This document shows positions 1 through 59,226 of a DNA stretch of 59,226 nt, in pieces; within the stretch, counting starts at the first letter, position 1; each line of letters begins with the position of its first letter. The stretch is from a virus, in the IMG/VR virus record IMGVR_UViG_3300020421_000016, positions 1 through 59,226 of that record, one strand, 5' to 3'. The position numbers and the translations under genes are program-made. The notes beneath the pieces were generated by a model. The model searched no databases. It was not told where the DNA came from and worked only from the letters and a program-made list of their open reading frames with translations.

Positions 1-17
1 TTTATTTTATCCTTTAT

Positions 18-1358
18 CTATCCTATTAGGTGACCGCTAAAGCCTGGATAATGTATTTGCCCACTCACATAGTTATTTGTCCATAGGCAAGTAACATAAT
101 CGCCAACGGCTAACTCACAGTTCATATGATGCACCATAGGCACACGATTTGTCTGTTGATTGAATTGCATATATGATTTTGTACTACCGTTTATGTTCAT
201 ATAAAACCAAAGGTATCCAGAACCAAAATCAGATGCCATACATTGAAACTCGAAGTGATATTTACCAGCTACAGGTGCCGTAAATCTACCATTACTTGCA
301 TTAAAATGACTACCGTTATTAAACGCATGATTAACACTTGTAGACCATACATTACCACTAGTCATTGTTTGAGTTCCAGTTGTAGTAATACTATGTGATC
401 TTGATCCCAACCATGAGAACGCTGGTATATAAGGCGTTGTTACATAACCGCCTGCAATCTTCATCATTTGAGTACCACCAATTTCAAAGTGTATATTATC
501 ACTAGCAGCATTTAATCCTAACTGTCCACCTGTACCTCTTATCCAGTTTGCTGTATTTGTTCCTGGTGTTCCTGTATTTCCTAAAGAAAGTCTTATTTGA
601 CTATCAGATGTTAAATCAAGGTATCCTGTTTCTTGCAGTTGCATTTTTGTTGACCACGTTATTGATGAATCAGCAACATCTGACACTGCTGTTTCCCATA
701 CATGATCTCCACCGTTTTGATAGTATCTAAGTGCATAATCATTAGTTAAACGTTGGTATGCACTACCGTTATAACGCCAGTTATTACCTAACTGAGTAGA
801 AGCAGATGTTGTTCCAACAAATCCAGTAGCTCCTAGCCTTAATCTTCCATCAAATACGGTACTCCAATTATCTAGATCGGACGTACCAATGCCAACTGTA
901 CCTTCAGAATCAATTGTTAATCTTCTAGTTGCAGTTCCACTTTGTGGCCTAGTATCTAAACCAATACCTCCCCAAGAAGCACCTTCAGCAGTTCCTTGAA
1001 TTCCTGAAAAAGGATTTAATGCACTAGATGCACCTGTTGCAAATCTAATAGACCCGCCATTTCCATTTGCAGTTGTTGTATCAGTAATAACAAGATGCCC
1101 CCAGTTATTATCATTTACATTGTTACCTTCAATAAGTGCCACTGTACCATACGGAGATCCACTTGACCAACCAGTATCTTTAATATGTGACCTTGCAAAA
1201 GGAGTAGTTGTTCCAGCACCTATATTACCTGCTGAATTTATATTTCCAGTTACACTAATTACATTACCAACAACTTGTATATTACCTGCATTATCTAAAA
1301 CTAATGCATCAGTGCTTGCATCTTCGTGTCTAATATTTTCTACTAATAATCTACTCAT
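18..1358 (-). CDS. Tail fibre protein with C-terminal C1q/TNF-like head
   Basis: 446 residues, last gene of the fibre region. The N-terminal part is low-complexity fibre sequence (NIQVVGNV, GNINSAGNIG) typical of trimeric beta shafts. From about residue 310 to the end the sequence resembles a C1q/TNF-like jelly roll: a stretch around FTAPVAGKYHFEF, then alternating hydrophobic strands ending in a Gly-rich C-terminus (FSGHLIG). Such domains form trimeric binding heads, so a receptor-binding role at the fibre tip is inferred. The ATG overlaps the stop of the upstream 62-residue gene as ATGA, so translation is probably coupled. The stop is TAG, 17 bases from the window edge. Class (fibre) is well supported; the C1q call rests on pattern only. 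Confidence 0.75.
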   Translation of the reverse strand: MSRLLVENIRHEDASTDALVLDNAGNIQVVGNVISVTGNINSAGNIGAGTTTPFARSHIKDTGWSSGSPYGTVALIEGNNVNDNNWGHLVITDTTTANGNGGSIRFATGASSALNPFSGIQGTAEGASWGGIGLDTRPQSGTATRRLTIDSEGTVGIGTSDLDNWSTVFDGRLRLGATGFVGTTSASTQLGNNWRYNGSAYQRLTNDYALRYYQNGGDHVWETAVSDVADSSITWSTKMQLQETGYLDLTSDSQIRLSLGNTGTPGTNTANWIRGTGGQLGLNAASDNIHFEIGGTQMMKIAGGYVTTPYIPAFSWLGSRSHSITTTGTQTMTSGNVWSTSVNHAFNNGSHFNASNGRFTAPVAGKYHFEFQCMASDFGSGYLWFYMNINGSTKSYMQFNQQTNRVPMVHHMNCELAVGDYVTCLWTNNYVSGQIHYPGFSGHLIG

Positions 1359-1543
1359 GTTTCAAGTTCCCAATGATCTTCTACAAACACAAAATTCCAA
1401 CTTTGTCCACTGATACTATCAGTAAGTGTATATGTATCATTTTCTACAGGGTCAGTATCAAATACAATACTTCCGTTCATCCACATTAAAGCATATCTGT
1501 CTGTTGCATAATCTAGTGTACAATTATTTGTTTCGTCTGTCAT
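1355..1543 (-). CDS. Small conserved-looking protein between two fibre genes
   Basis: About 62 residues starting MTDETNN. I chose the ATG at 1543 because it follows the stop of the upstream fibre gene (1552-1554) by eight bases and has an AGGA-containing ribosome site before it. An earlier in-frame ATG at 1591 would overlap the upstream gene by 40 bases and has no such site. The protein is acidic and rich in aromatic residues (two Trp near the C-terminus, one in LMWMNG), with the look of one small beta-rich domain. Its place inside the fibre operon suggests a fibre-assembly or capping role, but no family was recognised. Confidence 0.55.
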   Translation of the reverse strand: MTDETNNCTLDYATDRYALMWMNGSIVFDTDPVENDTYTLTDSISGQSWNFVFVEDHWELET

Positions 1544-1551
1544 CTTTAATC

Positions 1552-3216
1552 CTAAGTATGTGTAATATTTGATGGTGTACCATAATAGCATCTTATAGTT
1601 AATGTACTATGACTATAACTACCACTTCCATAATTTTCATCTATATGTAATCTTCCATTTGGACTACCACTACCACCGCTATGGTCAGTTGCACTAATAC
1701 TTAAACCTATGGACCAGGTATTACCACTGTCATGATAAGGTGTCCAAGTGTGAGTAGTATGGTTGTTTGCCCACTTACCCTTAATAAATCTGTGAATATC
1801 TGATCCACCATTTGTTTGGTGACTTGTATAAGTAACATCTGCCATAAAATAACTTGCACAGTACAAGTATGTGTCATGATCTGAATTACCACCCCAAGTA
1901 TATTGATATTCTGTATATGCTGGAGTTTGTTTAACTATACCGCCACCAAATCCTGTACCACTATTTTGAAATGTTTGGTCACTGTCTAATCTAATTGCAC
2001 CATCTATATGTAAATGGCGTGCTGGACTTGTAACATTAATACCAACATTGCCGTTGTCCATTAATGTCATCCTTGCATCGGATAGTGTAGCTTCACTACT
2101 ATCATTATTTGAATCCATTAAAAAATGGAATTTGCCTCTGGAATAACCTTGGTTTATTCCTTCTGCTACAATAGCCATTTTATTCCTACTACCATATCCT
2201 TCAGGATCAAACCCAATTCCAGCTGCATAAGATGCTACGTGGCTTGATCCACCGACACTAATTGGATAATGAACACTAGAGGCATCTGTGGACGATTCTC
2301 TTACTTGTAATTTTTGTTGTGGACCTGAAGTACCAATACCAACATTACCATCATATCGAACTGTAAACAAATCTCCTAGATAATTTGTACCACTAGTCAT
2401 TTCTCCTACACCAAAAAGTGAACCAGTTGAACTTGCGTCTGCTGGCCCAAATGCTCTTACACCATACTCGTTTGAAATGCTAAACCCTGTTCTTGAATTG
2501 CCATTTTGTCTAAGCAATAATACTTGTGCACCGGTATTGGTAACTCCAAAATCTAAAGGTGCTTGTGGATCTAACTCATTAATACCAACTTTATTATTTC
2601 GTATAACTAGATTACTAGCACCACTGCCGCCCATATGTATGCCATCAGTATGATAAGATGTTATTAAAAGTTTCCTATTAGCATCAGCTTCGATTCTGTG
2701 GTTAGTACCGTCCCATAAGCCTAAATTTAATTGAGCTGAACCGTCTATTAATTTAATTCTACTAGTGTTAAGAGAACCATTTAATTCTAATCCTACTGTA
2801 GCATCAATACCATCACCAATACCAACACCATTATCTGATACTCTCATACGTTCTGCACTGCCAGTAGCAAAGCGTATATCTGTAGCTCGCATGCCCATTG
2901 CAACATTGGCACTACCTGCTGTGTTCATTGCTTGAAATCCTGCTACATTTCCAATTTCGCCTATACCACCTTGAAAGGCTATTCGCTTGTCAGTGCCAAT
3001 TCTAATATCTACACCATTATCTCCGCCTTCAAAAATAACATCTTCTGTAAAAGTTGTTACTGTGTTGCTGGTTACAACATTGTTTACATCTAGTGTTGTT
3101 GCGGAACCAGTGCTGGTTATAACTTTGCTTAAATCAATAGTAGTACTACCAGCGGCATCTGGTGCTACTAGATCTATATATCCGCTTACATCGCCTTTGA
3201 TTCTTAAATCTGCCAT
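1552..3216 (-). CDS. Tail fibre protein
   Basis: About 554 residues starting MADLRIKGDVSG. The start at 3216 overlaps the upstream stop as TAATG. A start 15 bases upstream (MGNSI) is possible but less likely. Composition is that of a phage fibre: Gly, Asn, Ser and Thr rich, with repeated short motifs such as GNVGIG, GVGIGDG and KVGINE that mark trimeric beta-helix or shaft turns. Sequence of the type RHLHIDGAIRLDSD precedes a C-terminal globular region of about 120 residues rich in aromatics and His. No S74 chaperone motif was seen. Probable distal fibre or side-fibre protein; partner and receptor unknown. Confidence 0.7.
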   Translation of the reverse strand: MADLRIKGDVSGYIDLVAPDAAGSTTIDLSKVITSTGSATTLDVNNVVTSNTVTTFTEDVIFEGGDNGVDIRIGTDKRIAFQGGIGEIGNVAGFQAMNTAGSANVAMGMRATDIRFATGSAERMRVSDNGVGIGDGIDATVGLELNGSLNTSRIKLIDGSAQLNLGLWDGTNHRIEADANRKLLITSYHTDGIHMGGSGASNLVIRNNKVGINELDPQAPLDFGVTNTGAQVLLLRQNGNSRTGFSISNEYGVRAFGPADASSTGSLFGVGEMTSGTNYLGDLFTVRYDGNVGIGTSGPQQKLQVRESSTDASSVHYPISVGGSSHVASYAAGIGFDPEGYGSRNKMAIVAEGINQGYSRGKFHFLMDSNNDSSEATLSDARMTLMDNGNVGINVTSPARHLHIDGAIRLDSDQTFQNSGTGFGGGIVKQTPAYTEYQYTWGGNSDHDTYLYCASYFMADVTYTSHQTNGGSDIHRFIKGKWANNHTTHTWTPYHDSGNTWSIGLSISATDHSGGSGSPNGRLHIDENYGSGSYSHSTLTIRCYYGTPSNITHT

Positions 3217-5441
3217 TATACTATTACCCACCTGCTTCCACTACTTATAGTGACTGTTGCACCACTGTCAATTGTTACTGGACCTGCAGCCATTGCACTA
3301 TCACCAACAGCAATAGTGTAGTTTTCTGTTACTGTTTGACTGTTTACAAAAAACGGTTGTGATGTACGTACTCTGGTTGTTACTAAATCTCCGGTCATAG
3401 TATCGCCAGTTTTACTTACCTTTGTTGCAATATTATTTGCAGTTGTTGTTGCAAAATTAGGATCGTCTCCCAATGCCGCAGCCAACTCGTTTAAAGTATC
3501 AAGTGTTGTTGGCGCACTATCAGTAATAGTTGCAATAATATTTGTAGCAGTATCATATCCGTTATTTGATAGATATGTACCTACATCACTGTTTGTATAG
3601 CCTGGTTGTCCGTCTAATGTAAGTGTTCCTGCTACTGCATCATAAGTTGCTGTAATATTATTTCCACCTACAATTAAATTATCTACATCTGCATCAGTAT
3701 AACCAGGTTGTCCATCTAGTGTCAATGTACCAGCTGCATCGTCATAAGTTGCTGTAATGTTGTTGCCACCTACTACTAAACTGGCTACACGGTCATCTAC
3801 ACGTTCATTTGTTAAAAATAAATTTGTTGTACCTTCTGTTAAGTCATCACTGTTGCTTGCACCTGCTTGTTGCCAAGCAGTGCCGTCCCAAATATAAAGG
3901 ATGTTATTGTCTGTAGCAAACGCCTGGTCTCCTGCGTTATTACCAGTAAGTGGCAAATATGTACTGTCGTCATATACATTAACCTTAGCAACTACAGTGC
4001 TACCATCTTCCACAACTAATTCTGCTGTACCAGCAACTTCTCTAATCTTGTTTTCGAACGAAGGTGTATTCTCTACATAAGTTGCTAAGTCCTGTGGTAC
4101 AAACTTATTTGTTCCTGCATCATATACAAGACACATCTGATTAACTAATGATGGGATAGGACGTATCTCTACTGGAGTCTTGTGTCCTTCTTGTGTATGC
4201 TGGAAGTATACTACATAGTTACCGTTATTATTTGTCTCAACTGCAAGGTCCTTGATAGTAATTGCACCACGCATGCTACTATGATTACCACATTGGTAAT
4301 ATAATGTATCTGGTGCATTACTTGGTACTACAAAAGTAACATTGCCACTATCTGATCTTGAACCTGTAACACCAGTTGTGTACTCTCCAAAGTAAGTACC
4401 TGCGCTATAATTTGTTCCGTTGTCTGTTGTTAGGTAGAACGGGTGTCCACTTGCATTGACACTAAACGTATATGTACCACCTCTATATACAGGTCCTAAG
4501 TTTGGATTATCTCCACTTGCTGGACCACTAAAAGTGTAAGCACCATTTGCATTGTTTGTTACAGTGTATGTAACACTTGGATTAGTTAGGGTTGGTGGTG
4601 TAACAGTTGCCGGTACATTAACACTTATACGTTGTACATTTGTTGCAGTTCCGCCGTTAATACTAGGATGTGTGTCACTAATAGGATTACTAGGATTATC
4701 TGTTGCCCAACTTACAAGGTTGTCCGTTCCTGAACCATCTACCCATTTCAAATACAAACTATGTGTTTGAGTCATGTTGCCATGAGTTGTGTAAGCCGCA
4801 AAGTTATTAACTGTATATGTTCCTTGTTTATATAAAGGAACACTTACTTCCGGCGAATTTGTAATAGTTCTACGTGCATAAGGAAGTGTGCTTTGCTCCC
4901 ATGTCCATAGCCAGGCTGTGTCTTGTCCAGCCGCTGGAGCATCAACTTGTATTTCTAGTGTTTCTGGTGCAATACTTAAATTAACGTCAGGAATATTATC
5001 CTGTGTAATTTGTCTAGTGCCTAGTTGTATACTACTGCCACTTAAATATAGATCTCTAAATTTATAGGTACTGCTTCCTAAATCATACGCAACGTCTGTA
5101 TCTGGTATAATATCACCACTTACATTGCCCAATTTAGTTTGTACACGGGCATCAGTATAATAAAGGTTGTTTGTACCCTCAGTAATTTCATCTGTGTTGT
5201 CAACGCCTTGTACTGCGCTGTCTACATACGATTCAGTTGCATAACTGTTTGTTGTGAGATAGGTGTTTACACGAGCATCTGTGTAAAATTTATTAGTACC
5301 TTCTATTAAGGTATCAGTATCAATAGTAGTACTATTGATAATACTTTTCCATGCACCGCTGGTGCTGTCATAAAACCAGCGACGGCCTTTTTCATTATGA
5401 ATGTCGCCATTGGTAGGGGTAGTTGGAAAGTTTACTGCCAT
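3216..5441 (-). CDS. Tail fibre protein with cupredoxin-like domain (paralogue of the 1355-residue fibre)
   Basis: 741 residues. The N-terminus (NGDIHNEKGRRWFYDS) looks like a virion-attachment segment. Residues about 70-690 closely match the fibre at 12067-16134. A cupredoxin-like domain spans roughly residues 290-395. It has His333 (GHPFYL), Cys384, His387 and Met390 (YYQCGNHSSMRG), a plausible set of type-1 copper ligands: the His to Cys gap is 51 residues, against 47 in plastocyanin. Later come LTLDGQPGY repeats and a helical turn motif (LNELAAALGDD). There is no S74 domain, so the protein may depend on another chaperone. It is the first gene after a late promoter at 5470-5477. Copper binding is inference. 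Confidence 0.75.
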   Translation of the reverse strand: MAVNFPTTPTNGDIHNEKGRRWFYDSTSGAWKSIINSTTIDTDTLIEGTNKFYTDARVNTYLTTNSYATESYVDSAVQGVDNTDEITEGTNNLYYTDARVQTKLGNVSGDIIPDTDVAYDLGSSTYKFRDLYLSGSSIQLGTRQITQDNIPDVNLSIAPETLEIQVDAPAAGQDTAWLWTWEQSTLPYARRTITNSPEVSVPLYKQGTYTVNNFAAYTTHGNMTQTHSLYLKWVDGSGTDNLVSWATDNPSNPISDTHPSINGGTATNVQRISVNVPATVTPPTLTNPSVTYTVTNNANGAYTFSGPASGDNPNLGPVYRGGTYTFSVNASGHPFYLTTDNGTNYSAGTYFGEYTTGVTGSRSDSGNVTFVVPSNAPDTLYYQCGNHSSMRGAITIKDLAVETNNNGNYVVYFQHTQEGHKTPVEIRPIPSLVNQMCLVYDAGTNKFVPQDLATYVENTPSFENKIREVAGTAELVVEDGSTVVAKVNVYDDSTYLPLTGNNAGDQAFATDNNILYIWDGTAWQQAGASNSDDLTEGTTNLFLTNERVDDRVASLVVGGNNITATYDDAAGTLTLDGQPGYTDADVDNLIVGGNNITATYDAVAGTLTLDGQPGYTNSDVGTYLSNNGYDTATNIIATITDSAPTTLDTLNELAAALGDDPNFATTTANNIATKVSKTGDTMTGDLVTTRVRTSQPFFVNSQTVTENYTIAVGDSAMAAGPVTIDSGATVTISSGSRWVIV
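3430..5205 (-). repeat. Paralogous fibre module, copy in the 741-residue fibre
   Basis: The partner of 13655-15435. It has one extra VGGNNITATYD-LTLDGQPGY unit relative to that copy, showing that unit number varies between the two. Confidence 0.75.
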
Positions 5442-5442
5442 T

Positions 5443-5468
5443 GTGTAATAATCCTATCGTTATTACAC
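5443..5468 (-). other. Perfect 9-bp hairpin between late promoter and fibre start
   Basis: GTGTAATAA and TTATTACAC flank an 8-base loop immediately after the late promoter element at 5470-5477. The loop, read on minus, contains AGGA, the only ribosome-site-like sequence before the ATG at 5441. The hairpin would therefore overlap the start of the transcript and the ribosome site; a role in mRNA stability or translation is inference. Confidence 0.5.
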
Positions 5469-5469
5469 T

Positions 5470-5477
5470 TATTTATG
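5470..5477 (-). promoter_or_regulatory. T4-type late promoter (CATAAATA)
   Basis: CATAAATA on the minus strand lies directly after the TAG of the membrane-protein gene and 28 bases before the 741-residue fibre start. It matches the TATAAATA core recognised by gp55-bearing polymerase in T4-like phages. The fibre genes at 18-5441 would be its transcript. Confidence 0.65.
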
Positions 5478-5479
5478 CT

Positions 5480-6520
5480 CTATAGCAGGAGTGTAAGTCC
5501 TCCAGCACCAATTACTAAACCTCCCCACATGCCTAATATTGTAATATAATATCTAAGTTTTGTACCAAAATACAGCATGCCAATTGTAACGCATTTGTGC
5601 ATTGGACTAATAAGATAACCCACAAAGTCAACAGCAAAAAACCAAGGTAAATATTCTATTCCGTAAATGCTTGCAAGTATAACAGTAATAGCACCAAATC
5701 TACTGCTTGACCCCAGTGCAAACGCACCTGCAAAACTAAACAAACTCAGCAGTGTAAATCCAGATACTGTTTGTATATCTAGCCCTGTGTTACCTAAAAA
5801 CTCTTTAATTTCGTTTGTGTTTGTTCTTGCAAAGTTTGCCGCTATAATAATTAATGCAACCCAACCAATCAGTTTCCAATCTACAAAACGCAACAATTTA
5901 GGAATATCAAATGTACGTGTAACAAACATATAATATACTGTAAGACTACCAAACGCCCATAAAAAATCTATACCGTATATTATTGCGGCAACACCTGCAA
6001 TATAAGGTAATACATAACGTGTAATTCTACTTACTTTGATTTCCTTGCCTGCGCTGTTTAGTTCTACATCAGATTCTTTTACACCCCAAATTAAATATGC
6101 AAGTATAAATGCAACTGACACTGCTAACAAAGGCCACAACATACCCATTAATTGTGCGTATGTCAAGCCAAAAGCGGCCATGGGTAGAATAATAGTTTTT
6201 TCCAGTGGGCTCCAAAAGTAATAATGATGTGTACTTACATAGTCAATAGGGCCAAACTTTTCTCTACCACAACAACCTTTGTCAGGTGCAAGTGTTTCTA
6301 GTAGTCCTGCACTGACTGTAACTCTGCCTTTGATAGGTAGTAATCCAGTAATTGCACTTACAATTGCAACGACTGCTTTTTTACTTTTTAAGTTTTGCTG
6401 GAAGAAACAAAACACATCATCAAACAATTTGTTTTCTTTTACCATTCCTGCAATCATCATTACAAAAACAATTAAGAACAAGTACACTTGTCCTTTTAAA
6501 ATTAAATCTATGTATTCCAT
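5480..6520 (-). CDS. Polytopic inner-membrane protein, possibly DUF401-like
   Basis: 346 residues, strongly hydrophobic, with about nine or ten predicted membrane segments spread over the whole length (for example residues 10-27, 45-60, 125-147, 170-195, 215-230, 255-275, 325-345). A loop after the second segment reads GLLPIKGRVTVSA and later contains a CC pair and STHHYYFWSP. This resembles the conserved LLPxxG loop of DUF401, a permease-like family of unknown function; the match is from memory and not certain. There is no sign of a holin (far too large). It sits between a methyltransferase fusion and a fibre gene, apparently in the late operon. A transporter or auxiliary metabolic role for the infected cell is inferred. 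Confidence 0.55.
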   Translation of the reverse strand: MEYIDLILKGQVYLFLIVFVMMIAGMVKENKLFDDVFCFFQQNLKSKKAVVAIVSAITGLLPIKGRVTVSAGLLETLAPDKGCCGREKFGPIDYVSTHHYYFWSPLEKTIILPMAAFGLTYAQLMGMLWPLLAVSVAFILAYLIWGVKESDVELNSAGKEIKVSRITRYVLPYIAGVAAIIYGIDFLWAFGSLTVYYMFVTRTFDIPKLLRFVDWKLIGWVALIIIAANFARTNTNEIKEFLGNTGLDIQTVSGFTLLSLFSFAGAFALGSSSRFGAITVILASIYGIEYLPWFFAVDFVGYLISPMHKCVTIGMLYFGTKLRYYITILGMWGGLVIGAGGLTLLL

Positions 6521-6521
6521 A

Positions 6522-8156
6522 TTATCTCTTTTCTATTATAGCTATATAAAGCCCATTCCACCACTGCGTGGCATCTTCTACATCATTTATCAGTATTTTT
6601 TCATACCGTAAATATAATCCAGCATCTAGTATACCTTTTTGTGCACCTTGTACAACACCATTAAAGTTGGCATCATCTACAATAATTATTGCTTGGTCAG
6701 CTAATGCATCTTTATAATAATTTATTGCACGACAAGTTGTTTCCGCATCATGTGGACCATCATAAAAGAATAAGTCCACTGGTTCTATTTGACTAACATC
6801 AACATCAAACATATGACTATTAAATAGTTTAATGTCTGCTTGCTCATGTTTGTACTTCTTTATATTTTTTATAAAAACTTCTTTACTGTTGGGAGGTAAC
6901 TGTATGTCGTCTCTAAATGCATCTACATCCTGTGCCCAGTTATCTACAAAGTATGCTTTAACTGGATTTTTAACTACTGCGCATCCTGTTGCACCCAAAT
7001 AGCAACCAACTTCTAAATAACTATCAACATGTCTAGTTAAGTAGTTTAGAAAACGCTGTACACGTTTACTAGTCAACCCTGGTACTTGATATATTTTTAA
7101 GTCGGGCTCGTTAACACTATCAGCTAATCCATTTACAATTAAATCTTCGATGTTGTCAACATGTTCACCATTTTTTGCTGTGTAAAGTTTATCACATTTA
7201 TTACAATCCCAACAATCAAATTTACAGTTTTTAATAAACTGACGCCAAGCATTAATGGGTTTGCCTTGTAAGTTTGTATTTTCCAAATAAGGATTAAAAT
7301 CGTCAAACAGTATTTCCTGATTACGTTTATATCTATCTATAATACTGATTGTGTTTGCTGTTTGTTCAACACTTTCTCTACCATGCATTTTAAATATATC
7401 AACATATTCTAATAGTTCTACCCAATCTTCTCGCCATGGTGGAATGTTTGCAGTTTTTAATGCTGTACTGGGATCAGTAATATCCCATTTGGGACAACTT
7501 ATTCTACTAATGGGATCCGTAAAGTATTGAGAACCAGCTACTCGATTATTATTAAACTCAAAGTGTTCTGACATTACAGGACACCCTCCCAAGCATCCTT
7601 CATTTGCTAACAGAGCAATCTTAATACCATATTTTTCTTTGACACGTTTAATTTTTTTAAGTGTGTCACGATCACGCATTAAGTCTCTGTCTATATTAAT
7701 GTAATGAAATCCTGCTTCCGCTTGCTTTGCAATATCGCTGGCTGTGTTGACTTCTCTAAGTATTGTATTTTTAATTTGTAACTCTGGAAATGCTTTTTGT
7801 ATTTGACCAGTCATTACCCAGTGGGTATGTGGTATAGTAGCACTGCGTATACCTCTACTATACAAAGGTGCAAACTGTGTAATCCAAGTATCTAAATTTT
7901 TCTGTGTTGGTGGTACAGTAGTGTTGTTAAATGTCGCACTTAATTGTACTCCGGTTTCTTTCTGGAGTATTAGCGCATTTTCAATTAAGTCTCCTATATC
8001 ATTTACAAATAAGTCGCCCATTGCATCTTGTAAAAAAGGTGCGATACGACATGTAAAATACACATCATATATTAGATCACGATGATCCTTTATGAATTTT
8101 ACTAAGACATTAAATTGATTCTGGTTTAATTTTGGGTTTAGCGGAATGCTGAACAT
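6522..8156 (-). CDS. Cys-rich TIM-barrel (U32-like) domain fused to SAM methyltransferase
   Basis: 544 residues. Residues about 10-330 alternate helices and strands like a TIM barrel and carry cysteines at 188 and 192 (NEGCLGGCP), 221 (ISCPKWD), and a dense cluster at 311, 315, 318 and 321. This resembles the Fe-S peptidase-U32/UbiU-like family, in which four cysteines hold a 4Fe-4S cluster. From about residue 370 a class I methyltransferase begins: motif I at 380-391 (YLEVGCYLGATG), acidic residue after strand 2 (YFVDNW), and DLFFYDGPHD at 461-470. The start overlaps the upstream gene by 47 bases, and no later ATG fits before the barrel. Target (RNA, protein or a metabolite) is unknown. The MTase half is confident; the U32 assignment is tentative. 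Confidence 0.65.
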   Translation of the reverse strand: MFSIPLNPKLNQNQFNVLVKFIKDHRDLIYDVYFTCRIAPFLQDAMGDLFVNDIGDLIENALILQKETGVQLSATFNNTTVPPTQKNLDTWITQFAPLYSRGIRSATIPHTHWVMTGQIQKAFPELQIKNTILREVNTASDIAKQAEAGFHYINIDRDLMRDRDTLKKIKRVKEKYGIKIALLANEGCLGGCPVMSEHFEFNNNRVAGSQYFTDPISRISCPKWDITDPSTALKTANIPPWREDWVELLEYVDIFKMHGRESVEQTANTISIIDRYKRNQEILFDDFNPYLENTNLQGKPINAWRQFIKNCKFDCWDCNKCDKLYTAKNGEHVDNIEDLIVNGLADSVNEPDLKIYQVPGLTSKRVQRFLNYLTRHVDSYLEVGCYLGATGCAVVKNPVKAYFVDNWAQDVDAFRDDIQLPPNSKEVFIKNIKKYKHEQADIKLFNSHMFDVDVSQIEPVDLFFYDGPHDAETTCRAINYYKDALADQAIIIVDDANFNGVVQGAQKGILDAGLYLRYEKILINDVEDATQWWNGLYIAIIEKR

Positions 8157-8910
8157 CGTTAATTAATTCTTCTACCATTAGTTTATCAGTGACATTTGGA
8201 ATATCATACTTGGGAAGGTTATTTTGTTGTTCTAATAGTCCATTAGAAACTGCTTCTCCAATTTTTGCCATACCTTCACTTAAACGTTGTGTATATTGTA
8301 GTGTACGAGCAAGTGTTGCAACTTGTGCTTCGTCATCCATCATAGCAATGCTATCTAAATTACCAGTTCCAATTCTGCCTGAACTCATCATATCCATTGC
8401 GGCTTGTTTTGACATACGTGCAATCCAATATTCACGTTCTTCTTCTTCATCATAACCATATGCTTTTTGCAATAGCGTATTGTCGTCTTTTGCAATCTCT
8501 TTAGCTAATTCCATAAACGTAACAACTTCTTCAGCAGCTTGTTTAATTTTTCGATCCCAAACATCAATATCATGTTGCATTGATTCAATGTCTACTAAAA
8601 TTAATTCTTTCTCCAGTTCTTCATCTGTTTCATCATGTCGCTTTTGTGCAATTTTAATTTCAACTCTTTTACGTTTGAGTTTATTTTTCATATCAAAATA
8701 ACTCTGATGTCTTGCTTCTAGTTCCAGCAAGCATTGTTTTAACATTCGATATGGTGTCAATTGACTATTTGCAACGAAAAATTTACTTTGAAATGTACTC
8801 TGTCCACTGTTTAAATTTAACGCACCAGATAGTATTTCTTTTTCTTTTTCATTAAAATTAAAGTTATTTTCAAAGTCAGAGTCTGGTTTAATTACTGGGT
8901 ATTCTTCCAT
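8110..8910 (-). CDS. Coiled-coil protein of unknown function
   Basis: 266 residues, charged and almost entirely helical. Residues about 70-150 hold long heptad-like runs of Lys, Glu and Arg with little Gly or Pro, typical of a coiled coil. A Met-rich stretch follows near residues 165-190 (AAMDMMSS). The C-terminus is short and basic (KPKIKPESI). A strong GGAGG ribosome site precedes the ATG. The gene overlaps the following methyltransferase fusion by 47 bases and follows the DUF4376-like gene by 12, so the three are co-transcribed. Chaperone or assembly-factor roles are possible. I do not recognise a family with assigned function. Confidence 0.7.
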   Translation of the reverse strand: MEEYPVIKPDSDFENNFNFNEKEKEILSGALNLNSGQSTFQSKFFVANSQLTPYRMLKQCLLELEARHQSYFDMKNKLKRKRVEIKIAQKRHDETDEELEKELILVDIESMQHDIDVWDRKIKQAAEEVVTFMELAKEIAKDDNTLLQKAYGYDEEEEREYWIARMSKQAAMDMMSSGRIGTGNLDSIAMMDDEAQVATLARTLQYTQRLSEGMAKIGEAVSNGLLEQQNNLPKYDIPNVTDKLMVEELINDVQHSAKPKIKPESI

Positions 8911-8922
8911 ATTTTCCTCCTT

Positions 8923-9747
8923 TTAAAAATTTAGTTTATTTCCGTAACGTGGATTATTTATATCCCACATTTTTTTACCGTCCTCGTCATAGAAGATTCT
9001 TGCACCATGCTCGTCTTGTGTTCCCATCTCTGCACTTTGAAATGCAGGAACCATGATACCAAAATACTCCTCGTACAATAAATTCATATCCCACACTGTA
9101 TTTGCAATTTCGAACTTTTTAAGCAATGTTTGATATTTGACTAGTTCTGTACTTAGACGATCCTGATACTCTTCAGCCTTCTGTAGTATTTTAACAGCTA
9201 GAGCTGTTTTGTCAAGACTTTTTTGTGTTGACAAGTAATCTAAAAATGGAGTAACATGATCTGGATCTGCTCCATATGTTAGCCATTCTCTAGCTTCATG
9301 TTTTTGTATTTCCCAACTTGCTTGTTCAAGTTCAGTAGTATTACGTATACGTGCAAATCTAAAATTGTATTCTGTTTCAATAATCTCTTTGGCAAACTTA
9401 TACATAAATGCAACAATATGATCACGAATTTCGTCAGTTATTGTAAACTGTATTTTTTCGCTTTCTGGTATGCCAACTGTTTCGTGCATCATACTTTCAG
9501 GATTCATAATCTTAACTGTATCACGTACTTCACTAAAAAATAAACTACCAAATTTTGCTTCATCTTCTGTTACTTCTTCGTAACCCACTGGGATAAGTGG
9601 ATAGATTGTATCAAACAATGGCTCTGCTATCTCAACACAGCTTAAATCAAAAAGTGTGTATAAGTCTCTGCAATACATTGTTGCATCTGCACCACTCATA
9701 CTAAAGTATGGACGTAGTGGTTCTGTTTTTGTAATAATATATTTCAT
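8923..9747 (-). CDS. Tail-fibre-assembly-like protein with DUF4376-type helical segment
   Basis: 274 residues. Residues about 135-205 follow the pattern of DUF4376 seen in phage fibre-associated proteins: a Trp-containing helix (ASWEIQKHEAREWL), an Asp/Pro-rich turn (YGADPDHVTPFLDYL), then a Lys/Leu-rich helix with KILQKAEEYQ. The N-terminal half is mixed alpha/beta and unrecognised. The C-terminus ends in a polar tail (NNPRYGNKLNF). It lies just downstream of the duplicated structural pair, consistent with a helper for fibre assembly or attachment. The start has an AGGA ribosome site. Family resemblance is by pattern only. Confidence 0.6.
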   Translation of the reverse strand: MKYIITKTEPLRPYFSMSGADATMYCRDLYTLFDLSCVEIAEPLFDTIYPLIPVGYEEVTEDEAKFGSLFFSEVRDTVKIMNPESMMHETVGIPESEKIQFTITDEIRDHIVAFMYKFAKEIIETEYNFRFARIRNTTELEQASWEIQKHEAREWLTYGADPDHVTPFLDYLSTQKSLDKTALAVKILQKAEEYQDRLSTELVKYQTLLKKFEIANTVWDMNLLYEEYFGIMVPAFQSAEMGTQDEHGARIFYDEDGKKMWDINNPRYGNKLNF

Positions 9748-9757
9748 CGTATTTTTC

Positions 9758-10921
9758 CTAGAATGATGTGTTTAGAGCAGTAATAGTAGCAGCACCAGTG
9801 CTACATGCACCACTACTCTGACCATAATGTCCTTTTGGTTGTGCGGCCGCTCCTAATGTTGTTTGTGTATCTGAACTATAACTTTGTCTAATAGTGTGAT
9901 TGTTTTGCTGACCATCATAATGACCTAAGCAATATCCATTATCTTGTCCATCACAATAATTAGCTTCTCCATAGGCACGTACTTTATTAAAAGTACTTAT
10001 CGTTGCTCCAGATGTTTGATTTAATTTAGCAATAGGAGAGGATACATTACTACCAGGACTAAAGTAAAAATGTCCTTTTTTACTGCCCAGCATTTTACAC
10101 TGATAGTCTCTACCAGTCCAACCGCCCCAACCACCAGTACTGTAAGAGTCATTGCTGAATGTCATAACAGAATAAAAATCTTGACTATTAACCCATGCTT
10201 TGGTTTCTCCATATGAGCTATCTCCTCGTCCACTAGTACCACTTGCAGTTGTAGTATACATTACTTCTGTTGGAAAATGCATCTTTTGCGTACTGGTATC
10301 TCCGCCACCTGTATAATATCCGTCCTGTCCAATAATATTTTGTGTTGCACAGCCATCCAACTTTGGTACACTCATACGCATACCACCAACATCTCCCCCA
10401 TATCCAGCACTACCATAATCTAGTCCTTGATTTTTAGGATCATTTCCTTCATATCCGTATGTTACACCAACAGAGGAAAATCCATCAAGGCTAAATGTTC
10501 TAATTGTTCCTGTATGTAAACTATAACTGCACACTACACTTGTAGTAACATTAAAACCGCCGCCATCGCCTGACCCGCCTCCTGCAATAATATATGCAGC
10601 ATAGTCACTCCAAAATCCGTTTGTATATCCTTGTGTGTAAGCAATTTGTTCACCGCAATATCTAGTTGTTTCTGTACTAAACCAAATCTGATTTACTGTA
10701 CGCCAAGGATTACTTCCTTTGTAACCACCAGCTAGAAATCCATGTGTATATATTGTTCTAAATTCCCAACTATTGTTATTAATTTGACCAGCAGTTGCCG
10801 TATTACCTGGATATACCCAAAAAGATCCGCCAACACCATCACTTGCTAGATAACTTCCTTGATCAGGATTAGCTGTTGCTTCTATGTTTGCTTGTGTTGT
10901 ACTGCTAATTTTAAAAGCCAT
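9758..10921 (-). CDS. Virion surface protein, downstream copy of a tandem pair
   Basis: 387 residues. It is paralogous along its whole length to the next gene upstream (10931-12067): both begin MAFK, share FLAGGYKGSNPWRTVN or close variants, CGEQIAYTQGYTNG, and end with a nearly identical Gly/His-rich segment (GHYDGQQNNHTIRQSYSSD, KGHYGQSSGACSTG). The sequence is beta-rich with repeated Gly turns and many aromatics, suggestive of a propeller-like or spike domain. It starts after an AGAGGG ribosome site, nine bases after its twin. Role in the tail tip or head decoration is inferred from its place between fibre genes. Confidence 0.65.
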   Translation of the reverse strand: MAFKISSTTQANIEATANPDQGSYLASDGVGGSFWVYPGNTATAGQINNNSWEFRTIYTHGFLAGGYKGSNPWRTVNQIWFSTETTRYCGEQIAYTQGYTNGFWSDYAAYIIAGGGSGDGGGFNVTTSVVCSYSLHTGTIRTFSLDGFSSVGVTYGYEGNDPKNQGLDYGSAGYGGDVGGMRMSVPKLDGCATQNIIGQDGYYTGGGDTSTQKMHFPTEVMYTTTASGTSGRGDSSYGETKAWVNSQDFYSVMTFSNDSYSTGGWGGWTGRDYQCKMLGSKKGHFYFSPGSNVSSPIAKLNQTSGATISTFNKVRAYGEANYCDGQDNGYCLGHYDGQQNNHTIRQSYSSDTQTTLGAAAQPKGHYGQSSGACSTGAATITALNTSF

Positions 10922-10930
10922 CTGGACCCT

Positions 10931-12067
10931 CTATGCTAGTTGCGCTGTAATTGTTGCGGCACCAGTGCTACATGCACCACTACTTTGGCCATAGTGACCT
11001 TTTGGCTGAGCGGCTGCAGGTAACGTTACTTCTGTATCTGAACTATAACTTTGTCTTATTGTATGATTATTTTGCTGACCATCGTAATGGCCCATACAGT
11101 ATCCGTTATCTTGTCCGTCCTCATAGTTTGCTTCACCGTATGCTCTTACTTTATTAAACGTACTAATTCTTGATCCAGTACTATCATTAAATTTTGCTTT
11201 TGGTAATGTAACGTTGGCACCATCTTCACTATAAAAATGTCCTTTTTTACTACCCAGCATTTTACTGTGTACATCAGTAGTATTTCTACTCCATCCACCA
11301 CTTGTCCAAGAATCATTACTAAATGTTAAGTATGCTGTGTTTGCAGCAAATGCAAACCATCCACGTGTTTGGCCGTAACTAGCATCTCCTCTACCAGTAA
11401 ATGCAGCGGCAGTTGTAACGTACATTACTTCTGTTGGAAAATGTAATTTTTGCGTACTTGTATCGTTGCCTCCACTTACGTATCCGTCCTGTCCAATAAT
11501 ATTTTGTGTGGCTGGAGGATCCAGTTTAGCTACGGACATTTTCATACCACCAACATCTCCTTGATATCCAGCAGTACCATAGTCTAGGCCTTCGTTTTTA
11601 GGATCATTTCCTTGATATCCATATGCAACACCGTCTGATGAAAATCCATCAGCAGTAAAGGTTCTTATAGTACCATTATGTAAACTATAACTACATACAA
11701 TATCAGTTGCGTTATTGAACCCAGCACCTGCTATACAATATGCATGTTGATCACTCCACATTCCATTTGTATATCCTTGTGTAAATGCAATTTGTTCTCC
11801 GCAATACATAGTAACTTCAGTTGCATGCCATGTTTTATTAACTGTACGCCACGGGTTACTTCCTTTATATCCAGCGGCTAAAAATCCATGTGTATATACA
11901 CTGCGATATTCCCAACTACTGCCATTAATCTGTGTTGCGCTTTGTGTTCCGCCTAGATAACTCCAATATGCTGTACCATCTCCTGCTGAAACTAGATAGC
12001 TACCTCTGTCAGCACTTGCTGTGGCTGGAATATTTGCTTGTGTTGTGCTACCAACTTTGAACGCCAT
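10931..12067 (-). CDS. Virion surface protein, upstream copy of a tandem pair
   Basis: 378 residues, twin of the gene at 9758-10921. Differences from the twin cluster in the first 60 residues and around residues 110-130, where this copy lacks a Gly-rich insertion (AGGGSGDGGG in the twin). Its ATG overlaps the stop of the 1355-residue fibre as TAATG, so the two are translationally coupled. That ties the protein to the large fibre, perhaps as a tip or accessory subunit. Composition is Gly, Ser, Thr and aromatic rich with few Lys. No catalytic motif was seen. Confidence 0.65.
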   Translation of the reverse strand: MAFKVGSTTQANIPATASADRGSYLVSAGDGTAYWSYLGGTQSATQINGSSWEYRSVYTHGFLAAGYKGSNPWRTVNKTWHATEVTMYCGEQIAFTQGYTNGMWSDQHAYCIAGAGFNNATDIVCSYSLHNGTIRTFTADGFSSDGVAYGYQGNDPKNEGLDYGTAGYQGDVGGMKMSVAKLDPPATQNIIGQDGYVSGGNDTSTQKLHFPTEVMYVTTAAAFTGRGDASYGQTRGWFAFAANTAYLTFSNDSWTSGGWSRNTTDVHSKMLGSKKGHFYSEDGANVTLPKAKFNDSTGSRISTFNKVRAYGEANYEDGQDNGYCMGHYDGQQNNHTIRQSYSSDTEVTLPAAAQPKGHYGQSSGACSTGAATITAQLA

Positions 12068-15000
12068 TATTTGTTTCCTTTTAATTCATCTACTTGTTGT
12101 TGTAGATCTTTTACTGCTTCAACCAATAGTGCAATAACACCTTGATAGTTGACTGATTTGGTACCCATTTCGTCATTTGCAGTATGCACTAATTGAGGTA
12201 GAACTTCTTCTACTTGTTGTGCAATAAATCCGATTTGGTTTTCTTTATCATCTTTTGTATATAATTTTCCACTTAACCCTGCTATTAACTGTCTTGGATT
12301 ATCTATTGTTCTAATATCACTCTTGAGTCTTTCATCAGAGTTTGTAATTACGTCACCACCACTAACAATATCCCCAACCGCTGTAAGAGTACCGCCCTGC
12401 CAAGTATTACCGTTATTACCGTTAACTGACCACTTAGTATTATCACTTCCTACAAAAACAAACTCGTTGGGATTAGAAGAGTTACTCCAGATATCGCCAG
12501 GACCACCATTTCCATTTGTTCCGTATCTTGCTCCACTATTACCTGCCCAAAACAGACCCCATGTTGCAGGATTATTTGCAACACTAAACATATAAGAACT
12601 ACGATCATAATCTAATCTAAATGGGCTGTTAAGTTGTCCATCTGTATTTGATGCAGATGTATATCCACTAAAAAATCCACCTGCAAGATTATGTAAAGCA
12701 CCGTCATTTTTTAGTTCTAGTTTTTCTACAGCTGCATTTGTGGTGTCTCTTACTGCAAATTTCATATCCGATGGGGCATATGCCCAACTTGGACGGTCAA
12801 CTTTAATGTATGCAACTTCACTATCTGATTCTTGACTCCATCTAATACCTACTGATTGACTATGATCTCCAGTTGTTTGTTGACTTGCTTGTAGCCTAAT
12901 GGAACCATCTTTAATGTGTAATTTATTAGTTGGTGTAAAGTAGTTGCCAGCATTATCACCTAATCCTAATTTGCCATCGCTAGTAAGATTTAACTGATGA
13001 TCCCAACCACTACCATTCCAGTTCCAGAATTTATGTCCTCCACTTGAGCCTACTCCACTTGCAACATAATGTATATCGCCTTCCCAAACACCTCCTTGTG
13101 TTTCTCCAAACATATTAATACTATTACCACTGCTACTGTTGTTAGCATTATTGGCAATTCTTAGGTTTTGGTTGTCTACGCCTGTGCTTACGTAGGGTGT
13201 AGGATAAGTTAGTAGCATGTTGCCGTACAATGTTAAATTGCCGCTCATTGTATCTGCTGTGTCACTACGTAAAAATTGTAAACTATCTAGTCCATCTAGT
13301 GTATCAGCATCAACATTAAGACCGTCTATTACACTTTTTGTAATACGTGCGTCTGCTCTAGCATCAGTATAATATAAGTTTGTACCTTCAGCTAAATCAC
13401 TTGTTGACTTACTACTTAAATCTAAATTTGCACCAACTTGTAGTGCAATACGTGCATCTGCTCTAGCATCAGTAAAGTAAAGATTTGTTGATCCTTCACT
13501 TAGATCATCTGTATTTGCCGCGGCTATACGTGCATCTGCTCTAGCATCGGTATAGTATAAGTTAGTTCCTTCGCTTAGATCGCTAGTAGATTTAGTAGCA
13601 ATCCAAGTGTCTGCTGTACTAGTGAAATCTGCTATAGCTAGTTTAGTTGCAATGCTATTTGTTATTGTAGTTGCGAAGTTGGGGTCATCTCCCAAAGCTG
13701 CTGCTAATTCATTAAGTGTATCCAATGTAGTAGGTGCGCTATCTGTGATCGATGCAATAATATTAGTTGCTGTATCGTATCCGTTATTACTTAAATAAGC
13801 CCCAACATCTGTATCAGTATATCCTGGTTGTCCGTCTAGTGTTAGCGTACCAGCCGCATCGTCATATGTGGCAGTAATATTATTTCCACCTACTACTAAA
13901 GCCGCTACCCGATCATCAACTCGTTCATTAGTAAAATATAAATTAGAACCTTCAGTTAGATCTGCTGTGGTTGCGGCCGCTATACGTGCATCTGCACGTG
14001 CATCTGTAAAGAATAAGTTTGTTGTTCCCTCAGTTAAGTCATCGCTATTTGCAGCCCCAGCCTGTTGCCAAGCACTGCCGTCCCAGATGTACAAAATATC
14101 TGTATCAGTGGCAAATGCCTGATCGCCAGCATTGTTTCCTGTTAATGGTAAGTATGTGCTATCATCATAAACATTAACCTTAGCGATTACTGCACTTCCA
14201 TCTTCAACTACTAGTTCTGCTGTACCTGCTACTTCACGGATCTTGTTTTCAAAACTAGGTGTGTTTTCCACATAAGTTGCCAAATCCTGTGGCACAAATC
14301 TGTTTGTAGTGTTGTCATAAACAAGACACATCTGATTAACAAGACTTGGAATAGGTCTTAGTTCAACAGGAGTTCTGTGTCCTTCCTGTGTATGCTGGAA
14401 GTAAATTACATAATTACCATTAATATTTGTTTCTAATGCTAAATCCTTTACAGTAATTTCACCACGCATTGCGCTGTGATTACCGCACTGGTAATAAAGC
14501 GTATCTGGCGCATTAGCAGGAACAGTAAATGTTACACTGCCTGAATCACTACGTGAGCCTGTAACTCCAGTTGTGTATTCACCAAAATATTGACCAGCAC
14601 TAAAGTTAGTTCCGTTATCTGTTGTTAAGTAAAAAGGATGTCCTGTTGCACTTACATTAAATGTATACGTACCACCGCGGTATATTGGACCTATGTTTGG
14701 ATTGTCTCCCTTTGCACTTCCGCTAAATGTATATGCACCTGCACTGTTGTTTGTTACAGTGTATGCTACACTTGGATTATTTAAAGTTGGCGGAGTAATT
14801 GTTGCAGGAACACTTACAGTTATACGTTGTACGTCTGTTGCATTACCGCTGTTTATATCTGGATGTGTGTCACTTATAGGACCAGCACTGGTTGCCCAGG
14901 ACACCAAGTTGTCTGTACCTGCTCCGTCTATCCATTTTAAATACAGACTATGTGTTTGTGTCATACTGCCGTGTATGTCGTATGCTGCAAAGTTATTGAC

Positions 15001-16134
15001 TACATATGTACCTTCTTTGTATAGTGGCACTTGAAGTTCGTTAGAATTAGTAATAGTACGTCTTGCATAAGGAAGGGTACTTTGTTCCCAAGTCCACTTC
15101 CACATTGTGTCTTGACCCATGTCAGGGGCGTCAACTTGTATCTCTAGTGTTTCTGGAGCAATTGCTAAATTAACTTGTGGTGCTTCTGCTCCGCCAATTG
15201 TACTACCAGTAGGTAATTCTACTTTTGTTCCTGTGCTGGTAATATCAGCATCGCCAATGTGTAATGTATTTGATCCCAAATACAAGTCTCTAATTTTATT
15301 TGATGCACTACCAATGTCATATGTATCATTTGTGTCGGGTAAAATGTGTCCGCTTATATTACCAAGTTTTGTTTGTACTCTTGCATCTGTATAATATAAA
15401 TTTGTAGTACCTTCAGTAATATCATCTGTATTACCGCCCAGTGTACCAAGCGTCATATATTCTGCTTGACCGTGTAACATAACCTGTATAACATCATTTA
15501 AAGCTGGTGCTGTTACAAATGTTACATCGCCATTTGCAAAACTATAGTCAGAGGTTTCTTTAAGTAAAACACCGTTTACATATACAAATGCACTTACATT
15601 ACTGCCTACACCTGTACTAAAAACTGTTGTTGTGTTATCGCCAGTAAAGTCACGCATTGTAAATGCGGCTTGATCGCCACCAGTAGTACTGATCCATTCA
15701 GTACCTGTCCATATAAACAGTTCAGCATTTGTACCACTGTCGAACCAAAGGTCTCCGCTTTGTGGTGTACTGGGTGCAGCGTCACTAAATGTTACTGCGG
15801 CTAAGTCAGCAAACTCTACAGCGTTTTCTGCTGTGTTTACTTGTACAACTTTTCCTGCTTGTCCAGTAAAACTATTTGGAGTAACATCAGTTAAGCCTAA
15901 AAAGTTGGTAGATATTGTTGTGAATGATAAGTTGCCAGCACCGTCAGTTTTAATGACTTGCTCTGCTGTTCCATCTGCTGTTGGAAGTGTGTAAGCACTG
16001 TCTATTTGAACAGCACCTACTAAATTACTGATATGTGCATTCGCAAACTTACTAGTTGCGTGACCTAAATCTTGGTCGTTATGCGTCTGTGGTACCAGAC
16101 CACTTTTGACTATGAATGGTTTATTATTTGCCAC
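12067..16134 (-). CDS. Large tail fibre with cupredoxin-like domain and C-terminal S74 self-cleaving chaperone
   Basis: 1355 residues, GTG start. The region up to about residue 825 parallels the 741-residue fibre, including the cupredoxin-like ligands His499, Cys550, His553 and Met556. Then come tandem DLxEGTNLYYTDARADARI repeats (about residues 850-930) and a long fibre shaft. The C-terminus is a peptidase-S74 intramolecular chaperone: SDERLK with Ser1266 and Lys1271 as the dyad, followed by IGFIAQQVEEVLPQLV and a closing coiled coil (VEAVKDLQQQVDELK). By analogy with endosialidase-type fibres, the trimer folds with help of this domain and cuts before Ser1266, releasing about 90 residues. 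It is transcribed from the late promoter at 16167-16174. Confidence 0.85.
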   Translation of the reverse strand: MANNKPFIVKSGLVPQTHNDQDLGHATSKFANAHISNLVGAVQIDSAYTLPTADGTAEQVIKTDGAGNLSFTTISTNFLGLTDVTPNSFTGQAGKVVQVNTAENAVEFADLAAVTFSDAAPSTPQSGDLWFDSGTNAELFIWTGTEWISTTGGDQAAFTMRDFTGDNTTTVFSTGVGSNVSAFVYVNGVLLKETSDYSFANGDVTFVTAPALNDVIQVMLHGQAEYMTLGTLGGNTDDITEGTTNLYYTDARVQTKLGNISGHILPDTNDTYDIGSASNKIRDLYLGSNTLHIGDADITSTGTKVELPTGSTIGGAEAPQVNLAIAPETLEIQVDAPDMGQDTMWKWTWEQSTLPYARRTITNSNELQVPLYKEGTYVVNNFAAYDIHGSMTQTHSLYLKWIDGAGTDNLVSWATSAGPISDTHPDINSGNATDVQRITVSVPATITPPTLNNPSVAYTVTNNSAGAYTFSGSAKGDNPNIGPIYRGGTYTFNVSATGHPFYLTTDNGTNFSAGQYFGEYTTGVTGSRSDSGSVTFTVPANAPDTLYYQCGNHSAMRGEITVKDLALETNINGNYVIYFQHTQEGHRTPVELRPIPSLVNQMCLVYDNTTNRFVPQDLATYVENTPSFENKIREVAGTAELVVEDGSAVIAKVNVYDDSTYLPLTGNNAGDQAFATDTDILYIWDGSAWQQAGAANSDDLTEGTTNLFFTDARADARIAAATTADLTEGSNLYFTNERVDDRVAALVVGGNNITATYDDAAGTLTLDGQPGYTDTDVGAYLSNNGYDTATNIIASITDSAPTTLDTLNELAAALGDDPNFATTITNSIATKLAIADFTSTADTWIATKSTSDLSEGTNLYYTDARADARIAAANTDDLSEGSTNLYFTDARADARIALQVGANLDLSSKSTSDLAEGTNLYYTDARADARITKSVIDGLNVDADTLDGLDSLQFLRSDTADTMSGNLTLYGNMLLTYPTPYVSTGVDNQNLRIANNANNSSSGNSINMFGETQGGVWEGDIHYVASGVGSSGGHKFWNWNGSGWDHQLNLTSDGKLGLGDNAGNYFTPTNKLHIKDGSIRLQASQQTTGDHSQSVGIRWSQESDSEVAYIKVDRPSWAYAPSDMKFAVRDTTNAAVEKLELKNDGALHNLAGGFFSGYTSASNTDGQLNSPFRLDYDRSSYMFSVANNPATWGLFWAGNSGARYGTNGNGGPGDIWSNSSNPNEFVFVGSDNTKWSVNGNNGNTWQGGTLTAVGDIVSGGDVITNSDERLKSDIRTIDNPRQLIAGLSGKLYTKDDKENQIGFIAQQVEEVLPQLVHTANDEMGTKSVNYQGVIALLVEAVKDLQQQVDELKGNK
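13341..13590 (-). repeat. Tandem DARADARI-encoding repeats in the large fibre
   Basis: Three copies of a roughly 65-base unit at about 13341-13405, 13446-13510 and 13525-13590 encode EGTNLYYTDARADARI or close variants. A further copy stands at about 13976-14040 and single diverged copies occur near 15390 and in the other fibre near 5150. The unit probably forms one turn of the trimeric shaft, and copy number could change by recombination. Confidence 0.65.
13655..15435 (-). repeat. Paralogous fibre module, copy in the large fibre
   Basis: Encodes the same ordered modules as 3430-5205: APETLEIQVDAP, WEQSTLPYARRTITNS, the cupredoxin-like domain, VENTPSFENKIREVAG, LTLDGQPGY and LNELAAALGDD. Proteins are nearly identical over long stretches, whereas synonymous bases differ at many positions, which indicates an old, maintained duplication. 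This copy has extra DARADARI units. Confidence 0.75.
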
Positions 16135-16148
16135 GGTTCACTTTCCCC

Positions 16149-16164
16149 TATAACAATTGTTATA
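16149..16164. repeat. 16-base perfect palindrome after a late promoter
   Basis: TATAACAA is followed directly by its reverse complement TTGTTATA. It lies between the late promoter at 16167-16174 and the GTG start at 16134, close to the expected transcription start. It could act as a protein-binding dyad or a 5'-end RNA structure. Confidence 0.4.
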
Positions 16165-16166
16165 TG

Positions 16167-16174
16167 TATTTATT
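16167..16174 (-). promoter_or_regulatory. T4-type late promoter (AATAAATA)
   Basis: AATAAATA on minus overlaps the TAA stop of the 2177-residue gene and lies 32 bases before the start of the 1355-residue fibre. It would drive the large fibre, the duplicated pair and the genes down to 5480. Confidence 0.55.
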
Positions 16175-17090
16175 AAGAAGCGTTACCTGACATAGCACTA
16201 TGTTGACCATTTGTATTAGCCACTGTATCTCCAAAGTCTGTAGCATTACCTGGTGTTGCTATAGTTATTTTAACTATAGAATTATCTGCCGTGTTTTGAT
16301 AACCATTTGCAAAAATACCTGTAATACCGTCTGTGGTTGCACCTTGTCTTTCTTTAGCTACAGTAAGATCTCCAAAATCACTAGAATTACCTGGAGTTTG
16401 TATAGTTATTTTGGTTATAGCATCTGTTGCATTATATGTAGTGTCGAACATTCCACCTGCAATTACACCTATAGTATTATTACTAACAACGCCTGTTGAT
16501 GGTGCATATGAGCCATCGCCATTATGTAAATCTCCAAAGTCTTGTGCATTTCCAGGAGTAGCCATAGTTATATAATCTATAACATTTGTATAGCCTCCTG
16601 AAGTAAGTCCACTTATAAACACGCCTCTGGTATCATCATTAGTAGATCCACCTGAGTGTTTAGCCTGTGTCATATCTCCAAAGTCGACACTATCTCCTGT
16701 AGTATCAGCAGTTACATAATCTATAAAGTTATTACCGTTATTATAACTTCCTGACGCTGTTCCCCCTTGGCCACCTGCCCATATAACTTTAGTTCCATCA
16801 GCAACACAATAGCTAACGCTTGTTCTATTAGCCCTATTACCAAAGCTACTAGCATTACCTAATGTAGCACATGTAAAATACTCTAAACCAGTTGACCAAC
16901 CCGGAGGATAACTTTGTCCTGAAATAGTACCATAGTTAGTTATTCCTCTAGTCTTATTACCACCACTTGTATGACTTTCAATAGCTGTAACTAAATCACC
17001 AAAATTGCTAGCATTGCCAGGACTTTGTATATTTAAATATTCAATGTTAGTTGATCGAGCGCCGTTTGCATTACCACCAATTAAAAAGCC
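16173..17090 (-). repeat. Six degenerate repeats ending in TPGNAxDFGDL
   Basis: The last 300 or so residues of the giant adhesin contain six units of 45-60 residues. Each ends in a form of I-x-T-P-G-N-A-x-D-F-G-D and is followed by a Gly-rich strand (GVFISGLTSGG, GIFANGY). Six blades would suit one closed beta-propeller at the tip. The units are diverged at DNA level. Confidence 0.6.
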
Positions 17091-20000
17091 TCTAGTTCCA
17101 CCCCAAGCTAAACTAGAGCTACCGCCACCGCCACCGCTACTGATTACAGTAAGTGACTCAGTTAGTGTAGGTGTAGTTATAGTGTCATTGTAAGTACCAC
17201 TATTGTAATTAGTTGTCTGAAATTGTCCACCTATTGAAGTAACAGTACTATAACTAGCATAATTTACATCTGTTGCGCCATATGTGTAATCAGTTCCTGT
17301 GCTTGAACTTTCACTAATTATTAGTTGTCCAAATGTTCCCGCTGTTATAGTAGAAGGAAATTTTATAATTGTATTCTCATAAGTTCCAGAAGCATTTCCA
17401 TTAGGACTTATTATCATTATAAGATTACCATCTCTGTTTACTTGTAGGCCTCGCTGATGCGAAGTTTCAAATCTCCAAGCAGCACCATTACTAGCAGTGC
17501 CAGTAAAATCTAGTTCATATACATTTTCTGTAGATCCATCGCTTGAATCTATTTTTCTCATCCATAGATTGTAATGTGTGTAATTTGCATTGTTCGTGTC
17601 ACCAGTAAAGTATATATTATCACTTCCATCAACTGCCATGTTTATCGCAGCTTTACCGAACTGTTGATCGTATCTTTTTTTCCAGATGAAATTTCCATTA
17701 GTATCATCTAGTTTCATAAGAGTTGCATAATTATCTTGACCTGCGCCTTGATTATCTGTATATCCTCCGACTATCAAATTACCATCAGATGTTTTTGCTA
17801 ACATATTACCCACATCATAATGCGTTCCACCAGATCCCATTCCGTATTCTTTGACCCAAGTATATGTAGGCGAACCTGTTGCGCCTGGGATATTCATTTT
17901 TGCTATAACACAATGAGGACCTTGAGCACCGTACACTGTATCATATTGAGTCCAGCCAATATACATATCAGTACCATCAACCAGTATATCTGTAGGTGCG
18001 TTACTGGTGTCTACATTAGATGGTAGATACCATACTCCACTCAGTGCTCCTGATGAATCTACTTTAAACAATGTTACAGTTTGTGAACTATTACCTGTAA
18101 CTGACGCACTGTTAGATCCAACCATCCAAAGATTTCCGTAAGAATCTATTTCAATTTGATTAGTATATGTGGTATTTCCACTACTGGAAATATTATTATA
18201 TCTTAGAATTTTAGACCACTGCCTAGCTCCGGCATCATTGAATTTTGCAATATATAAACATTGGGGATCATAAGTTCCGCCTGCCGCTTGCAAGTTTTCT
18301 CCATATCCATAATCAGAACCTGCTACATATACATTATTAGAATCATCAGTTACAACATCTTCAGACCTTAAATAATAACTTCCATATTCTTTTGCCCATT
18401 GGAAAGCACCTGATTCATTATATTTTGTTAACCATCCACCTTTACTATAAACTTCACCAGTGACATAGTAAGACTTATCTGCTGCTTGTGTAATTTTATT
18501 AGCAGGAAGAGATACATTAGCTGTGTTAGATTGGTTTACTGTGCCTGTACCAGCTGCCACGGCCCAATCGGTAGTAAAGTTAATAAATCCGTCAGCACTT
18601 GCGCTGCCGCCGCCAGATCCGCTAGTCCCTAGTGTATACTTCCACATTCCGTATTGACCGCTTGGAGTTCTTAGACCTGAAATATAGAAATCAGTATCAT
18701 TTACAAGAACCATATGTTGGAATTCAGCAAAATTATTAGATGCACCAATGGTTAGACTTGAAGTTTTTGTTGCTGTGCTTAAATCATATGGTGTTGAAAG
18801 ATTCCATTGATGAAGTTCTGGGTCAGCACCACCACTTGGATTAAAACCTACATAGAGCCTTGTTCCTGTTGAATTCATTTGAATTCCGTATTGTGCACCG
18901 TTTCCTAAAGCGGTAGTTAAATCTATTTCATTAGAACTACCGACCACTGAAGCAGTTGAAAGATCTCCTGCAGTCGAAACATTATATTCTCTAAGTATTC
19001 CACCAGAGCTCTGTTGCATAAGATACAGCTTTGCTCCACTATTAGCATAGGTTCCGTTAGTCCATTCTCTATAAGAAGGATCATTATTAATCGTTGCTGA
19101 AGGTGTATTTGATGCTACACTAGATACATCATAAGGTGTATTTAAATCATATTGTTTACAAGCCGGATTACCATTATTTTCAAAGATAAGTATCTTTGTT
19201 CCATCATGATTGAATATAAAACTTTTAGGGACTACAATAATGTTGGAATTGGTGTATGTTGATGCATTTGAAGTAGTTGTTGGATCGTAGTTAGTACCTA
19301 AATCATATGTAATAATTTCATCATAAGATCCAGCATTGTTCTCCGGAAGATAAAGTTTTGATCCATCATTATTAAATTCGAACCAGTAAGCATTAGTATG
19401 TTTAGCGTCTATAGCACTAAATTGTATAAGAGATCCTGTGCTACCAGTTGCGCTATCAACATCACCTGACCCACTATTTGCAGGAGTTAAATCTTTAAAC
19501 ACTAGATATTCTGCTCCAGTACTATTATTTTCTTCATAAGCAACTAGTTTACCGTTTTTAATATCCCAACTGTATCCAAAATATGTGTTGGTTGCATCAG
19601 CATTACCGTGTTCTTTAAATGCTTCGATATTTTCTACATGTGTACTATCGGACAGTTTATACTTCATAATTCTACCAACATTATTTTTACTATCTACTAC
19701 ATAGCCACTATCGGATGTGTATATAAAGTCGCCGTCTCTTACTAGTTTATAACCTGGGTAAGCGTTACCCTCAGTAATTTGATCGCTACTTAATTCAGTA
19801 AAATTGTTTGTTATATCTAATGCTTTTATATATGCTGCATAATTTGGTGTAACTTGGGTACTATTAGTTTTTGTATATAGGAATCTATCTCCATCCAAAA
19901 CGTTATTAGTTGATGAATTGTTTTGAGGATAAAATTGTTCGTTCAGTGTTAGATTTTGGCTCCAGCTTCCACTACTATAGTCCCACACACTTAGGGTTCC

Positions 20001-22706
20001 ATAATATGTACTTGCAAAACGATTATTTTCTATTGTTAATCCGTTACCAAAACCTCTTTGTGGGAATGTTCCACTGTTAGGTACAGGTTGCCATGGTGTA
20101 GCATTTGGGTTTGGATTTTCTATAAATTGGTATGTCCAATTAGCAGGATCTGCATCTGAAATATCATATGCTACTACTGCTCCGGCTTCAGCAGTACCGC
20201 CAACATTATGTTTACTGGCTCCTACTAATAACCAATTTGCATTACATACCATTTCTGAAGCACCAAACTGTGTTCCTGCTGCAGGATAAGCTGGTGCACC
20301 TGCTCCACTAAGTTGTGTAGGCATATCAAATGTTCGTGCATGTGACATATCACTAAGTTTAATTACAACAATATAACCTCCATTATTGTAATTATTTCCT
20401 GTGCTACCATCATAAGAAAGTGGTGCTGATATAAATGCATAATCATCATTTATAGCTGTATTATACCCAAAGCCCATATAGTGGTATTTGCTTGTACCAC
20501 TTGCTGTTGATGTGTAAGCATTTAAACTACCATCGTCAGGTGCAGTACCATCAAGTATACTGTTCCAGGATTTCATTTCCTGTCCGTCACTGTTGCGGTA
20601 AATCCAGGCCCATCCAGGATTGTTTACATTTTGTCCATTATGGACAATATCCATTCCTGGATCTCCAACTACAGTATAAGTTCCGTTTGTACTTAAACGC
20701 TCCATGTGACCCCAGTCATTACTTGTAGATGATCCCCAAATATTACTTGGCAATGCTGGTGTAACTTGTATAGATGCACCTCCGCCTCCACTGCTGGGAG
20801 TTGTACTGCTATCTGTTATTGTAATAGCAATATTTCCTGCACCGTTATCTAATGTCAATGTAAGAGTTTCATTGCCCTCAGTTGTTGTATCTTCAGCAAG
20901 TGTAAATGTTGCTGTTGCAGTGTTACTGGCGATTGTAAAGTTACCAGTAAGTGTACCTGCTGTTAAATCATTTGCATCGACACCTGTTACTGTATATGCT
21001 ATATTAGTAGCATCAGGTACATCAGTTGTTGTAAGTGTAATTACAACACTTGCACCTTCATTAATTGTAGTGTTATCTGCACTCAATGTGTATGTTGGGT
21101 CTAAACTTGTATCGCCAATTGTTACTGCGGAACTTGCAAGTCCATTATCAAGTGCAAGTGTAAGTGTTTCTGCACCCTCTGTTGTTGCGTCTGCTGATAA
21201 AGTAAATGCATTTGTAGCAGTATTATTGTTGACTGTAAAGTTACCAGTCAAACTACCTACACTTAGGTCAGCACTTTGTATACCTGTAATAGTATAAGGC
21301 ACCGCTGTTCCGTTTGATACTTGTGTTGTTGTAAGTGTAAATGTTACGGCATCACCTTCGTTAATACTTGCACTGCTACTGCCAAGAGCAAATGTTGGTT
21401 CTGGTGTAAGTGCATTACGGCTAAATTTAAAGTTTGTATTATTTGTACTTGCTGGTGTGGCAAGTAAGCGTACACTATTACTGTTGACATCTACATCATA
21501 ACTTGCTAATGGATTAGCACCAGTGTGTATTGTTCCATACTCTGTTGCAAATGCTGATGTGCCGTTATGAACAACCATAAGTTCACTTATGTGATATTCA
21601 CTACTTACAACATCAATTGCTTGCAACATATATTTTGCAGTGCGGTACTCAGTTATACTCCAGTTATCTAATGCTACTTGTGTTGTAGCAGTTGTTGTTA
21701 CTTCACCTGTAATTGTTGCTTGTAGTCCTAGTTCTAGCCCACCATTAAAGTTGATGTTGCCAGTACCGTCTATTGTCATTCTTTCTACACCAGCAGTGTA
21801 AAATCTTAGTGTATCATCATCAGCACTTTGTTCTGCTTCAATATATGTGTCTTGGTCTACATCTTTTACACCACCTAGTGATCCCCATGCACCACCATCA
21901 TATCCTTCAAATGTACTATCGTCTGTATTATAGCGGATCATACCTTGTGCTAAACTACCTGGACGTTCGGCAGTTGTTCCTACTGGTACAACAATTGCAC
22001 CAGTACTGTCAAAACTAACATTTTGGTCACTACCAACTGTTACTGCAAGCGAACCACCAGTGTACATTTTTAATGTATCTGCATCGGTTGTTTCTTCTGC
22101 TGTTATATAAGTGTCTTGGTCGACATCAATGAGGCCGCCAAGACCACTCCAGTTTGCTCCGTCATACCCTTCAAACTGACTTGTGTCAGTATTGTAGCGC
22201 ATGTGACCTTGTAACGCTGATGGGCGGTCTGCTGTTCCACCCACAGGTATTTTAATTGCAGTGTTTCCACTGAATGTTGCATCGCTGAATAATACACTTC
22301 CTGGTGTTCCAGAAAATACTTCGCCTGTGTTTGTGGCATCAGGAATATAAGTTAATTGACCTGTGCCATTATCAAATCCAAAAAATCCTACTTTTGCGTT
22401 AGCACCATCGTGCCAACGAAATTCTATACCTCTGTCTTTATTATCATCACTTATTGGTGCAGTGTCGCCTCCAAGTGTAAAAACAGGATCATCAACTGTA
22501 ATAGTTGTACTATTAACAGTTGTAGTTGTTCCATTTACAATTAAGTTGCCGGGGATTGTTAAGTTGCTTACTGTAAGCCATTGTGCATTGGCTACATCAT
22601 ATTGCAGTAGATCTCCGTTTTCTGCAATATCATTAGCATCTAAAACTAAATCATCAAAATTAAAATTAACATCAAATGTGTTAAAGGCCGGGCCCATATA
22701 TGCCAT
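16173..22706 (-). CDS. Giant modular adhesin with Calx-beta and propeller repeats
   Basis: 2177 residues. N-terminal 330 residues carry two copies of the fibre motif TTAERPGSL...RYNTD...FEGYDG..W..LGG followed by DVDQDTYI. Around residues 435-635 are two Calx-beta-like repeats (INEGDAVTFTL, TEGAETLTLALDNG), usually calcium-binding. FG-GAP-like and other propeller-type repeats follow (FGASEMVCNANWLLVGASKH). Next is an SBBP-like propeller (DSNNVYVAGSDYG, DGSDNIYFTGDTN), and six TPGNAxDFGDL repeats close the C-terminus. Short poly-Gly hinges separate the blocks. There is no signal peptide, so it is likely a virion component. The ATG overlaps the upstream stop as TAATG. Host-surface binding is inferred; length exceeds any T4 fibre gene. 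Confidence 0.75.
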   Translation of the reverse strand: MAYMGPAFNTFDVNFNFDDLVLDANDIAENGDLLQYDVANAQWLTVSNLTIPGNLIVNGTTTTVNSTTITVDDPVFTLGGDTAPISDDNKDRGIEFRWHDGANAKVGFFGFDNGTGQLTYIPDATNTGEVFSGTPGSVLFSDATFSGNTAIKIPVGGTADRPSALQGHMRYNTDTSQFEGYDGANWSGLGGLIDVDQDTYITAEETTDADTLKMYTGGSLAVTVGSDQNVSFDSTGAIVVPVGTTAERPGSLAQGMIRYNTDDSTFEGYDGGAWGSLGGVKDVDQDTYIEAEQSADDDTLRFYTAGVERMTIDGTGNINFNGGLELGLQATITGEVTTTATTQVALDNWSITEYRTAKYMLQAIDVVSSEYHISELMVVHNGTSAFATEYGTIHTGANPLASYDVDVNSNSVRLLATPASTNNTNFKFSRNALTPEPTFALGSSSASINEGDAVTFTLTTTQVSNGTAVPYTITGIQSADLSVGSLTGNFTVNNNTATNAFTLSADATTEGAETLTLALDNGLASSAVTIGDTSLDPTYTLSADNTTINEGASVVITLTTTDVPDATNIAYTVTGVDANDLTAGTLTGNFTIASNTATATFTLAEDTTTEGNETLTLTLDNGAGNIAITITDSSTTPSSGGGGASIQVTPALPSNIWGSSTSNDWGHMERLSTNGTYTVVGDPGMDIVHNGQNVNNPGWAWIYRNSDGQEMKSWNSILDGTAPDDGSLNAYTSTASGTSKYHYMGFGYNTAINDDYAFISAPLSYDGSTGNNYNNGGYIVVIKLSDMSHARTFDMPTQLSGAGAPAYPAAGTQFGASEMVCNANWLLVGASKHNVGGTAEAGAVVAYDISDADPANWTYQFIENPNPNATPWQPVPNSGTFPQRGFGNGLTIENNRFASTYYGTLSVWDYSSGSWSQNLTLNEQFYPQNNSSTNNVLDGDRFLYTKTNSTQVTPNYAAYIKALDITNNFTELSSDQITEGNAYPGYKLVRDGDFIYTSDSGYVVDSKNNVGRIMKYKLSDSTHVENIEAFKEHGNADATNTYFGYSWDIKNGKLVAYEENNSTGAEYLVFKDLTPANSGSGDVDSATGSTGSLIQFSAIDAKHTNAYWFEFNNDGSKLYLPENNAGSYDEIITYDLGTNYDPTTTSNASTYTNSNIIVVPKSFIFNHDGTKILIFENNGNPACKQYDLNTPYDVSSVASNTPSATINNDPSYREWTNGTYANSGAKLYLMQQSSGGILREYNVSTAGDLSTASVVGSSNEIDLTTALGNGAQYGIQMNSTGTRLYVGFNPSGGADPELHQWNLSTPYDLSTATKTSSLTIGASNNFAEFQHMVLVNDTDFYISGLRTPSGQYGMWKYTLGTSGSGGGSASADGFINFTTDWAVAAGTGTVNQSNTANVSLPANKITQAADKSYYVTGEVYSKGGWLTKYNESGAFQWAKEYGSYYLRSEDVVTDDSNNVYVAGSDYGYGENLQAAGGTYDPQCLYIAKFNDAGARQWSKILRYNNISSSGNTTYTNQIEIDSYGNLWMVGSNSASVTGNSSQTVTLFKVDSSGALSGVWYLPSNVDTSNAPTDILVDGTDMYIGWTQYDTVYGAQGPHCVIAKMNIPGATGSPTYTWVKEYGMGSGGTHYDVGNMLAKTSDGNLIVGGYTDNQGAGQDNYATLMKLDDTNGNFIWKKRYDQQFGKAAINMAVDGSDNIYFTGDTNNANYTHYNLWMRKIDSSDGSTENVYELDFTGTASNGAAWRFETSHQRGLQVNRDGNLIMIISPNGNASGTYENTIIKFPSTITAGTFGQLIISESSSTGTDYTYGATDVNYASYSTVTSIGGQFQTTNYNSGTYNDTITTPTLTESLTVISSGGGGGSSSLAWGGTRGFLIGGNANGARSTNIEYLNIQSPGNASNFGDLVTAIESHTSGGNKTRGITNYGTISGQSYPPGWSTGLEYFTCATLGNASSFGNRANRTSVSYCVADGTKVIWAGGQGGTASGSYNNGNNFIDYVTADTTGDSVDFGDMTQAKHSGGSTNDDTRGVFISGLTSGGYTNVIDYITMATPGNAQDFGDLHNGDGSYAPSTGVVSNNTIGVIAGGMFDTTYNATDAITKITIQTPGNSSDFGDLTVAKERQGATTDGITGIFANGYQNTADNSIVKITIATPGNATDFGDTVANTNGQHSAMSGNAS
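20800..21405 (-). repeat. Two Calx-beta-like repeat units
   Basis: Two adjacent units of about 95 residues share INEG, a middle LTGNFTI or LTGNFTV strand, and TTEGxETLTLxLDNG. The acidic turns match the calcium-binding edges of Calx-beta domains. They lie between the N-terminal fibre repeats and a poly-Gly hinge. Confidence 0.6.
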
Positions 22707-23029
22707 TACGATAACTCCAGTACACTGGCGACAGCATCACAGTTAGCACTGCTTGCAGTTGCTTGTAAACTATCATTGGGCTCCAAGTTTATAGGTTTAT
22801 CTACGCTAAGTGTAGTGTTGGGAGGCACTGGCACTGCGTCTAATATTTTCCTACTTGTTCCGCTACTACTGTCTACTAATTCTAATGTTACATTTACGTT
22901 TGCACTACCATGTGTATTTGCAAAAAACATTCCATGTATTACACTACTGTTAAGTGCACCACCACATGTATAAACTGTGGTTGCGCTTGTTCCTACTGCG
23001 GTGTGTGCGTTTTTAAAACTACTCGCCAT
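22706..23029 (-). CDS. Small virion protein, single beta-rich domain
   Basis: 107 residues, strand-rich, with two cysteines (TCGG near residue 22 and NCD near residue 98) that might pair. The sequence alternates as in a beta sandwich: VYTCGG, VIHGMFFANT, VNVTLELVDSSSG, VPVPPNTTLSVDKPINLEPNDSLQATA. Small proteins of this build accompany fibre genes in tailed phages, but I do not know a named function. The stop overlaps the start of the giant adhesin (TAATG), so it is translated with it, and it follows the 165-residue gene by four bases. Confidence 0.65.
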   Translation of the reverse strand: MASSFKNAHTAVGTSATTVYTCGGALNSSVIHGMFFANTHGSANVNVTLELVDSSSGTSRKILDAVPVPPNTTLSVDKPINLEPNDSLQATASSANCDAVASVLELS

Positions 23030-23033
23030 TCAT

Positions 23034-23531
23034 TTAACTCCCAAGTGCAATCGCGAACGCAATTGCATCTCCTTCACTTATGCCACTACCAGCACTTGCA
23101 GTATTATCTGTTCCTGGTACCCATTGAGAACCGTCCCATTTTAATACTTGACCTACGTTAGGTGCTGTGTTACTTACATCGGTTAAATCACCAATTGCTG
23201 TTGCACCACCGCCACCGCCACCACTTACGAACTCGGTCCAGTTTCCTGCGGCATTAGGCATATCTCCAGTAGATGTATTTCTTTGTTCTCCAACTAGCAG
23301 ACTGTATTTGTAAAATTTATTACCTGTAACACTACCATATGTGTTTTTAACATAAACAAGCATACCTTCTTGTAAACGTTGGCCTGTAATATCAGTTAAC
23401 TGATCTCCAGAATCTCCACTTATATAACGTAACCCACCACGTATTTCTGTATCAAGTACAATAGGATGGTCACCACTAGGGCTCCAAGTACCTGTCCATG
23501 CGTTTCTGGTTAAACCATTATAATCTGCCAT
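23034..23531 (-). CDS. Short fibre-like protein with poly-Gly hinge
   Basis: 165 residues. Residues 1-95 form a compact domain (NGLTRNAWTGTWSP, ISGDSGDQLTDITGQRL, VYVKNTYG). A run of six glycines follows, then a fibre motif (IGDLTDVSNTAPNVGQVLKWDGSQWVPG) shared with the 498-residue protein just upstream. The C-terminus is short and hydrophobic. It probably acts as an adaptor or short fibre subunit. The gene starts one base after the stop of the 498-residue gene. Confidence 0.65.
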   Translation of the reverse strand: MADYNGLTRNAWTGTWSPSGDHPIVLDTEIRGGLRYISGDSGDQLTDITGQRLQEGMLVYVKNTYGSVTGNKFYKYSLLVGEQRNTSTGDMPNAAGNWTEFVSGGGGGGATAIGDLTDVSNTAPNVGQVLKWDGSQWVPGTDNTASAGSGISEGDAIAFAIALGS

Positions 23532-23532
23532 G

Positions 23533-25029
23533 TTATGTTATCCTCACATAAGTTTGTCCTGGCTGAAGCGTTATTCCATAGAGTGTATAACTCTCGCCGT
23601 TGTAACCACTAGGGGCTGTCGTAGGTTCTAAATTTAATGTGTTACCTGATGTAACATTTGTATCACTTAACAATGCACTGCTGGGTCCTGTTTGAAATAC
23701 AGTTGGTTGACTAACAGTAGTTCTAACACCAAACCAAAATGCTCTTGGATTTGCATCAGTGTTGTCGATTGTTGTATTAATACTATTTGCTTGATTTCCT
23801 AGCTCTGTTACGTCTGCATGAAAATCATTACTGTCTACTACTTCACTATTTGTTGGTACTGTAGTTACGTCAGCAGTCCATACATAAAAACTAGGATATG
23901 TAAAACTTGCATTTATACTACTGTCAGATGCTGTATCTGTTACAGTATAACTGGTTCCCACTACCCCTACAGGTCTAGTAAACACTGTGCTTACATCTAC
24001 ACTTCTACCTGTGTTGTTGTCTTTATGTATTGCATCTGTAAATGTAAATGTACCACTTCCGTTTGCATTACTTACTGTACCACCAGTAGGTGTTACTGTA
24101 CTAGCCGCATTATTGTTATCATCTAGTCCTGTAATATTGATTGTGTAGTTTACTGTTGTGTATGTTTCTAAAAAGTTTTTACCCGATAAATTACCGAAAT
24201 TTGCCGTTACGTTTGCATTTTGCCAACTATAACTAATACCATCTGTATCTGTCCACGTGGCACTTTGATCATCTGCAAATCCTATTGTAGCACTTGCACT
24301 ACCACCTGTTAAACCATTTCCGTTACTATAGATAGTTGCTGTTGAGTTTGTTGTAAATGTTTGTGTCCAATCAACACCACCTGCTGGTGTAACGTTAGGA
24401 CCACTTGTTGTGTAATCTGCAAGTGTTGTGTAAACACCAGTTGCACTTGTAATTGATTCTACACTTGCAATCCATCTATCTGTAAAGTCTGTAGGGTTAT
24501 CTACTGATACACTAAATTGTGTAGCAGGCTCGTCCCATTTTAAACTTTGTCCACTTGCACTAACTACTGGACTAAAGTTTGCAAGTTCTACTTCTAGTTT
24601 ATTGTCATTATTAATTGCAACACTTCTAACAGTATATGTAGTACCTGTTTCTAACCATTGCTCACTAACTCTTAATTCGTTATTGGCTCCTGATGTTACC
24701 CATTGGATCTTTTCTCCAACTATTGTGCTTGGAACAAATGCAGTGCCGTTCCATTCTAACACTTGTCCAGTTGTTATGCCAGTTGTATTAACATCACTTA
24801 AACTACCTATTACATTATCTTCTAGAGCACCTAAACTTAGCCAATCAGTACCATCGTATCCTTCAAATATATTATTTGTACTATTAAAACGTAGCTCCCC
24901 ACCAGCCAAAGTGCTAGTACGTTGTGCAGTTGTGCCCGCAGGAAGTTTGATACTTCCTGTAATATCAAAGTTGATATCACTTGTACTAGTGTTTACCTTG
25001 TTAAACTGATGATCTAAGTTAATTGCCAT
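23533..25029 (-). CDS. Tail fibre protein with Ig-like beta domains
   Basis: 498 residues. Near the N-terminus is the fibre motif LPAGTTAQRTSTLAGGELRF...FEGYDGTDWLSLG, found twice in the giant adhesin. After it comes SLSDVNTTGITTGQVLEWNG. Residues about 160-400 hold several Ser/Thr-rich strands that look like bacterial Ig-type sandwich domains (YTVTDTASD, VTPTGGTVSNANGSGTF). The C-terminus ends YGITLQPGQTYVRIT. It is the first gene after the late promoter at 25054-25061 and has an AAGG ribosome site. Structural role is inferred from composition and shared modules. Confidence 0.65.
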   Translation of the reverse strand: MAINLDHQFNKVNTSTSDINFDITGSIKLPAGTTAQRTSTLAGGELRFNSTNNIFEGYDGTDWLSLGALEDNVIGSLSDVNTTGITTGQVLEWNGTAFVPSTIVGEKIQWVTSGANNELRVSEQWLETGTTYTVRSVAINNDNKLEVELANFSPVVSASGQSLKWDEPATQFSVSVDNPTDFTDRWIASVESITSATGVYTTLADYTTSGPNVTPAGGVDWTQTFTTNSTATIYSNGNGLTGGSASATIGFADDQSATWTDTDGISYSWQNANVTANFGNLSGKNFLETYTTVNYTINITGLDDNNNAASTVTPTGGTVSNANGSGTFTFTDAIHKDNNTGRSVDVSTVFTRPVGVVGTSYTVTDTASDSSINASFTYPSFYVWTADVTTVPTNSEVVDSNDFHADVTELGNQANSINTTIDNTDANPRAFWFGVRTTVSQPTVFQTGPSSALLSDTNVTSGNTLNLEPTTAPSGYNGESYTLYGITLQPGQTYVRIT

Positions 25030-25053
25030 TTGTATTAATTACCTTGTTTTATG

Positions 25054-25061
25054 TATTTATG
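25054..25061 (-). promoter_or_regulatory. T4-type late promoter (CATAAATA)
   Basis: CATAAATA on minus, 24 bases upstream of the 498-residue fibre start and just after the subtilase stop. It would serve the 498-, 165-, 107- and 2177-residue genes. Confidence 0.65.
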
Positions 25062-25064
25062 CTC

Positions 25065-26705
25065 TTACTTTCTTATTGTGACGCCTGGCAAGTCAATTGT
25101 ATTAGTATATACATTTGACGTACGAAATGGCATGCTTAAAAACTTATTACTGCTTCCTTGTCCGCTTTTGTATGTTGTATAATCTGTTTCTGTATTACCG
25201 CTATTGCTATCAAAACTTGCAGCTTCTGCACCTATTTCAGTGTCAACAGCATTAGATCTCAAGTATGCTAACATACCAGTATTGTTAATCCAAGGACGCA
25301 TTGCTGCGACACATGCCGCATATCCACAAACCTGTGGGCTTGCCATACTTGTGCCACTATAATATGCTAAACTGTTGTTGCCATATCGTGTACTTGTAGT
25401 GCTTCTTGTTGCTGGAATGCTACTTAAAATATAACTGCCCGGTGCCCAAATATCTACTCTTGTTCCACAGCTACTACTATTTCTTTTTGCTACTGTGTAT
25501 CCGTTTGCACTAACACTACGTGAGCTAATTTCACAGTTACCTACGCTTATTACACCGGTAGCCGCTGTTGGGCTACTGCCTCTGTGATAATATCTATTAG
25601 CACCACTCCAGTAATCTCCACTATACCAGTTATCGTATCCTGTTTCGCCTAATCTATATGCTCTGTGATAATCGTTTCCTGCAGCACCTATTACAATTAT
25701 TCCGTCTGCAACCATTTGTTCTACTTCTGCATCTACACTTGCTACACGTGATGGGTGCCTGTGTCCACTTGGCCAACGATATGCCGCATCTAACATTCCA
25801 TACTCTTTTCTATGAGTTGTTGGATTACTACTATCGTCCCATGCAGTACCCATATGATTTCCGTACATGCTATTAATGTAAGAACTTGTATATCCCCAAC
25901 TCATGTTAACAATAGTAGGACGTCTATATCCTGTATTAGGATCTATATTTTTTTGATTATGAAATGCTCTTATTAAATCAAAAGCATGTGTCATACTAAT
26001 ACCACCAGTGCCTAGTCCTGCAAGTTTTTGTGCATAAATTCTTGCTTCACTTGCCCAGCCTTGATATCTACCTGCAGCTGTGCCTGCTACATGTGTACCA
26101 TGTCCATCAGTATCTGTATAAAAATCACTAGCTTGAGAACCTAATCCGCTGTTACCTGTACCTGCATACCAGTCAATTTCATATACTCTACTACCGTTTT
26201 GGTCGTTAGTAAATTCAATATGATCTGGTCTAATACCTGTGTCTTGAATTACAACATCTGCACCTTTGCCCTGTAAAACATATGTTTGATCTACTGTAAG
26301 TCCTGTATTTTGAACAAAGTTGTCTCTTATATTACTTGCTTTATAACAGGCATGAGTACCCCATTGTATTTCGTTTTCATAATCTATACTACCTTGCCCA
26401 TTACTTTTTGTTGTGCCTACCCTACGTCCAAATAATTCTATTTCTACATCGTCTCTTTGCTCAGCGGGTACTTCAACTGCTTCTATTCTGGAGTCATTAT
26501 TCAGTGCTTGTGCTTCACTATCAGTTAAGTTATAATGAGTATTACGACTGTTTGTTGGCTTTTCATGTATTACATCTACTGTTCTGTCAGGAACAATATT
26601 GCTGTCAACATCTGACGCTGTTGATGTATCTCGTGTTAATTCATTATGCAACTCTTGCCAATTTGCATTTGATTTTACTGTTACAACGTATTCTTTTTCA
26701 CTCAT
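25065..26705 (-). CDS. Subtilisin-like serine protease (peptidase S8)
   Basis: 546 residues. The complete triad is visible: Asp155 in VVIQDTGI, His202 in DGHGTHVAGTAAG, Ser453 in GTSMASPQVCG, with oxyanion Asn344 in GAAGND. Residues about 5-80 resemble an I9-type propeptide (YVVTVKSNANW ... IEAVEVP), implying an autoprocessed zymogen. No signal peptide or membrane anchor is present, so it is probably carried on the virion or acts inside the cell. It lies between a glycine-rich adhesin and a fibre gene and has its own late promoter at 26733-26740. Possible roles are maturation of neighbouring fibres or digestion of host surface protein. The family is certain; the substrate is unknown. Confidence 0.93.
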   Translation of the reverse strand: MSEKEYVVTVKSNANWQELHNELTRDTSTASDVDSNIVPDRTVDVIHEKPTNSRNTHYNLTDSEAQALNNDSRIEAVEVPAEQRDDVEIELFGRRVGTTKSNGQGSIDYENEIQWGTHACYKASNIRDNFVQNTGLTVDQTYVLQGKGADVVIQDTGIRPDHIEFTNDQNGSRVYEIDWYAGTGNSGLGSQASDFYTDTDGHGTHVAGTAAGRYQGWASEARIYAQKLAGLGTGGISMTHAFDLIRAFHNQKNIDPNTGYRRPTIVNMSWGYTSSYINSMYGNHMGTAWDDSSNPTTHRKEYGMLDAAYRWPSGHRHPSRVASVDAEVEQMVADGIIVIGAAGNDYHRAYRLGETGYDNWYSGDYWSGANRYYHRGSSPTAATGVISVGNCEISSRSVSANGYTVAKRNSSSCGTRVDIWAPGSYILSSIPATRSTTSTRYGNNSLAYYSGTSMASPQVCGYAACVAAMRPWINNTGMLAYLRSNAVDTEIGAEAASFDSNSGNTETDYTTYKSGQGSSNKFLSMPFRTSNVYTNTIDLPGVTIRK

Positions 26706-26732
26706 TTTTTTTCCATTCTAAGCCATATATCA

Positions 26733-26740
26733 TATTTATT
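26733..26740 (-). promoter_or_regulatory. T4-type late promoter (AATAAATA)
   Basis: AATAAATA on minus lies between the stop of the glycine-rich adhesin (26741) and the subtilase start (26705), 27 bases before the ATG. It gives the protease a possible separate late transcript. Confidence 0.5.
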
Positions 26741-27931
26741 TTAAGTAGTTGCTCCATAGATTGTGCCACTATTGTTTAAAGTATATGTATTTGAACTATC
26801 TTCTACTGCTTTTCCTCCAGCACCACCTTGACACTGGGTAGATGTAAAAGCACCACGGTATCCTTTTCCGCCTGCGGCTCCCCAGCCGCCACCTCCGCCT
26901 GATTGACCTGAGTTACCTCCTGCTCCACCGTCTGCTCCAGCTTCGCCGCCACCGCCACCATAAGGGCCATAAGCGGGACTGTGCCTAAGTCCTGGAATCA
27001 TTCTACCTCCACCTCGTCCTGATGCAGATGTTTGGTCCTCTCCACTAGAAGATACACCAGATCCACCAGCGTAGCCATGAGAGAAATTTTTTGTCCAAGT
27101 GTAGTAGCCGCCACTTGAGTGTAAAGATGTAGTAACCCACCAACCTCGTTGGTTTAATTCACCAGCATAACCAAGTCCAGGACCGTTACCACAGTTTGTT
27201 CCAACTATACCAAATTCAGAATACTGTGGTCCTTCAGTGGTATAATTAGGCCAACCTGAACCTCTATTATCACTAAAAGAGTTTGGCCCTACTCTGAAAC
27301 CACCTTCGCCGCCTCCAGCACCGCCGCCACCTCCAGAACAGGTGTTTTGCGGTTCAACGCCAGAAGCACCACCGCCTCCACCGCCGCCGGCTATATAAGC
27401 ACCTGTGCTATTTGTAATTGTTACCCCACTAACATTGGAGTTTATTTTAATAGCAGGTCCGCCATCAGAACCAGTACCTAAATCTACTGTATTATATCCG
27501 GAGTTATATGCACCAACAGTTGGATGCGGTAAATTTTTAATTCTTATACCCGAACCACCTTGTCCACCTTTACCAATAATTTTACCCTCGTTTATAATAG
27601 TACAAGGTATGTCAATTGTTAATGCCGCTTTTGATGTGTTATCTGACCAAATCCACATATTTGACGGAATACGTAAAGTACCTCCAGAATCAATAAAGTC
27701 ACTAGCTGTAATTTCTTTTCTTTGATTTATTCCGTTAATAGTGCCGCCTGATGTTAATTCTACTTCATTAGAAGCACCATAGTATTCACTAATAGCATTC
27801 TGTGTACTTACTGCTTTGTTTATCAAACCTCTTACATCTACTTCATTTAATGAACAGGAAGTTCCACTAGTGCCACCGGCCTCTACGTGTATTTGATTAA
27901 GACTTAATGGGCCACTTAGAGGTAATGCCAT
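26741..27931 (-). CDS. Glycine-rich tail adhesin (gp38-like polyglycine type)
   Basis: 396 residues. The N-terminal 55 residues form an attachment-like segment (LSGPLSLNQIHVEAGG ... AISEYYGAS). A beta region follows (IPSNMWIWSDNTSKAALTIDIPCTIINEGKIIGKGGQGG). Then come several glycine runs (AGGGGGGGASG, SGGGGGAGGGEGG, GGGGEAGADGGAGG, SGGGGGWGAAGGKG) separated by aromatic and polar loops. This resembles polyglycine-sandwich adhesins such as the gp38 of T2/S16-type phages, where variable loops between glycine helices bind the receptor. Its ATG overlaps the preceding stop as TAATG. A receptor-binding role is likely but not proven. Confidence 0.7.
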   Translation of the reverse strand: MALPLSGPLSLNQIHVEAGGTSGTSCSLNEVDVRGLINKAVSTQNAISEYYGASNEVELTSGGTINGINQRKEITASDFIDSGGTLRIPSNMWIWSDNTSKAALTIDIPCTIINEGKIIGKGGQGGSGIRIKNLPHPTVGAYNSGYNTVDLGTGSDGGPAIKINSNVSGVTITNSTGAYIAGGGGGGGASGVEPQNTCSGGGGGAGGGEGGFRVGPNSFSDNRGSGWPNYTTEGPQYSEFGIVGTNCGNGPGLGYAGELNQRGWWVTTSLHSSGGYYTWTKNFSHGYAGGSGVSSSGEDQTSASGRGGGRMIPGLRHSPAYGPYGGGGGEAGADGGAGGNSGQSGGGGGWGAAGGKGYRGAFTSTQCQGGAGGKAVEDSSNTYTLNNSGTIYGATT

Positions 27932-28719
27932 TACACACTACCATAAGCTGTTACATCACCAGTAACTGTTAAATTACCATTGGGATCAAGTTTCATCTTT
28001 GTAACTCCACCTGTTTGAAATAATAGATCAACGCCGCTTTCTATAACTCTCCAGTTTCCAAGAACTATACCGCCAGAAGCATCATAAATTACAGCTTTAT
28101 TGTTTACAACTGTACCTGCAGACGCTCCATCAAGCAACGCAGTTGCAGTATCTGTATATGTGTTAGCATTTGATTCTGCTGTAGTTATATCACTTGTTAG
28201 TGCAACTGTACCGTCAATATTATTTTGTAAACTTATTGTATTGCTAGTTACACTATTTTGGAATTGTAAAACTCCACCAACTTCTACAATACTCCAGTTT
28301 GTTAAATTGCTTAGTACACCTTGTACAAGTAAATTACCTGTAACTTCCATAGCACTTGTAACATTTACCTGTCCAGTTGGATTAATTATAATATCACTTC
28401 CACTTGACAGCGTTGGTGTTCCTGTGCTAGTACTAATGAATTCCTCTGCTGTAACACTGTTTGTAATGACTGCTGAATCAGCAGTCAATCCTGATTCCAA
28501 GTTTAGTGCATCTCCAAAAATATCGTCCCATCTTTTGGTTAGTGTGCCTAAACTGTATATTTTGTCTGCGTCAGGAATAATATGACTACTTACATCAGCA
28601 TTAAATGTAACACTGTCCGTATCTGTATCTCCTGAAATGGTATTACCACCAACAACAATATTGCCCGTAAGCGATACGTTTCCTGCTACATCCAATCCTT
28701 GTTCAAAATTTGTACTCAT
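27931..28719 (-). CDS. Tail fibre protein, short paralogue
   Basis: 262 residues. The first 160 residues match the N-terminus of the next gene upstream (28731-30278): STNFEQGLDV, TGNIVVGGNT, SLGTLTKRWDDIFGDALNLE, AEEFISTSTGTPTLSSG. The rest is different: TTAESNANTYTDTATALLDG, then GVTKMKLDPNGNLTVTGDV, a fibre end motif. The shared part probably docks both proteins to the same virion site. An AGGA ribosome site precedes the ATG, and the stop overlaps the glycine-rich adhesin start. Confidence 0.7.
   Translation of the reverse strand: MSTNFEQGLDVAGNVSLTGNIVVGGNTISGDTDTDSVTFNADVSSHIIPDADKIYSLGTLTKRWDDIFGDALNLESGLTADSAVITNSVTAEEFISTSTGTPTLSSGSDIIINPTGQVNVTSAMEVTGNLLVQGVLSNLTNWSIVEVGGVLQFQNSVTSNTISLQNNIDGTVALTSDITTAESNANTYTDTATALLDGASAGTVVNNKAVIYDASGGIVLGNWRVIESGVDLLFQTGGVTKMKLDPNGNLTVTGDVTAYGSV
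28240..28719 (-). repeat. Duplicated fibre N-terminus, copy 2
   Basis: Encodes the 160-residue N-terminal module also present at 29799-30278. Protein identity is high while many synonymous sites differ, so the duplication is not recent. Confidence 0.7.
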
Positions 28720-28730
28720 ATTTTATTCCT

Positions 28731-30278
28731 TTAACCAAATATCTGATATGTTATAGTTCTAGCCTGACTATTTGTCGTGCTACAACGCCCATAAACTACT
28801 ACTGGACCACCACTATTATTAGTGTATGGATTTCCATAATTTGTCCAGTTTAGTACTGAACCTTGATAATTGTCGTACCATTGGCTTCCACTGTTAGTAT
28901 CACTGGACCATCCAAATATTGTTTGTCCATTTTGTACTGTTACAGGAGTATTAAATGATAATGCAGTTTGTGTGCCATTGCCTCCAATAAGTGTACCGCC
29001 AGTGATAAATCCACCACCACCACCACTATTAAGCAATCCTCCGTTATCTGTAAGATCGCCTAAGTCCGTTGGTATAGTTGGTTTACCTGTTAAATCTGCC
29101 CATGCTCCTGAAAACAAAGTTGGAAGTCCTGTAAGTGAATTATAATCTCCATCAAAATCTGCTCCAAACTTCATAACAACTATTCTACCTACACCGCCAC
29201 TATTTGATATACCGCCTCTTATATAAACATCTTTAGTAGTACCTGTTGTATTAGCCCATCTTATATGTGCATTTGTTGTGTTTGCAAGTACTGTACTACT
29301 AGGATTAAATCCTACCCAACCATCTTGATCCCAAATTTGCATAAAAGTGCTTGTATTACTAGTTGCATGGTCTGCTAGCCATGTAACAACTACTTGGCCA
29401 TCTTCAACGCCTGTTAAATTTATACTACCTTGTGTAAGTCCTGTCAAAATTACTTCAGGGGCGGCGGCAATAGATGCACCTCCACCTCCACCGCCTGCGT
29501 TAGCGGCAACATAATTTTGCACATATAATTCTGATGCTAAACCTGCTGTGTCTGTTGTAATTTGTTGGCTTACATATGCTTGTGTTGCAATTGTACTATC
29601 AACACTTATAGTTAAAGTGTTACCACTACCAACTGTGTCTATACCTGTGCCTCCAGCAATAGTTAAAACTTCACTATCTAAATCTATCTCAAGAGTTCCG
29701 CCAGTATCTCCTGCAAAATCTAAATTTTCCGCAGTAATTTGTTGATTTACATATGCCTGTGTTGCAAGTGTATCTGTTACATCAGGTAATGTAACTGTAT
29801 TTCCTGATACGCTGTTAACAAATGTTAATACTCCGCTTGATTCTACAATACTCCAATTAAGTAGATTGCTTAATACACCTTGTACAAGTAAGTTTCCTGT
29901 TACTTCTATATCGCTTGTAACGTTAACTTGTCCTGTGGGATTAATTATAATATCACTACCACTACTAAGAGTTGGTGTACCAGTGCTTGTACTAATAAAT
30001 TCTTCTGCTGTAACACTTGTTGTAACTACTGCACTTGCGGCACTTAGACCGCTTTCTAAGTTAAGTGCATCTCCAAAAATGTTATCCCAACGTTTTGTTA
30101 TTGTACCCAAGCTATAAGTTTTATCTACGTCTGGAATAATATCACTGCTAACATCTGCATTAAATGTTACATTGTCAGTATTTGCATCTCCTGCTACTGT
30201 ATTACCACCGACTATTATGTTTCCTGTTAGATTAACATTGCCCTCAACATCTAGCCCTTGTTCAAAATTGGTACTCAT
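28731..30278 (-). CDS. Tail fibre protein, long paralogue
   Basis: 515 residues, first gene of the fibre region after the capsid terminator. The N-terminal 160 residues are shared with the 262-residue neighbour. Repeats of the form ATQAYVNQQI and ATQAYVSQQI follow, then a poly-Gly hinge (AGGGGGGASI), a beta-sandwich domain (VILTGLTQGSINLTGVEDGQVVVTWLADH), LTGLPTLFSGAWADLTGKP, a second Gly hinge (NSGGGGGFITGG) and a C-terminal domain ending RTITYQIFG. The two hinges separate three globular blocks. An AGGAG ribosome site and the late promoter at 30298-30305 lie just upstream. Confidence 0.7.
   Translation of the reverse strand: MSTNFEQGLDVEGNVNLTGNIIVGGNTVAGDANTDNVTFNADVSSDIIPDVDKTYSLGTITKRWDNIFGDALNLESGLSAASAVVTTSVTAEEFISTSTGTPTLSSGSDIIINPTGQVNVTSDIEVTGNLLVQGVLSNLLNWSIVESSGVLTFVNSVSGNTVTLPDVTDTLATQAYVNQQITAENLDFAGDTGGTLEIDLDSEVLTIAGGTGIDTVGSGNTLTISVDSTIATQAYVSQQITTDTAGLASELYVQNYVAANAGGGGGGASIAAAPEVILTGLTQGSINLTGVEDGQVVVTWLADHATSNTSTFMQIWDQDGWVGFNPSSTVLANTTNAHIRWANTTGTTKDVYIRGGISNSGGVGRIVVMKFGADFDGDYNSLTGLPTLFSGAWADLTGKPTIPTDLGDLTDNGGLLNSGGGGGFITGGTLIGGNGTQTALSFNTPVTVQNGQTIFGWSSDTNSGSQWYDNYQGSVLNWTNYGNPYTNNSGGPVVVYGRCSTTNSQARTITYQIFG
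29799..30278 (-). repeat. Duplicated fibre N-terminus, copy 1
   Basis: The partner of 28240-28719; the two modules diverge in sequence after about residue 160 of each protein. Confidence 0.7.
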
Positions 30279-30297
30279 CCTCGTCTCCTGTTACCAA

Positions 30298-30305
30298 TAT
30301 TTATC
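30298..30305 (-). promoter_or_regulatory. T4-type late promoter (GATAAATA)
   Basis: GATAAATA on minus lies 19 bases before the 515-residue fibre start and ten bases after the gp23 terminator T-run. Terminator and promoter are thus back to back, separating capsid and fibre transcription. Confidence 0.6.
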
Positions 30306-30314
30306 GAATTAGTC

Positions 30315-30347
30315 AAAGAAAAAGGAACCCAGGTTGCCCTGGGTTCC
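30315..30347 (-). terminator. Rho-independent terminator after gp23
   Basis: A perfect 10-bp stem (GGAACCCAGG at 30324-30333 with its complement at 30338-30347) closes a four-base loop that reads GCAA on minus, a GNRA tetraloop. On minus the stem is followed by TTTTTCTTT. It stands 30 bases after the gp23 stop. Confidence 0.93.
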
Positions 30348-30377
30348 GGTCTCCACTGTCATTCTGTGGTAACGTAC

Positions 30378-31535
30378 TTAGCTGAAGCTTAGTGCGTTTG
30401 ATGTAACTGCGATTTTGTTTAAGTAATCTGCAGCATTACCAAGAGATGAAGCTGTGTTGCTTAGTTCTACATAACCATAACGTGTCATGAAGCTAACAAC
30501 TGGCTCAAATGTATCAGGATCAAGTACTGTTCCTGAGCTCATTAGCGGTACGTATGGGCAATAGAATGCCGGTGCGTCTGATTCGCTTGAACCTTTGTAA
30601 CCAACTAGGATGTCGTCGTTGGCTGCATACTGGTTTACATAAACCTTCATGCTGTTGTTTAGAGTACCAACTAGTTTTGTGTTTGTTGGTGCTTCAAAAG
30701 GACCTTCAGTTGTACGTGCAAATGCTGATGTTGTAGCACTTTGTAGAACTGTTAGTACTGTTGGGCTAACAACGGCGTAGTTACCTGCACCACGGCGTGT
30801 TCTTGCCGCAATGTCGTTAGCTGCTTTGTTGATTAGAACTGCAAGAGCTGCATGCTCGTCACCAACAAATGTTGCTGTACCAGATACTGCATTTTGTGCA
30901 TATGTTGCACTTGCTGTACCTGCTAGTGTAGTTAGGCTACCAATGATCTCTTGATCGATTTCAGCAGTAATCTCTTGAGCCAATGCGGCCATGATTTCTG
31001 CTTCAACGTCTAGACCATGCATAGACTGAGCGTCTTGAGCGGCTTCAAAAGTCCAACGAGCTGATAGCTTGCGTGATTTTGCTTCCACTGTTTGCTTCAG
31101 GATTTGGATGCTGAGTTTACGTCCAGCTTCACCTTCTAGTGCTGCTGTACCATCTGCTTTTCCTGTTGCGGCATTACCTGCATAACCGTTTGCAATAGCA
31201 AATGGTGATAAAGCTTCATCACCAGCTGTTGCACCAGCTGCAGTTTCTGCGTAACGCACACGTAGTGTGTGGATTTGTCCAACTGGACCAGTCATTGGCT
31301 GAACACCAACAAGCTCATTTGCGATGACTGTTGGCATCACACGGCGGATAACTGGAAGGATAACTTTATTAAGCGTAGCAACGTTGCCAGCCATAGTAGC
31401 ACCAGCAGTTGCACTTTCAGTAAGTGCTCTTTTGGTGTTTTCCATGACAGTATCCATTACTGTCTTTTTGTTACCTGCCAAGCCGTCAGTTAGAGCTTCT
31501 TTGGTTGCGTCCCAATTTTCAAATAGGTTTGCCAT
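30378..31535 (-). CDS. gp23: Major capsid protein gp23
   Basis: 385 residues, shorter than T4 gp23 (521). It has the N-terminal helical delta region followed by the HK97-fold core. Characteristic stretches are NKVILPVIRRVMPTVIANELVGVQPMTGP, cut here into NKVILPVIRRVMP and ELVGVQPMTGPVG, and TFEAAQDAQSMHG in the core. Leu38-Thr39-Glu40 followed by SATAGATM fits the gp21 cleavage rule (L/I-x-E), giving a predicted mature start at Ser41. It assembles as capsid hexamers around the gp22 core. An AAGGAG ribosome site is present. No separate late promoter was found just before it. A strong terminator follows. Confidence 0.96.
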   Translation of the reverse strand: MANLFENWDATKEALTDGLAGNKKTVMDTVMENTKRALTESATAGATMAGNVATLNKVILPVIRRVMPTVIANELVGVQPMTGPVGQIHTLRVRYAETAAGATAGDEALSPFAIANGYAGNAATGKADGTAALEGEAGRKLSIQILKQTVEAKSRKLSARWTFEAAQDAQSMHGLDVEAEIMAALAQEITAEIDQEIIGSLTTLAGTASATYAQNAVSGTATFVGDEHAALAVLINKAANDIAARTRRGAGNYAVVSPTVLTVLQSATTSAFARTTEGPFEAPTNTKLVGTLNNSMKVYVNQYAANDDILVGYKGSSESDAPAFYCPYVPLMSSGTVLDPDTFEPVVSFMTRYGYVELSNTASSLGNAADYLNKIAVTSNALSFS

Positions 31536-31546
31536 TATAAGTCTCC

Positions 31547-32638
31547 TTAATTAATTCCGGCTAACTTTTTCAAGTTAATAATTTCGGCAGTTCCAGTCTC
31601 TGACTGGCTTGTAGCTTTATCACCAGTTACCACTTTAGTGTTTTCGGTGAGCTTTGCCTTTTCTTTCTTAGAAACCGTTGCATCTTCTGATAATACATTT
31701 GGAAGATACTTGTTGAATGCATCACGTAGTTTTTCTGTTTTTACACTTTCTAGTAATGCGCCCATGATTTCTTTTTGGTCCTTACTTAGAGGAGCCATCA
31801 TTTCGTTTAAACTTGCTTTGCGATCTGTCATGTCTTTTGCAATCTTTGCTTCACGCTTGGCCTCCATAATAGCTACTTCTTTATCAGTAATGACCTGATT
31901 AGCTTCGTCTAATTGAGTTTTATGTTCCTCAATTTGACGAGAGAGTTTAGCAACTTGTGTGCCTTCTGCTAGAGTACTAGTCATAAACTCTGCACTAAAT
32001 GTTTCAAAGATTTTACGGCCAAATTCGTTTTCTTTGGCTTTCTGAATATCCTCTTTAAGTGTTGTTAATTCACCTGTAAGAGCATTTTCGATAATCTTCT
32101 CAACTTTTTCCGCAGCGTTTTTAACAAAAGTTTCTTTAGCTTCAGCAATTACTTTCTTGCCTTCGGTTACCATTTTGACTTTTTGTTCAACTAGTGAACG
32201 CTTGTCTTCATGGAATTCGTTTAGCTCTTTAGTTAACTGTTCTAATACAAAATTTTCCAGCTTTCCAAAGTTTGCCTTCTGTGCTTCACGATCCTCTCTG
32301 AGTTCTGTGATTTCAGTTTTTAGTGTCTGCATAATAAATGCGTCAAGCAACTTTGCATGTTCCTTTACTGCTTTTTTATAAGCAACTCGGTCTTCTGCAA
32401 GTTTAGCTTTATCTTCTGCGAACTCATTAAGTTCAGACTTGATAGTGTCGTTTAACATTGCTTCCATTGCTTCTACGATTTGCGTTTTGTCATTTTCATA
32501 ACGTCCTGCAAATTCTTCACGTAGTTCAGCAGTAATGTCTTCACGTGCTTCTGCTAATTTAGCATTCCACGCTTCTGTAACACTTTCTTTCACTTCTTCA
32601 GACAGTACCTCAGAGCCGAGAATTTTTTCAATATCCAT
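31547..32638 (-). CDS. gp22: Prohead core scaffolding protein gp22
   Basis: 363 residues, almost wholly helical and highly charged, with long Glu/Lys coiled-coil stretches (TAELREEFAGRYENDK, ELNEFHEDKRSLVEQK). This is expected of the T4-type scaffold that is cut to peptides by gp21 during head maturation. The C-terminus is basic and hydrophobic (EIINLKKLAGIN), similar to the capsid-contacting ends of other scaffolds. Placement between gp21 and gp23 matches T4. The ATG follows the gp21 stop without a gap, with a GGGAGAG ribosome site inside gp21. Confidence 0.92.
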   Translation of the reverse strand: MDIEKILGSEVLSEEVKESVTEAWNAKLAEAREDITAELREEFAGRYENDKTQIVEAMEAMLNDTIKSELNEFAEDKAKLAEDRVAYKKAVKEHAKLLDAFIMQTLKTEITELREDREAQKANFGKLENFVLEQLTKELNEFHEDKRSLVEQKVKMVTEGKKVIAEAKETFVKNAAEKVEKIIENALTGELTTLKEDIQKAKENEFGRKIFETFSAEFMTSTLAEGTQVAKLSRQIEEHKTQLDEANQVITDKEVAIMEAKREAKIAKDMTDRKASLNEMMAPLSKDQKEIMGALLESVKTEKLRDAFNKYLPNVLSEDATVSKKEKAKLTENTKVVTGDKATSQSETGTAEIINLKKLAGIN

Positions 32639-33274
32639 TTAATCTCTCCCTAGGTCTTTAATGAAGTTGAGCACTTCGTTTTTTAAGTGCTTCTGCGCCT
32701 TGGTGTCATATCTTACTGCGTCGGCTACGTCCCAAATTTTACTTCCACGTCTGTGGTTCATAATCTGTTCATAAATTGGATCTGGATAAGCATCTGGAGC
32801 ACTTGGATTAGCTACAATATCCACTGTAATAATCTCAAAATCCGATACGTTTCCACTTCCATCGACATTGCCGCTACCTCTTGAGCTGACACCTAGTCTA
32901 ACGCCACTTTCTAGTAACGTTTTACAAATATTACCCATAGGGGTGGGTAACATTTTTAGTTTTCCGATTCCGTCATTGCCTTTCATACTCATGTTAGTAA
33001 TCATATGACTAACACGATCAAGGTTAATGTTTAAATCGTCGGGGTGATCTGCTTCACCTAAAACAGTGTTTCCGTTTTTAATTTTTTCTTGCAGTGAATT
33101 TACTGCATTGGAAATTTCACTTACTGGATACACTCGTTGATTCTGGTTTTTCACACCACCCTGAATAAAAATTCCTTCCATGTAAAGACTCTTGCTACCA
33201 TCTTTCTCCTCAACGGATTCAGTAGTAACATGTGCATTACCTGGTTGGATAACTTCTCTCAGTGGTGTAAACAT
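32639..33274 (-). CDS. gp21: Prohead core protease gp21
   Basis: 211 residues, close to T4 gp21 (212). Catalytic His77 lies in GEADHPDDL and the nucleophile Ser130 or Ser131 in LGVSSRGSG, the usual motifs of the T4/HK97 prohead protease clan. It cuts the scaffold, core proteins and the gp23 N-terminus at L/I-x-E sites. A GGGG-containing ribosome site precedes the ATG. The next gene follows directly. Confidence 0.95.
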   Translation of the reverse strand: MFTPLREVIQPGNAHVTTESVEEKDGSKSLYMEGIFIQGGVKNQNQRVYPVSEISNAVNSLQEKIKNGNTVLGEADHPDDLNINLDRVSHMITNMSMKGNDGIGKLKMLPTPMGNICKTLLESGVRLGVSSRGSGNVDGSGNVSDFEIITVDIVANPSAPDAYPDPIYEQIMNHRRGSKIWDVADAVRYDTKAQKHLKNEVLNFIKDLGRD

Positions 33275-33280
33275 AGTGCC

Positions 33281-34051
33281 TTACCCCTTCACCGCACGAG
33301 GTTCGCCGGCTTCTTGTGGACCGTCTACACCCATTGGTTTTGCAGCTGGAGCACTACCACCTGACTCTTCTGAACCAGCAATATCAACAGCTTTTCCGCC
33401 CATGTCTTCACCTGGACCTACTGGTGATTTTGCAGCACTGTCTGAACCGTCAGCATGACTTACGCTAACTGCTTTCATATCAGCACCTTCTTCTAGTTCT
33501 TCTGTTTCTTCTGATGTTTCTTCAGCAACAGGCATTTCCATAGCTTCTTCTGCAGGCATTTCGATTTCCATCTCTTCACCTTCATCTTCAGCTTCGTCGC
33601 CCATGTCGTCGCCAGTTAATTCAGCAAAAGCAGCTTTTAGTTCTGCTAGCGCATCGTCAACATTCATCATGGCTTCTTTAGCATCTGCTTCTGCTTCTGC
33701 TTCGTCGCCACCTTCGTCAGCAAGTTCTGATGCAAGATCTTCTTCAGCTTCTTCTTCGTCGGCTTCGCCAAACGCTTCTTCTGCTTCAATTTCGTCTGTT
33801 GCATCAGCGATATCTTCGATGAAGTCATCTTCTTCGTCGCTAACGTCGATTGTTTCTTCAAGGTCTTCTTCTTCGACCTTATCCTCGTCTTCTTCGATCA
33901 CGTCTTCTACAGCAGCGTCTTCGTCGATTAAATCAGCGTAAATATTACGTGATTTTTCTACGAAAATGTCGTGTAGTAGATCGGAGGCCTTTTCGGTCTC
34001 CTCGTTGATCACCAACTCGAGGACTTGTTCTAGTTTTTGTTTACTATCCAT
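33281..34051 (-). CDS. Highly acidic prohead core protein (position of T4 gp68/gp67)
   Basis: 256 residues with extreme acidity: most of residues 40-210 are Glu, Asp and Ala. The first 40 residues are a helix (KQKLEQVLELVINEETEKASDLLHDIF) and the C-terminal 60 are Gly/Ser/Pro rich (SDSAAKSPVGPGEDMGG). T4 encodes small acidic core proteins (gp67, gp68) between portal and protease. This protein has the same place and charge, so it is probably an internal core component cleaved by gp21. GAGGAG ribosome site; possible late promoter at 34102-34109. Assignment is by synteny and composition. Confidence 0.75.
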   Translation of the reverse strand: MDSKQKLEQVLELVINEETEKASDLLHDIFVEKSRNIYADLIDEDAAVEDVIEEDEDKVEEEDLEETIDVSDEEDDFIEDIADATDEIEAEEAFGEADEEEAEEDLASELADEGGDEAEAEADAKEAMMNVDDALAELKAAFAELTGDDMGDEAEDEGEEMEIEMPAEEAMEMPVAEETSEETEELEEGADMKAVSVSHADGSDSAAKSPVGPGEDMGGKAVDIAGSEESGGSAPAAKPMGVDGPQEAGEPRAVKG

Positions 34052-34101
34052 TTGCTTTACTCCTCAATGATGACACAGCAATAATGTTACAAAGTCAATG
34101 A

Positions 34102-34109
34102 TATTTAGT
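34102..34109 (-). promoter_or_regulatory. Possible late promoter (ACTAAATA)
   Basis: ACTAAATA on minus, 50 bases before the acidic core protein. It lacks the ATAAATA core seen at the other sites but keeps TAAATA. Confidence 0.35.
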
Positions 34110-34148
34110 AACCAAAGCATTTTACTATGAAAAAAGCATAGAAAAATG

Positions 34149-34179
34149 CAAAAAGTGGTGTTTTTATGAACTGACCACT
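34149..34179 (-). terminator. Weak candidate terminator after the small gp67-position gene
   Basis: AGTGGT at 34154-34159 pairs with ACCACT at 34174-34179 around a 14-base loop; on minus the stem is followed by TTTTTGC. A second small hairpin (CTATG/CATAG) lies at 34125-34141. The stem is short, so function is uncertain. With 34052-34192 being gene-free, the stretch looks regulatory. Confidence 0.3.
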
Positions 34180-34192
34180 GTGCTAAGTATTC

Positions 34193-34390
34193 TTATTCAG
34201 CTGGTTTGCCGTAGATTTTACTGAGATTTTGTTGACGTTCACCGTCTTCTAGCTTGTCTAATTCACGTTTTTTACGTAATTTATTAAGATGTTTGAGCGT
34301 TATTCTGGCTCTACGTGTGTCATTTACTTTAAGCGTATTGATGTTATCATCTTCCGCTTCATAATATTCTCTCAATTCCTGAAATCTCAT
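34193..34390 (-). CDS. Small charged prohead protein next to portal (gp67 position)
   Basis: 65 residues. The N-terminus is acidic (FQELREYYEAEDDNI), the middle basic and helical (RRARITLKHLNKLRKKRELDKLE), and the tail polar. Small proteins of this build follow gp20 in marine T4-like phages, where they are taken as prohead core proteins. It overlaps the portal stop by four bases (ATGA) and has an AGGAG ribosome site, so it is co-translated with gp20. It is not strongly acidic like T4 gp67, so I leave out a symbol. Confidence 0.7.
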   Translation of the reverse strand: MRFQELREYYEAEDDNINTLKVNDTRRARITLKHLNKLRKKRELDKLEDGERQQNLSKIYGKPAE

Positions 34391-36087
34391 GTTTCATCTC
34401 CTGTATCCGTATCAGCGTCATCGCCGCTGATTGGAGATTCTCCAGTGTCTAATGCATCTGCATCAGCTTCTGGATCGTCATCAGTGTTTAAATCAAAGTC
34501 GCCACCGCTGTCTAAATCGGGTCTAACTCCTACACTGCTTAGTCCTGCGCCTTCTCCACCTGCACCGCTACCGGATGCATCTGGATTTTCTTCTAACCAC
34601 TGGCTTTCATTATCTAGGATTTCGTCCTCTGTTAAGCCTAAGTATTTCTTAAGTATAAATCTACGTGATAGATATTCACTTCCGTCAACTTGGTTAAACA
34701 CACCAGCACGTGCATTGTCTATTTCAATTTCTCTGTACTGGCTAAAGCTCTGTGGTTCGATAAATCGTAAATCAAACAAACTGCTTTCAATCTGAAAGCC
34801 TCTGTTTCTCAAAAACAATTTAAACTCTTTATCAAATGTTGGCTGAATCATATTCTGCAAACGCTGACAATATTTTGTAAATCTAAATTCTTGAATAAAA
34901 GCTGTGCCTACACGGCCATCATTATATGTACTTGATCCATCTTCAGGACCTGTAGGTAAATAACTGCTTGGTACACGCAATGCCCTTAGCATTTTATTTG
35001 TAAAGTAACGTAAATCGTCTATCTCACCTAAGTTTTGTCCACCTGGTAAAACATCAACTTTACTTCCTCTGCCCTCAGCAGTTTGTGCAAAAAAGTAATC
35101 TTCCATAATGCTTAATGGATTGTATTGTGCATCCATAACATTTTGTCCGCCACCTGTTTTGTTAGGTATACGGCGTTGGTGTATTTCGTTTTTAACTCTT
35201 TCCACAAAGCCCATTGCTTTGTGTGGAGGCATGTTACCAACATCTACATAAAACACACGTCTTTCAGGCGCACGTTGTACACGGTAGATAATAATAGCAT
35301 CTTCCAATAATTCTTTTTGTTTGTAAGTTTTAAAGATAGGATCAAGTATACTTGTACCAAACGGCCAGTTTACATCCATTCCTTCTGTCATAGCAACATG
35401 CATCATATGCTCATTGTTGACTGCAAATTCTTGCTCTTCCATTCCACTACCGCCACTGTTGCTTGTGGCACCGTAGCTACGACCTTCCATACTAGCAAAT
35501 GCACCAGCATTACTGCCGCCACTAAATGTATTGTTGTGCTCTAGTGGTTCAGTTGCAGTTTTATTTTGTAGATTTAAGTCTAGGTTTTTCATAATGTACT
35601 GCTCGGGCTTTTTGCCTTCGCTTTCATTTACCACAACTTTTAATACGTCTTGTGGATTTACATACATTAGTTCCCATGTTTCAGGATCACGAATAAAAGG
35701 TTGATCGCCATACTTAATAACATTACGGAATGTTTTAAACATGCGTCTATCCCAATCATTTAAGTTACACCATTGTCGTAGTGCTTGCTCTAGGATTTTG
35801 CTTTCGCTTTCGCTTGGTTCTGATTTGTATACAACATTAAAGGGAATACCAGTTTCTTCATCAAACTGTGTACTGAATTCCGCAATTGTATCCAATGCCG
35901 CATTAATTTCGCTATCCATGTCCATTTGGTCATATTGCATATAACGCTCGACACGGTTAGGCATACCACTATAAACTTCAGGAAGCCAGCTCTGAAATCG
36001 GCTTGTACTACCACTGCTACCAGAACTACGCCCTTTAGACTTTACTTCCTTGCCTTGGTATACTGTAAAATGTTTTTTCCAACTCAT
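34387..36087 (-). CDS. gp20: Portal vertex protein gp20
   Basis: 566 residues, similar to T4 gp20 (524). Recognisable portal segments include WLPEVYSGMPNRVERYMQYDQM near residue 33 (split: WLPEVYSGMPNR, ERYMQYDQMDMDSEI), YGDQPFIRDPETWELMYVNP, IYRVQRAPERRVFYVDVGNMP and RFTKYCQRLQNMIQPTFDKE. It forms the dodecameric DNA gate and seeds the scaffold. The C-terminal 60 residues are acidic and low complexity (DLNTDDDPEADADALD), absent from T4. It follows late promoter 36118-36125. The start sits after a weak AGAGAT ribosome site. Confidence 0.95.
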   Translation of the reverse strand: MSWKKHFTVYQGKEVKSKGRSSGSSGSTSRFQSWLPEVYSGMPNRVERYMQYDQMDMDSEINAALDTIAEFSTQFDEETGIPFNVVYKSEPSESESKILEQALRQWCNLNDWDRRMFKTFRNVIKYGDQPFIRDPETWELMYVNPQDVLKVVVNESEGKKPEQYIMKNLDLNLQNKTATEPLEHNNTFSGGSNAGAFASMEGRSYGATSNSGGSGMEEQEFAVNNEHMMHVAMTEGMDVNWPFGTSILDPIFKTYKQKELLEDAIIIYRVQRAPERRVFYVDVGNMPPHKAMGFVERVKNEIHQRRIPNKTGGGQNVMDAQYNPLSIMEDYFFAQTAEGRGSKVDVLPGGQNLGEIDDLRYFTNKMLRALRVPSSYLPTGPEDGSSTYNDGRVGTAFIQEFRFTKYCQRLQNMIQPTFDKEFKLFLRNRGFQIESSLFDLRFIEPQSFSQYREIEIDNARAGVFNQVDGSEYLSRRFILKKYLGLTEDEILDNESQWLEENPDASGSGAGGEGAGLSSVGVRPDLDSGGDFDLNTDDDPEADADALDTGESPISGDDADTDTGDET

Positions 36088-36117
36088 TAGATATCTCTTT
36101 AATGTTTTATACTATTA

Positions 36118-36125
36118 TATTTATC
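36118..36125 (-). promoter_or_regulatory. T4-type late promoter (GATAAATA)
   Basis: GATAAATA on minus, 30 bases before the gp20 start and 18 bases after the stop of the tape-measure-like gene. It would open the head operon gp20 to gp23. Confidence 0.6.
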
Positions 36126-36143
36126 AGGATATGTCAATCTTTA

Positions 36144-39100
36144 TTAATTGCTTTCAATTGCATCTGTTTGTTGTTTAAGCAATCTGTTTGTTTCTCGAAG
36201 TTCTCTAAGCATATCTTCGTTAGGATTTCCAGTAGAAAGGCTTTGATTATCACTACTAGACGATTCTGATTGTGTTTCTGTTTGTATCTGGGTACTAACA
36301 GGATTACGTAAATTGTTCATTTCATTTCGTAAATTAGTTGCAGCTTGCTTATTTCCACGCTCTCTGTCTGTTAAAAATTCATCTGCTACTGCTACACCAT
36401 TAATGTTAGTAGGTGCACCACCTACAAAAGTTCCTTTAACATTGTACTCATTTTCGTCAATAATACCCATTGCTCTGCCAACTTCTCGGCCTCTGGCGGC
36501 ACGGTATCTAGGATCTCGTTCTATTTTGCGTAGTTGATTTTCTGCCCTGTTACTGATAGTTTTAGCATGCTGATATTTTTTGTTTATATCTTCATCTTCA
36601 TAACCGTATATTGTAGCCATTTTAGTGGCTTCTTCGTCAGTGCCTGCAATACCAGAATCTAGTAAACTTTGTTTTTGTTCTTCGTTAACACCAATGGCTT
36701 TTGCTTCTCCATATTCAGCTTCTATAGCAGCTTTCAATTCATTTGCTTTTCGTTGCGTGGCGGCAATAGTTTTATGTTGTGCTAATACCTTATCACTTGG
36801 TAAACTAGTAGCACCTTTTGTTAGTGCTTCTTTAACCTCTTTTGCGGCAGTATCAGTAAGTTTACTTAAATTAAGTTCACTTAAATTAATTCTTTCACTC
36901 ATTTTGCCTTCGTTAAATTTTGCTAGTTCAGGATTTCTTGTGCGTTCTTCTGCAGTCATTTGCCTTTCGTTTAGTGCTGATACAATATATTTTCCAGTTG
37001 CTTCTCCGTTTTCATCAAGTTGCTCCCTGATGTTAACGCTGTCTACTTGATCTGCAAAACTTTTTTGTAAGTTGTTGCCTAACGCAACTGCTTCTTTATA
37101 ACTTTGTGCAACTAAACCTTGCCCGTCCTCTGTTCCCATTGTTTTCAATATATCTTTAGATTTTATTTTTTCTAAAGACTCTTTCATTTGCGCTAACTGT
37201 TCTGCTTCTTTTTCAGTTAGTGTATTTCCTGCGGCTTGTAGTTCATTTAATCTCTTTATTTCTGCAAGCATTAATGCTTGAATATTGGCTTGATCTTCTG
37301 CAATACCCTTGCTTTCTCTACCCCAATATACATTCTCTCCGTCTTCACTTCGTTTAATTCTATCTTGTGCTTCTGCTATTTTTAAGTTCATAGCGTCTGC
37401 ACTTGCTCTACGTTTAGCTTCTTCTGGGTCTAACCCTTCTTTTTCGTATACTTTAGCAATATCCCTAGCAAGTAATCCAGCATCTATAACTACACTTGCA
37501 GCTGTTCCTGCAACTGGAATTGTGCCTGCTATACCACTTCCAACTTCTCCAGCGGCTCCTAGAAAATCACCTTCCAGTAATCTATCTAAGCCAAATGCAA
37601 GTCCTGCAATTATACTGACACCTGGTATCTTTTTAGCAATGCTTTTACCTACACTTTTTGCTGATGTTTCTGCAACTTGTTTGGCAACTGATTTTCCAAC
37701 TTTTTCTGCTGTTTCTTTAGCAGTAACTACAGCAGTGCTTTTTGCAACGTTCTTTGTTGCGTCTTTGGCAACGTTGGCAACAGTTTTAGCAGTATTTTTT
37801 ACTGTATTTGCGGCGGCTGGTGCTTTTTTAACAACGCCTGGAGTTGCTTTTACTACATTTTTTGCACCTTGAAACAGTTTTCTGCCGGCCATAAATCCGC
37901 CTCTGCCTAACATTGCTAATGGACCAAGTGTTAGGGCAGCACCTACACCTACAATAGCGCCTAGTATAAGTTTAAGAGTACCGTTAGCGTCTCCTAGGCT
38001 TGTTAAAATACCGCCCAACAATCCATCTCGCATAACATTTTCGCCAAGTTTATCTATAGCAGTAACTAATCCTTTTCCGTCATCTCGCTCTGCACCTGTT
38101 AGATCCATGAATGCTTCCATACCTGCGGCTTTAAGTTTATTACTTGTATCTTCTATTGTAGCGGATAAATCAACAAATGTGTCGTCATCCATAGTTTCAC
38201 GTTGTTTTTTAATTCCTTTTAATAACGCTTCTTGTTCTCCGTTAATACCTACCAATGCAGATACAAAATTCAGCGATTGTTTATCTTGTTCATCTGCACT
38301 GTCTCCTAAATTATTAACACGGTCTTCTAACATTCTAAGAGTGCTTTCTGGAACAGAGTCCTTTAATGCAACTACTTTAGATATTAGTGTTGTGTTTAAT
38401 TCATCAAGAGCAGCCGTATCATTAGGGTCTATATTAACTGCTGAATTGACAAGTCCATCGATTTCCTGAAGTAACTGTTGTGCATTTGGACCAAGTCTAG
38501 CAAAAGTATCAGCTAGTTCACCCCCTAAGTTGCCTTGAAATATACTAAATTTTTCTTGACCTCTAGCACTACGTAAAAGTTGAGTACTAAGATCTTTACC
38601 TAAAGGACCAAGCGCACTAAAAATACTAACAACACCGTTTAATTGTGGTGTGCTTGCGGCAAATCTACGTAAACCTGGATCATCTGCAAGTTCAGTACGT
38701 GCTCTTAGCATTTCCCTACGGTCAGCACCTGTAATACTTGCTAGTGCAGTTGTTTCCTGTACAAGATTTCTAAAACTATTGTTAACACCTTGTGAAATTT
38801 GACGTTCAGTTTGTCCAGCACTTCTGCGAAGTTCGATTTCTTCGCTTAACAAATCATTAAATTCTGTATTAGTAAGACCCATTTGGGTTCCTGATTGACG
38901 GATCTGGTTGCTGAGTCTTGCAAAAGCCATCATTCCTTCAGTTGTGTTACTACCCAATGCCTTAAATGTCATAGCGTTGGCTTGTGCAATCTTAGCTAAA
39001 CCTTCAAGCCCTGTACCAGCAAGTGCAGCAGTAGATCTTAAATCTACTAAACCTACACCAAATCCACTACCTACATTTGTTAACTGACTAAGATTATTAG

Positions 39101-39626
39101 CAAAAGTTACTGTGCTTTTAGCAGCAAATCCTGCTACTGCACCTAATCCTACAATGCCACCTGCGGCTTTTGCAAATCCTTCAAAATCTCCGCCAGCAAT
39201 GCCTTTGATTCCATCTTTAAAGTTACTGCCTAAACTGTTAAAGTGTTTTCCTAAATCTCTAGACAAGTCTTTGTATGCTTGTCTAAATTTAAGTGCTTCT
39301 TTTAAGTCTTGTTTGCCTCGTTTTTCACTTTGTTTGTTTTGCTTATCGCCACTTTTGCCAACAGCGTTCGCTACGTCTTCTACTGCCGCTTCTAAATCTT
39401 TAATTACTTTGGTATTTTCTCTAGATATTTTACTAGGCATTCTTTCTTGTGCCTTGAGCATTGCATCTAAAGTTTTAAAACTTTGCTTGTTTGCAGTAAA
39501 TAAATTCTTAAGCAGAGCATTATTATCTTTATCTAAATCAATAACTCTATTAAGTTGCTCTTCACTAGCCCATTTTGGTACACGAATGCTTTGTCCACCA
39601 AATTCTATTTCATGCATGTCAGCCAT
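36144..39626 (-). CDS. Large tape-measure-like virion protein
   Basis: 1160 residues, Ala/Leu/Gly rich and mostly helical. Residues 1-110 are coiled coil. An Ala/Gly-rich hydrophobic region lies near 155-175, and a clear membrane-like segment near 548-572 (LKLILGAIVGVGAALTLGPLAML). A Lys/Ala-rich repetitive stretch follows near 580-660 (KNTAKTVANVAKDATKNVAK). A second hydrophobic block near 665-720 contains IPGVSIIAGLAFGLDRLL and GTIPVAGTAASVVIDAGLLA. Tape measures combine helical length with membrane-inserting segments for DNA delivery. T4 gp29 has 590 residues, so this is twice as long. A baseplate-hub or internal tail protein is the alternative. Late promoter at 39697-39704. Confidence 0.65.
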   Translation of the reverse strand: MADMHEIEFGGQSIRVPKWASEEQLNRVIDLDKDNNALLKNLFTANKQSFKTLDAMLKAQERMPSKISRENTKVIKDLEAAVEDVANAVGKSGDKQNKQSEKRGKQDLKEALKFRQAYKDLSRDLGKHFNSLGSNFKDGIKGIAGGDFEGFAKAAGGIVGLGAVAGFAAKSTVTFANNLSQLTNVGSGFGVGLVDLRSTAALAGTGLEGLAKIAQANAMTFKALGSNTTEGMMAFARLSNQIRQSGTQMGLTNTEFNDLLSEEIELRRSAGQTERQISQGVNNSFRNLVQETTALASITGADRREMLRARTELADDPGLRRFAASTPQLNGVVSIFSALGPLGKDLSTQLLRSARGQEKFSIFQGNLGGELADTFARLGPNAQQLLQEIDGLVNSAVNIDPNDTAALDELNTTLISKVVALKDSVPESTLRMLEDRVNNLGDSADEQDKQSLNFVSALVGINGEQEALLKGIKKQRETMDDDTFVDLSATIEDTSNKLKAAGMEAFMDLTGAERDDGKGLVTAIDKLGENVMRDGLLGGILTSLGDANGTLKLILGAIVGVGAALTLGPLAMLGRGGFMAGRKLFQGAKNVVKATPGVVKKAPAAANTVKNTAKTVANVAKDATKNVAKSTAVVTAKETAEKVGKSVAKQVAETSAKSVGKSIAKKIPGVSIIAGLAFGLDRLLEGDFLGAAGEVGSGIAGTIPVAGTAASVVIDAGLLARDIAKVYEKEGLDPEEAKRRASADAMNLKIAEAQDRIKRSEDGENVYWGRESKGIAEDQANIQALMLAEIKRLNELQAAGNTLTEKEAEQLAQMKESLEKIKSKDILKTMGTEDGQGLVAQSYKEAVALGNNLQKSFADQVDSVNIREQLDENGEATGKYIVSALNERQMTAEERTRNPELAKFNEGKMSERINLSELNLSKLTDTAAKEVKEALTKGATSLPSDKVLAQHKTIAATQRKANELKAAIEAEYGEAKAIGVNEEQKQSLLDSGIAGTDEEATKMATIYGYEDEDINKKYQHAKTISNRAENQLRKIERDPRYRAARGREVGRAMGIIDENEYNVKGTFVGGAPTNINGVAVADEFLTDRERGNKQAATNLRNEMNNLRNPVSTQIQTETQSESSSSDNQSLSTGNPNEDMLRELRETNRLLKQQTDAIESN

Positions 39627-39653
39627 ATGCTAAAAATACCCATTATATACGTA

Positions 39654-39661
39654 GATAAATA
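39654..39661 (+). promoter_or_regulatory. T4-type late promoter (GATAAATA) for gp26
   Basis: GATAAATA on plus, 54 bases before the gp26 start. The expected start site is near 39667, just before an 11-bp hairpin at 39670-39698. Confidence 0.5.
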
Positions 39662-39669
39662 CTTTTATC

Positions 39670-39698
39670 GTAGTAAGGTTATAGAAAACCGTTACTAC
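39670..39698. other. Bulged 11-bp hairpin between divergent late promoters
   Basis: GTAGTAA and GGTT (39670-39680) pair with AACC and TTACTAC (39687-39698) around a six-base loop with one bulged G at 39691. On the plus strand it would be the 5' end of the gp26 mRNA. It also separates the two opposing promoter elements. Confidence 0.45.
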
Positions 39699-39704
39699 TA
39701 TTTA
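39697..39704 (-). promoter_or_regulatory. T4-type late promoter (CATAAATA) for the tape-measure-like gene
   Basis: CATAAATA on minus, 70 bases before the start at 39626. It lies to the right of the plus-strand element, so the two transcripts would overlap at their 5' ends. Confidence 0.5.
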
Positions 39705-39715
39705 TGAGGTAGAAA

Positions 39716-40555
39716 ATGAGCGAAAATCCACTAAAGCATTTATATAGAAGTAAAACAGTATATGTAGAACTTCCAAGTAAAGGAAAATTTTATAAAAAGC
39801 CGCCAAAATTTTCAGTAGACGGAGAAATAGGTGTAATGCCTATGACTACTAATGACGAGCTAAAGTTAAAAAGTCCAGATGCATTATTTAACGGTGAGGC
39901 TATGTTTGATATGCTATCAAGTTGTGTACCAGACATTGAAAATCCACGTGAAATACCTGCATGTGATTTAGATGTATTGGTATTTGCAATACGTATTGCA
40001 ACATCTGGAGATGAAATGGAAATAAGCAGTGAATGTCCTCACTGTGAAAAAACACATGAATATGAAGTAAATCTAACACGGTTTATGGCAAGTGCTAAAG
40101 AAATGGAATTGGATCCTACTGTGCAAATAGACGAAAACACTACTGTACATGTAAGACCCTATAGTTTAGAAAGCAGAATGAAAACACAAATCCAACAATT
40201 TCATGCTTACAGAATGGAAAGTATGTTAAATGGAGGAGATATTTCTCAAGATCGTAAAGTAGAATTATTTAATGATGCACTAGCGGCGGCTAGCAGTATA
40301 AGTGTAGAACTTGTAGCATCAAACATTACAAAAGTCGAACTTAAATCTGGAGAAGATGTTACTGCCGTAGAAGAGTACGATCACATATATCAATGGGTTA
40401 TGAATATGGATAGCAACACATACAAAAAAATTATTGGCCATATCCGTAAACTAAGTGATGCTAATATAGAAAAAGAAGTTGTATTAAACTGTGCTGGATG
40501 TAATAAAGAATATCGTAGCGATATAGATTTGGATCCCACAAATTTTTTCACATGA
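39716..40555 (+). CDS. gp26: Baseplate hub subunit gp26-like
   Basis: 279 residues. Opening residues (LYRSKTVYVELPSKGKFY) and VDGEIGVMPMTTNDELKLKSPDALFNG are typical of T4-like gp26 hub proteins, which are longer than T4's own 208 residues in marine phages. Two CxxC pairs (SECPHCEKTHEYEV near residue 107, LNCAGCNKEY near residue 259) probably hold one zinc ion. A GAGG ribosome site precedes the ATG. The next small gene follows immediately. The gene lies apart from the main baseplate operon and is transcribed towards the gene-free stretch at 40783. Confidence 0.85.
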   Translation: MSENPLKHLYRSKTVYVELPSKGKFYKKPPKFSVDGEIGVMPMTTNDELKLKSPDALFNGEAMFDMLSSCVPDIENPREIPACDLDVLVFAIRIATSGDEMEISSECPHCEKTHEYEVNLTRFMASAKEMELDPTVQIDENTTVHVRPYSLESRMKTQIQQFHAYRMESMLNGGDISQDRKVELFNDALAAASSISVELVASNITKVELKSGEDVTAVEEYDHIYQWVMNMDSNTYKKIIGHIRKLSDANIEKEVVLNCAGCNKEYRSDIDLDPTNFFT

Positions 40556-40566
40556 GGGCAATTAGA

Positions 40567-40782
40567 ATGACTCCTCAAGAATTGCAGGAGTATACTAAAA
40601 AACTAGTTGCCCAGCAAAAGAATTATCAAAATATTATATTAGAAACAGTTGCTTATAGTAACGGAAGTCTATCATATAACGAAGCATTACAAATGTCAAG
40701 TAGTGCATTTAACCAATTCGAAAAGACACTTGTTAAAAAGATTAAACAGGATAAAGGAATATCTGAATCCAATATGTTATAA
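40567..40782 (+). CDS. Small helical protein downstream of gp26
   Basis: About 71 residues from MTPQELQEYTKKL. I chose the ATG at 40567 because GAGGG lies eight bases before it; an ATG at 40552, overlapping the gp26 stop as ATGA, is the alternative and adds five residues. The protein is helical and charged, with LETVAYSNGSLSYNEALQMSS in the middle (21 residues, split: LETVAYSNGSLS, YNEALQMSS). T4 places the hub-assembly gene 51 near 26, but this protein is far shorter than gp51, so identity is not claimed. Hub-assembly help is inferred. Confidence 0.65.
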   Translation: MTPQELQEYTKKLVAQQKNYQNIILETVAYSNGSLSYNEALQMSSSAFNQFEKTLVKKIKQDKGISESNML

Positions 40783-40791
40783 TCTTGTTTA

Positions 40792-40815
40792 CGTTGTCTA
40801 ACGACAACGGATTTA
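40792..40815 (+). terminator. Candidate terminator of the gp26 transcript
   Basis: CGTTGTC (40792-40798) and GACAACG (40803-40809) form a perfect 7-bp stem with loop TAAC, ten bases after the stop of the small gene and followed by GATTTATT. The tail is only partly T-rich, so strength is uncertain. The minus strand has no T-run after the stem. Confidence 0.5.
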
Positions 40816-40885
40816 TTCATTTCATTCATAAATCATTTATTATTATTAGAAGTAATTATCTTTAGCTTTACCATGATGTCAGTCA

Positions 40886-41186
40886 CACTTAGCCTGATTA
40901 AGGCCAAGTGCATCTGAAAAACTTTACCAGTCAATCGCGCCACACTACATATCGAAAAACCTTTATAACGTAAGGTAAGGGCGGTTGTGCGGTACCCTTT
41001 TACATTCTGCTTACAACGCAGGAACACAGATGGCCATATGTAGCGACCCATCTGCTACCCGTGAGTTCCAATAGTCAGGAGAGCTCACTCATTTTGGTTT
41101 GTCAAACCAACGTATAGACTGCAACACACCACGCCATCGACATCAGCTCACACTGGCAGAATCTTGGTGAGTCGAGAATCCCCGAC
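40886..41186. ncRNA. Candidate structured RNA or regulatory element, strand unknown
   Basis: The gene-free stretch 40783-41203 contains no convincing coding frame. GC is 50 % over 40981-41160 (90 of 180 counted), against 32-33 % in sampled coding lines. Hairpins follow each other almost without overlap: 40886-40910 (9 bp), 40960-40975, 40977-40999, 41007-41021, 41027-41054 (7 bp), 41061-41088 (up to 8 bp), 41094-41110 (7 bp, three-base loop), a two-part stem 41127-41169 and 41171-41186. Strand evidence conflicts: the first stem is fully paired only on minus (G-U), the sixth only on plus (U-G). No tRNA, tmRNA, RNase P or known riboswitch core was recognised. It lies between two convergent operons. 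Confidence 0.5.
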
Positions 41187-41203
41187 CAATCAAAGTTGCT
41201 ATA

Positions 41204-41665
41204 TTATTTGGAGTTTATATTAGCCTGAGTTTTGCGGTGCTCTAATAGACGTTCTCTTAATATATTACTGCCTCCAACTCTTACGTTGATAATGCCATTG
41301 TAATATTCGTCTGTTTCCAGCACACTGCGATCAAATTGTTCTTTTGCTTCTAAGTAACTGAGTTCGCCTTTGCTTTCACAATAATAAAGTATTTGCCTTG
41401 TAAAATTGTTTTCGCCTAATTCTTCTACATCTCTGTTTAGTTTATCACTTGAGCCCCAATAGGTGCGCCAATCACTTTCTTTAGTGCTTCGTCTTTTGTT
41501 CTTTTTGCCTTTTAGAGGTTTTTTTGTAACTTTAAATCTTGCTAATTTTTTGCCTATATATTTTCTATCATTCGTCAGATTGGTAATTATGTAGACAAAT
41601 CCTACACAAGTTTCCGGAAGTTCTTCAACTTTTATTCCGTTATAAGTCCAATCACTTTTTGCCAC
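41204..41665 (-). CDS. GIY-YIG-like endonuclease domain protein
   Basis: 153 residues. GFVYIITNLTNDRKYIGKK near residues 22-40 carries the FVY and YIG strands of the GIY-YIG fold with typical spacing. The catalytic-type Glu is probably in SYLEAKEQF near residue 105. A basic stretch (KKPLKGKKNKRRSTK) follows YIG. Homing endonucleases of T4 (Seg) and stand-alone nucleases share this fold. No DNA-binding repeat module is seen at the C-terminus, so it may be a conserved accessory nuclease. Last gene of the gp55-gp47-gp46 operon, overlapping its neighbour by 14 bases. Confidence 0.75.
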   Translation of the reverse strand: MAKSDWTYNGIKVEELPETCVGFVYIITNLTNDRKYIGKKLARFKVTKKPLKGKKNKRRSTKESDWRTYWGSSDKLNRDVEELGENNFTRQILYYCESKGELSYLEAKEQFDRSVLETDEYYNGIINVRVGGSNILRERLLEHRKTQANINSK

Positions 41666-41954
41666 GTTTGCTCATTTTCTCCAATGTATGTATACCAATA
41701 TTGCTGATATTATCTATTTTTCTATGGCCTGTGTATCTTTGCCTAATAGTTTTGTCGCTTGGTCTTTCATATATTGAAGTTAAATCGCTTGAATCAATTA
41801 TTCCACTATCCACAATCCATTTGTAACTATCATTTTTAACAGAGACGTCATAGCCGTCCCAATTAGTTACTTTAGATTCGGGTACTTTTAATGTAACACC
41901 CGTATCAGGATCTGTCAATGTGATTGTTACACGTTCATTTTTATTCTTCGACAT
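41652..41954 (-). CDS. Small protein of unknown function after gp46
   Basis: About 100 residues from MSKNKNERV. This start overlaps gp46 by 14 bases; an ATG 33 bases further up (MVLLRLTQ) would overlap by 47 and is less likely. Residues 5-40 look like a small beta domain (VTITLTDPDTGVTLKV). The C-terminal half is basic (SDKTIRQRYTGHRK, KMSKRGKK), suggesting nucleic-acid contact. Between the recombination nuclease and a GIY-YIG protein, a DNA-metabolism role is plausible. No family recognised. Confidence 0.6.
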   Translation of the reverse strand: MSKNKNERVTITLTDPDTGVTLKVPESKVTNWDGYDVSVKNDSYKWIVDSGIIDSSDLTSIYERPSDKTIRQRYTGHRKIDNISNIGIHTLEKMSKRGKK

Positions 41955-43716
41955 AATCTGTATCTGCGTTAAACGTAGTAAAACCATTCTCTTTTAGTAC
42001 TTGCAGAGTATGACTAACTCGTCCTACAAGTTCGTCTCTGTGACTAATTAAGAAAATGTTTTTATCTCTTTCACGTACCATTTTCTTTAGTACGCTCAAC
42101 GATGATTCTACACCGTTGCTATCCATGCCTGAGTCTACTAATTCATCTATTGCCAAAAAGTTTATAGGAGTGTTCATGCTTTCGAACACATCTCTAAAGG
42201 ACCAAGATAAGCCAAGGATAAGCCTGTTACGTTCGCCGCGAGATAAGTTGTCAAAGTCTAGTTCCCTACCCAGCTCTGTGATTTCAACAGTCAAGTCGGG
42301 TTGGAATTGTACTTCATGTGGTAAGCCTAGTTTAGTTAAGTAATAGCCTAGTCGTGTATTTAAGTATGATAAGTTTTGTTCTATAATTCGCTTTCTAATA
42401 AAGCTGTCTTTATTAGTTAGCAGTTTCATAAGAAAATCCTGGTGTTCACGTAGAAGATTTAGCTGATTCATATTTTCCCAACTGATCTCCTGAATACCTT
42501 CGTTTTGTAATGCCTCTATTTGATCTGTGTAAGGGTCCTGTTCAGCCTCTTTAGTTTCCAATTGTGTTTTTAATTGCACCACTTTGTTTCTGTGATCGTG
42601 CGCATCGCTCACATTTTCGTAAAAAGTTACTGGTGCTGTGCCTAAGTCTCCAAGTGCATCCAAATTTATTTCATGCTCTTGTAGCTGTGTAAGATTTTCT
42701 TGCAGTGTTGTTTCAGCATCTGCTTTTAAATCTTGTTTTGTTTTGAGAATTTCTTCTTGCTTATCGTCATGTATATCCTGACCACAAGCATGACACTTGT
42801 TATCAACTAATAATGCGATTTCTTTTCCTAGCTTCTCGACTAGCTTGTCTTGTTTTACATTATCCTTTCGGATAGTACTAATGTTATCTTCTAGCTGTGT
42901 TCTACGTTGTAAGTTTACATGGAATACTGCCAAGTCTCCATGTGTAGATAGTTCAGCTTCGATATCTAAATGTTCTAGTTCACAAATTGCTTCATCGAAC
43001 GCTACAATGTCTGCAGATTTTTTATCTTCCCAAACTTTACGTCTGCGTTCTAAGTCTTTAATACTTTTTGCAATTGTTGAATTTGCTTCTTCTACACCCT
43101 TGATGCGATATTCTTCTTCTTTTATTGCATCTTTTGTGTCTTTCATTTGTTCTTTAAGTACGTTTGCTTTTTCACTAAGCATTGTGATACCCAGCAATTG
43201 CTCAATAATATCACGTTGATCATTTGCTCGCATACTAAGGAACGGTTCTGTGTAAGTGTTCAGTGCCATAATATGTTTAAACATAACGTGGCTCATACCC
43301 AACAGGCGTTCTATTTCCTGCTGAGTAAGGCGTCCTTCGCCTTGTCCTTCATCAGTACCGTCTTCCAACATTTCATTATTGTTTACCATAAATTTAAAAA
43401 TGTTAGGTTTACGTCCTCTTTCAATTCTGTACTCTATTCCGTTAACTTCAAAGTCAACTGTAACCAACATACCTTTGTTGTTGGTTTTGTTTATTAAGTT
43501 ATCCTTGCGGATATTTGTTAGTGCATTGCCATACAGTGCATAGCTAAGTGCATTAATTATTGTAGTTTTGCCAGTACCATTACGGCTACCGTCTCCGCCC
43601 AAATCTACATTGTTTCCTAGTACAAGTGTAAGTCCTGCATCAGTAAAACGCACGGCTTGCGTTACGTTACCCACACTCATAAAGTTTTTTATGGTTACGT
43701 TGTTAATATTAATCAT
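41941..43716 (-). CDS. gp46: Recombination endonuclease subunit gp46 (Rad50-like ATPase)
   Basis: 591 residues (T4: 560). Walker A is GSRNGTGKTT at residues 43-52. A coiled-coil arm carries a zinc-hook CHAC at 308-311. The ABC signature is LSRGERNRLILG and Walker B is INFLAIDELVDSG near the C-terminus. With gp47 it forms the Mre11-Rad50-type complex that resects DNA ends for recombination-dependent replication and host DNA breakdown. The ATG overlaps the gp47 stop by four bases. Confidence 0.96.
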   Translation of the reverse strand: MININNVTIKNFMSVGNVTQAVRFTDAGLTLVLGNNVDLGGDGSRNGTGKTTIINALSYALYGNALTNIRKDNLINKTNNKGMLVTVDFEVNGIEYRIERGRKPNIFKFMVNNNEMLEDGTDEGQGEGRLTQQEIERLLGMSHVMFKHIMALNTYTEPFLSMRANDQRDIIEQLLGITMLSEKANVLKEQMKDTKDAIKEEEYRIKGVEEANSTIAKSIKDLERRRKVWEDKKSADIVAFDEAICELEHLDIEAELSTHGDLAVFHVNLQRRTQLEDNISTIRKDNVKQDKLVEKLGKEIALLVDNKCHACGQDIHDDKQEEILKTKQDLKADAETTLQENLTQLQEHEINLDALGDLGTAPVTFYENVSDAHDHRNKVVQLKTQLETKEAEQDPYTDQIEALQNEGIQEISWENMNQLNLLREHQDFLMKLLTNKDSFIRKRIIEQNLSYLNTRLGYYLTKLGLPHEVQFQPDLTVEITELGRELDFDNLSRGERNRLILGLSWSFRDVFESMNTPINFLAIDELVDSGMDSNGVESSLSVLKKMVRERDKNIFLISHRDELVGRVSHTLQVLKENGFTTFNADTDYVEE

Positions 43717-44735
43717 AGGTTCGCATAGATATCCATTAGCATTTTGCTGTTAATCATGTCACTATCAACAGCCTTTAATTGATTATACACTATTTGGTCC
43801 ACATTTTCAACCTCTATTTCATTGTCAGTTTTCCAATCTGTTGCATGCTCTTCTTTTTTAGCAGGCATAAGTGCAATCTCTCGTAGTTTATATTGTTTGG
43901 CAAAAGTTTCCTTTATAAAGTTTGCCTCCTCATAACTAATGGGTACATCTAATGTAACCCTACAATAAGTATTTTCGCTCAAATACTTGTCAGGAGTGTC
44001 AATAAGTTTACTTAGTGGCAGTGTCCTGTACTTTGGACCGTCAGGCCAGTCAATATATTGTGGCTCTCCGTCCCATTCCAATATCATCATACCTCGATCA
44101 TCGTCCCATGCATCTGCATAATTGTGTGGGAAAGGACTACCCAAGTAATGGATATTGTTGTTGTTTTGTCGTTTGTGGAAATGTCCACTAAACACATATT
44201 CTGGTTTCTTAAAGTCTCCAGCAGTTAATCCGCCATGATCTGGCATAGTAACCATTGCGTTCATTTTAAAATGCGGTAGCTCAAAATGTCCAAAAACATA
44301 GCGGCTTTTCAGCTTTGCCATCTTTTTCCATTCATCTTCTACCAGCCAAGGCACAAGTGTAACGCCTCCACTTTCCATCATTTTATCATTGATTAAGTGT
44401 ACATTTTCGTGTAATCCTGCATAAGGAATACTGTGGATTTCACGCTTTTCTCTGTAGTATAAGTCATGATTTCCCATGATCATATACACATTTTCAAATG
44501 CTTCGCTTAGCCTTTTAATGTTTGGCACTGTATAATTTAGTGTGCTTACGTTTACACTACTGCGATGGTGGTGCCAATCACCAAGGAAAATACATGTTTC
44601 ACATCCTTCAGCTTTGGCTTTATCAATAAACCAATAGATAAACCGTTCACAATCATCATTGTGCATACGACTATTGTTTTTATTACCAAAGTGTATATCT
44701 GTAAAGCATGCAACTTTATTAAAAAATTGACTCAT
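43713..44735 (-). CDS. gp47: Recombination endonuclease subunit gp47 (Mre11-like)
   Basis: 340 residues (T4: 339). All metallophosphoesterase motifs are present: Asp13 and His15 (FTDIHFG), Asp53 (LGDWHHH), Asn89-His90-Asp91 (MGNHDLYY), FGHFELPH, and SGHFHKRQ. It supplies the nuclease of the gp46/47 complex. Four-base overlaps join it to gp55 upstream and gp46 downstream, so all three are made together. Confidence 0.96.
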   Translation of the reverse strand: MSQFFNKVACFTDIHFGNKNNSRMHNDDCERFIYWFIDKAKAEGCETCIFLGDWHHHRSSVNVSTLNYTVPNIKRLSEAFENVYMIMGNHDLYYREKREIHSIPYAGLHENVHLINDKMMESGGVTLVPWLVEDEWKKMAKLKSRYVFGHFELPHFKMNAMVTMPDHGGLTAGDFKKPEYVFSGHFHKRQNNNNIHYLGSPFPHNYADAWDDDRGMMILEWDGEPQYIDWPDGPKYRTLPLSKLIDTPDKYLSENTYCRVTLDVPISYEEANFIKETFAKQYKLREIALMPAKKEEHATDWKTDNEIEVENVDQIVYNQLKAVDSDMINSKMLMDIYANL

Positions 44736-45637
44736 GGTATAATATTGTATCCTGCGTCTTTCATATCTTGTTCCATTTTGTCATGATATTCGGATTGTTT
44801 CTCTTCCCTTGCTTTGCGTTGTGCAGTTTCGTCATCTATTTGACGAGTAAAGCTAGGCGTTTGTCCTGCTTCCTGTAGCAAGTCATCACGCAAGTTCTGG
44901 TTTCGTTTCTCCAAGTTCAAGACTCTCGTAAAGCTATTTGTAATAGCCGCTGTGTAATATGCAAAAGGATTTGCAGATTTACTTTCGTCAAAATACAAAC
45001 CTATCTGCGATAGTTGAACCAACGCATGGCTACGCATTTCATCTACATACGTATAGCCTCGCCAGTTACTTCGCATACTGTAACGCTGGCATAGCATAAT
45101 CATCATGCTTGCTAACTTTTCAGTAATCTTACCCTTTTTAACACTAAATTGTCCATTTGTCAAGTCCCCAGTCCAGTGACTACGTACAACTTCGTCCCAT
45201 TTGTTGTTTCTCCATGCAATATGGATAAACGGGGGGAAGTTACATTTTGCGTGTCTGTCTGCTACTGTTTTGGGCTTGTTCTTTCTGCCAGGCTCTTCTG
45301 GAACATGTTCGAAAGTCATTTTACGGATCACAATATCTTCCAATGGTATTTCACTACCATCAAATTTGTATGTGATCAAACGTGGTTTGTCTTTTGCTTT
45401 CCTACCTGGTGTATTTTCCCATAATACTAAATCTGTTGCATGTCGTTCATTAGCAATGCGATCTGCACGTGTTTGTTTTGCATCTGCAATAACTTGGTCC
45501 GTTAAATCGTCCATGCTGTGAATAATGCCGTCTATTAGATAGTATTGTTTGTCTTCAATATAACAAAAACTTAACTTACTTTTGTGTATTTCTTTTAATA
45601 ATTCTTTATTATTTAAATAATTTTGTCTTTTTGGCAT
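44732..45637 (-). CDS. gp55: Late-transcription sigma factor gp55 with N-terminal extension
   Basis: 301 residues, against 185 in T4. Residues about 165-265 match the sigma region-2-like core of gp55: KLASMMIMLCQRYSMRSNW, YTYVDEMRSHALVQLSQIG, SANPFAYYTAAITNSFTRVL, EKRNQNLRDDLL. The first 130 residues are an added domain (SFCYIEDKQYYLIDGIIHS, LVLWENTPGRKAKDKPR) that I do not recognise. gp55 directs host RNA polymerase to TATAAATA-type late promoters, which abound in this window. It heads the operon behind a consensus sigma70 promoter. An AAGGA ribosome site is present. Confidence 0.88.
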   Translation of the reverse strand: MPKRQNYLNNKELLKEIHKSKLSFCYIEDKQYYLIDGIIHSMDDLTDQVIADAKQTRADRIANERHATDLVLWENTPGRKAKDKPRLITYKFDGSEIPLEDIVIRKMTFEHVPEEPGRKNKPKTVADRHAKCNFPPFIHIAWRNNKWDEVVRSHWTGDLTNGQFSVKKGKITEKLASMMIMLCQRYSMRSNWRGYTYVDEMRSHALVQLSQIGLYFDESKSANPFAYYTAAITNSFTRVLNLEKRNQNLRDDLLQEAGQTPSFTRQIDDETAQRKAREEKQSEYHDKMEQDMKDAGYNIIP

Positions 45638-45659
45638 AGATCATTCCTTATGTTCCACA

Positions 45660-45688
45660 ATTATAGCAATATTATTGCCCTGTGTCAA
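45660..45688 (-). promoter_or_regulatory. Consensus sigma70 promoter for gp55-gp47-gp46
   Basis: On minus, TTGACA (45683-45688) and TATAAT (45660-45665) are separated by exactly 17 bases, a perfect match to the bacterial housekeeping consensus. The start site would be near 45653, leaving a 16-base leader before the gp55 ATG. Confidence 0.9.
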
Positions 45689-45714
45689 CCAGAAAAACAA
45701 CACTATTTCAAGTG

Positions 45715-45722
45715 TATAAATA
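45715..45722 (+). promoter_or_regulatory. T4-type late promoter (TATAAATA) for the baseplate operon
   Basis: The exact T4 consensus TATAAATA on plus, 18 bases before the ATG at 45740. It stands 27 bases from the sigma70 promoter pointing the other way. Confidence 0.85.
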
Positions 45723-45739
45723 GTTGTGGAGATGTTAAT

Positions 45740-46366
45740 ATGTTGATAACTGAGATTGTAAATTTAGCTGAAGCTGTTGCTAATCGCACTATTGCTATCT
45801 ATCCTGGTCGTTTTCACCCTTTTCACAAGGGCCACAAGTTCGTATACGACTATTTAGCTAGCAAATATGACGCAGTTTTTATTGCTACAAGCGACAAACA
45901 AGAAGATGGTTCGCCCTTTAGTTTTGATGATAAAAAACGTATGATGATGCTTACTGGTGTTCCAGCAAGCAGTATTGTGTTTACGAAGCAACCATATGTG
46001 CCAAATGAAATATTTGACAAACTAGATGTAAGCAATACAGCAGCAGTTTTTGGCGTAGGCAAAAAAGACATGGATGAAGGTAATCCACGCTTTAAGGTAG
46101 GACTAAAGAAAAACGGAGAGCCTACATATTATCAACACAATACAAATAATAAAGAAACATTTGACAAGCACGGTTACTTGGAAGTTGTGCCTACACAAAA
46201 ATTTAAAGTATTAGGCCAACCAGCAACTAGTGCTACAGAATTACGTAAACAATATGCTACACTAAATGATCAACAAGCACAAGCATTTATAAATGATTTG
46301 TTTGGCAGTTTTGACAAAGATGTAATGACAATTATGGATAAAAAATTAGGAAGAAACAATGGCTGA
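45740..46366 (+). CDS. HIGH-type nucleotidyltransferase (cytidylyltransferase-like)
   Basis: 208 residues from MLITEIVNLAE, preceded by GTGGAG. An upstream in-frame ATG at 45623 would place the start inside both promoters and is rejected. The nucleotide-binding motif is GRFHPFHKGHKF, with His29-x-x-His32. The second motif, ATSATELRK near residue 165, corresponds to the ISSTxxR of cytidylyl- and NMN-adenylyltransferases. Similar proteins are known in marine T4-like phages. The substrate cannot be named. It opens the baseplate operon and overlaps the next gene by eight bases, which is odd for a metabolic enzyme. Confidence 0.85.
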   Translation: MLITEIVNLAEAVANRTIAIYPGRFHPFHKGHKFVYDYLASKYDAVFIATSDKQEDGSPFSFDDKKRMMMLTGVPASSIVFTKQPYVPNEIFDKLDVSNTAAVFGVGKKDMDEGNPRFKVGLKKNGEPTYYQHNTNNKETFDKHGYLEVVPTQKFKVLGQPATSATELRKQYATLNDQQAQAFINDLFGSFDKDVMTIMDKKLGRNNG

Positions 46367-46946
46367 CACCAGAGCAAAACTTTTATGTAAAGCAGGATAT
46401 AGTGAAGCTCTAAATGGTCCTGCTTCAGTACTAGGAACAAAAGGCGGTATAATATTTCCTTATACTCCTGTTATAACAACACAAACACAGGTTGGATATA
46501 ACAAATATGATTTAACACATACAAATTATCAGCCCATGGCTTTTAGTCATAGCCAGGCACCTATGTTACAAGTTACTGCAAATTTTATTCAACAGTCAAC
46601 AGAAGATGTTGATTATCTATTAGGCGCACTACATTTTTTCCGTGTAGTAACAAAAATGAATTTTGGACAAGAAGATCCACAGCGAGGAACACCACCGCCT
46701 GTACTAGAGTTTAGTGCATATGGTCCAGTCAACTTTAGTAGAGTTCCAGTATTAGTTCAGGGTGTAAGTACAACTTACCCTGATGATATAGATTATATTT
46801 TAGACAGTAGTGGAGAAAATCGTGTTCCAGCAATGATGACAATTGCAATAGATTTAGCTGTACATTATAGTCCTAGTAAAACTAGAAGTACATTTAGTTT
46901 AAATGGATTTGCAAGTGGTGAACTTTATAGTAGAGGATTTATTTAA
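46359..46946 (+). CDS. Baseplate-tail tube junction protein (gp48/gp54-like)
   Basis: 195 residues. The segment IIFPYTPVITTQTQVGYNKYD, here split as IIFPYTPVITTQ and VGYNKYDLTHTNYQ, then FIQQSTEDVDYLLGALHFFRVVTK and PPPVLEFSAYGPVNFSRVPVLV, is typical of tube-initiator or tube-cap proteins of contractile-tail phages. These start tail-tube polymerisation on the hub. It is shorter than T4 gp48 (364) and gp54 (320), and which of the two it represents is unclear. The start overlaps the previous stop by eight bases. Confidence 0.7.
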   Translation: MADTRAKLLCKAGYSEALNGPASVLGTKGGIIFPYTPVITTQTQVGYNKYDLTHTNYQPMAFSHSQAPMLQVTANFIQQSTEDVDYLLGALHFFRVVTKMNFGQEDPQRGTPPPVLEFSAYGPVNFSRVPVLVQGVSTTYPDDIDYILDSSGENRVPAMMTIAIDLAVHYSPSKTRSTFSLNGFASGELYSRGFI

Positions 46947-47251
46947 TGGCATATGAAAGCATGCAAAAATACGATTCTAATAGTAACTATAGAAATACAG
47001 CAATAGGTAAAAAATATCTGGATATCTATGAACCTGCTGTAGTAGTAGAATACGACAACACATATGAATTCACACTAACAAGCAAATACGAACATAGACC
47101 TGATTTACTTGCGCAGGATCTTTATAGCAATAGTAAATTATGGTGGGTGTTTACACTATATAATAGAAACAAAATACTAGATCCAATTTACGATTTTGTT
47201 CCTGGATTAACTATTCGTGTTCCAAATAATGCTAGCTCTATAGGAGTATAA
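46946..47251 (+). CDS. gp53: Baseplate wedge protein gp53-like
   Basis: 101 residues, shorter than T4 gp53 (196). The signature LAQDLYSNSKLWWVFTLYNRN followed by ILDPIYDFVPGLTIRVP (here given in parts) matches the LysM-like core of gp53, which clamps wedge dimers. It starts on the TAATG overlap with the previous gene. Confidence 0.82.
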   Translation: MAYESMQKYDSNSNYRNTAIGKKYLDIYEPAVVVEYDNTYEFTLTSKYEHRPDLLAQDLYSNSKLWWVFTLYNRNKILDPIYDFVPGLTIRVPNNASSIGV

Positions 47252-47252
47252 A

Positions 47253-49445
47253 GTGGCAGAAGAAATCAATAACGTTAGCGGATTGTACAACGAAAATGGT
47301 GAAAGCAAAATCAACAATGGTTCTGATACCACTCGTGTTTACAGTAGCGACCCGCAAAACAATCCCCTAAGCATTTATTTAAATAATCCTTTAAATAATT
47401 TTGACATATATTCTTATAATATACAAATACATCAGTGCCATCCTAAAGATGTTAATGATTTAGAAGTTGCTATTGCAGACGGTAGAACAGTATTGTTATG
47501 TGATAACAGCCAGGAAAGCAGATACAATATTACAAATATGGAGCAAACTTTTGTTTTAGGACACAGCCAAGTTAGAGAATCATTTAGTAATAAATTTACA
47601 ATTCAAGTTGCAGAACCCAATGGTGCTACATTTTTAAATGCACTTGCAAGTAGCGCATTTGTTAATCTAGGAATAGAAGCACCTATGCAAGCACGTTATA
47701 TAATGGTAGTAGACTTTAGAGGCAGGGATAGTTCAGGTAGAGCTGTTAAACTTCCACAGACTTTTTACTACAGAATATTTTTTCAGAATGTTGAGATGCA
47801 AGTCACAGGAGACGGAAGTCAGTATAATATTACAGCTACAGAAGAAGCCGCAATGGCTTACAACTATTTAGAAAATGTTATCCGTAGTCAGATTACATTA
47901 GAGTGTTCAACAGTAGGTGAGTTTGTAGCAGAGTTTATTAAAAAACACAGAAGAATGTTGCAGTTAGAACTAGATGCCAATCCTAATCAAGCGTTTGCTG
48001 ATACATATGAAATTGAATTTGATAGGGAAACTGGCACAACAGAATGGCTTAAATGGAAAATACAACAAAGTGATACTGGATTAAAAACACTTGGACCAAG
48101 TAGGGTAGGTGACAAAATAGCTTTCAACATTCCAAATGGTAGTAACTTTACTACGATCTTTGGATTAATATTACAATCAACAGCTGAGTATAAAAGTATA
48201 CAAATTGCAAGTGGAGGCACAATGAAGCCTACTCCAGCAGAAGCTGCAAATCAAACAATCGCAGAACTTCCTGTATTTCATAAAGTATTAGGACACATAG
48301 AGTACGGACAATATGATCCCTTACGAGGCGATTATGTAAAAAATATTGTTTATAAATTAAAAAAGCATATTGTTGTGGATACTCCTATAGATAGTATTCA
48401 GTACAACAGTGGAATTACAGAACCTACAATACAAAACAAAAGATTATCAAATATAATTCAGGAAAATTTATTACGTAAAAGATATGATTATATTTTTACT
48501 GGACTTAACACAGAAGTTTTAAATTTTGATATTAAATTCAACAGGGCATATTATGTAATGAGTGTTTTAGGACAAGGTATGACTGGTGACAGTAACCCAA
48601 TAAGCAGTACAGCAGGAAAAAGTGCTACAACAATTGAAACACAAATGCAAGAAGTAAAAAAGCGCATGAGTAAATTAGTTAGAGAACGAGAAAAAATTAT
48701 TAATGCAAGCAAAGACAAAGAAGGCAATATTAAACAACTAGATCCACCTGACGAAGCAGCAGTACAAGAATTACAAACTAATATTGAAGCACAACGTAGC
48801 GAATTAGAAGAGCTATTAGAAAAGTTTGCAGAACGAAGTAAAAATCGTGTAAAACCAGATGCTACTTTTGACAGTGTAGCAACAGGAGATTTTATAGCCG
48901 CTTCTAATGCAGAACAAGAGGTTGTACAAAGACTAAGATTTGCCGCAGACGTTGTTGACGATAGTGATATATATGGTCCTGAAAACGATTTAGAAGGTGG
49001 TACTATTCAGTTTGGTGCTATAAAAGCAAACTTAGAAAACAGTAGCGACTTAATGACTATAGAATTACATATTAAAGGAGATCCATATTGGTTGGGCGCA
49101 CCTGTGTCCTTTTTGCGTAGACAAAGTGATCCTGAATTAGTGGATTATGAAAAAGGCGGTCCGCTATTCTTCTTAAATATGCACTTGCCTATAGATGAAA
49201 ACAGCGCAGGGCGCAGAGTACCACGCAATGATTATCGTGTAAGTGGCTTATATAGAGTACAACATGTAATAAGTCAATACAAAAATGGAACTTTTGAACA
49301 ATATTTAAAAGCAGTCAGAGATCCACTTACTAATACTCCAACAGTATTAAATAGATTACTTGAAGCACAGCCAGTAACTCGTAGAGGGCAAGCATCGCTT
49401 GTAGGCAGAGTAGATAATGCAACTAACCAGGAAAATTTTAGATGA
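47253..49445 (+). CDS. Putative baseplate hub protein (position of gp27)
   Basis: 730 residues with a GTG start seven bases after TAGGAG. The first 220 residues (IAVADGR-type strand, NITNMEQTFVLG, FTIQVAEPNGATFLNALAS, MQARYIMVVDFRGRD, FYYRIFFQNVEMQV) resemble hub proteins of contractile-tail phages that sit above gp5. A helical, highly charged segment near residues 465-535 (MQEVKKRMSKLVREREKI) is inserted. The C-terminus has NDYRVSGLYRVQHVISQYKNG. Lying directly before gp5 with an ATGA overlap fits a gp27 role, but the sequence is far longer than T4 gp27 (391). Confidence 0.6.
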   Translation: MAEEINNVSGLYNENGESKINNGSDTTRVYSSDPQNNPLSIYLNNPLNNFDIYSYNIQIHQCHPKDVNDLEVAIADGRTVLLCDNSQESRYNITNMEQTFVLGHSQVRESFSNKFTIQVAEPNGATFLNALASSAFVNLGIEAPMQARYIMVVDFRGRDSSGRAVKLPQTFYYRIFFQNVEMQVTGDGSQYNITATEEAAMAYNYLENVIRSQITLECSTVGEFVAEFIKKHRRMLQLELDANPNQAFADTYEIEFDRETGTTEWLKWKIQQSDTGLKTLGPSRVGDKIAFNIPNGSNFTTIFGLILQSTAEYKSIQIASGGTMKPTPAEAANQTIAELPVFHKVLGHIEYGQYDPLRGDYVKNIVYKLKKHIVVDTPIDSIQYNSGITEPTIQNKRLSNIIQENLLRKRYDYIFTGLNTEVLNFDIKFNRAYYVMSVLGQGMTGDSNPISSTAGKSATTIETQMQEVKKRMSKLVREREKIINASKDKEGNIKQLDPPDEAAVQELQTNIEAQRSELEELLEKFAERSKNRVKPDATFDSVATGDFIAASNAEQEVVQRLRFAADVVDDSDIYGPENDLEGGTIQFGAIKANLENSSDLMTIELHIKGDPYWLGAPVSFLRRQSDPELVDYEKGGPLFFLNMHLPIDENSAGRRVPRNDYRVSGLYRVQHVISQYKNGTFEQYLKAVRDPLTNTPTVLNRLLEAQPVTRRGQASLVGRVDNATNQENFR

Positions 49446-51175
49446 GGCACAGTAGTACAAATAATTTTAGCAAAAAAGTTCGTGATGCGTATAATCAAAA
49501 TGTAATGAACAAAAGCATTAAAATCCCTGCTGGTGTTTATAGAGGACATATTATTGATACTGCCGATCCAAGGGGAATGGGCCGAGTAAAAGTAAGCATT
49601 GCAAAGTTTTATGGGCTTGCTCCTAGCGAAGAAGTATTAAGTCCAGAAGAACATATTGGTGCAGTTTGGTGTAGATTTATGACGCCTTTTGGTGGTACAA
49701 CTCCTATTGCAAATGGCGGACAGCGTAGTTATGGTATGTGGGGACAACCACCAGATCTAGATACAGAAGTACTTGTTGCATTTAGTGGCGATAGTGATAA
49801 AGGAATTGTATTAGGTACACTACCAGATGAATCACGTAACGGTAGTTTAGCAGGTCCACAGGCTGGATTTAGTAAAGATAATAAATTTACTCTAGTAGAA
49901 GAAAAACCAAAAGACCGAGATAACGACTCTGTACCTAATAATCCTCCAGAGCATCCACAAGCAACAAATTTAAAAGAACAAGGTCTTGAGTTAGACAGAA
50001 TACGTGGACTAAACTTTAGTAACCCACGCAGAGAAAACATGAGCCGTGTTTTTGGTATGAGTACACCTTCAGGGCATGCAGTGGTAATGGACGATGGTAG
50101 TCCTGAAGATCAGAGTTTCGAACTAATAAGGATACGTACAGCCAAGGCTGGACAAATACTTATGGACGACACAAATGGATTAATTTACATAGTCAGCCAA
50201 AGTGGTAAAACATGGATAGAAATGAATCGCGAAGGGGATCTAGATGTGTATAGTGAAAAAAGCATTAACTATAGCACTGAAGGAAACTTTAATGTACAAG
50301 CAGGCGGTGAGATAAACATGGAGTCAAAGCTGGGATTTAATATGAAAAGCCTAGGAGCGGCAGGTATTAAAATGCATGCAAGTACTGGCACTATTGATAT
50401 TAAAGCTCACAGTAATTTACAAATTGAAACAGAAAGTAACGGAAATTTAAGAGTTGCTGGCAGTTATAGAGAAACAGCAACACGTATTGATATGAACGGT
50501 CCACCTGCATTAGCCGCAACTATACCCATTATAACACAACATACTGGTAACGAAGAAGTTACAGAAAGTATTAGTAAACGTGTACCTGAACATGAGCCCT
50601 GGAGTGGACACTTAGATGTACAAGTTGTAAATCAAAGCAGTACAGCAGGTGTAACAGACCAAGGAAATAGTGTTAGCTTTTATGAAGGTAAACCACAAAA
50701 CCCAACTGCTGGAGAAAATGTGGGAGCATATGATTTAGGTAACTTTGCTGAAGCTGCTGAAACAGATCCTAGTGGATTATTAGAATGGCGTAATGGTGTA
50801 GATAGACGTGTTAATCCTGCACTTATAGAAAAAGTACGTAATGTTGCTCGTAAGTTTGGGCAAACACTTACAATTACTAGTGGATACAGAAGTCCAGCAT
50901 ATAACAAAAAAGTAGGCGGTGCAAGGAAAAGTCAACACATGCAAGCTAATGCTGTTGATATAAGTGGTTCAAACTTTACAGATCGAGAACGTTTGACTTT
51001 AATTGCACTAGCAAGTGCAGAGGGTATTACAGGTATTGGTGTTTACAACGATAAAAGTTTACACTTTGATGTACGTGCAAATCCCGCAGGCTGGGGAAGT
51101 GGATTTTCTTACGCTGGTATACCAGGTTATGCAAAACCTACAATAGATAAACATTTGGCAGGTGGATATGCTTAA
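49442..51175 (+). CDS. gp5: Baseplate hub/needle protein gp5 with M15 peptidase domain
   Basis: 577 residues. Residues about 20-120 form the gp5 OB-fold (GVYRGHIIDTADPRGMGRVKV, in parts). Then comes the start of the needle beta-helix (QILMDDTNGLIYIVSQSGK, SINYSTEGNFNVQAGGEI, TGTIDIKAHSNLQIE). In place of the T4 lysozyme domain, the C-terminus carries a VanY-type peptidase M15: SGYRSPAYNKK at 480, zinc ligands His499 and Asp506 (QHMQANAVD), and His541 (LHFDV). It probably cuts peptide cross-links in host peptidoglycan during penetration. Confidence 0.88.
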   Translation: MRHSSTNNFSKKVRDAYNQNVMNKSIKIPAGVYRGHIIDTADPRGMGRVKVSIAKFYGLAPSEEVLSPEEHIGAVWCRFMTPFGGTTPIANGGQRSYGMWGQPPDLDTEVLVAFSGDSDKGIVLGTLPDESRNGSLAGPQAGFSKDNKFTLVEEKPKDRDNDSVPNNPPEHPQATNLKEQGLELDRIRGLNFSNPRRENMSRVFGMSTPSGHAVVMDDGSPEDQSFELIRIRTAKAGQILMDDTNGLIYIVSQSGKTWIEMNREGDLDVYSEKSINYSTEGNFNVQAGGEINMESKLGFNMKSLGAAGIKMHASTGTIDIKAHSNLQIETESNGNLRVAGSYRETATRIDMNGPPALAATIPIITQHTGNEEVTESISKRVPEHEPWSGHLDVQVVNQSSTAGVTDQGNSVSFYEGKPQNPTAGENVGAYDLGNFAEAAETDPSGLLEWRNGVDRRVNPALIEKVRNVARKFGQTLTITSGYRSPAYNKKVGGARKSQHMQANAVDISGSNFTDRERLTLIALASAEGITGIGVYNDKSLHFDVRANPAGWGSGFSYAGIPGYAKPTIDKHLAGGYA

Positions 51176-51929
51176 ATATATTTCAGATCCTAGGTTAAGA
51201 ACCAATTGGAGTGACTTTGTTGTAAAAGACGAATTTGCTGTGGATTTTCTAGTGGACACAACACAACGCAGTGCTAGTGAATCTATGATTTTATTAATGC
51301 TAGCACAAACAAGATTCAGCATGTTTAATGATGAAGGACATATTGGTTATGGTGCAGGAGACGTAACAAAACCTTTTGGATGTACAGAACAAGAAGCATA
51401 CAGTGAATGGCTTAAACAACTACGTAAAAAAGATAAATCTTTTCAAAGTAGTTTGCCGTTGCGCAGTGTAAGTCAAACACAATATGATGCATTGTTTAGT
51501 GTGTTCTATCACACAGGTAGTTGGAAAAGATTAAATGGTATGGAAGGCGTTTATGATTTAGAATATGCAGTTTTAAGTGAAAACTGGACTCTAGTTGCAG
51601 ATATAATTAATAACGGAATAGACGATCTACCAGACACTCGACGTTTAGAAGCTCGTGTGCTACAATTAGCAGATTACAGTACAGAACGCACAAGAGGTTT
51701 TATGCGCAACAAAGGTATTGCACGTGCTCGTAGGATATACAAAGCAGGCAATATAACAGACCAGTCTATTGTAAGGCAACTTGAGTTTGCATATTATAGA
51801 CAGACAGGAGCATTTCTTCCACGTATGACAGAATTACGTAAAAGAGAGCTATTGTTAAAAGTTGGTAGTACAGTTGATGCCAACACAGGAACAGTATCAG
51901 GTGGTACAGGTTCCAATACGTCCTATTAG
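51168..51929 (+). CDS. Lysozyme-like (GH24-type) baseplate protein
   Basis: About 253 residues from the ATG at 51168, which overlaps the gp5 stop by eight bases and has AGG five bases before it; a GTG at 51162 is possible. Residues about 45-115 follow the phage lysozyme pattern: GHIGYGAGD, EAYSEWLKQLRK, VSQTQYDALFSVFYHTGS. The spacing between the usual catalytic Glu and GxGYG is not standard, so activity is uncertain. The C-terminal half is basic and helical (RGFMRNKGIARARRIYKAG). Directly after a gp5 that lacks lysozyme, it may supply the missing activity in trans. Confidence 0.6.
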   Translation: MLKYISDPRLRTNWSDFVVKDEFAVDFLVDTTQRSASESMILLMLAQTRFSMFNDEGHIGYGAGDVTKPFGCTEQEAYSEWLKQLRKKDKSFQSSLPLRSVSQTQYDALFSVFYHTGSWKRLNGMEGVYDLEYAVLSENWTLVADIINNGIDDLPDTRRLEARVLQLADYSTERTRGFMRNKGIARARRIYKAGNITDQSIVRQLEFAYYRQTGAFLPRMTELRKRELLLKVGSTVDANTGTVSGGTGSNTSY

Positions 51930-51934
51930 TTGTA

Positions 51935-51960
51935 CATAAATATTTGTGTAGCAACACAAA
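51935..51960 (+). promoter_or_regulatory. T4-type late promoter (CATAAATA) followed by a hairpin
   Basis: CATAAATA at 51935-51942 is followed immediately by a perfect 7-bp hairpin (TTTGTGT, loop AGCA, ACACAAA; 51943-51960). It lies 34 bases before the HNH gene. The hairpin overlaps the expected transcript start. Confidence 0.55.
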
Positions 51961-51975
51961 AGGGAAAACCACTGG

Positions 51976-52524
51976 ATGTCTACCTTATATTTGAACGCTG
52001 ATTTTCAGCCTATGGAACTGAGCCCGCTCAGTGTACTAAGTTGGCGAGATAGCATCAGCGCATACTTTAAAGATAGCGTGTATATCTATAAAACACACGA
52101 CAATTGGATGGTACGTAGTCCTAATCTACAACTAGAAGTACCCAGTATTGTAGTAGCAAAACAATACCATAAACGTAAAACCAACGCAAAACTAAGTCGT
52201 AAAAACTTGTTTATACGAGACAATTACCAATGTCAATACTGTAATGTACGTTTTTATCATCATGAACTTACTTGGGATCATGTTGTACCACGCAGTGCTG
52301 GTGGTAGAGGTAATTGGAATAATATTGTAGCCGCTTGTAAGAGTTGCAATTGGAAAAAAGGCAGTCGGCAAGATATACATCCTGTGCGAAAGCCATACAC
52401 ACCTAGTTGGCGAGAAATATATAATCAAAGTAAATGCTATAGAATTACAATTCCTGACCCAGCATGGCAGGAATTTTTAGATTGGCCTGAGGAATTGCTT
52501 ACAATTAAAACGCCAGTTTACTAA
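51976..52524 (+). CDS. HNH endonuclease
   Basis: 182 residues. Cys86 and Cys89 (CQYC) and Cys121 and Cys124 (CKSC) make a structural zinc site. Asp101-His102 (WDHVVP) and the Asn-rich NWNNIV form the HNH catalytic core. The N-terminal 60 residues (LYLNADFQPMELSPLSVL, SISAYFKD) are those of the common HNH proteins of marine phages and bacteria. It interrupts the baseplate genes between gp5 and gp25 and has its own late promoter. It could be a homing nuclease or a packaging-linked nuclease. Confidence 0.92.
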   Translation: MSTLYLNADFQPMELSPLSVLSWRDSISAYFKDSVYIYKTHDNWMVRSPNLQLEVPSIVVAKQYHKRKTNAKLSRKNLFIRDNYQCQYCNVRFYHHELTWDHVVPRSAGGRGNWNNIVAACKSCNWKKGSRQDIHPVRKPYTPSWREIYNQSKCYRITIPDPAWQEFLDWPEELLTIKTPVY

Positions 52525-52527
52525 ACT

Positions 52528-52535
52528 AATAAATA
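52528..52535 (+). promoter_or_regulatory. Possible late promoter (AATAAATA) at gp25
   Basis: AATAAATA lies five bases before the gp25 ATG, with no ribosome site visible between. If used, transcription would begin on or near the ATG and the mRNA would be almost leaderless. Confidence 0.35.
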
Positions 52536-52540
52536 GTATT

Positions 52541-52924
52541 ATGGCAACGTTTATAGGTTATAGCACAATAGACAGAAGATTTGGTAATTTTACGTTGAAA
52601 GACATAGAATTAGCCAAACGTGATCTATTAAATCATTTTTACACACGTAAAGGAGAACGTCTTGGAGAGCCAGAATTTGGTAGTATTATCCAGGACCTAG
52701 TGTTTGAACCTCTAGATGATCGCACAGTAAATGCAGTAGAAGATGATGTAAGAGATGTTGTGGCAAATGATCCTAGATGGATTTTAAATACTCTTAACAT
52801 TACTACTGGACAGCATACTATTGAATGTATATTAAATTTAACATATAAACCAGATAGTACACCTGACGAATTATATTTAAAATTTACTGCGGAAGAAGAG
52901 GAAAAAGATGGCACAGAGTACTAG
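52541..52924 (+). CDS. gp25: Baseplate wedge protein gp25
   Basis: 127 residues (T4: 132). The family core is clear: LLNHFYTRKGERLGEPEFGS, given in its 20 residues, followed by IIQDLVFEPLDD. It belongs to the gp25/lysozyme-related wedge family that joins sheath and baseplate (also in type VI secretion). The stop overlaps gp6 by 17 bases. A Shine-Dalgarno sequence is not visible upstream. Confidence 0.93.
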   Translation: MATFIGYSTIDRRFGNFTLKDIELAKRDLLNHFYTRKGERLGEPEFGSIIQDLVFEPLDDRTVNAVEDDVRDVVANDPRWILNTLNITTGQHTIECILNLTYKPDSTPDELYLKFTAEEEEKDGTEY

Positions 52925-55900
52925 ACAACGAAATTTGTTTGCTGCTGAAGACTTTACAGTTGTATATGATAGTTTTAAACAAGCAAACTTTAAAGCCTAT
53001 GACTACGATAATATTCGTAGTGCAATGGTGGATTATCTAAGAGATAATTATCCTGAAAACTTTAATGACTGGATTAGTTCAAGTGAATTTGTAGCACTGA
53101 TAGAATTAATTGCATTTATGGGCCACAACATTGCATTCCGCACAGATTTAGCAAGCAGAGAAAACTTTTTAAGTACAGCAGAACGCCGTGCCAGCGTATT
53201 GCGTATTGCAGATTTTCTAGGCTACAAACCAACACGTGCATTGCCAGCACGTGGATTATTAAAAATTAATTCTATTAAAACAACGCAGAATGTTTTTGAT
53301 ATTAATGGTGAGAGTCTTAAAAATCAGGAAATAGATTTTAATAGTGACCAGGATCCTGACAGTTATCAAAACTTCCTACTAGTGTTAAACGAAATAGTTG
53401 ATTCTACAAATAAATTTGGTAAACCAAAAGCAAGTCAAGATATTGCAGGTATTAAAACAGAAGTATATGGTACAAGTATTAGTGAAGATAAAATAACATT
53501 TCCTTTCAGAGGCACAGTAAACGGTGTTGCAGAAGATTTTGAAGTTGTAAACTATTATATAGGCGAAGATAAAGTATTAGAGGAACTGTCTCCAAATCCA
53601 GGAAGTAGTTTTAACCTAATTTATCGTAATGATAACCAAGGTCTTGGTAGTAACAACACTGGTTTTTTTGTGGGCTTTAAACAAGGACAGCTAAAGTTTA
53701 GTGATTACACAGCAGACAGTGCTATTAGTAATTTAAGTTTAAATGTTCCAAGTACAAATATAAACGAACTGGACTTATGGGTGCAAAACATAGACAATGC
53801 TGGAGATGTTTTACAAAACTGGACAAAAGTTGATACAACTTTTGGAGTAAATGCTATCTTTAATAGTATACAAAACCGTGTACGTTCATTGTATGCACAG
53901 CGTACACTTGATAACGACAGCGTTAGTGTAGAGTTTGGAGACGGTGTATTTGCAGACATTCCACGTGGTATTTTACGTATTTGGTATCGTGAAAGTCTTA
54001 ATGAAAGTTATACATTAAACACAGATGACATTGGTACAATACAATTTAACTACAGCTACACTGCAAGTGATGGCAACGAATATCAAGCAGTGTTTAGTGC
54101 GCAACTTATGGAGCCTGTTGCAAATGCAAGTCAGAGAGAAAGCGTACAGAGTGTAAAAACAAATTCAGGTCGTGTGTTTGCGGCACAAGACCGTATGGTT
54201 ACAGCAGAAGACTACAGCATTTATCCACTAACAGTAAGCAATAATGTTCGTAAAATTAAAAGTGTAAACCGTACACATAGCGGACATAGCCGTTTTATAG
54301 ATATAAATGATCCAACTGCACAGTATCAAAATGTAAACATGATTTCAGAAGATGGTTATATTTACAGCGAAGGTGTTTTGAATAGAATTAGTTGTTCACT
54401 ACCTACTACACTTACAGACGATCAAATATTCGATACTTATATTAATGAGCTAATACAAAATCCAGAAACTATTAACTTTTATTATGAAAACTTTACACCT
54501 ATTTCTATTGGGTTTACAAGCAATACTGCTAGTTTTAATTGGAATCAGGTCAGTAAAACAACAAATGAAAGTAGCGGATACTTTACACGTAATGGTGTAA
54601 TTGAAAGAACAGGACCTGCTAACAGTAATGCACTAAAAGATGTAAAAATAGGCAGTATTTTAGAATTTATAGAAAGTCCTTATAATGACGGAAGCATAGG
54701 TAATGTGGGAGATCAACTTACTGTTGCTAATGGTGGTACAGGATACACAAGCACACCAACTGTAACAATATTAGGTACTGGTACAGGTGCACAAGCACAA
54801 GCACAAATAGATGCTAATAGTGGCACTGTAACAAGTGTACAAATAGTTAATGGTGGCCTTGGTTATACAAATCCAGTGGTTGTACAAATTACCGGAGGCG
54901 GTGGACAAGATGCTGTAGCGTTAGCAACTGCAACAAGTGCTGAGGCTGAATGGGCACGTGTAGTAAGTATGAACGAAGAAGGACTAGGCATAGATGATAT
55001 TACAGGTAGTCCAACAGGTAGAGACAGCAAAGGTAAAGGTGCTATTGTATTAAGTAAGCCTATACCAAACAACGCAAGAATTAAAGCAATATTCCAACCA
55101 TATAATACAAAATTTACTACAAGCGAAAAGTCTGCAGCTAAAGCACAGATTGCACTTAAAAATAGTTTTGGTTTGCGTTTTGACAACGAACAAAGTATGT
55201 GGAGAGTAATTTTAGGTAATGACCTTGCACCAGAAAGCACAAACAATCCTGTAAATTGGAATACAACTTATGCTGGTAATAGCACAAGCCAAAATTTAGA
55301 TAATAGTTGGATTGTACGTGTTAATTATACAGCAGACAAATGGGAAATGATTACAAGACGTTTCCGTATAGTATTTGGCAGTGACAAAGCAGTACGTTTT
55401 TATAATCAAAACAATAAAATTAAATTTAACCAGGAAACAAACAAACCTGAAAGAGACGAAATTAAATTATTTAAAACAAACAGTCGTAGTGGCAACAGTC
55501 CGTATAGTTTAGGTAAAGATGTTAAACTATATGCATACAAGTATTATGCAGAGCCAGATGGATACAGTGATGATCATAAAATTATTGCTACTATAAGTGA
55601 TTTAAACAATGACTTATATCCAGACAACCCTCTTGCCTATAGAGATTTAGTGGGTGTGGATACAGTTGCACTTACTACAACAACTGAAGAAGGCTTTGAA
55701 TACACAGTTGTAGATCAAACTGCAAATAACGGAAACATAAGCGGGCGTAAAGATTTAAGTTTCCAATGGAAGCGGGTTGCTAATAGTGAACAACGTATTG
55801 ATCCAAGTATTAGTAATATTATTGACACTTTTGTATTGACAGACACATATGACTTGTTATATAGAAACTGGCTTACAAGAGACAGGTTAGAAGATACAGA

Positions 55901-56375
55901 ACCTAAAACACCTACTAGTGATGAGCTTAAAGAACAGTTTGCAACACTAGACAACAAGCGTAGTATAAGTGATAGCATTATATATCGTAGTGCTAGATAC
56001 AAAGTATTGTTTGGAGATGCCGCGGATGAAGAACTACAAGCAAAATTCCGTGTTGTAAAAATTAAAGGCACAACACTAACTGATACAGAAATTAAAAACC
56101 GTGTACTTACAAGCATAGATGAATTTTTTAATGTAGATAACTGGGACTTTGGAGAAACATTTTACTTTACAGAGCTAGCCGCATATGTACATAATGAAAA
56201 TTTAGGTATTATTAGTAGTATTGTTATTGTACCAACACAACAAAACAGTGCATTTGGTACACTATTCCAAGTAACACCAAACAGTGATGAACTATTCATT
56301 CCAGATGTAAATTTAACGAGTATTGATATTGTAAATAACTTTACAGGTGTCAATTTAAGAACAAGTATAGCGTAA
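52908..56375 (+). CDS. gp6: Baseplate wedge protein gp6 with inserted repeat domain
   Basis: 1155 residues, against 660 in T4. N-terminal NDWISSSEFVALIELIAFMG and SRENFLSTAERRASVLRIAD, and the middle VTAEDYSIYPLTVSNNVRKI, are typical of gp6. An insertion at about residues 600-680 carries two GGTGYT/GGLGYTN units with TPTVTILGTGTGAQ and GAQ-type turns, a domain found in other marine phage structural proteins. The C-terminus (FTELAAYVHNE, VNLTSIDIVNNFTGV) again matches gp6. gp6 dimers form the wedge ring that drives sheath contraction. A GAGG lies in gp25 before the ATG. Confidence 0.9.
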   Translation: MAQSTRQRNLFAAEDFTVVYDSFKQANFKAYDYDNIRSAMVDYLRDNYPENFNDWISSSEFVALIELIAFMGHNIAFRTDLASRENFLSTAERRASVLRIADFLGYKPTRALPARGLLKINSIKTTQNVFDINGESLKNQEIDFNSDQDPDSYQNFLLVLNEIVDSTNKFGKPKASQDIAGIKTEVYGTSISEDKITFPFRGTVNGVAEDFEVVNYYIGEDKVLEELSPNPGSSFNLIYRNDNQGLGSNNTGFFVGFKQGQLKFSDYTADSAISNLSLNVPSTNINELDLWVQNIDNAGDVLQNWTKVDTTFGVNAIFNSIQNRVRSLYAQRTLDNDSVSVEFGDGVFADIPRGILRIWYRESLNESYTLNTDDIGTIQFNYSYTASDGNEYQAVFSAQLMEPVANASQRESVQSVKTNSGRVFAAQDRMVTAEDYSIYPLTVSNNVRKIKSVNRTHSGHSRFIDINDPTAQYQNVNMISEDGYIYSEGVLNRISCSLPTTLTDDQIFDTYINELIQNPETINFYYENFTPISIGFTSNTASFNWNQVSKTTNESSGYFTRNGVIERTGPANSNALKDVKIGSILEFIESPYNDGSIGNVGDQLTVANGGTGYTSTPTVTILGTGTGAQAQAQIDANSGTVTSVQIVNGGLGYTNPVVVQITGGGGQDAVALATATSAEAEWARVVSMNEEGLGIDDITGSPTGRDSKGKGAIVLSKPIPNNARIKAIFQPYNTKFTTSEKSAAKAQIALKNSFGLRFDNEQSMWRVILGNDLAPESTNNPVNWNTTYAGNSTSQNLDNSWIVRVNYTADKWEMITRRFRIVFGSDKAVRFYNQNNKIKFNQETNKPERDEIKLFKTNSRSGNSPYSLGKDVKLYAYKYYAEPDGYSDDHKIIATISDLNNDLYPDNPLAYRDLVGVDTVALTTTTEEGFEYTVVDQTANNGNISGRKDLSFQWKRVANSEQRIDPSISNIIDTFVLTDTYDLLYRNWLTRDRLEDTEPKTPTSDELKEQFATLDNKRSISDSIIYRSARYKVLFGDAADEELQAKFRVVKIKGTTLTDTEIKNRVLTSIDEFFNVDNWDFGETFYFTELAAYVHNENLGIISSIVIVPTQQNSAFGTLFQVTPNSDELFIPDVNLTSIDIVNNFTGVNLRTSIA

Positions 56376-56384
56376 GGACTGTAA

Positions 56385-59226
56385 ATGTCATATCATAATC
56401 AAAATCAAGGCGGTCAAGGTGGAGGTAATAATAACTCTAACAACGCCAATGCAAGTGAAAAGTTTGAAGCTAATCCTAAAGAGCTAAAAAACTTTACACA
56501 AGCTGATGAAGATAAAATACATATTGGACGTCGTGATTTAGTAGAACAATTACCTGCTATATTACAAACAGACACCAATAAAAAATTCCTACGAACAACG
56601 CTAGATCAATTGTTTAGCAGTGGTAGCACTGAAACACTTGATACTTTTTATGGTAGAATTACTGGTAAAGATTATATTAACGAACAAGATTTATTTGCTC
56701 CTGAAACTCGCAGTGGCAGATTAAATTATCAACTTGCACCAGGCTTTAGTATTAAAAACGGACTAGAAACAACAACAGCATTAACTTATGTAACAATAGG
56801 TAATCAACTAAAAAAGTTTGGAAGCAGTAATACCAACCATGACCAGATTGGTAGCGAGCCAGGATATACACTGGACTTGCCTATTAATATTGACATGTAT
56901 ATAAACTACAAAAACTATTATTGGTTGATGGACAATATACCTACTTGTTTAATCACACCAACCGCAAGTAATCCTATTGATATAGACAATATTACTTTAA
57001 TGAGTAACTATACAACTCCAGTGTTAACAAACGGAAAAACATTGGAATTTTTAAACGGCATGCGTGTTATTTTCAGTGGTGCAAACGTTAGCAGTACTAG
57101 TGGAAACTATGCAGTAGACAGAACATATTTTGTAGAAGGTGTTGGCACAGAAAATATAAAACTTGTATTAGCAGTAGATGAAAATGATGTTGTAAAGTTT
57201 AAGCATTTACAACATTATACACCTAGAATTCCAAGTGACTGGGATATTGATGCATGGGACAGTGAGCCCTGGGACTATAGTGAATTTAAACTACCTACAA
57301 AAGAATATGTAGTAATGGATCGTTCAAGCGTAGATATGAACCCATGGTGTAGAGCAAATCAGTGGTTTAGTATATACGCTTTACGTAACACAGTTGCATA
57401 TAATGAAGACATTTTAGAAGATTATCAGCGCAGTATATACAGAGCGCAACGTCCTATTATTGAGTTTGACCCTAATATAGAACTATATGATAGTGGTTGG
57501 AACTTTATAGATAATGTAACACACATAATAACTGGTGTTGATCCAGCGACAGCAATTGTTGGTCAGTCTAGTTATGTAAATGCGCTTATTGGACTAGAAG
57601 ATGACGACTTAGTTTTATTTTTAGACAGCGGTAGTTATAGTAACAGCATCTACACAGTAAGTGGACAGCAAAATGGCAATATAGTGCTTACGCAAACTAC
57701 AGCAAGTAGTAGCCTTAGTATAGGCGACAAAATATTAGTAGAGCATGGTCCAGATAATATTCCAGGACGTGTAGGTTATCCTGGTATAGAATTATGGTGG
57801 GACGGCACACAATGGAAATACGGACAGCAAAAAATATTCCGTGGAGATGCTCCTAAATTTAATCTATATGATGACCGTGCAACGGATTTAGCAAATTATA
57901 CTGATACAGATTATGAAGGCGATCATATTTTTAATTATGTATACAATGATGCTGGAGTAACTGATGCAGAACTAGGTTTTGCTCCTAGATTTTTAGAAAG
58001 CAATAACAATAATGATCTAGACTTTGATACTCCTATTGTAGGTAAAAGATATAGTACAGACTTAGGCGAAGTAAGTGCAAGAGAAATTGCAGGTTATTAC
58101 TATTGGAAAGACAGAATTACTGGCATATACCATAACGGCTGGGCGCAAGTTAGAGAAAATCAGCGTGTGCCTATTATACAAACACATGTTGCTAGTGCTG
58201 GAGAAGCTGTAGAATTTGATCTAAAAACAACAAACTTGGAATATTCCAAGCATTATGACATTACATTTAACAACACTGCACTAGAAACAGGATACATGTT
58301 TACAAGTAGAAATGTATACGATTATGTCCAAGACGGTGAATCAAATGGAATGTTATTGTTTAAAACAGATACTGCTTATACTTTACAAACACACTTTTAT
58401 CTTGCCGCAAACAACATAGAGTTTAGAGATCCTTTTGGTAATGCACATGCGGATATTGTAGTTGCTACCGCTGGCAATACAATTACATTAACTATTAATA
58501 GCAGTTATCCTTATACTACAGTAAGATATCAGAACACTACAGATAACAATATTAGTGGTAGAATTTATTTAAGTAACGAAAACCAAAAGCGTATAATTGT
58601 CAAGCACAAAGGAAATGTGCTAGACGAAGGTGTACATTTTAATGTAGTGGCAAACAAAGTAGTAATAGTAGATCCTGCTGAAGAAAATGATGTTTACGAA
58701 GTAGAATATATTACAGATGATAAACTAACAGATGTAGTATATGATGTTGCTCCTAATTTTAAATATAATCCTACAAATGAAATTTTTACAAATGCAAGTT
58801 TTAGTAACTTGTTTAAGCATTTCCAAAATCAGTTATTAACTATGCCTGGCTTTGAGGGTGCATATTTTGGAGAAAACAACTTCCATAAAACTGCACGTGT
58901 TACAAATTATGGCGGAACTTTCCGTCAACAGTATATTAGCCCTGCAAAACTAAGTTATATGATGAGCAAGCAGGAAACTAATCCGCTAAACAATCTAAAA
59001 CGTACAGCAATAGATTACGAAAACTTTAAAAACTATTTTAAAAACAAAGTATCACAAGTTTGGCAAGACAATAGTGGATACACTGTACGTGAAATTGTTA
59101 ACGATGCATTAAGGCAAATACACATTGGTAAAAATTCTACATTCCAATACAACCGCAGTGATATGGCCTATTACGATAACTTTGGAAAACAAACTATTAA
59201 TGTTGCTACTAACGATAAAGTTTTTA
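56385..59226 (+). CDS. Baseplate wedge protein at the gp7 position, partial
   Basis: The frame opens with ATG at 56385, nine bases after the gp6 stop and close to AAGGA, and stays open for 947 codons to the window edge. The N-terminal 30 residues are Gln/Gly/Asn rich (NQNQGGQGGGNNN). Then comes the motif VEQLPAILQTDTNKKFL with TLDQLFSSGSTETLDTFYGR, and APETRSGRLNYQLAPGFSI. This motif occurs in large structural proteins next to gp6 in marine T4-like phages. The rest is beta-rich with many Asn and Tyr. Order gp25-gp6-this gene supports gp7, but T4 gp7 likeness was not verified. Confidence 0.7.
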   Translation, partial: MSYHNQNQGGQGGGNNNSNNANASEKFEANPKELKNFTQADEDKIHIGRRDLVEQLPAILQTDTNKKFLRTTLDQLFSSGSTETLDTFYGRITGKDYINEQDLFAPETRSGRLNYQLAPGFSIKNGLETTTALTYVTIGNQLKKFGSSNTNHDQIGSEPGYTLDLPINIDMYINYKNYYWLMDNIPTCLITPTASNPIDIDNITLMSNYTTPVLTNGKTLEFLNGMRVIFSGANVSSTSGNYAVDRTYFVEGVGTENIKLVLAVDENDVVKFKHLQHYTPRIPSDWDIDAWDSEPWDYSEFKLPTKEYVVMDRSSVDMNPWCRANQWFSIYALRNTVAYNEDILEDYQRSIYRAQRPIIEFDPNIELYDSGWNFIDNVTHIITGVDPATAIVGQSSYVNALIGLEDDDLVLFLDSGSYSNSIYTVSGQQNGNIVLTQTTASSSLSIGDKILVEHGPDNIPGRVGYPGIELWWDGTQWKYGQQKIFRGDAPKFNLYDDRATDLANYTDTDYEGDHIFNYVYNDAGVTDAELGFAPRFLESNNNNDLDFDTPIVGKRYSTDLGEVSAREIAGYYYWKDRITGIYHNGWAQVRENQRVPIIQTHVASAGEAVEFDLKTTNLEYSKHYDITFNNTALETGYMFTSRNVYDYVQDGESNGMLLFKTDTAYTLQTHFYLAANNIEFRDPFGNAHADIVVATAGNTITLTINSSYPYTTVRYQNTTDNNISGRIYLSNENQKRIIVKHKGNVLDEGVHFNVVANKVVIVDPAEENDVYEVEYITDDKLTDVVYDVAPNFKYNPTNEIFTNASFSNLFKHFQNQLLTMPGFEGAYFGENNFHKTARVTNYGGTFRQQYISPAKLSYMMSKQETNPLNNLKRTAIDYENFKNYFKNKVSQVWQDNSGYTVREIVNDALRQIHIGKNSTFQYNRSDMAYYDNFGKQTINVATNDKVF

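Follow-up and report, generated by a model that had tools for sequence, protein, structure and literature searches.

To our knowledge, only a handful of large structured RNAs have been described from phages, and in no case has a function been established. ROOL is an ornate large RNA of phages and prophages that is noncoding, structured with pseudoknots, and of unknown function (PMC12286853). GOLLD is likewise a large structured phage and prophage RNA of unknown function; many of its members exceed 800 nt and often lie near tRNAs, one member comes from a marine sample, and Rfam has profiles for both ROOL and GOLLD (PMC12286853). Phage ICP1 produces a noncoding transcript of ~800 nt between gp139 and gp140, which is its most abundant transcript and has an unknown role (PMC7567579). 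In marine T4-like cyanophages, comparison led to the structured RNAs manA, wcaG and PhotoRC-II (PMC2864571).

The element described here lies in the window, i.e., the whole 59,226-nt stretch of viral DNA that was analysed (IMG/VR record IMGVR_UViG_3300020421_000016). We consider positions 40880-41190 of its minus strand to be, with a probability of roughly three in four, the gene of a structured noncoding RNA of ~310 nt that has a double-pseudoknot core and most likely acts in trans. The element occupies a conserved position, has RNA structure, lies on the minus strand and lacks coding capacity.

A search of the window against Rfam 15 gave no match above the gathering thresholds, and hits up to E 10 were all of the chance kind, the best sub-threshold hits reaching 16.1 of 48 bits and 14.4 of 41.2 bits. 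This agrees with the original prediction, which had recognised no known class. The jumbo-phage loci described below also gave no Rfam match, and the only one among the further loci searched was a tRNA in L087. The window itself (59 kb) contains neither a tRNA nor a tmRNA. When three marine families were compared with phage isolates by blastn, no homologue of the RNA was found. Neither at this locus nor for the jumbo copies is an RNA described in the literature searched, which lay mostly outside subscription journals and preprints. With no Rfam family, the same place in more than 100 marine contigs and strong covariation, the proposal of an undescribed phage RNA is borne out.

The gap that contains the RNA (40783-41203) extends from the end of a plus-strand ORF at 40782 to the end of a minus-strand ORF at 41204, in the following arrangement:

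39716-40555, plus strand: baseplate hub (gp26-like) gene (Pfam PF12322 T4_baseplate, E 2e-19), convergent with the RNA
40552-40782, plus strand: small ORF after the hub gene, the last gene to the left of the RNA, kept in close relatives
40792-40809, plus strand: hairpin CGTTGTCTAACGACAACG followed by AT-rich DNA, outside the RNA, kept by near relatives
40880-41190, minus strand: whole structured RNA, ~310 nt, 85-97% conserved in the nearest contigs; strand assigned from G.U asymmetry
41204-41665, minus strand: gene of a GIY-YIG nuclease, immediately upstream of the RNA (Pfam PF19835 SegE_GIY-YIG, E 7.8e-35)
41941-44735, minus strand: gp46 (41941-43716) and gp47 (43713-44735), recombination nucleases upstream of the RNA and in its direction (Pfam AAA_23, Metallophos)

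The ends of the RNA are approximate (5' near 41190, 3' near 40880) and were set by the closest relatives. The gap had been described as GC-rich, gene-free and flanked by convergent operons, and all of this holds. GC is 0.47 at 40880-41190 (0.485 over 41000-41199), compared with 0.375 for the whole window. The plus-strand hub pair faces a minus-strand block of nuclease, gp46 and gp47, in which a further small gene stands between the GIY-YIG gene and gp46. Only one ORF of at least 60 aa lies wholly within the gap (40833-41051, minus strand), and it was rejected as a protein gene: stops or loss of frame occur in 66 of 72 relatives, and its counterparts there have all three lengths modulo 3. The small ORF that follows the hub gene gave no match in a Pfam search. 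The hub operon ends in conserved hairpins (40783-40830, plus strand) of the form CGTTGTC..GACAACG, other relatives carrying the GAGCTAAAGCTC type instead, and the hairpin at 40792-40809 is probably the terminator of this operon, facing the RNA. A relative of the window's GIY-YIG protein (79% amino acid identity) is encoded by the Methylophilales phage Melnitz EXVC044M (L087:7973-8377), where it has another place and no accompanying RNA.

Relatives were first found by searches with the GIY-YIG and hub proteins, and the gap sequences of those contigs range from about 96% down to 68% identity. In one contig (L004) the gap is 94.5% identical, with a hub protein that is just 45% identical. A pattern from the conserved part matches 112 stretches in IMG/VR, which include 72 different full sequences. 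The RNA is located between hub (plus) and gp46 (minus) in every contig with enough flank, in most cases immediately downstream of the GIY-YIG gene. Co-directional gp46/gp47 genes are upstream of it in nearly all contigs, and the interval stays in place across more than 100 marine contigs. The marine pattern was also seen on a 108-kb contig (L302) of a metagenome-assembled genome of a marine gammaproteobacterium (MED685); this is likely to be a phage contig that was binned together with a possible host.

An all-column-pair search over the 72 sequences ranked Watson-Crick helices at the top, and tallies over the same sequences were used to define helices H1, J, K, M, N, Pa and Pb and the pseudoknots PKa and PKb. 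From 5' to 3' on the minus strand, the parts of the RNA are:

41171-41186, minus strand: 5' hairpin GUCG..CGAC, from sequence; L060 and L138 have GUAG/CUAC in place of GUCG/CGAC
41094-41110, minus strand: small hairpin uuGGUUUGACAAACCaa, from sequence; one family has GA/UC in place of GG/CC
40941-41092, minus strand: pseudoknotted core, recovered by covariance model R1 (other families only)
41061-41088, minus strand: hairpin Pb, stems 41061-65/41084-88 and 41067-69/41078-80, paired in all 72 sequences, with compensatory changes
41021-41059, minus strand: hairpin Pa, whose loop is the 5' strand of PKa; 41022/41058 is GC or AT in 72 of 72
41036-41043 and 40945-40952, minus strand: first and second strands of pseudoknot PKa, 8 bp
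41008-41020, minus strand: hairpin N, stem 41008-10/41018-20, whose loop carries the first strand of PKb (41013-41017)
40984-40988, minus strand: second strand of pseudoknot PKb, partner 41013-41017
40977-40999, minus strand: hairpin M, stem 40977-81/40995-99; loop ACnG..AACCG includes PKb
40959-40976, minus strand: hairpin K, stem 40959-63/40972-76; 40961/40974 is CG in 51 and TA in 21
40954-40956, minus strand: 3' strand of helix J, partner 41005-41007, which closes the M/K domain
40885-40911, minus strand: 3' hairpin H1, stem 40885-94/40902-11; 83 G.U cells in the minus reading, 3 in the plus reading

In the fold so defined, the core is a compact double pseudoknot made up of Pa, the first strand of PKb, helix J closing M and K, and the second strand of PKa, which comes immediately behind J. 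PKb is formed with the loop of M, and PKa with the loop of Pa. Both pseudoknots covary: in families other than the window's, 91.5% of PKa cells are paired and six of the eight pairs show double changes, and for PKb 123 of 135 cells are Watson-Crick over 27 distinct cores (GUUGU/ACAAC, GUCUU/AAGAC, GUUUU/AAAAC and others). Compensatory changes also occur at Pa pairs 41027/41054 and 41028/41053, and in helix J, where 40955/41006 is AT, TA or CG and 40956/41005 is AT, TA or GC. In hairpin M, 40978/40998 is AT in 32 sequences and GC in 40, and 40979/40997 is GC in 34 and a minus-reading G.U in 38.

These helices exceed every control applied. For 25 sequences, with the window's family left out, 91.8% of cells are paired, compared with 80.0% after shuffling and no more than 54.4% after sliding, and double changes are seen in 162 cells (55.7 after shuffling, no more than 31 after sliding). 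A tree-based count for the marine RNA gave 27 compensatory branch events, with a null mean of 1.17 and a maximum of 5 in 500 trials. R1, the covariance model built from 25 sequences of families other than the window's, recovers the window at 41092-40941 on the minus strand with 120.6 bits (E 1.1e-33). It also matches eight more marine contigs, five of them with an E-value of 3e-8 and three with 0.005; in each, the RNA directly follows the GIY-YIG gene and shares the strand of that gene. The structure seen in the original prediction is real, by covariation, but it has a pseudoknotted core instead of being a mere succession of separate stems.

The strand, which had been left open for conflicting wobble pairs, is now settled as minus. 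In H1, J, K, M, PKb and N, G.U cells number 192 in the minus reading and 11 in the plus reading (72 sequences); such cells are not mutually independent, but the asymmetry is seen at many separate pairs, and 40959/40976 is a further pair with a minus-reading G.U. Folding energy of the whole gap is lower than that of shuffled sequence, as anticipated (z -3.69 for plus and -3.39 for minus, no shuffle equalling either). For the GC-rich core, z is just -2.44 and -1.87, and folding energy is therefore too weak on its own either to prove an RNA or to assign its strand. The G.U counts also bear on whether the locus is a structured DNA site, i.e., a replication origin or a site of recombination or packaging whose hairpins form as single-stranded or cruciform DNA. 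A convergent gap beside gp46, gp47 and a nuclease would suit such a site; a tolerance of G.U on one strand is not expected from selection on DNA hairpins, and promoter-like boxes accompany the jumbo copies, which makes the DNA-site explanation barely credible.

The 5' part of the RNA differs between families. A further conserved, GC-richer noncoding element (GAUGUCGACGUAGGUUGGGAAAGGUCAGAGCCC...) was observed at the same locus in L018:4680-5150, L058:3414-3960, L016, L026, L054, L055 and L081; its copies are highly uniform in sequence, and it is matched neither by R1 nor by Rfam. In two contigs, L003 and L010, a window-type core is combined with a 5' part that resembles the start of this element, at 73-89% identity over stretches of 42-140 nt.

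The gene next to the RNA is exchanged. In L118 (6473-6985) and L145 (1842-2360) a PDDEXK_15 nuclease takes the place of the GIY-YIG gene and the RNA is kept, and jumbo phages have an endoVII or RusA nuclease beside the RNA. The nucleases observed at this position (GIY-YIG, PDDEXK_15, endonuclease VII, RusA-like, Holliday junction resolvase) belong to unrelated families; beside gp46/gp47, one and the same site has thus seen repeated non-homologous replacement of its nuclease. Compact double pseudoknots are characteristic of catalytic RNAs, and together with the adjoining gene for a homing-type GIY-YIG nuclease this might suggest a ribozyme or the remnant of a mobile intron. However, since L118 and L145 keep the RNA in the absence of the GIY-YIG gene, we reject it as GIY-YIG cargo or an intron. 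Moreover, Rfam gave no ribozyme or intron match, the RNA is intergenic and interrupts no gene, and its strand order is by inspection unlike that of group I P3-P8. A ribozyme or intron remnant is therefore very unlikely.

By comparison of hub proteins, the nearest isolates are jumbo phages. Phage 121Q of E. coli has an ORF-free gap of 836 nt at the hub-gp46 locus, where its gp46/gp47-type counterpart is annotated as a recombination endonuclease, and the element in this gap recurs at 160 places in 40 jumbo-phage records. The carriers are phages of E. coli, Salmonella, Klebsiella and Cronobacter. With a jumbo model, copies number four in 121Q, five in GAP32, five in BF and three in RaK2. Those of 121Q are:

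KM507819.1, 90331-90727, 192836-193316, 247505-248049 and 326666-327161; L199:7240-7720 (minus strand): jumbo RNA copies of ~480 nt, unannotated

The jumbo element (~480 nt) consists of a hairpin with the PKa loop, GUUG (PKb), J, M, K, J and PKa, and the loop of its hairpin M reads ACnG..CAACCCG. Over 29 copies, PKa is 99.5% paired and PKb, J and M are each 100% paired; the Pa stem as guessed in this alignment is out of register (33% paired). The tree-based count gave 50 compensatory events, with 1.33 expected. Neighbouring genes vary from copy to copy, one copy often being at the hub-gp46 locus, and several copies end near T-runs. A TATAAT box is located upstream of 24 of 32 copies, mostly with a TG extension, so that most copies appear, from sequence, to sit behind a promoter-like extended -10 element. 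Small annotated ORFs that overlap jumbo copies, such as 121Q_516 (opposite strand) and Hallingskeid CDS0412-0414, are probably spurious.

The marine and jumbo RNAs probably share an origin. They agree in genome place (hub, small ORF, RNA, recombination genes), in strand relative to gp46 and in a topology that is unusual, and a loop is common to both (UACCGCACAACC-GCC in the window, AACCGGACAACCCGCC in jumbo copy L247). Bridging marine RNAs, from the eight further contigs matched by R1, have a core that lacks hairpin N and is jumbo-like, as seen from CCGUUGAUAUGACGAAUCUAGAG..ACAGGUCAACCGCC in L041 and CCGUUGCAUAUGACUGCGAUAGAG..ACAGAGCAACCCGC in the 121Q-like form. R1 found nothing significant in the jumbo loci or whole jumbo genomes, and the jumbo model (R2) has no significant match to the window form. 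In 78 kb of marine contigs, the best two matches of R2 are the bridging L041 (E 0.086) and L036 (E 0.21), at the right place and on the right strand. Because the models do not cross-match significantly, the case for common origin is built on topology, locus, strand, loop and bridging sequences. A topology search with single sequences was too unspecific. Long gene-poor stretches were also observed at the hub-gp46 locus of Phosso (Sinorhizobium; L197:8233-9246; folding z -3.6) and PA5oct (Pseudomonas; L198:7526-9038), and no AACC-type loop motif in a matching setting was found in the gaps of PA5oct, Phosso and Atu_ph07.

Downstream of the marine RNA, in its own direction, there is no gene; the convergent hub operon follows instead. 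Since no gene lies behind the RNA, its neighbour gene is swapped, and the jumbo copies occupy unrelated loci with promoter-like boxes, we favour action in trans. We infer that the RNA is transcribed in marine phages and that, once folded, it would act in trans during infection by binding or occupying a host or phage machine, candidates being RNA polymerase, the ribosome and a nuclease. Early host-type promoters and the presence of several diverged copies in jumbo phages suggest a role soon after infection. For the marine form, no promoter was identified and the RNA starts right after the nuclease gene, of whose mRNA it could be the 3' end. The main rival explanation, for the marine form alone, is action in cis: as part of the 3' untranslated region of the gp47-gp46-nuclease mRNA, the element would serve to stabilise, process or regulate this transcript, and no free RNA would act in trans. 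A start ~14 nt past the nuclease stop codon on the same strand is what such an element would show, as is the co-directional gp46/gp47 block; the replacement of the upstream gene by unrelated nucleases and the jumbo copies at several unrelated loci, most with a TATAAT box just before them, speak against it, and we regard it as unlikely. Returning to the trans-acting RNA, a wider scenario seems to us evenly balanced: a single RNA gene of ancient origin, in which the double-pseudoknot core is fixed and the 5' domains can be exchanged, would have been kept at the hub-gp46 position across marine T4-like phages and the jumbo phages of E. coli and related hosts, and multiplied in the latter to three to five separately transcribed copies that serve as an early trans-acting RNA reprogramming a host machine.

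What is new here is the RNA class and its fold, rather than a mechanism. The class is widespread in the ocean, and each pseudoknot of its compact core is strongly supported. If the jumbo RNA is related, the function of a large phage RNA becomes open to direct genetics and biochemistry in E. coli; one carrier, Sharanji, is recorded on K-12 MG1655.

The best explanation of the element is a new class of RNA, loosely in the sense of ROOL and GOLLD. Like ROOL, the window RNA is phage-encoded, pseudoknotted and noncoding, but it is about half as long, occupies another locus that is not beside tRNA genes, and has no Rfam match. From GOLLD it differs by its length of ~310 nt, by the lack of a tRNA in the window and by leaving the Rfam model unmatched. 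The homo-oligomeric RNA cage is a feature of ROOL and GOLLD, and the window RNA is known here from sequence. The ICP1 RNA is likewise large and free of ORFs, and is set apart by its unrelated genomic place. Finally, manA, wcaG and PhotoRC-II are described as neighbours of metabolic or photosynthesis genes and are represented in Rfam, whereas the window RNA matches none of its families and sits between the genes for a baseplate hub and the recombination nucleases.
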